From a virus: 26,133 nucleotides of DNA. This document shows, piece after piece, positions 1-26,133 of this stretch. A program made the position numbers and the translations under genes. The notes under the pieces are model-generated. The model was given only the letters and a program-made list of their open reading frames with translations. It searched no databases and was not told the origin of the DNA. The first letter of the stretch is position 1, and each line of letters begins with the position of its first letter. Location: the IMG/VR virus record IMGVR_UViG_3300006929_000103, positions 1-26,133 of that record; one strand, 5' to 3'.

Positions 1-1020
1 CCTGCTTATGATATAACTGTGATTAACTATGAGAGTTTACATAAAGTGTCTCATGAGACTATGTTTGACTACATTATATTAGATGAAGCACATACTTTGG
101 GTGCATTTCCAAAGAAGAACAAACGATGTGAGACAGTTCAACGTCTCATTAATATACATAGGGCCAAAGTAATTTTACTATCAGGTACACCTACACCTGA
201 ATCATACTCTCAAATGTTTCATCAGGTCCATGCGATCCCAGGTAACCCATTTCAAACCTTTAAAAACTTTTATCAGTTTGCTAAAGTGTATGTAAGAGTC
301 AAGCAAAGAAAGATCAATAGTTTATTTATTAACGATTGGTCTGATGGATTACGAACTATCTTAGATCAAATGAAACCATACACAATATCATACACTCAGA
401 AAGAAGCTGGCTTTGTAGTAGACACAAACGAAAAGGTTTTGTTTGTAGATATAGATCCATCGGTTAAAAAAATTATAAGCGAACTTAAAAAGGAAAGGGT
501 AGTACAAGGAGATGAAGAAGTAATATTAGCTGACACTCCAGTAAAGCTAATGACAAAAGTACATCAACTTTGTTCAGGCACTGTTAAGTTTGAAAGCGGT
601 AGGTCTATGGTTATAGATCTAACTAAAGCTAATTATATACGCAAGAAGTTTGCAGGTAAAAAGATTGCTATCTTCTATAAGTTTAAAGCAGAACTTGAAG
701 CATTGAAGGAAGTGTATGGAGATCTATTGTGCGAAACATTAGAAGAGTTTAACAACACTCCAAAGACAATAGCATTACAAATTGTATCTGGACGTGAAGG
801 AATTAGTCTACGAAAAGCTGAAGCTTTAATTTATTATAATATAGATTTTAGCGCTACAAGTTATTGGCAGTCAAGAGACAGAATGACAACTAAAGATAGA
901 TTATATAATAAAATCTTTTGGATCTTCTCCAAAGATGGCATAGAAAAAGATATATATAAAGCAGTAGTAAAGAAGAAAGACTACACACTAAATCATTTTA
1001 AGAGAGATTTATTAACTTAG
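1..1020 (+). CDS. SNF2/DEAH-type helicase, C-terminal part (5' truncated by window edge)
   Basis: The reading frame is open from base 1, so the protein starts before the window; the first in-window start codon (GTG at 19) is not the real start. About 339 residues are visible. Motif II is clear as DYIILDEAHTLG near visible residue 22-35, followed by a motif III-like LLSGTPTPES. The second RecA-like domain ends with VSGREGISLRKAEALIYYN and YWQSRDRM, matching motifs V and VI of superfamily 2 helicases. The Walker A motif must lie upstream, off the window. Phage SNF2-like or UvsW-like helicases remodel forks and recombination intermediates. The neighbouring VRR-NUC nuclease and DnaA-like protein support a replication or recombination role. 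The next gene follows after 4 bases, so the genes are probably co-transcribed. The helicase class is well supported; the exact subfamily is not. Confidence 0.9.
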   Translation, partial: PAYDITVINYESLHKVSHETMFDYIILDEAHTLGAFPKKNKRCETVQRLINIHRAKVILLSGTPTPESYSQMFHQVHAIPGNPFQTFKNFYQFAKVYVRVKQRKINSLFINDWSDGLRTILDQMKPYTISYTQKEAGFVVDTNEKVLFVDIDPSVKKIISELKKERVVQGDEEVILADTPVKLMTKVHQLCSGTVKFESGRSMVIDLTKANYIRKKFAGKKIAIFYKFKAELEALKEVYGDLLCETLEEFNNTPKTIALQIVSGREGISLRKAEALIYYNIDFSATSYWQSRDRMTTKDRLYNKIFWIFSKDGIEKDIYKAVVKKKDYTLNHFKRDLLT

Positions 1021-1024
1021 TGTT

Positions 1025-1399
1025 ATGATTAGATATATAATATTTATTTTACTTTTTGTTGGTTGTTCCCCTATATACTACCAACAAAAGCCAAAGATCA
1101 CTCATGTGTTAGCGCTGACAGAAGAAGGAGATACTTTAAAAATACCTATTGATGCTATCAAACCTACTAATATATATCGTATTTATGATAATGTTCACAC
1201 ATACCCAAGGTATTGGAATTATTATCATTGGAATGGCGTACCCACTTACTATCAGAATTGGAACAAACCAAAGCCAATAGATTATGGTGGTAACAATAAC
1301 TCAAATAATAATTCAATAACAACACCAGTCATTAAACCTGCACCGAATAGTGTGGTAACTCCACCGAAGCCAGTGAACCCTGGGCGTGGAGGAAATTAA
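1025..1399 (+). CDS. Small secreted lipoprotein, function unknown
   Basis: This 124-residue protein begins with a short positively charged start, a hydrophobic stretch IIFILLFVG and a lipobox ending LFVGC, with the acceptor cysteine at residue 14. That is a typical signal peptidase II lipoprotein signal. Ser follows the cysteine, which would favour outer-membrane placement under the usual sorting rule. The mature part has an aromatic-rich stretch at about residues 50-80 with many Tyr, Trp and His. It ends in an Asn-rich then Pro-rich tail, which looks extended rather than folded. The gene starts 4 bases after the helicase stop and ends 2 bases before the nuclease gene. Possible roles are an outer-membrane spanin-like lysis subunit or a superinfection-exclusion lipoprotein; nothing visible decides between them. 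Confidence 0.82.
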   Translation: MIRYIIFILLFVGCSPIYYQQKPKITHVLALTEEGDTLKIPIDAIKPTNIYRIYDNVHTYPRYWNYYHWNGVPTYYQNWNKPKPIDYGGNNNSNNNSITTPVIKPAPNSVVTPPKPVNPGRGGN

Positions 1400-1401
1400 C
1401 T

Positions 1402-1644
1402 ATGACTGAACAGCAGATACAAACTAAAAAAATAAAAGAGTTAGAGGCTGAAGGATATTATGTTATTAAATTAAAGTTAACAAATAAGAATGGCATACCA
1501 GATCTTATGGCTATACCAAAAGACTCGGATGTTTTTTTTATAGAGGTAAAAGGAAAAAAAGGAAAGGTATCAAAATTACAGGAGTATAGAATAAAAGAAT
1601 TAAAAGATCATGGAGTTAGAGTTGAAGTACACAAAGGCGATTGA
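1402..1644 (+). CDS. VRR-NUC domain nuclease
   Basis: The 80-residue product is almost exactly one VRR-NUC (virus-type replication-repair nuclease) domain of the PD-(D/E)XK fold. The expected signature is visible: an N-terminal helix beginning EQQIQTKK, then GIPDLM with the catalytic Asp at residue 34, then FIEVKGKKG with Glu48 and Lys50, then SKLQEYRIKEL with the conserved Gln60. Stand-alone phage members of this family are metal-dependent DNA nucleases, often encoded beside SNF2-type helicases, as here. The ATG at 1402 follows the lipoprotein stop by 2 bases. A GGAGG at 1388-1392 could act as a ribosome-binding site, but it also encodes the end of the lipoprotein. Its last 35 bases overlap the start of the next gene. 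Confidence 0.92.
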   Translation: MTEQQIQTKKIKELEAEGYYVIKLKLTNKNGIPDLMAIPKDSDVFFIEVKGKKGKVSKLQEYRIKELKDHGVRVEVHKGD

Positions 1645-1996
1645 ATACGAAGTAGAAGATTCGTTTATGATTACGTTAGAAAATGCTGATCCATATATAG
1701 CGTACAAGATTGCTTTGTATATAGAAGATCATCTTCCTGGTATACCTAATAATGATTTCCATACACACTTGCTTGCTGGTATTGTTCATGATAATGAGAA
1801 ACCTTATCCTTTTGTTGTTGAATGTTTAAAGACAGCTGATACATTTCTCACTTTTACAGACTTAAAGTTCATTTCATTAAATGAATACTTAGATTTTATA
1901 AACTTAAATTCATATATTAAATCAAATGTTAAATTTAAAACCCGAAACCGTCATATATATAGCGGAAAAAATTTTACAACTGGATCTGAAATCTAA
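1610..1996 (+). CDS. Hypothetical protein, 128 aa
   Basis: I do not recognise this protein. It is acidic, seems soluble, has no signal peptide or membrane segment, and contains a region rich in aromatics and leucines at about residues 60-110. The first ATG (1610) overlaps the nuclease gene by 35 bases. An internal ATG at 1667 (residue 20, MITLEN) would remove that overlap and is a reasonable alternative start. The 3' end overlaps the DnaA-like gene by 71 bases in another frame, which is long even for a compact phage genome, so the last 23 or so residues may be less constrained. Its position between a nuclease and a DnaA-type binder suggests a replication-linked role, but that is context only. 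Confidence 0.65.
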   Translation: MELELKYTKAIEYEVEDSFMITLENADPYIAYKIALYIEDHLPGIPNNDFHTHLLAGIVHDNEKPYPFVVECLKTADTFLTFTDLKFISLNEYLDFINLNSYIKSNVKFKTRNRHIYSGKNFTTGSEI

Positions 1997-2348
1997 TAGC
2001 AGAAGAGAAGATTATATCGAAGGTAGAGCAATAGTATACTATATTCTTAGAAATAAACTTGGCTTAACTTATCAACAAATAGCTAAAGTTTTTAACAAAA
2101 ACCATGCTACTGTACTACATGCGTTAAAGGAGTGGCCGTATATGGTTAAATATCGTAGCGAAATAGAACATAAAAAGAATGATATTGTAGAATATATAAA
2201 CGAAAACTGTGTATCTGATAAAGATGGTCGCAAGGATATTAAGATCAAAGCTTGCGAGGACGAAATATTTTTATTAAATTCAAGAATTAACGAACTTAAG
2301 AAAAAACTAACAGAGTTATATAAAACAAAACATGCACGAAGATTGTAA
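1926..2348 (+). CDS. DnaA domain IV-like DNA-binding protein with C-terminal coiled coil
   Basis: Residues about 8-75 match the C-terminal DNA-binding domain (domain IV) of DnaA. There is a leading helix PETVIYIAEKILQL, then SRREDYIEGRAIVYYILR in place of the family's basic loop and helix, then the helix-turn-helix YQQIAKVFNKNHATVLHAL, where NHATVLHA corresponds to the DnaA signature DHTTVLHA. The AAA+ ATPase domain (domain III) and domains I-II are absent. After residue 105 comes a heptad-like charged stretch, EDEIFLLNSRINELKKKL, predicted by eye to be a coiled coil that could dimerise. Full-length DnaA is about 450 residues; this protein is 140. It may bind a phage origin or DnaA boxes of the host. 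The start overlaps the preceding gene by 71 bases, and no later Met precedes the domain. The gene after it overlaps by 17 bases. Confidence 0.85.
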   Translation: MLNLKPETVIYIAEKILQLDLKSNSRREDYIEGRAIVYYILRNKLGLTYQQIAKVFNKNHATVLHALKEWPYMVKYRSEIEHKKNDIVEYINENCVSDKDGRKDIKIKACEDEIFLLNSRINELKKKLTELYKTKHARRL

Positions 2349-2577
2349 ATATACATATGAAGATGTAGATAAAATTGCAGGGTATGTTACTTGGTCAAAC
2401 AGAAAAAAAGTCAGCACACTCAAACATATTGATTGTGTTATGTACTGCAACTTGGGAATTGATAGTACAATAGCTGAAAAAAAATTAGTAAAACAACGAT
2501 CAAGAAATATTTACAGAGTCATTAAAAACATAGACGAAAGTTTAGGAAAATTATTGCTTGATTGTATGGATAGATAA
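2332..2577 (+). CDS. Hypothetical protein, 81 aa
   Basis: I do not recognise this small protein. It has several cysteines (residues 5, 36, 40 and near the C-terminus) and a basic middle section KKLVKQRSRNIYRVIKN, which could contact nucleic acid or a partner. No membrane segment or signal peptide is visible. Its ATG lies 17 bases inside the end of the DnaA-like gene, and the next gene starts 4 bases after its stop, so it is probably translated from the same transcript. Its reality rests on the close packing and an unbroken frame. Confidence 0.65.
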   Translation: MHEDCKYTYEDVDKIAGYVTWSNRKKVSTLKHIDCVMYCNLGIDSTIAEKKLVKQRSRNIYRVIKNIDESLGKLLLDCMDR

Positions 2578-2580
2578 AAG

Positions 2581-2772
2581 ATGGCCCATATATCTCAGGA
2601 CGATGTGAATACCATAGCTCACATAAATAGTGTGACTAATGGTCTCCACGACCTTTCTGATGAGCTATATGAGGATCTAATGGACAGGGAAAACGAGAAA
2701 GCAAAACAAACCGCACAACATATCTGCAAGCTCATGGCAGAGTTGATCCAATCATTAAGTGACGACATATGA
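2581..2772 (+). CDS. Hypothetical protein, 63 aa
   Basis: I do not recognise this small protein. It is acidic and looks almost wholly helical, with stretches such as SDELYEDLMDRENEKAKQT and a Leu/Ile-spaced C-terminus KLMAELIQSLSDDI. It may form a short coiled coil. The start is 4 bases after the preceding stop with an AAAAG leader. Its TGA overlaps the ATG of the next gene in an ATGA arrangement, a common sign of translational coupling. A 78-codon open frame on the other strand over the same bases is taken as a shadow. Confidence 0.62.
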   Translation: MAHISQDDVNTIAHINSVTNGLHDLSDELYEDLMDRENEKAKQTAQHICKLMAELIQSLSDDI

Positions 2773-3086
2773 AGAAAGAAACCGCACAAGAGCTTCGATC
2801 TTTTGCTGAAACTATTGCACAAAGATATTCTAATACAGCCAGAGAATGTAATCATAACAACGAATCGTTTGGTGTAGACGAAGTAATACCTACATCAGAT
2901 CATTCTGCTGTAATAAATTTTAAAAAAAATACTGGTAAGATTGCAGTAGCTTTTGCTTACTACATTACTAAAGGTCGTTCTAAAGGTTGGAAGTATTTTT
3001 TCCCAACTGATTCCCATGTGAATGGAATGCAGGCATTCCTTTTTTATAAGTTACAAGCGGAGCGGTCAAACTATAGTAAGAATTAA
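2769..3086 (+). CDS. Hypothetical protein, 105 aa, last gene of the rightward block
   Basis: I do not recognise this protein by name. It is mixed alpha/beta in appearance: a helical N-terminus with ETAQELRSFAETIAQRYS, a central strand-like SAVINFKKNTGKIAVAFAYY, and a C-terminal GWKYFFPTDSHVNGMQAF rich in aromatics that looks like a genuine folded core. It overlaps the preceding gene by ATGA. The last 107 bases overlap the end of the leftward gene at 2980-3312, so the two genes converge tail to tail. A hairpin with a T run at 3024-3045 lies inside its last codons, 39 bases ahead of the stop codon. Confidence 0.65.
   Translation: MKKETAQELRSFAETIAQRYSNTARECNHNNESFGVDEVIPTSDHSAVINFKKNTGKIAVAFAYYITKGRSKGWKYFFPTDSHVNGMQAFLFYKLQAERSNYSKN
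2922..2948 (-). terminator. Weak candidate intrinsic terminator for the leftward transcript
   Basis: On the minus strand a 5-bp stem TACTG/CAGTA with a 9-base loop is followed by eight T. It sits about 32 bases past the stop of the last leftward gene (2980), the right place for the end of the virion operon, but the stem is short and it lies inside the rightward gene. Support is moderate at best. Confidence 0.35.
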
Positions 3087-3312
3087 GTATTTTTTGTTCT
3101 CTCAATTCACTACATTTTTCATAATCTTCCAAGTCTGCAAAGTATTCTATTAGCACATCAAACACATCATCATCCATAGATACCACCGGCATAGTTGGAT
3201 TGAATATAAAAGCTGGTTGTACATTTTTATCCAGCATTTCTTCGTAAGTTTCTTTACCAGTTAGAAGCTTGTAGCTGTCAACCATTGTTCTATGTTCGTC
3301 AAAGTATTGCAT
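2980..3312 (-). CDS. Hypothetical protein, 110 aa, last gene of the virion operon
   Basis: The start codon shares one base with the stop of the giant gene upstream (TAATG), a sign of coupled translation. Residues 59-75, with LEDYEKCSELREQ, resemble the short UVR-type helical hairpin motif (E-DYEKAAELRD) of UvrB/UvrC-like proteins, also seen in small phage proteins. The preceding stretch VVSMDDDVFDVLIEYFA is acidic and helical. The last 35 or so residues are encoded antisense to the rightward gene and look less constrained. No function can be assigned; a protein-protein contact role through the helical hairpin is possible. Confidence 0.68.
   Translation of the reverse strand: MQYFDEHRTMVDSYKLLTGKETYEEMLDKNVQPAFIFNPTMPVVSMDDDVFDVLIEYFADLEDYEKCSELREQKILNSYYSLTAPLVTYKKGMPAFHSHGNQLGKNTSNL
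3024..3045 (+). terminator. Candidate intrinsic terminator for the rightward transcript, inside the coding region
   Basis: GGAATG pairs with CATTCC around a CAGG loop (3024-3039), directly followed by six T (3040-3045) on the plus strand. This is a compact terminator shape, and the minus-strand reading has no T run after the stem, so it is directional. It lies before the stop codon at 3084-3086 of the rightward gene, which is odd: efficient termination here would leave that gene without its stop codon. Confidence 0.45.
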
Positions 3313-6300
3313 TAATCTATTAATAAATCATCATCCGGTAAGAAACCATCCTCTTCTAATGTATCATCCCCTATTATATCATCTTCAATTAGCTCACCAT
3401 TTCTTCTTAACTCTTCAATCTGTGCTTTAGTTAATATGTTTGGGTTCTTAGCAAACCTTTTCTTTAAAAGGATTCTTCTTATGTCTTTGTAAAATGGAAG
3501 CAAACCTAAATTACCTAACACTTCTATTGTCATTCTATTAACTAATTCTTCCTCAGCTTTCTGCTTTGTTTCTCTTTTCTTTGCACCTGTTGCACTGGCT
3601 CCTAATTGTACTATCCTTGATAGTGTTTTAAACGCTGGTCCATATGGTCCTAAAAACATATTAGATCCTATATCTGCTAACGATTTAGATTTAAAATCAT
3701 CAGGGTTTATAATTGAAAATACGATTGAGTGTACGTAAGGATCATATTCTACATTGTCTCTTAAGTCTCCAAACTGTTGCCTGTTTAATTCTTCTATACC
3801 TAAATTTAAAAACGCAGTAGGTATGTTACCCATTGAACCTCTTCCTAATATTGACAACATAGCACCAAGAGTTTGTCTTGCAAGCAAATCTTCAAAGTCC
3901 TCTTCTCTGTAATCCTCTGCATCAAATAGTTCATCATCTAATAAGCTGGTTAACATTGTATACGTTACCATGTATCCTGACATTCTTCCTATAACACCAG
4001 CCATTAATGCAGCAGCCTCTGCTTTACTTAGATCTCCTTTATGAAACATAGAGTTGATTGCATTACGAGCTGTACCAAATTCATATAAAGAGAACCTTGC
4101 CATGTAAGAATTAGCCATTCTATATATAGCCTTCAATGCACCGTCATCTACATTTCTCATGTTCTTTATGATACCATCAAATGGATTGTTAGAGGTGGCC
4201 AGAGTTACAGTTTTAGCATCAGCTTGTGCGGTCGCTGTATTTCTTGCGCCTTCATATTTTTTATCTAAAAACTTTGAGGTACCATCTGCTATCTTTTTAT
4301 ATTCAGCAGGTGTAATTTTTACAGTTTCACCTGTTTGCTCTTTTACCTGTGCTTCAAATGCAGATGCCCAGGATGCAAACCATAATGGTCTTGCCATCAT
4401 TTGATCTGGAAACGTAATAATCTTTGAAGCTATTTTATCAGTAACAGCAGCTGTTTGTTTTACACCAGAGAACTTTAAAATTTGTCCTATTACATTTTGT
4501 ACTCTTGATACACCGGCACCTTTTTTAGAATTTAAACCACCGTAGTCTGTCATTTGAGAATGTTTGGATTGTAATGCATCACTATCAAATAACTTTGATG
4601 TTTGTGAGGACCTAAGCTTTTCCATTATATCAATACCCTGGGTTACATTCTTAGGGTTAAAAGACATCTTACCAAACCTACCAAAAGCTTTTAGTGCCAG
4701 CTTTGGATTACTCATCATAATAGCTAAGTTACCCGCTATCTCCGAACCCGCTCTGTATACAGATGCTAAAGCAGCTTGGTATCCAAGTTTTTGTATTCTT
4801 AAATTATTAAGGAAACCTGTGTGTGCATTGTCAATTAATGATCCCCTAAATATTGTAGTCATTAATTCTTTCTTAGCTTTTTTTATAGCTTTGACTGCTT
4901 GCACTGATTCTTTGGTTCCATCTTTTTTTAGTTGTTGTTCTAATAAATTTAACGTACCATCAACTTCTCTTACAACTTGTGTCATTTCTGCATCAAGTAA
5001 AGTTTCTTGCGCACCTCTCATGGCAGAATAACTTGGATCAAAACTAATTGGTTTTGCACCATTTGTTCTTTCGACTATAGTTCCTGACTTAGTTTGAATA
5101 GTATTTAAAAATCTTTTTAATTTATTTGTTAAAGAAGATTCTCCTTCTTTCTTTGATTCTAAAACTGCGTGATGATTATAATCGTTAAGTAAATTAATTT
5201 TGTTACCATGAAGGTTTGATGATATATATTGTGCGTCTGCAGCTAATGAATTGTTTACCTCATCATATAATGCTAAAGCTTTTCTTTCATCAGGTGTAAG
5301 AGAGGAATCTATTTTTTCTGAACTAATTTGTCCATCCACGTCAAACTCAGCTTTTAGTTCTTCTAATATTTTTAAATCAGTATCACTTAATAGCTGATCT
5401 TGTTTTATACCTTCTATTGTAGCATCAATAAAATCCATAGCAGATGGAGCTTTTGGATTTGACTTTCCATCCACTGTGTTAGCTTCATGTTCACGTTGCA
5501 ACTGCAACATTCTTATTTTATATTTCTTTTTAACTACATCATTTGTTGATCTTCCAGTCCTACTTAACTTCCTGGCTTTACTTAAACCATCGTATTCCAA
5601 TATGTTATCTGCTGCATCTACCTTCGCTTGAAGCTTTGTGAGTTTTGTTTTTAAAACTTCATAAGATCTTGCAAGTTTTCCAAATGTTTGATTGTAAATA
5701 TTTTTCTTTCCTTTGTTACCCAAAACATCATCAAGGAAAAACGTAGACAAACTTCTAATTCGTTCTGTTAAAAATCCTCTATCTGTCTTAATACCTTTTA
5801 GTGTACTATATAAATTTACTATGGCATCTGTATATACATTTCTTTTAAATGGTTTGAGAATAGGGTTTAGTTCTTTTGCACTTTCTATATTGTTTAGTTT
5901 TGTGTTAAGATCTGTTACAGCTTTACCTGCAAAACCATTCTTAATATTTTTCATAACTTGTTTCAACAACATAACATCAGAATAATCCATTGTGCCATCT
6001 TTCTTTTCTTTGGCTAATTCTAATATATCCTGCGCACTCAAGCCTCTTAGTCTTCTTGCTTGTTCTCTTGCTCTTGGGTCTACTATATTATTTATGTCAG
6101 CATTAGATATGTCGTTACTTAACTCCATTATCTCAGTAACTTCAGCATCCACGTCTACATCTTTTGTAGCTTTTTCTGCTACAACAGCTTCCATGTCTGC
6201 GTCTAAGTTTGATTCAACAGCATTTAAGACATCTAAAATTTTTGGTAGAGTTTCGTTTGGTGGCTGTAGATCTAAAACTTTTTTACCAGATCCATACTCA

Positions 6301-9300
6301 CGAGCCAGCTCTAAGAATGTATCTATCTTGTCTGCTGGTATAATAGATGGATCAATACTAAATAAAGTTTCTAAAGCTACTTTTAAATCTTGTGGAAGCA
6401 CACCAGTTTTGTAACCACCCACTTGTTTCTTTGCTCTCTTAGCAAATGTCTTTGAGCTTTTAACTTTTTCAAAGAAGTCAGCTTTTGTAAACACATCGTC
6501 CACAAACTGTAAAAAATTATCTACTGATTTTGGATTGTTAAGATTTACATTAGCAAACCTTTTAGTTATCGCATCTACCTTAGCTTTTGAAACCTTGCCT
6601 AACTTTTTACCAAAGCCTGTTATCTGAGCTGCAATGTTCTTCATTGCTTTTTTATATGCAGCCGCTGATTCTCTTGCAGCTTTTGCTTGTCGTCTTATCT
6701 GATCTTTTAGCGCAGTTCTTTCATTAACTACAACCTTTTTATCTTTTGGTTTACCTAAAACTTTTTTAACACTTGGCGCTTTCTTAATTTTGATACCAAG
6801 TTTCTCGTTTAGTTTTCTAACTAAATCGTTTCTTGATACATCATCAAGTTGCTTGTATAGTTTTGAGTTTTGTAAATACTTTAAGGTGTTGTTTAATAAT
6901 ACTTTAGGACTTGTACTCTTACCAACCTTACGTGCTTTGGTTTTTTTAACAATGTCATCCACTATCGCATCTACCCTTCCTGCATCAGCAGTAACTTCGG
7001 GTGCGGTTTGTGTACCTATATATTCGTTGGGGGATATGCCTTGATTCTGAGCGTCTCTATTTATCGCTGAGATGATCTTCTTATAAAGGCTTGACCCTTC
7101 TTGTTGTTGTTGAATGGCGCTTTGTCTACCATCTGAAAGAATCTGTTTCCTGCTCTTCGAGTCAATAAATCTTGAGTTGATTGCTTTTTTGTCTGCGACT
7201 TCATAAGTAATATTTTTTTTATCTAATATATTTAATAATGTTTCTAATTTTGCATCCGCTTCAGGATCACTAAAATCAAAAATATCAATCAAAGATAATA
7301 AATTATTTGTTTCCGACAAAGTGTATTCATCAATACCCGCTTCTTGCAAGGCTTGGAAAGTACCTTCACTATCTGAAACTTTGATAGAAATTTCGTTACC
7401 ATTATGATTTTCAGCACCATCTATAGTATACTCCGCAGCTATGCTTGATTGTTGTACTTCAGGTGCTAATGCAGATGTAAGAGCCGCATACTGAGATGCT
7501 TGTTCTAATGTAGCATTTTTTAATTTAACTATATTACTTATCTCTCTTATCTTACTTCCTGATTCTTGGTTTACATAACCACCTACAGATTCTTCAACCT
7601 CTACTTCGAGACCCATGTCATTTGCTATCTCGGTAAGACTATTTTTATATTGTTGGTATTGTGGTGACTTTCTTAGACCAGATGCTTCGCTTGTTGATTC
7701 AATGTTGGCTTCATAAAACGGAGCAACATTTATACTTACTTCCTCTTGCGTCTGCGTCTCAATCGGAGTTTGGTCTTGGGTTTGACTCTCCTCGGTAACG
7801 ACCCCTTGGGTGTCTCCCTCTCCCACTGTTTGGCTGTCTCCGGTAGATTCTTGTACATCCACTTGCGTTGCGCTTGACTCTTGAATGGCATTGGCTCTTT
7901 CTTTAATTTGTTGATCAGTAGGTTCTACTATGCCTTCAGATATAAGCTGATCTTTTGCTTCATCTTCTAACTCTTTTATATTCTTCTGACCAGTAAAAAC
8001 CTCTGCTGCTTGTTTAGCAGCTTCAACTGCTAATTTAAGCAATTCTTTTTGTTTGTTTTTAACCTGCTCATCTGTAGGCTTTTCTATACCCTCAGTTTTT
8101 AATGCTTCCAAAGCATCACTTCTGGTTACTCCTACTAACTGATCGCCAACTAATTCGGTTAAAGCATCTTTAGATTCTTCAGCTATACTATTTAATTCTT
8201 CATCAATAGCTTTTAATCTTTGTTTATTTTCAGGATTATCTGGATCCTGCATGTTGTCTCTTTCCGCTAATAGTTCAAGGTATCTTTTTCTTCTTGCACC
8301 AAAAACTGTTTTAGGTGTTTCTTTATCATATAAAGCTTTTTGTTTTCTTTCGTTTATTAGTGTCTGTAATTCTGGATCATTCTTAATATTAAACTGTGCA
8401 TCAATTATTTCTTGATCGGTCATGGTTTCAACCATGTCCATTATTTGTTCTTTTGTTTGTGGTTGATTAACACCCTTCTTTGTAAGCACCCCATACTTAG
8501 GTGGTTTAAATATATTTATTCCTTTACCAGCTGTTTGTCGAGCAATATCAGTAAGACTTCTGCCGGAAACAGCTTGAGGTACAGATAATATAGAAGAAGC
8601 TTGTCCAGTTATACCTTCAAATCCAATCTCAGCTACATCCATTTCTTGTCCTGTAACTGCTCTTGCTGCAGCTTCACCACCTGCTCCACCAACCGCTTCT
8701 ATACCTGCAGCTTTTAAACCTGCTCTGGCTTTCATACCTTTATCGACTGCTTTATCAGCAAGCTTTGCTGCTTTGACAGTCTTACCACCTATCTGTCCAG
8801 CAAGTCCTCTGGTAAAAGCATCGACAGTACCGATGACCATACCTCTGGCAACCGCTTTATTTCTTATAGAGGATAATGCTGAGTTATTAGCTAATACAGC
8901 TCTTATCCCTTCTTGGTTAAACTCTAATCCTCTTTTGGATAATTCTTCTTTTAAAAACTCTGTAAAAGCTAAACCTGTTTCTAAGGTTGCGCTTGCTCCC
9001 ATTATAGCACCGGATATACTTCCTGCTATAGCACCAGCACCTGTAGTTGCAATACCTAAAGGACCAGCTGCAAAACCAGTAGAACCTATAGCAGCACCTG
9101 CTCCAGCACCAACACCAGCGCCTGCTGCTGCACCACCAGCCACGTCAGCGTTTACCATCGAAGCAACTGAAGAAACAAAAAGTTGAGATATGACTGTAGG
9201 ATTTTGGAATACTCCAGAAACAAAACCCAGTATACCACCTCCGTTTCTTTCATATATTTGATTAAATGATTTCATTTCATCCGACATACCAACGTCATCC

Positions 9301-9962
9301 ATTTGAGAAACGGCTGCTATATATTCTTGTATATCTTCATCCGATGCACCTGCTCCACTAACAAACATGTTTCGAGCATCATCTATTGTGGCACCTTGTT
9401 TCAAACCTTGAGCGCCTGCTCTGTATATATCACCAAAGAAATCAGTAAATTCGTTTTTACCAAACATCTCTTCAAGCCATGTATTCTTTTCACCCACCTC
9501 TACATTAGCACCGAACTTTGTGCCTACAGGTTTAAATCTTGGATCATCAAAAGGGTCTCTATCACGAGACGTTCCTCCATAATCTACTGTTTGATCTACT
9601 TGGAAATCTATTTGGGTATCTAATTGATTATCAAGCTGTGCTTGTCTTTCAGGATCGTCAAACCTATTTTGAGAGCTTTGTGAAGGTGATTCCGATGAAC
9701 CAATTTCTCCTTCTTCCATTTGGGTAGACTGTACTTCCTCCACATCCGTAGTTTGGCCAGGTTGCTGTACACCAATATCTTTTTTTTTTTGACCCCCAAA
9801 GGTCTCTACAAATTCTTCTTCGGTTTCAAACATACCTTCGGGCAGTAAAGGGTATAATCCTTCCAGTCCTTCTTTCTCAATTACGTCATTGAGATCAGCA
9901 GGTTCATCAAACATTCCTTCAGGAATTAATTGAAATAAAGCCTCTAATGCCTCTTGATTCAT
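3312..9962 (-). CDS. Giant internal (ejection) virion protein, 2216 aa
   Basis: This is by far the largest gene. Order of regions: two tandem LxPEGMF repeats (residues 5-56); an acidic Gln/Ser-rich linker (about 60-130); a Gly/Ala-rich hydrophobic region (about 241-335), including GGAAAGAGVGAGAGAAIG, that could enter a membrane; two EGIxxPTxxQ repeats (about 625-690); a Thr/Gln-rich linker (about 690-745); a Lys-rich segment (about 1000-1140); long helical stretches; and a C-terminal region (about 1940-2065) with AIYRMANSYMARFSLYEFG and a hydrophobic GRMSGYMVTYTMLTSLL. By size and position after two other likely internal proteins, it resembles the largest ejected protein of podoviruses (role of T7 gp16). 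I see no lysozyme or polymerase motif. The end is acidic. An A11 run lies in codons 58-61. Confidence 0.8.
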   Translation of the reverse strand: MNQEALEALFQLIPEGMFDEPADLNDVIEKEGLEGLYPLLPEGMFETEEEFVETFGGQKKKDIGVQQPGQTTDVEEVQSTQMEEGEIGSSESPSQSSQNRFDDPERQAQLDNQLDTQIDFQVDQTVDYGGTSRDRDPFDDPRFKPVGTKFGANVEVGEKNTWLEEMFGKNEFTDFFGDIYRAGAQGLKQGATIDDARNMFVSGAGASDEDIQEYIAAVSQMDDVGMSDEMKSFNQIYERNGGGILGFVSGVFQNPTVISQLFVSSVASMVNADVAGGAAAGAGVGAGAGAAIGSTGFAAGPLGIATTGAGAIAGSISGAIMGASATLETGLAFTEFLKEELSKRGLEFNQEGIRAVLANNSALSSIRNKAVARGMVIGTVDAFTRGLAGQIGGKTVKAAKLADKAVDKGMKARAGLKAAGIEAVGGAGGEAAARAVTGQEMDVAEIGFEGITGQASSILSVPQAVSGRSLTDIARQTAGKGINIFKPPKYGVLTKKGVNQPQTKEQIMDMVETMTDQEIIDAQFNIKNDPELQTLINERKQKALYDKETPKTVFGARRKRYLELLAERDNMQDPDNPENKQRLKAIDEELNSIAEESKDALTELVGDQLVGVTRSDALEALKTEGIEKPTDEQVKNKQKELLKLAVEAAKQAAEVFTGQKNIKELEDEAKDQLISEGIVEPTDQQIKERANAIQESSATQVDVQESTGDSQTVGEGDTQGVVTEESQTQDQTPIETQTQEEVSINVAPFYEANIESTSEASGLRKSPQYQQYKNSLTEIANDMGLEVEVEESVGGYVNQESGSKIREISNIVKLKNATLEQASQYAALTSALAPEVQQSSIAAEYTIDGAENHNGNEISIKVSDSEGTFQALQEAGIDEYTLSETNNLLSLIDIFDFSDPEADAKLETLLNILDKKNITYEVADKKAINSRFIDSKSRKQILSDGRQSAIQQQQEGSSLYKKIISAINRDAQNQGISPNEYIGTQTAPEVTADAGRVDAIVDDIVKKTKARKVGKSTSPKVLLNNTLKYLQNSKLYKQLDDVSRNDLVRKLNEKLGIKIKKAPSVKKVLGKPKDKKVVVNERTALKDQIRRQAKAARESAAAYKKAMKNIAAQITGFGKKLGKVSKAKVDAITKRFANVNLNNPKSVDNFLQFVDDVFTKADFFEKVKSSKTFAKRAKKQVGGYKTGVLPQDLKVALETLFSIDPSIIPADKIDTFLELAREYGSGKKVLDLQPPNETLPKILDVLNAVESNLDADMEAVVAEKATKDVDVDAEVTEIMELSNDISNADINNIVDPRAREQARRLRGLSAQDILELAKEKKDGTMDYSDVMLLKQVMKNIKNGFAGKAVTDLNTKLNNIESAKELNPILKPFKRNVYTDAIVNLYSTLKGIKTDRGFLTERIRSLSTFFLDDVLGNKGKKNIYNQTFGKLARSYEVLKTKLTKLQAKVDAADNILEYDGLSKARKLSRTGRSTNDVVKKKYKIRMLQLQREHEANTVDGKSNPKAPSAMDFIDATIEGIKQDQLLSDTDLKILEELKAEFDVDGQISSEKIDSSLTPDERKALALYDEVNNSLAADAQYISSNLHGNKINLLNDYNHHAVLESKKEGESSLTNKLKRFLNTIQTKSGTIVERTNGAKPISFDPSYSAMRGAQETLLDAEMTQVVREVDGTLNLLEQQLKKDGTKESVQAVKAIKKAKKELMTTIFRGSLIDNAHTGFLNNLRIQKLGYQAALASVYRAGSEIAGNLAIMMSNPKLALKAFGRFGKMSFNPKNVTQGIDIMEKLRSSQTSKLFDSDALQSKHSQMTDYGGLNSKKGAGVSRVQNVIGQILKFSGVKQTAAVTDKIASKIITFPDQMMARPLWFASWASAFEAQVKEQTGETVKITPAEYKKIADGTSKFLDKKYEGARNTATAQADAKTVTLATSNNPFDGIIKNMRNVDDGALKAIYRMANSYMARFSLYEFGTARNAINSMFHKGDLSKAEAAALMAGVIGRMSGYMVTYTMLTSLLDDELFDAEDYREEDFEDLLARQTLGAMLSILGRGSMGNIPTAFLNLGIEELNRQQFGDLRDNVEYDPYVHSIVFSIINPDDFKSKSLADIGSNMFLGPYGPAFKTLSRIVQLGASATGAKKRETKQKAEEELVNRMTIEVLGNLGLLPFYKDIRRILLKKRFAKNPNILTKAQIEELRRNGELIEDDIIGDDTLEEDGFLPDDDLLID
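9795..9950 (-). repeat. Tandem PEGMF repeat at the N-terminus of the giant virion protein
   Basis: Residues 5-29 and 32-56 are two copies of the same unit: ALEALFQLIPEGMFDE and GLEGLYPLLPEGMFETEE share the core L-x-x-L-x-PEGMF-(D/E). The DNA copies have diverged but are still recognisable, so this is an old protein-level duplication. Similar short N-terminal units occur, from memory, in large proteins of marine Bacteroidetes phages and may be packaging or docking tags; that role is inference. Confidence 0.75.
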
Positions 9963-9964
9963 AG

Positions 9965-12043
9965 TTAAATTTTAAACTGTTTTTTATATCTTCCTACATA
10001 ATCCTGGAACGTTTCACCTTCTTTTCTTTTGTTAGCTGCTTGCCAGGCTTTAAAACTCAACTTGCCACTTCTTCCACCACGTGTTTTATTTACAAGCTCT
10101 GTTGTTCTTTTGTTAAGTTCATTAATTCCTTCAGCAATAGCATTAGCTGTTTGCTCTTGAGTTCTACCATTTTTAGCTGACCCATCACCTAAACTTATGA
10201 ACTTGTCATTACCGTTTTCATCAGTGTAATCAATATAAATTTTACCATTTGCTACTGTTGATCTCAAATTAGACCATCCTGCTTCTTGGAAGTTTTTAAG
10301 AGCTTGACCCTTCATAACTAAGTTGATAGCTTCATCAACCGCTTCTCTAATTTCGCCTTTTGTGTTAAATTGATCTAACGTACCAAGTTCATCCGTAATA
10401 ATAGTTTGAATAGATGTACCTGCTGAGTTCTTTGCAGTTGCAGTAATTGAGTCAGGCGTTTTAGTTCCTCCTTGTAATGTCAGAGATCTATCTTCACCTT
10501 TCTCTCCGATTGTAATATTTTGCTCTTTAATGAAATCATATATCTGTGCGTCAGACATACCGGATTTTATACCTTGCGCTCCTGGAGCTAATATATCATA
10601 GATACTTGCAAGATCCTGTTGTACTTCATTAGCACTACTTTCATCTACGTCTGTAGTATCAGGGTCATCTGCAACCGTTCTATCTCTTGTTACACTTGAT
10701 CCATCGCTCATATAGAATACAATGTAATCATCTGTCATATCAAAACCATCTATGGTTGGTAATGGAGGATTCTGTTGAGATCTTTGTACGTTTGAAGTTT
10801 CAATCATACCTTTCAATGTAGTTTTAGCTGTAACCTCATCGCCAGTTAATACTGTATTTAAATCTCTAATATACCCTGTTGTCTTATCAATCTCATCTTG
10901 TTTAGCAATTTCATTAGACGTTGGTGGATCTTTTTGCTCACCTCTTAATGGTTGTTTGTTTGCAACCTCTAAGTCTAATTGACTTTCAATTTCTATCAAA
11001 GCTTCTCTTTCCGCAGCCTCAAACTGCTCTGCCGTTAAAGATACAGAAGGTTGCCCGTTTTCATCAGAGATAGTTAAAATAACTTTACCTCCAGCTTTAG
11101 TTGGATCTTCTGTAAAAGTATATCCTTTTTGTGCCAACACTTGTGCTGCTCTATTACTATTGGACGTGCCATCATCATTCTTTGAACCAACAACTTCCGA
11201 GACTTGAGAACCCATCCAATCCTCAAACGTTACACCTCCACCTATATTTGTCATATCAAATAACTGTCTAAAGTTTTTGATTTCTTCAATCGCTGCACCA
11301 CCACCCAATAATGTATAAGAATCCATTTCGCTACTAATAACTGAAGCTAAAGGAGAAACAATACTATCTTTTACATACGCTGTGGTATCAATCTTTTGTT
11401 CTTGATAGTCAGATATTTTGAGCATCTGTGATGGAGTGTGAAAATATTTTTTATGATCAGGATTGTTTGCATCAGGCATTATAAGCTTAGAAGCATCGTT
11501 CGGATCAGGTATCATTTCCACTAACATAAGTTCTCCATTAGCTGGATTGGTCCAGATCTTTTTATTTTTCATGTTACCAAACTTATGAGAAGTGTCTTTC
11601 CAAAACTCTTCTAATGCTGAAGCTTCACCGTTTGCTATTCGTGTTAAAGCGTCTTGGTATTTGGCATCGTAGTTTTTAGCAAAGTTTGATAAAGATGAAT
11701 AACCATCTTTTTGTCTTTGCATCATTACATTAAAATCTTTTATATCTAAAAGACCTCTTCTTACTAAATCGTAGTTAGCTTGTAATGATTTGGTTGATAG
11801 ATCAGAAGCATCTATCAATGCAGTGTTCATGCTTGGATTGTTTACATCAGCAATCTCACTTAATGTGTTCATAGCTGCTGTAGTATCATCAGCTATCTTT
11901 TGTTTTTGCGCTTCTCTATTAGCAGAGATAGCTTCTAAACCTGTTGTAAGGTCAGATGCTATCTGTCCCCAATCAACAAATGTTCCTTCAACATCTTTTT
12001 GCTGATAAATAGAATATTGATTACCTCGTTGTTTTTCAGCCAT
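9965..12043 (-). CDS. Probable internal (ejection) virion protein, 692 aa
   Basis: A large soluble protein, mostly helical by eye, with an N-terminal helical region (about 30-155) rich in Ala, Asp and Gln, a middle with WTNPANGELMLVEMIPDP, acidic linkers (about 455-480), and a basic C-terminus NKRKEGETFQDYVGRYKKQF. No enzyme motif is visible. It lies between a 278-residue protein with a membrane-like N-terminus and the 2216-residue giant, with 4 and 2 bases between genes. Three such genes in a row, small, medium and giant, recall the three internal core proteins of podoviruses (gp14, gp15, gp16 of T7). The role is assigned from this order, not from a recognised domain. Confidence 0.68.
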   Translation of the reverse strand: MAEKQRGNQYSIYQQKDVEGTFVDWGQIASDLTTGLEAISANREAQKQKIADDTTAAMNTLSEIADVNNPSMNTALIDASDLSTKSLQANYDLVRRGLLDIKDFNVMMQRQKDGYSSLSNFAKNYDAKYQDALTRIANGEASALEEFWKDTSHKFGNMKNKKIWTNPANGELMLVEMIPDPNDASKLIMPDANNPDHKKYFHTPSQMLKISDYQEQKIDTTAYVKDSIVSPLASVISSEMDSYTLLGGGAAIEEIKNFRQLFDMTNIGGGVTFEDWMGSQVSEVVGSKNDDGTSNSNRAAQVLAQKGYTFTEDPTKAGGKVILTISDENGQPSVSLTAEQFEAAEREALIEIESQLDLEVANKQPLRGEQKDPPTSNEIAKQDEIDKTTGYIRDLNTVLTGDEVTAKTTLKGMIETSNVQRSQQNPPLPTIDGFDMTDDYIVFYMSDGSSVTRDRTVADDPDTTDVDESSANEVQQDLASIYDILAPGAQGIKSGMSDAQIYDFIKEQNITIGEKGEDRSLTLQGGTKTPDSITATAKNSAGTSIQTIITDELGTLDQFNTKGEIREAVDEAINLVMKGQALKNFQEAGWSNLRSTVANGKIYIDYTDENGNDKFISLGDGSAKNGRTQEQTANAIAEGINELNKRTTELVNKTRGGRSGKLSFKAWQAANKRKEGETFQDYVGRYKKQFKI

Positions 12044-12047
12044 GGTA

Positions 12048-12884
12048 TTATGTTCCGTAAATTAATTTTCTTAATGAAGCTAAGTCTGTTACCGAACCTA
12101 AGTCTAAGTTTAAATTCTTAAATCTATCTTGACCTAATAAGTTTTTAAATCCTCCTACAATATCATCTTGTTTTCTTAGACCTCTAATATCTTGTTTAGT
12201 TAAACCTAAACCTTTCATCTTATCAATCATTTCACCACCTGTAATTCCATATTGTGTAGATAATGATTCAATACTGTCAGTCCCTGCCAATAAATCTTGT
12301 CCAGCGGATGCAGCTTTGTCAGCTTTGCTTGATCCAAATAATGGTACCAAGTCTGCGGCTGAACCTACTGCTTGACCAACACCAGTGATCGCACTTTGTA
12401 TTGCCATAGATCTTTCTTTCTCAGCATCTCTTTGCATAGCCATTTGATCAGCTGCTGCTCCAACATCCATATCTTTTAGATCTTGATTTATTTTATCTTT
12501 TGCTTCTACTTTCATTTTAGCGTTATCATATAACGCTTGCTCCATACCAACTCTTGTTGTTTCGTTCGCTTGTGTATTAGCTGCAGCTAACGATCCTATA
12601 CCAGCTGATATGTTTCTTGCATCACCCTCTTGTAATGCTTGTATACCTTGTGTTAAACCTGCTTGGTTTTGTCTGAACTGTTCGTTATATGCGCTGGTAG
12701 GGACATTTAAAGCCTCATAAAAATTTGTTTCAGCTTTTTTTCTTGCAGCTTCCATATATTTTTTTCTCTGGTCTGCTGCTGCTGAGGCTTGTTTCTTTGC
12801 CTTACCGGCTTGTGCAATACTCATACCTGCACTTCCTAAGCCTGTTGCTATACCGGTTATTGCTGCTGCTGTTGCTAATGCCAT
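12048..12884 (-). CDS. Probable small internal virion protein with N-terminal membrane-like segment, 278 aa
   Basis: The N-terminus is a hydrophobic Ala/Gly-rich helix (residues 3-25, AAAITGIATGLGSAGMSIA) followed by a Lys/Ala-rich helix and long helical stretches with much Ala, Gln and Met. A second Gly/Ala-rich amphipathic segment (ITGVGQAVGSAADLVPLFG) lies near residues 165-185. The C-terminus has glycine-spaced short helices GITGGEMIDKMKGLGLTK. This layout matches the smallest ejected protein of podoviruses, which forms the outer-membrane part of the ejection channel. The neighbours are the 692- and 2216-residue proteins downstream. The ATGGCATTAGC start has an A/T-rich leader. Confidence 0.68.
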   Translation of the reverse strand: MALATAAAITGIATGLGSAGMSIAQAGKAKKQASAAADQRKKYMEAARKKAETNFYEALNVPTSAYNEQFRQNQAGLTQGIQALQEGDARNISAGIGSLAAANTQANETTRVGMEQALYDNAKMKVEAKDKINQDLKDMDVGAAADQMAMQRDAEKERSMAIQSAITGVGQAVGSAADLVPLFGSSKADKAASAGQDLLAGTDSIESLSTQYGITGGEMIDKMKGLGLTKQDIRGLRKQDDIVGGFKNLLGQDRFKNLNLDLGSVTDLASLRKLIYGT

Positions 12885-12885
12885 A

Positions 12886-13296
12886 TTATAATATTTTAAT
12901 CATTTCATGTGTATAAGACGAACCTTCTACGTATCCTATACTTTTATATGCGCTTGCTAACGATTGATTTTTTATCAATGCGTAAACATATTTGTTATCT
13001 AAACTTTCCGCAAACAATGTAATTGTTTTAATTAACAATAACAATGCTGTCTTTCTAACTTTTTTATCTTTAAAATGAAAGTCCGATATAATCCAATCAC
13101 ACCATGCTACTTGAGCATTAGTGGTATACATAAACCCTGCACATATAGGTCGGTCTCCATAACTAACCATAAAACCACCTGTACCATTTAACGGTAAAAA
13201 TTCTTTAGTTGGCGCAGGCCATCTCCAGTCTTTCCACCAGTGACGCAAATAATCGTCATAATCACTTGGCTTTAATGGTTCTATATTTAATTGCAT
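12886..13296 (-). CDS. GNAT-like N-acetyltransferase in the virion operon, 136 aa
   Basis: The first possible start is a TTG at 13305, but the ATG at 13296 gives MQLNIEPLKPSDYDDYL, the usual GNAT opening strand and helix, so I place the start there. GGFMVSYGDRPICAGFMY (residues 40-57) fits the beta2-beta3 hairpin, AWCDWIISDFHF (64-75) fits beta4, and NQSLASAYKSIGYVEG (110-125) fits motif B, where the N...Y...GF pattern is typical. The acetyl-CoA loop normally reads R/Q-x-x-G-x-G/A; here the spot has KDKKVRKTALLLLI and no glycines, so cofactor binding may be altered or lost. The gene sits between tail-appendage and internal protein genes with only 2 bases before the next start. A target among virion or host proteins is possible but unknown. 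Confidence 0.75.
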   Translation of the reverse strand: MQLNIEPLKPSDYDDYLRHWWKDWRWPAPTKEFLPLNGTGGFMVSYGDRPICAGFMYTTNAQVAWCDWIISDFHFKDKKVRKTALLLLIKTITLFAESLDNKYVYALIKNQSLASAYKSIGYVEGSSYTHEMIKIL

Positions 13297-13302
13297 TTTA
13301 AG

Positions 13303-13310
13303 CAAAGATA
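13303..13310 (-). promoter_or_regulatory. TATCTTTG, candidate Bacteroidetes-type -7 box upstream of the GNAT-like gene
   Basis: The minus strand reads TTATTATCTTTGCTTAAAATG, an exact match to the TAnnTTTG consensus 6 bases before the start codon. A -33 TTG is not evident at 19-21 bases upstream. If used, the transcript would have almost no leader. Support is weak to moderate. Confidence 0.35.
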
Positions 13311-13318
13311 ATAAAAAA

Positions 13319-14098
13319 CTATGGAAAACTTTTCATCACACTGCTACCTACAGCAAATAGCTCTACCGGTGCATTTGAACTGTTAGTAAGTTTAAACTCC
13401 ATATAATATCCTCTCATACCATATGATTCAGCTAATGTATTATTAACAAACATTATGAAGTCTCCAGTAGCTGGTGCTGTTGCGGTCGCTGCAGAACTAT
13501 CAACAGTTATAGTGTTATTTACTCTATCTAAATTACTTACAACTCCAGCTTCTACAGGCGCTTGCCCATTAACTAATGTGTACACTGTAGCTCCTATTGT
13601 AATTATATTTCCTATGGGTACACCAAAGGATACAACAAGTGCATTATTTGGACCAACTACATTTGTGTTCACACCTATACCATTACTATATCGTAATGCA
13701 TAATTTGTAATACCATCGTTGTGTCTTATGTAACCATACCACTCTCCTTCTTTTTGTTCAAAGTCTATATTAGGTAAAGCAGTATTTACATTACCCTGAC
13801 TTAGATCAGTAACTAATGATTCACAACTCCATTCAGAATTACTTTCAAAAGATATTGTCTTAAATAATTTAATACTTAATGATGGTTCAGGGTTGAATAC
13901 ACTGGTCATTGACGATGGAGTAAACTGATTGTAAAAAGTATTTCTTAAGGGATTTACATTATGTCTATATAAGTTCCCTCCTGAAAATGTATATAAGTAT
14001 GCATTCATACCTCTTATATATTCAGGATAAAAACTATAGAAAGAAGGCCAACCTTTTACGCCTTCATCATATGTTAATGTATAAACTTCACAAGCCAT
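13319..14098 (-). CDS. Tail appendage/structural protein, 259 aa
   Basis: The N-terminus has the pattern TLTYDEGVKGWPSFYSFYPE, MNAYLYTF and GGNLYRHN (residues 7-47), then SMTSVFN and KLFKTISFES. I recall this series of motifs from virion proteins of uncultured marine phages and crAss-like phages, where it follows the large hub protein. The middle has KEGEWYGYIRHND, and the C-terminal half is beta-rich with Gly/Thr/Val repeats such as NTITVDSSAATATAP, typical of tail fibres or spikes. There are no catalytic motifs. It lies 10 bases downstream of the 421-codon appendage gene frame and upstream of the GNAT-like gene. A trimeric fibre or tail-attached plate is the likeliest role. Confidence 0.72.
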   Translation of the reverse strand: MACEVYTLTYDEGVKGWPSFYSFYPEYIRGMNAYLYTFSGGNLYRHNVNPLRNTFYNQFTPSSMTSVFNPEPSLSIKLFKTISFESNSEWSCESLVTDLSQGNVNTALPNIDFEQKEGEWYGYIRHNDGITNYALRYSNGIGVNTNVVGPNNALVVSFGVPIGNIITIGATVYTLVNGQAPVEAGVVSNLDRVNNTITVDSSAATATAPATGDFIMFVNNTLAESYGMRGYYMEFKLTNSSNAPVELFAVGSSVMKSFP

Positions 14099-14108
14099 AA
14101 TTACAAAT

Positions 14109-15353
14109 TTAACAATTTCCTACTGTTGTTACTAAACCGTTGCTATCAACTACTATATATATTCTATTCGGTGATGTTCCTCCAAGATAATAATATCCTG
14201 CCGTTAAAGTCGTGGCACCTGAAGCAGCAGGAAATACTACATCACTTACCGCTGGTAACACTCCATTACCATCATGATAATAAGTTTGATTAGCTACAGG
14301 ATTTCCAGCACAAACATCATTGAATACACCGTTAACACTTGAAGCATAAGCAGTTCGTGATGCACCACCACTACAAAGTGATGAACTAACTATCACACCA
14401 TTTCTAACACCCAATGATAAACCTCCTGGTATACTAAAATATTTTAACGTATTTGTATCATTTAAATAAATGCTGCCATCTGATTGAGTAAAAACAAAGT
14501 TACCTATCTCTGGCAAAGTATTGGTGTCAACAGTAAATGGAGGTGCTGTTCCAGTTGCATTACGCACAAAATAATAATCTTGATCATTTGTGCCACATGC
14601 TGTTGTATTACCTAACACAGAACCTTTGAAAGCTACTAAATCTTGTGGACAACTTATTTGCCATCTAAACAATGTACCATTTAGTGGTCCAAATATTTGT
14701 AGATTAAGTACATCTTGAGTGATTACATTTTTTGGTATAACCATTGTGTATGTAGGTGATCCACTTGAAGCTGTACCCACTTGAGAGTTAACAACTGTTA
14801 TAGTTCTTGTAGCACCGGTTTGTGAATAAGTACCACTAATAAGCTCATACTCATCTATGTTTGTATGTGGACTACCTGTAATTAATCCGCCATTTGATGC
14901 ACCCACATATGTTGGGACATTGTTCTGAGATAATATACCCGCATAGTCGACTGTTGCACCTGCACCGTTTACTAATGTAACACCGTTATGATTGTCATTA
15001 CAAGTAAGTCTTTTGTATGGCAGGCTGTTAAAGTATGCGATTATACCATCAGGTATTGATGCTCCCAAATAAGCATATAAAACTACTGCACCTGTATCGT
15101 TACCAACATTAATATTAGCGTCAAACCAACCACGTGTATTTGAAATAGATACTGATACTCCGGTATCACATGCAACCAAACATTGATCACAATTTGATGC
15201 AGATAATAGTACACCATTTAGTTGTTGCCTAACAACTCCACTACCCGCATAGTAACCATCTGGCGCTAACGTTGTTAAAGTAGCATTTGTATACACAGCA
15301 GTTGCTGTTTGAAAACTGTTTCCGTCAAAATAATATGTTCCTAATGTACCCAT
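14109..15353 (-). CDS. Modular tail appendage (probable receptor-binding) protein, about 414 aa
   Basis: The frame opens at 15374, but the ATG at 15353 (MGTLGTYYFDGNSF) lies 4 bases after the stop of the hub gene and avoids the overlap, so I prefer it. The protein is beta-rich, with low charge and many Thr, Asn and Gly, as in fibres. Three modules of one type are visible: near the N-terminus (TYYFDGN to LLSASNC), in the middle (DYYFVRN to VIVSSSLC) and at the C-terminus (QTYYHDGNG to LVTTVGNC). Between the first two lies RGWFDANINVGNDTGAV with IPDGI, resembling a GAV...PDGI motif I know from phage tail proteins that may bind carbohydrate. The last module is repeated at the end of the neighbouring hub protein. 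Receptor contact is inferred. Confidence 0.72.
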   Translation of the reverse strand: MGTLGTYYFDGNSFQTATAVYTNATLTTLAPDGYYAGSGVVRQQLNGVLLSASNCDQCLVACDTGVSVSISNTRGWFDANINVGNDTGAVVLYAYLGASIPDGIIAYFNSLPYKRLTCNDNHNGVTLVNGAGATVDYAGILSQNNVPTYVGASNGGLITGSPHTNIDEYELISGTYSQTGATRTITVVNSQVGTASSGSPTYTMVIPKNVITQDVLNLQIFGPLNGTLFRWQISCPQDLVAFKGSVLGNTTACGTNDQDYYFVRNATGTAPPFTVDTNTLPEIGNFVFTQSDGSIYLNDTNTLKYFSIPGGLSLGVRNGVIVSSSLCSGGASRTAYASSVNGVFNDVCAGNPVANQTYYHDGNGVLPAVSDVVFPAASGATTLTAGYYYLGGTSPNRIYIVVDSNGLVTTVGNC

Positions 15354-15582
15354 AATTCTATGTAAAACATGCACCTACAGCGACAACCACTCCTTCTGAG
15401 TTGACCTGCATGAACATTGTATTGCTAATTTTATAAAATCCTATTGGTAAAGGAGAAGCGGCACCGCTATTGTTTCCTTCACACGTGCTGTTGCTATATA
15501 CTAAATCATTTACAACAGGTAATGCATTTAATCCACTATGATAATAAGTATTACTTAATGGTTGCTGACAAGCTTCAGCGTG
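14112..15582 (-). repeat. Repeated YYH...VGxC module at protein level, four copies in two adjacent genes
   Basis: Copies lie at about 15361-15582 (end of the 1598-aa protein), 15189-15341, 14373-14597 and 14112-14312 (appendage protein). The shared pattern is (T/D)YY(H/F), then LPxxxDxVY or LPEIGNFVF, then a Gly-Tyr/Phe-Tyr strand, then a strand ending (N/S)xGVVxxVGxC. The first copy of the appendage protein and its middle copy are the most divergent. A Cys before the module and the final Cys could pair. Confidence 0.65.
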
Positions 15583-18500
15583 TGTCGCTGCTACATCACC
15601 AGCTGCAAACCCGACACAAGGCCATGTACAAGTACAGCATGCATCAGATGCAGAACTTGCATCATAACATAATTTTTGTGCGCCAATATCTCTTAAATCC
15701 CAAATCAAATATAAGAAACTATTTGAAGTTGGTAGGTTTAAAGCTGGCGTTGTTGTAGAATTTACAGATGCTTTGTATAAATTTGACGAAGGTTGTTGCA
15801 CCTGTGCATTTGGTATTGTTGATGACAAGTTTAATAATGTTTGAACGTCTGATAAATTATTTGCATATGCAGTGTTCGTTGATAAGAATCTCATGTTATC
15901 ATCAGGGAAAGACCAATTGTAATCGTCAAAACCTATTTTGTTAATTCTCATTGTAACAGTAACTCCTTCGTATGGAAAGACACCGTTTGATCTAAATCCT
16001 GTTTGTGAATTAAATGTGCTAAACAATAGGTTACTATTCCCCAGCTCTGCAGAGACGGAATCAATAGGACTTACAATAGTAGAATCATTCCATTGATGTT
16101 CTACGTGTATAAACTTACCACTGTCTTGTACTGAATTTATAACACATTTAACAATAGTTATAGGATCTTGAGTAGGACAGGTCGGTGTAATATCAAACTC
16201 TGCAGCTCCTCCTACTGGGGTTACAGTTATAACTGCGGTCGTAGGTGCTGCCTGAGATTTATTAAAACTAAAGAAACCGCTTCCGGTAACATTACCTGAA
16301 GTTGTATTAGTGCCATTCCAATTTACATTTATATTAACAGTTCCAGATGCTATTACATATTCTATTTTTGTAGAAGTATCTACGATAGTTCCAAAGTCTA
16401 TTGTATAAGTTTTTGCTGTAGTAGTAGCGTCTTGATGCACTACAGAACCACAAGCTAAAATTACCGGTGGTGTAGGAACTTGTATACAGTTCATTCCCAA
16501 CACGTACTCATCCATATATGGATCGTAACCACCTAATTTTTGTGTATCTAATCCTAATTGAAACTCATCTCTAAACCAAGATCTCATACCATCTTCTGAT
16601 ATAACAATTAGCTGATCGTTAACTGAGTTTCCTTTTAATTGTATAACTGATGTTCTTTTAACGTCAGTAAAGTAATAGCTATCCGCATAATGCGCAAAAC
16701 TTTCTGGATTAAAACTAATACCATATTCTTCTGTTCTTGCTATTTGCGTACCTAAAACTGGTGTTGAAGTTGTTAAAGCACCTCCACCAGCAGCGTCACT
16801 AATTAAATTTTTAGACGCTAATACATATGATATTTTATCTTCTTGTAATGTAAGTATATCAGTTTCTCTACCATGTAATACTTGTATAGGTCCAAAGCTT
16901 GTTTCGCATTCTTTAAAATTTTGTAAACCTAAATTAAATTCATTTAAGTTATTAACGCCCGAATTACTACTATATACTCCACTATAAGTTATATCAGCGA
17001 ACCTGTCTGCTTCTGCAAAATCTTCAGCAGATACACCTAAAACTCTTTGACCTATTACCACACTTTTGGTGGCTATGTTATCTTCTATCTTAAAACTTTC
17101 TACACCATTACCAAAAGTAAAACAATCCATAAAAGGTAAAGGCACAACAGCTGGTTGACTTGCAGTTTGATTTTGTGATTCATCTGCACTACCCGCTATA
17201 TGAAACCCATTAGTTATTGGTAAAGCTTCAGCAGAGTCATAGTAAAATTCGGCTGACACTTCTGCTGGTTCAGTTTCAAAAACCACTAAACTATTTGCTC
17301 GAGTTACAATAATCTCTATACTTATTCTATTGTTAAGTTTTGCATTACAACCAGGCACACCAGATACAAGTGCTAAATATAGAGGAGAGTTTACATCTCC
17401 GGGTGTAGCTTGTAAAAACTGAAATGTTTCTGTAGCAAAGCCATTGCAAAATGCTGAAGCAGCAATACCTCCTGGCCCTCCATAATCTGTGTTATCTCCA
17501 TTGAAGTTTCCATTGGGAGTTCCTACAGTTGTGTTGTAAAAAATTTGTTGATCTCCTTCGAGTTGGCCGGGACTCGCATTACCATGGTTTACATTATCTC
17601 CTACCCACCACGCTCTAAAGTCAGTATAATCTGCAGAGGCGGTAAATATTTGATTCCATTCAAAATGATACCCCTCACAACCTGATGATCTTCTGTTTCT
17701 TTTTTGTTTTATTCTTATATCTATTACACTACCAGCTGGTATACTATAATTAGTGGTAACATAAGTACCTGTACTTGGTTCAGTAAAAGTAAATAATGGA
17801 TACCCTAACTTATGTCTACATATACTATTTCTGGCACTTGCATATTTTTTAACTCCATTGTCAACAAGAGAATCGTCTTGAATAGTTGCGGAAAAACCAG
17901 AGGGTTTTATTTCCATATATAAACCAGCTAACTGGTTTGAACCTTGCCCAAGTTCATTGTCAGTTGCTAAAAAGTCTCTTGATTGACCGGACACATTTAA
18001 AACCTCTGCTTCTACCACTGTGCCAAGAGGTCCTGTCACATCTGTTTTAACAAACAATTTAGTTCCAGTCTCTACTTTATTTTGATTTTCTCCTTCTAAC
18101 TTAAAGAACACCATATTGTCTGATGGTCTTGTATAAAAGAAATTTGTATAAACTATATTGTAATCTCCTTTGTTTGGTTTAACAACAAATTTATATTTTG
18201 TTGCCCACGAAGGTGGCAAACTATTTATTGTTGCTAATATTTTATTTTGAGTAACACTGTTTTCAGGCGGTATATAAATCGTGTTAAATTCAGAAACCTG
18301 TACTGTAGATGCTCTACCATACTCATCCATATATACTATACCTGTTTCGTAATCTCTATTACTATGTAAAGAAGAAGTATCAAACGTACTTGTAAAAAAA
18401 GCTGTACCAGAAACTATTCTAAAATATTCATACATGTTTGTTGGTCCAGTATTACTTCTATATTGTATAGCTATTGTTTGTATTCCTATATTATTACTAC

Positions 18501-20154
18501 CTGGAGATGATGTTATAGAAAAACCTTGTTGAGTAGATGAAGATGTTATACCACTGTTTTCTTTTGTAAACGTACAGTTTATAGCTGGTGCAACTACAGT
18601 AGCATTAAACTGATCTGTAAATGATCTACCAGTTGATGCTTGAGCTATTGTCTGAAAGTTTTGAGATCCTATTGCGTCTTTGAACAATGTACTTATAGAT
18701 AAGTCGTATACTGAAGTATAATCTTGATCTAATGTTATTTCTACAGATAAACTGAAATTAGCATTTTCAAAATTTACATTATCAATGTAACACTGTTGAG
18801 TAGTTGTACCGCTTAGGCCTTGATGTTTAAGATTTAAATCAAGAGTTAGTGTACTACCTGCTTTTAATTTTGTAGCTATATTTGACAAATTAAATGTCAT
18901 CAGCGCATTTGTTGCTGTTACACCACCGCCTACTGGATCTACAGAGTAAGTGGTACCGTTTGATGGTACACCTATTGGCAGCTCTAAAAAGTCTACACGA
19001 TTAGCCAACAGTTCAGTAGAAAAATCAATACTTATATCTTGACCGTTTGCGTTAGTAATATCATAACCATCAGTATAATTACCGAACATTAATCTATTAC
19101 CCATAATAGTTTGACCTTTAGCTATTTTAGGTACATTATCATATAAACGTAATAATTCGTCAGCTCCAAGTTGTGAATAAATTTTACTGTTTGTAAAAGT
19201 AAAACTTTGTACAGTATCATCTGCCCACCCATAATCACTTTTCTTAAACCTTTCGATAACAAAAATACTATTAGTGTTAGAGTCTTTATATAATAAATCA
19301 ATTTGTTTTACTCTGCTACTACCTGTACCAAAATCTATTCTAACTGCATTGTAGGAGTTAACCATACCTGCATTGTTAAAATTTTTGGTGTCAAATTTAA
19401 AATCTCCTGGTTGAAAAGCTGGATTAGTAAATAATGACGTAGCACTATATTCATTATCTAAGTATCTGTATCTATAAGCAAAGCTTAAAAACCTGTCCTT
19501 TAAATAATTTTCTCCACCAGCTACTTGTAATAGTTCAAGCGAAGGTGCTGGTAAAGGTGTGTATGTACTTGACCCTGTTTCAAAACCTGGTATTTTTACA
19601 ATAACATTTAAATCTTCATCAACTATACCATCGACTCCTGCATTCGATGCAAGAGTGTAAGCTCGTTTTACATTTATTTTTCTTGGCGGATTTTTATCAT
19701 CAGTAAAAAACAACAAGTCTTCTATCTTATTGACAGCGTTTATTAAAAACAATGGATCAAAATTTAGAGTAGAAGGGTTAGCTGCATTACCAGCTGCTGT
19801 TACTACATGGTATCTTAAAGAGGTTGTTTCTGTATTAAAAGAAACTATCATGTCTACTATACCTCCAGGCGCAACTGCGTTTGCTGGATCATGGACAAAC
19901 CAATACATAGTTTCATTTGCGTCATCTGCATAAGCTCCTATACATGTTGCTTGCGTAGAAAGATTTTGATTTCCAAAACGTAATGTAGTTAATGGTAAAT
20001 TACCACGAGTGTTTTCTACAGCACCAACCTCAGTAGTTTCTGTAGATCCCGGTCGTACGTTCATAGCATCAACATACTCACCAGGCGGTAGAAGTCTTTC
20101 ATCTACCGACTTGTTCATTCGTCCTAAAATGAAATTGGTATTTACTAATGCCAT
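15358..20154 (-). CDS. Large tail hub/stabilisation-type protein, 1598 aa
   Basis: The N-terminus NTNFILGRMNKSVDERLLPP with GEYVDAMNVRPGSTE and VGAVENTRGN is a signature I recall from large tail proteins of uncultured marine phages, placed after the tail-tube genes. It resembles the opening of beta-propeller tail hub or stabilisation proteins (role of P22 gp10 or T7 gp12). Most of the chain is strand-rich with repeated FTxxxxPPRKIN-like and YRYRYLDNEYSATS-like segments. TILTLQEDKISYVLASKN and YYFTDVKRTSVIQLKGN fit propeller blades around residues 1090-1180. An Ig-like region lies near 1240-1330. The C-terminus has a dense cysteine cluster DACCTCTWPC (about 1504-1513) and one YYH...VGAC module (about 1525-1598) shared with the next gene. 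The 4-base gap downstream suggests coupling. Confidence 0.8.
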   Translation of the reverse strand: MALVNTNFILGRMNKSVDERLLPPGEYVDAMNVRPGSTETTEVGAVENTRGNLPLTTLRFGNQNLSTQATCIGAYADDANETMYWFVHDPANAVAPGGIVDMIVSFNTETTSLRYHVVTAAGNAANPSTLNFDPLFLINAVNKIEDLLFFTDDKNPPRKINVKRAYTLASNAGVDGIVDEDLNVIVKIPGFETGSSTYTPLPAPSLELLQVAGGENYLKDRFLSFAYRYRYLDNEYSATSLFTNPAFQPGDFKFDTKNFNNAGMVNSYNAVRIDFGTGSSRVKQIDLLYKDSNTNSIFVIERFKKSDYGWADDTVQSFTFTNSKIYSQLGADELLRLYDNVPKIAKGQTIMGNRLMFGNYTDGYDITNANGQDISIDFSTELLANRVDFLELPIGVPSNGTTYSVDPVGGGVTATNALMTFNLSNIATKLKAGSTLTLDLNLKHQGLSGTTTQQCYIDNVNFENANFSLSVEITLDQDYTSVYDLSISTLFKDAIGSQNFQTIAQASTGRSFTDQFNATVVAPAINCTFTKENSGITSSSTQQGFSITSSPGSNNIGIQTIAIQYRSNTGPTNMYEYFRIVSGTAFFTSTFDTSSLHSNRDYETGIVYMDEYGRASTVQVSEFNTIYIPPENSVTQNKILATINSLPPSWATKYKFVVKPNKGDYNIVYTNFFYTRPSDNMVFFKLEGENQNKVETGTKLFVKTDVTGPLGTVVEAEVLNVSGQSRDFLATDNELGQGSNQLAGLYMEIKPSGFSATIQDDSLVDNGVKKYASARNSICRHKLGYPLFTFTEPSTGTYVTTNYSIPAGSVIDIRIKQKRNRRSSGCEGYHFEWNQIFTASADYTDFRAWWVGDNVNHGNASPGQLEGDQQIFYNTTVGTPNGNFNGDNTDYGGPGGIAASAFCNGFATETFQFLQATPGDVNSPLYLALVSGVPGCNAKLNNRISIEIIVTRANSLVVFETEPAEVSAEFYYDSAEALPITNGFHIAGSADESQNQTASQPAVVPLPFMDCFTFGNGVESFKIEDNIATKSVVIGQRVLGVSAEDFAEADRFADITYSGVYSSNSGVNNLNEFNLGLQNFKECETSFGPIQVLHGRETDILTLQEDKISYVLASKNLISDAAGGGALTTSTPVLGTQIARTEEYGISFNPESFAHYADSYYFTDVKRTSVIQLKGNSVNDQLIVISEDGMRSWFRDEFQLGLDTQKLGGYDPYMDEYVLGMNCIQVPTPPVILACGSVVHQDATTTAKTYTIDFGTIVDTSTKIEYVIASGTVNINVNWNGTNTTSGNVTGSGFFSFNKSQAAPTTAVITVTPVGGAAEFDITPTCPTQDPITIVKCVINSVQDSGKFIHVEHQWNDSTIVSPIDSVSAELGNSNLLFSTFNSQTGFRSNGVFPYEGVTVTMRINKIGFDDYNWSFPDDNMRFLSTNTAYANNLSDVQTLLNLSSTIPNAQVQQPSSNLYKASVNSTTTPALNLPTSNSFLYLIWDLRDIGAQKLCYDASSASDACCTCTWPCVGFAAGDVAATHAEACQQPLSNTYYHSGLNALPVVNDLVYSNSTCEGNNSGAASPLPIGFYKISNTMFMQVNSEGVVVAVGACFT

Positions 20155-20155
20155 A

Positions 20156-21079
20156 TTACTTTATCCATTTATTCTGACCTCTTAAGTTCATTAAGAGTCT
20201 GCCAGGGTGTATATTACTTAATCTAATTTTTGCATTTCTTAATAAAGAAGATTTATCTTTTCTTGCTCTATTAACAATGTATTCTTGAACTCCGACCCTG
20301 CTATTTAAAATGGCGAATTTAATATAAGCATATAAATATTCTTCAAATAATTTGTTTACGCTAACCAGTGAATCATCTCCGTTTTCCATTCCATCAGCTA
20401 TATATTCTAAAACGATAGATGTGCTTCCTGACAAAGAACTAAAGTTTATAACTCCAGCCGATTTATCTATTCTAAATGTAGGGTTTTGATTTGCTGTTTC
20501 TGTATTTAATCCAAACCTTGCACCAACACTAAAGTCAAAATAATATTTTCCATTAATACAACAGCCTTCTGCACCGTTAAGTGGACTGCCAGGATTTAAA
20601 TAAATACTTCTTGGAGCTGATGCCATCTGTGCTAAACTTACTTCTGAATCCTGTGGTGATAATGCATTACCATCTTGATCAAATAAAATATTTGCATTGT
20701 TATCTTGTAAGTATGCTTCTGCAAAATTAGTTTGTATGTTTTCTGATAATGGAAACAATAAACCATCTTTCCATTGTGATATTCTAACCCAGTTTACATA
20801 ATCAGAAGGTAATATAAATCTATGTTCATTACCTACATCTAACTGTAATATTTTTATGTTTTTCATTGCATCGTAATTCAACTCTTGAATGCCACGCTTT
20901 GCATGAAATAAAACTTGATACCTGCTTAGGTTGTTAAGAAGCTCATGGTTTCCAACATACATAAGCATAAAATTGTTTACTATGTCTTGCAAAGAAACAT
21001 ATTGATATGATCCTCTGTTAGCATCTTCAGGGTTGTTACCACTGTTATAAAAATATTGATATTGGTTTATATATGTCAT
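20156..21079 (-). CDS. Tail tube/ring protein, 307 aa
   Basis: Residues 28-78, with VSLQDIVNNFMLMYVGN, RYQVLFHAKRGIQELNYDA and then FILPSDYVNWVRI (88-100), match a neck or ring protein type I recall from crAss-like and marine phages, including the conserved pair HAKRGIQEL and LPSDYVN. These proteins sit between portal and tail tube. The middle carries a loop rich in Asp, Asn and Gln, and the C-terminus is basic (RARKDKSSLLRNAKIRLS). No enzyme motif is present. The ATG comes just ahead of the previous stop region with a 1-base gap, so translation is probably coupled to the gene before it. The exact ring position cannot be told from sequence. Confidence 0.75.
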   Translation of the reverse strand: MTYINQYQYFYNSGNNPEDANRGSYQYVSLQDIVNNFMLMYVGNHELLNNLSRYQVLFHAKRGIQELNYDAMKNIKILQLDVGNEHRFILPSDYVNWVRISQWKDGLLFPLSENIQTNFAEAYLQDNNANILFDQDGNALSPQDSEVSLAQMASAPRSIYLNPGSPLNGAEGCCINGKYYFDFSVGARFGLNTETANQNPTFRIDKSAGVINFSSLSGSTSIVLEYIADGMENGDDSLVSVNKLFEEYLYAYIKFAILNSRVGVQEYIVNRARKDKSSLLRNAKIRLSNIHPGRLLMNLRGQNKWIK

Positions 21080-21080
21080 C

Positions 21081-22010
21081 TTAACTTGTTTCTTGTGTAT
21101 CTATAGATTCTTCTGTAACCCCAAAATTATAAACCTCTTTTTCTCTTATTTCAATACCAATGTATTGTAATATTTTAGCTACTAAATTAGGTTCATCAGA
21201 TGCTGGTAATTCAAAGTTTTGAAAATCCGCAGCTGTTGAATTAAAAATCGGATCATTACCTGATGTTGTTAAATATGTCCAGTTTGGAGCTAACGGGTAT
21301 CTTATGTATTGTGTTTGTATAGCACCTCCTGAAGTTATCGTTGAAGGATAAACAGTAATATTTATACCATCTAAAACATAAGCAGGGTATTGATTTGACG
21401 GTCCAGTTAAATTAGAACTCGTCAACATAAATATTTTATTTTGATTTACTCTTTCTACTTGAGTAATATTGTTCTTATCATATATACTATATGTTTCTGC
21501 ATTTGCCATAATGTTTTGACTAATGACTAAAGTTGTGTCATTGGTAATAGCTGTGATGTAAGCAGAAGTATTATCTGTGGTATTAGTAATTAAATCACCT
21601 ACCGCTACTGAAGTTGTAAAAGTTTGATTAGCATCAATCAGCTCATAACCATTTACTCCTGTTGTTGTACCACTTACCTTTAGCGTAGGATAATAAAAAA
21701 CTTTATTTATTAAATAGTAATCAGCTGGTAATGTGTATATATTATTTACGTTAGCTACTGGTTGAGCTAAGTAAGCTGACACTGAAAAAGTATCTATAAC
21801 TTCTTCTAAACCTTTTACTATATCCGCATATCCAGTACCTGATGTACGTGCATTTTCTCTATTAATCCAATTATTATATTGATAAAAATAATCCTCAAAT
21901 AAATCCATTTGAGCTTGTAAACAATATAAATTAAAATCTTGAGGAGAAATGTATCCGTAATTGTTTTTATTAGCTACAGCTAATACTGTATTTCTTACTG
22001 AGTTTATCAT
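21081..22010 (-). CDS. Tail tubular/adaptor-type protein, 309 aa
   Basis: The N-terminus (residues 1-60) is helical: SVRNTVLAVANKNNYGYISP, then QAQMDLFEDYFYQYNNWIN, followed by YTLPADYYLINKVFYY near residues 92-107. This is the plan of head-to-tail adaptor or tubular proteins (role of P22 gp4 or T7 gp11): a helical part and a LPADY turn. A beta-rich insertion with NTTDNTSAYITAITND, near residues 140-165, is extra. The C-terminal part holds IQTQYIRYPLAPNWTYL and an acidic helical end. It is the first gene after the terminator at 22037-22070 and a TATCTTTG box at 22027-22034, so it probably opens the tail sub-operon. The pairing with the 307-residue protein supports the assignment. Confidence 0.7.
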   Translation of the reverse strand: MINSVRNTVLAVANKNNYGYISPQDFNLYCLQAQMDLFEDYFYQYNNWINRENARTSGTGYADIVKGLEEVIDTFSVSAYLAQPVANVNNIYTLPADYYLINKVFYYPTLKVSGTTTGVNGYELIDANQTFTTSVAVGDLITNTTDNTSAYITAITNDTTLVISQNIMANAETYSIYDKNNITQVERVNQNKIFMLTSSNLTGPSNQYPAYVLDGINITVYPSTITSGGAIQTQYIRYPLAPNWTYLTTSGNDPIFNSTAADFQNFELPASDEPNLVAKILQYIGIEIREKEVYNFGVTEESIDTQETS

Positions 22011-22026
22011 CCATTAAATCTTTAGA

Positions 22027-22034
22027 CAAAGATA
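22027..22034 (-). promoter_or_regulatory. TATCTTTG, candidate -7 box opening the tail sub-operon
   Basis: This exact match to the Bacteroidetes TAnnTTTG box lies 16 bases before the ATG at 22010 and directly after the T run of a strong terminator. The same octamer is found 5' of the GNAT-like gene. No TTG is visible at the -33 position. Confidence 0.42.
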
Positions 22035-22036
22035 AC

Positions 22037-22070
22037 AAAAAAAAAAGAGGGTAATTTTTTTTACCCCCTT
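22037..22070 (-). terminator. Intrinsic terminator after the small capsid-associated gene
   Basis: On the minus strand GGGTAA pairs with TTACCC around an A6 loop (outer G-C and A-T pairs extend it after one mismatch), followed by CT and ten T at 22037-22046. This is a textbook intrinsic terminator for leftward transcription. It lies 26 bases past the stop of the 22096-22377 gene and separates the capsid genes from the tail genes. Confidence 0.85.
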
Positions 22071-22095
22071 TCACTAAATAATAATGAGCTACTAA

Positions 22096-22377
22096 TTAAG
22101 CTACTCCGATGCCGCTTACCGCTACAGGTAATGCGTCACACTCATACTTAACTTGATGCCATGGTTGTTGCTGTGCGAAAACAATAGAGTCTTGTAAATA
22201 GTCTCTCATTGATTCAACATTTGCACCCAACGCAGCATGCGTAACAGTTACAACTTTAGCAGATGCATAAGTCATAACAACAGTAGTTGTAGACGCTTGT
22301 TCTAAAAGAATAACGCCATCAGCACTAACTAATTGTTTTTGCTCATCAGTTACAGGGATTGATAAAAATTTTGCCAT
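22096..22377 (-). CDS. Small capsid-associated protein, 93 aa
   Basis: The open frame reaches 22404, but the ATG at 22377 (MAKFLSIPVTDEQKQLVSAD) has the A/T-rich leader seen at the other virion genes and gives a start typical of the family, so I use it. The product is beta-rich: GVILLEQASTTTVVMTYASA, VVTVTHAALGANVESMRDYL, then a helical stretch and a small hydrophobic end. I recall small proteins of this type (MAKF...IPV...STTT) in uncultured marine phage virion blocks, next to the capsid gene. A head-decoration or minor head role is plausible by place and size. It is the last gene before the terminator. Confidence 0.68.
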   Translation of the reverse strand: MAKFLSIPVTDEQKQLVSADGVILLEQASTTTVVMTYASAKVVTVTHAALGANVESMRDYLQDSIVFAQQQPWHQVKYECDALPVAVSGIGVA

Positions 22378-22424
22378 GTTAATATAAATTTTATGGTTAA
22401 ACAATTCTGTAAATGTACGAATTA

Positions 22425-23183
22425 TTAATCTTTATTCTTTAAGCGTTTTTTTAGTAACTTATATGATTCTATACCATCATCACCTTGAAACCAAGAAGAC
22501 ATAATAAAGTAGTGATCTTCACCATAAGGAACACTTAATATTTTTTGTTTGTTCTTTGGTAAATTAAAATATACATCTTTGCCACTATTTTTTAGAACAA
22601 GCCAATGTTTACTAAAAAACTGAACTGTATCATCATACAATTCTAACATAGGATCATTTACAGTATCTAAGAAATCTTCTGGATCATTTTGTGCATAAAG
22701 TAAAATGTCTCTTCTTATTTCAGGAGTTGACATTTTATCAGCACTTGCTCCAATCATTACTCTGGCTACAGAATATAATTTATCGCCTTTTAAATCTTTT
22801 GCAATAGCTTGAGCTTCAATACCTCTTTCAATAAAAGATAAGCTTTGCATTGCATCTTTCTCTCTATTTATTTCTTCAAAAACTTTTCCGTTTGAAGGAT
22901 GATAATATAAAAACTTTTGTAACACTTGATTTGATCTTGGCACTGCTAACAGACCATCTTCAAAAACAATAGGTTCTAAAACCACGTTACCATCTTGCTC
23001 ATCTTCAAATGGAGATTTCTGGTTTTTTGCATACCTAAGCGGTCTGTTTTGTCCAGTATCGTCATCAAAAAATAATAAGGGAGATCTTCGTGTGTGTTTT
23101 GATGCCAGCATATATGCCAGCGGAGCCGAATGATTTTTTAATCTATAGGCTTTATCTACGTATTTTTCTTTTACTTTTTTCAT
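22425..23183 (-). CDS. Conserved head/neck-type virion protein, 252 aa
   Basis: The N-terminus is basic (MKKVKEKYVDKAYRLKNHSA). A well-marked conserved core follows: APLAYMLASKHTRRSPLLFF, RPLRYAKNQKSPFEDEQDG, LEPIVFEDGLLAVPR and FLYYHPSNGK (residues 20-100). The C-terminal half has DILLYAQNDPEDFL and SVPYGEDHYFIMSSW, then a basic tail KLLKKRLKNKD. I recall proteins with these motifs beside capsid genes of uncultured marine phages, with no known function. There is no enzyme motif. The place between the capsid gene and the tail genes suggests a head-completion or head-to-tail adaptor role, which is inference. It is preceded by a hairpin at 23218-23238. Confidence 0.7.
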   Translation of the reverse strand: MKKVKEKYVDKAYRLKNHSAPLAYMLASKHTRRSPLLFFDDDTGQNRPLRYAKNQKSPFEDEQDGNVVLEPIVFEDGLLAVPRSNQVLQKFLYYHPSNGKVFEEINREKDAMQSLSFIERGIEAQAIAKDLKGDKLYSVARVMIGASADKMSTPEIRRDILLYAQNDPEDFLDTVNDPMLELYDDTVQFFSKHWLVLKNSGKDVYFNLPKNKQKILSVPYGEDHYFIMSSWFQGDDGIESYKLLKKRLKNKD

Positions 23184-23217
23184 TTTATTTAATTTAAATT
23201 TTAATTATAATAATTAA

Positions 23218-23238
23218 GGGAGGAAAGTAAATCCTCCC
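23218..23238 (-). terminator. Hairpin after the capsid gene, possible attenuator or RNA 3' stabiliser
   Basis: On the minus strand GGGAGGA pairs with TCCTCCC around a 7-base loop, 17 bases past the capsid stop. The following bases are T/A mixed (TTAATTATTATAATT) instead of a T run, so full termination is doubtful. It may lower readthrough or protect capsid mRNA. Confidence 0.5.
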
Positions 23239-23255
23239 CTAATCATTGAGTAATA

Positions 23256-24749
23256 TTAAGCATCTTGGAATAAGAAGAAGTTGTTTGCTCCTAAGACACA
23301 AACAGCTCTCTCAGTCAAGAAGTTTACTTCCATTGCATCTAATGAAGATGTTCTTGCACCACCAGCTGAACCAGTAATCCAAGTTTTATATCTTCTATCT
23401 TCAGTTTCAGAAGCTCTATATCTAACATGTAAGAAAGGTCTCTTAGCATTCTTACCTAAGATTTGGTCATATACTGTAGTAGAACCAGCTGGAACTAATA
23501 GTCCATTGATTGCTCCTGCATTTAAACCACCTCTCATAGTAGGATCGTTTAGATATTTCCAGTCAGACTTATAAAAGTCATAACCTCTTCTGAAGCCAGA
23601 GAATCCAAGATTCAATGCCATTTCTTCATCGTTATCAAATAGACCATATGAAGTACCGCCAGCTCCGTAAGAGTTCTGTGCAGCTAACATATCATCAATA
23701 TCAAATGAGAAGTTTCTATTTACGAAAATTACATTTTCTTCGATAGATCCTTGCTTATCTAATCTTTGGATGATACTGTCAAAATCAGCAAGAGTCGTTG
23801 GATTACCTCCACCGAATACATTACCTCTTTGACCTACTACATAGAATACACCTTCAGAACCGTTAAGGTTTGCTGCTGATGCAGCTGCAGCTACTCCTTG
23901 GAAGTAACCACCTGCTCCAGACGCAGCGTCTGCAGGTACAGCTTCAATAAGAGCTGTTTCCATATAATCTTCAAATCTCAATCTTGTGTCATGCTCAGAC
24001 TTTAAATACCATAGGTATCCGCTTACGCCATCTTCGCCTGATACTTCGATCCAGCCGATCTGTGCCATATCAGAACCTGATACTGAATACTTATCTTTAA
24101 TAATAATTGGCTTATTGTCAAAGATTGAGCTATCAGCTTCAAGAGATCCGTCCATACCGTTAGTTCCTTTATTAAATTCAGAACCGTAGATAAAGATGTC
24201 ACATGCTACTGCAGCCGCCATAGTTTGCCCACCGCCTTCATAGTATGCTACTGTGAATACGTTAGGGTTAGCTGATGTAGGTGCTACAGTGATAACCGCT
24301 TTATTGGTATTGTTAGATCCTGCTGCATTGCTTGAGATCATAATTGTTTGTCCAACTCTAAGAGCTGACAAAATTCCTGAGTTAGCATCTAACTGAGGAT
24401 CATAGCTTGTAGGATCGTTAGCTCCAGTACCTGGTGCTGCTCCGATTCCTGGTATAGTCCAAACCGCTGTATCAGATCCAGCTGCTGCTGCTGATGTTGC
24501 GTTTTTGTACTTAATGTGAAGTCTTCCTTGCTCAGACCATTTAATAAGGTCGGAGTTAGAAGGCATCTCAGCTCCTACCATTCTTAGGAAGGAACTTACG
24601 CTTCGATTGCCATATCTTTCAAATTCTTTTTCGTACGTATCAGGTAAATACTGATTCAAGAAATCAAAGTTGTTGATATAATTCGATTCAACAGGGACCT
24701 GTTGAGCCGAAGGTTGCAATTCAAAACCTGGTGAAACATTTACTGCCAT
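23256..24749 (-). CDS. Major capsid protein, 497 aa
   Basis: The early stretch has NNFDFLNQYLPDTYEKEFER (residues 26-45), then RSVSSFLRMVGAEMPSNSDL and IKWSEQGRLHIKY (69-81), a pattern I associate with capsid proteins of crAss-like and related marine podoviruses. The mid-region has beta-rich Gly/Ala loops and QIGWIEVSGEDGVSGYLWYL, and FEDYMETALIEAVPAD. The C-terminal region has RGYDFYKSDWKYLNDP, FLHVRYRASETEDRRYKTWI and a last strand FLTERAVCVLGANNFFLF. The length fits an HK97-type capsid protein. It follows a scaffold-like acidic gene by 20 bases, the classical order, and is followed by a hairpin. Its leader AAAAATTTAAAATT is purely A/T, with no Shine-Dalgarno. An N-terminal maturation cut cannot be judged. 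Confidence 0.85.
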   Translation of the reverse strand: MAVNVSPGFELQPSAQQVPVESNYINNFDFLNQYLPDTYEKEFERYGNRSVSSFLRMVGAEMPSNSDLIKWSEQGRLHIKYKNATSAAAAGSDTAVWTIPGIGAAPGTGANDPTSYDPQLDANSGILSALRVGQTIMISSNAAGSNNTNKAVITVAPTSANPNVFTVAYYEGGGQTMAAAVACDIFIYGSEFNKGTNGMDGSLEADSSIFDNKPIIIKDKYSVSGSDMAQIGWIEVSGEDGVSGYLWYLKSEHDTRLRFEDYMETALIEAVPADAASGAGGYFQGVAAAASAANLNGSEGVFYVVGQRGNVFGGGNPTTLADFDSIIQRLDKQGSIEENVIFVNRNFSFDIDDMLAAQNSYGAGGTSYGLFDNDEEMALNLGFSGFRRGYDFYKSDWKYLNDPTMRGGLNAGAINGLLVPAGSTTVYDQILGKNAKRPFLHVRYRASETEDRRYKTWITGSAGGARTSSLDAMEVNFLTERAVCVLGANNFFLFQDA

Positions 24750-24769
24750 AATTTTAAATTTTTAATTTG

Positions 24770-25918
24770 TTAAACTTTTTTAATACTTCTAATTTTGAGT
24801 CCTCTTCCACTTGTCGTATCACCAACAGGTCTAATTTTTAGACTGTCTTTTGTACTGAGTTGTGGTGCTTTACGAATATCCATATTGATATTCTTAGACT
24901 TACGAGCAACATCATCTACTGTTGCTGCTACACCTTGCTCATAAAAGAACTTAGCAAATTTTTCCGGATTCATCGCAACTGATAAAGCTCGATGGTATCC
25001 TTCAGGATCCACTATTAATCCGTCATCGCCCATAAACTTGTTTACAAATTTATTTACATCTGACTGATTATTTTTCAGTTCTTCTGCAGTACCAGGTTTA
25101 TAATTAACCTTTTTGTCTTCACCTACACTAAATTCAAAACCTTTAAACTCAGTGTCGAATACTTCATTGGTTTTATTCAAAAAGTAATCATACCTTTTTT
25201 GTCGGCCATCCGCATTAGTTTTAGATTCCTCGATATACTTCTTGTAAGCACTTAGATCTTTTTCTTGTTCTTCAGATAATCCACCCCCACTTGACTCAAG
25301 AGGAATTTTATACTTATCTTTCTGTTCCTTGAAAAACTTCTTCGCTTTCGCAAGTTCTCTTTTCTTAGCTAATTTTTTTCTCTTAATATCACGTTCTTCA
25401 TCTTCTTCTTCATTGAAGCCGAATTTGTCGTCCATAATATCTTGTATATCAATAGCATCAAGACCATCTTCTTGCGTGCTAATGAAATCAGCTAAAACAG
25501 AATCATCGTCCATGGCATCGTAGTCTTTTTGTAATTTATAAAAGTCTTCTATACCACGTCCGGTTTCTTTTTTATAATCCATATACAACTTAACATCTTC
25601 TGGTAATTGAGGGTTTGATTCTTTAGTCTCAAACAATTCATCAACAGTATTGATGTCTTTGTCATATCTGTTTTTAATATAAGAAAGAACGTCTTCATCA
25701 TTTAACTCTGATGAGGGAGTTTCTTTGTTAACTTTTTGTTCTGGTGTTGACTCTACTTTTTCTTCAACACTTTCATTTACAGGTTCTTTAACCTGTTCTA
25801 CTTTTTCTTCTGAAGATTCATTATTAAGTTTCTCTTCATGATCCTTTAATAATTTCTCTTCTATTTCGGCTTTTGATTTTTGAGTGTTGCCTTCCACTGC
25901 TTTAACTTGTATTTTCAT
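24770..25918 (-). CDS. Probable capsid scaffolding protein, 382 aa
   Basis: The protein is highly charged and largely helical. The first 80 residues are a Glu/Lys/Ser-rich disordered region with NESSEEKVEQVKEPVNESVE. A conserved-looking block follows: DEDVLSYIKNRYDKDINTVD and LPEDVKLYMDYKKETGRGIE (about 73-121). Then come an acidic stretch EEEDEERDIKRKKLAKKREL and a basic C-terminal tail SGRGLKIRSIKKV, the usual capsid-binding end of scaffolds. It stands directly upstream of the capsid gene, in the order portal, scaffold, capsid expected for tailed phages. No protease signature is visible, so a separate maturation protease is not suggested here. The role is inferred from charge, shape and place. 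The A/T-rich leader carries a TAATTTTG element. Confidence 0.75.
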   Translation of the reverse strand: MKIQVKAVEGNTQKSKAEIEEKLLKDHEEKLNNESSEEKVEQVKEPVNESVEEKVESTPEQKVNKETPSSELNDEDVLSYIKNRYDKDINTVDELFETKESNPQLPEDVKLYMDYKKETGRGIEDFYKLQKDYDAMDDDSVLADFISTQEDGLDAIDIQDIMDDKFGFNEEEDEERDIKRKKLAKKRELAKAKKFFKEQKDKYKIPLESSGGGLSEEQEKDLSAYKKYIEESKTNADGRQKRYDYFLNKTNEVFDTEFKGFEFSVGEDKKVNYKPGTAEELKNNQSDVNKFVNKFMGDDGLIVDPEGYHRALSVAMNPEKFAKFFYEQGVAATVDDVARKSKNINMDIRKAPQLSTKDSLKIRPVGDTTSGRGLKIRSIKKV

Positions 25919-25934
25919 TTGATTAAATTTTAAA

Positions 25935-25942
25935 CAAAATTA
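25935..25942 (-). promoter_or_regulatory. TAATTTTG, possible -7 box before the scaffold/capsid genes
   Basis: TAATTTTG fits TAnnTTTG and lies in the only gap (25919-25963) between the PAP2 gene and the scaffold gene, 16 bases before the ATG. The area is nearly pure A/T, so a chance match is likely, and no -33 TTG or TTTG is seen. Confidence 0.25.
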
Positions 25943-25963
25943 AACAATAATTTATTATATATT

Positions 25964-26133
25964 TTAAGCGGTTTTAAAATGATTAAATAAGCTTTCACCA
26001 AGCTTTTCTCCCATTGTTTTATCTGATTCATAATGCACTCTTGCAAGTATTCTGCTTTTTGAAATATTTTGTGCAGCTTGCATTAACTCCTTTTGCATTT
26101 CTGGATACATGTCAGTTAATACCAAAGCTATCA
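25964..26133 (-). CDS. PAP2-type (class A acid phosphatase-like) phosphatase, C-terminal end, cut by window edge
   Basis: Reading leftward from the right edge, the frame is open for 56 codons to a TAA at 25964-25966. The visible part reads LTDMYPEMQKELMQAAQ, then SRILARVHYESDKTMGEKLG, then a short end LFNHFKTA. S-R-x5-H-x3-D is motif 3 of the PAP2 superfamily; its His is the catalytic nucleophile and the Asp supports it. The MYPE...AQNIS stretch before it and the G-x-x-LG-x-x-L after it match bacterial class A acid phosphatases. The earlier motifs (KxxxxxxRP and PSGH) must lie off the window, so completeness cannot be judged. The gene ends 45 bases before the scaffold gene on the same strand, so it may share the virion transcript. 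Substrates could be a phospholipid, an isoprenoid pyrophosphate or soluble phosphate esters. Confidence 0.75.
   Translation of the reverse strand, partial: IALVLTDMYPEMQKELMQAAQNISKSRILARVHYESDKTMGEKLGESLFNHFKTA

Follow-up and report, generated by a model that had tools for sequence, protein, structure and literature searches.

A small cysteine-closed module, repeated in the tail proteins of a 26,133-nt IMG/VR virus fragment (the window, numbered from its first letter), is probably a variable candidate adhesion (receptor-binding) cassette of tailed phages, chiefly phages of marine Bacteroidota. An earlier note on this DNA had described the module at the ends of a 1598-aa protein and of its neighbour, with two looser copies within the neighbour, and both proteins and all four copies were confirmed at the following places.

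13319–14098, minus strand: muzzle C-terminal part, a separate 259-aa protein with crAss_MUZ_C at residues 52–126
14109–15353, minus strand: appendage protein, 414 aa from the conserved ATG (model pLDDT 88.3)
14109–15374, minus strand: longer call of the appendage, 421 aa from an upstream GTG at 15374
14112–14291, minus strand: module A3, appendage residues 362–421 (421-aa numbering)
from near 14354, minus strand: beginning of the full A3 unit, including linker strand and Cys helix
14373–14585, minus strand: module A2, appendage residues 264–334 (421-aa numbering), divergent subfamily
14625–15182, minus strand: appendage beta domain, about residues 65–250 (421-aa numbering)
15189–15344, minus strand: module A1, N-terminus of the appendage, residues 11–62 (421-aa numbering)
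15358–16491, minus strand: muzzle extension, residues 1222–1598, with beta-sandwich domains, a Cys-rich stretch and module H4
15358–20154, minus strand: muzzle-type tail protein, N-terminal part, 1598 aa (phrog_14478, E 3.5e-229)
15367–15555, minus strand: module H4 core, residues 1534–1596 of the 1598-aa protein
up to about 15615, minus strand: full H4 unit, including its strand and cysteine helix

The real start of the appendage is probably the ATG at 15353, since almost every homologue starts at residue 8 of the longer call.

By sequence comparison, H4 and A3 are clear homologues, with 34% identity (E 4e-9) and a local score of 99 against a shuffle maximum of 51 (n = 1,000). The score of A1 against A3 (62) was reached by none of 1,000 shuffles and that of A1 against H4 by two of 1,000. 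Pair by pair, A2 was indistinguishable from chance against the other copies, and it was accepted as a member only through profiles and the structural model. An iterated profile seeded with H4 and A3 only and run over 83 viral loci recovered both A1 (E 5e-4, next 5e-11) and A2 (E 0.014, next 1.6e-8). A second profile, made from the muzzle-end copies of relatives with the window left out, gave A3 54.7 bits and A1 20.8 bits against a maximum of 10.8 among 3,500 decoy sequences; A2, at 9.0 bits, fell under that maximum. Decoy tests with A3 only and A2 only had mixed classes, which makes strict hhalign classes preferable. Between such strict family profiles, hhalign linked the YYH type to A2 (98%, E 1.5e-13) and to A1 (96%, E 1e-8), and A1 to A2 at 43%, a weak link on its own. 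Together, these comparisons support one family with three branches, the YYH type (H4, A3), the A1 type and the A2 type. A1 and A2 are divergent subfamilies, placed by iterated profiles, profile–profile comparison and predicted strand order.

Linker included, a full unit measures about 85–92 aa. AlphaFold2 models of the appendage (from a family alignment) and of muzzle residues 1222–1598 (pLDDT 87.9, from an alignment of 45 sequences) predict a single strand, then a short cysteine-bearing helix, then five strands and the closing cysteine. In the H4 and A3 models the strand and short helix are followed by five strands, the first three at TYYH, VVF/LVY and GYY/FYK and the last running to near the cysteine; the core strands of A1 and A2 come in the same order, so that structure prediction, which the earlier note had proposed alongside the profile search, agrees on strand order for all four segments. 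The helix-region cysteine is present in 141 of 142 distinct YYH-type units, and the sole exception also lacks the closing cysteine. The description of the module as cysteine-closed thus holds, and the co-occurrence suggests a disulfide between the helix and end cysteines. This bond would probably staple the unit, allowing it to fold alone and to be stacked. Stacking itself is seen in the copy numbers, which run from one to seven per protein, with up to five units in 407 aa and seven in 806 aa.

Database searches placed the unit among phage proteins. Pfam and NCBIfam gave no above-cut-off match covering a module, BACON included, and a PDB sequence search returned nothing relevant. A PDB fold search with both models yielded only low-TM beta-sandwich matches, which were not used, and no known lectin or adhesin fold. 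In a viral structure library the appendage model found full-length relatives of the appendage, and a single unit found gp62 of Cellulophaga phage phi17:1. In a tree of 140 units, built on 60 columns and with most forks unresolved, position labels were clustered (18 changes versus 61 in shuffles). Two module-bearing proteins have further parts: a 511-aa protein with five modules (L050:14732-16267) has a middle that matches PHROG baseplate wedge proteins, and another (L142:2438-3934) has, by eye only, a seemingly von Willebrand factor A-like stretch (DVCFIIDYTGSMSG...).

The 1598-aa protein is, on its sequence matches, the N-terminal part of a crassvirus-type muzzle. It matches muzzle-position structural proteins of Cellulophaga, Flavobacterium and related phages, its N-terminus is similar to crAss001 gp44 (hhalign 82%, E 1e-5), and the separate 259-aa protein matches PF25729 (crAss_MUZ_C) at 41.3 bits against a cut-off of 27 (E 2.2e-10). 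In phi38:1 gp97, the match to residues 1–1219 of the 1598-aa protein stops at 1072 and that to the 259-aa protein starts at 1077; the two matches are adjacent, so the window's two genes correspond to one protein in phi38:1. These matches identify a muzzle (nozzle), in place of the 'tail hub' that the protein had been called before. As there is no Pfam match to the muzzle main body (PF25731 crAss_MUZ) in the 1598-aa protein and the chain lies in two genes, we call it a split muzzle relative and do not count it in the Pfam family.

Muzzle core and crAss_MUZ_C form one chain in phi38:1 and the elemo phages and two genes in the window. Residues 1–1221 are the conserved core, and residues 1222–1598 are a lineage-specific extension of 377 aa, found in neither phi38:1 nor elemo. 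In the window's lineage, the muzzle is split after residue ~1221 and extended, and the appendage gene and then MUZ_C follow. Crassvirus-type muzzles are hexamers that bear a gated beta-propeller at the end of the tail. In the crAss001 structure the muzzle is the tail-end gate and probably contacts the cell (PMC10172136). Domain order would put the break within the propeller part, so that the extension would project sideways from the muzzle; a propeller encoded as two chains would need completion in trans. The muzzle of phi13:2 is likewise split, with a cadherin/Ig domain and a beta domain in place of the module. A relative of this beta domain lies in the middle of the appendage (the C-terminus of phi13:2 gp120 aligns with the appendage beta domain at hhalign 97.6%, E 2.8e-12), and the first part of the muzzle extension matches it more weakly. 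With the same split bearing different domains in phi13:2, the break looks like a repeated site for added surface domains.

Other muzzle loci were irregular in their own ways. One contig (L059:8001-12819) has the muzzle frame in three ORFs, through sequencing error or a real split. In Maribacter phage Panino (L167:4807-8720) the muzzle is split elsewhere, at about residue 1093–1138, with MUZ_C fused to the last part, and an intron, a frameshift or a real split are all possible. Directly after MUZ_C, the window has a small acetyltransferase-like gene (12886–13305, phrog_17252), and MW202828 has a gene annotated as acetyltransferase at the equivalent position.

Next, the distribution of the copies differed along the appendage. 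A1 is the best-kept copy, present in 30 of 30 appendage homologues at 60% mean identity to that of the window and N-terminal in nearly every appendage; the A3 region is alignable in 15 of the 30, at 40%. Three phages (L026, L050 and L051) have several appendage genes per genome, each starting with an A1-like unit. Between close relatives the distal part changes abruptly. L011 and L012 are 99% identical in the muzzle, 100% in A1 and 96% in MUZ_C, and the stretch that follows A2 in the appendage, unrelated between the two, has 76 aa in one and 317 aa in the other. In the siphophages phi17:1 and phi18:1, most neighbouring proteins are 98–99% identical, the N-terminus of gp62 93% and its unit 31%; DNA identity runs from 85–97% to 36–62% across the unit and back to 95% past the stop codon. 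The difference between these two isolates therefore lies mainly in the unit. A second variable patch (L168:5162-5341) lies in gp61, the tail gene adjoining the module gene. Module-bearing tail proteins thus have a constant N-terminal part and a hypervariable or swapped C-terminal part. In close pairs, H4 varies no faster than the muzzle body and may not itself be a specificity determinant.

The unit is also exchanged between scaffolds. The muzzle gene of L096 and a tail gene of L091 have only 277 bp in common (81% identity), a segment that ends at both stop codons, with no other alignable DNA in the two loci. On scaffolds unrelated to each other, eight pairs of end units still have 68% identity or more. 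Together, the shared segment and these pairs indicate that the unit is transferred whole, as a cassette, from phage to phage and between the muzzle and other tail proteins. L093 and L088 have a similar 278-bp block plus a homologous region downstream, and therefore represent exchange between related phages. L115 and L119, considered as one module on two scaffolds, were dropped because their loci align over 6 kb.

Units end tail proteins of crass-like podoviruses, Cellulophaga siphophages and other phages, and the module genes lie among tail genes. In phi18:1 and phi17:1, gp62 follows the tape-measure gene and tail genes verified by mass spectrometry (MS), and the one-unit gp16 of Calle_1 sits between tail proteins. 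In five contigs (G398, G407, G408, G410 and G411) the unit occurs at the muzzle and again, within the same phage, at a second tail locus far from it; in four others (G399, G400, G420 and G421), possibly incomplete contigs, the unit is present and no muzzle or MUZ_C was seen. We rejected in part the view that every short module protein belongs to another type of phage, as several of the contigs in question also carry a muzzle.

Receptor-binding specificity usually shows itself in features such as those seen here: a constant base, a replaceable end, a place among tail genes and the exchange of cassettes. Adhesion is therefore our best reading of the module, in line with its adhesive look in the earlier note. 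Units are mostly added at the C-termini of tail proteins, presumably the host-facing end. One unit ends the muzzle extension at the chain break, and three lie in the appendage, which is encoded within the same break. The conserved A1 and H4 would most likely hold or orient the appendage, leaving its distal part as the replaceable, host-contacting end, where replacement of the cassette would change the surface glycan or outer-membrane protein bound. For phages of this host group, suggested receptors include the gliding adhesins SprB and RemA (PMC13288928). The adhesion reading is weakened by the rate of H4, no faster than that of the muzzle, and by the lack of a lectin or adhesin among the PDB fold matches. 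Also against it, gp62 of phi18:1 has no MS/MS annotation, and its three upstream neighbours have one.

It is less likely, in our judgement unlikely, that the module serves docking, with units that bind one another, or some shared partner in the virion, and so anchor accessory proteins on muzzle and fibres, the host being bound by other domains. A1 and H4 would suit this, being conserved and encoded side by side, and A1 takes the N-terminus, the usual docking end, also where one genome has several appendage genes. Yet it is the end units that vary most, and they have been transferred to scaffolds unrelated to each other. Nor are the two copies always paired: MW202828 has an appendage with A1 and a muzzle without the module, whereas in L096, L097 and L104 the muzzle bears two modules and an appendage gene is lacking. 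Obligatory docking of the two proteins through H4 and A1 is therefore rejected.

We consider it improbable that the units bind nothing specifically and act as structural stabilisers or spacers, with disulfide-closed beta folds capping protein ends and stiffening them in seawater. Cysteine co-variation, tandem stacking and the evolution of H4 at the rate of the muzzle body agree with such a role, and crassvirus tails use disulfides (PMC10172136). A cap, however, needs neither exchange nor hypervariability between near-identical phages. Docking and capping suit A1 and H4 more than they do the distal units, and a division of roles along these lines is possible.

Last, the earlier note had mentioned similar modules at the ends of proteins of marine Bacteroidetes and their phages, and had suggested possible trade between virus and host. 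The exchange between genes and viruses is borne out by the L096/L091 segment, but that with hosts is not. A profile search that found six of six viral control records found the unit in none of 395 Bacteroidia genomes, this being a loose first look plus an even sample in which rare host copies could be missed. Two scans of ~85,000 species genomes gave five and three stretches, none shown to encode a relative, using narrower signatures because module alignments A3 and A4 are too divergent for a genome-collection scan; plasmids held no match to the appendage. Regular trade with hosts is thus not supported, and an origin of the module in host surface proteins, with which it would be held in common, is very improbable.

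Returning to adhesion, we tentatively raise a further possibility: a phage-only, self-folding specificity cassette that crass-like phages would shuttle from the ejection gate (the muzzle) to separate fibre proteins or back. One phage would then have the putative receptor contact directly on its gate and another would have the same contact on a fibre, and the muzzle break would be a standing insertion site for adhesion domains. Crass-like phages are abundant, and to our knowledge host recognition at their tail tip is largely not understood. A cassette that sequence alone can reveal, that did not turn up in the bacterial genomes searched and that is swapped exactly at stop codons would help to link uncultured marine phages to their hosts, and would be a candidate specificity element in the isolates phi18:1 and phi17:1. 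The split muzzle marks where such lineages add putative adhesion domains to the ejection gate.

Among known systems, phrog_21885 (PHROGs v4; 145 aa, function not assigned there), which holds gp62 of phi18:1 and phi17:1 and gp16 of Calle_1, has one unit at its C-terminus and matches an L026 appendage (E 4e-18). It differs in being a whole short protein with another N-terminus, it gave no match to the window's appendage, and neither the repeat nature of the unit nor its place at the muzzle has been described for it. The BACON repeats of p-crAssphage resemble the module in being small, duplicated and exchanged in crass-like tail proteins, and are thought to bind carbohydrate (PMC10136315); our units, in contrast, are cysteine-closed and match neither BACON nor any other Pfam family. 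The Crassvirales muzzle (crAss001 gp44; PF25731 plus PF25729) is similar to the N-terminus of the 1598-aa protein and shares MUZ_C with the 259-aa gene, whereas the window has two genes, the extension and an extra gene in the break, and no PF25731 match. The YYH module was not found on the muzzles of phi38:1, elemo or phi13:2. The last of these, gp120 of the Pachyviridae phage phi13:2, has a cadherin/Ig domain (Big_9) instead, but it shares with the window the same break before a separate MUZ_C gene, and the appendage's beta domain is found at its end.
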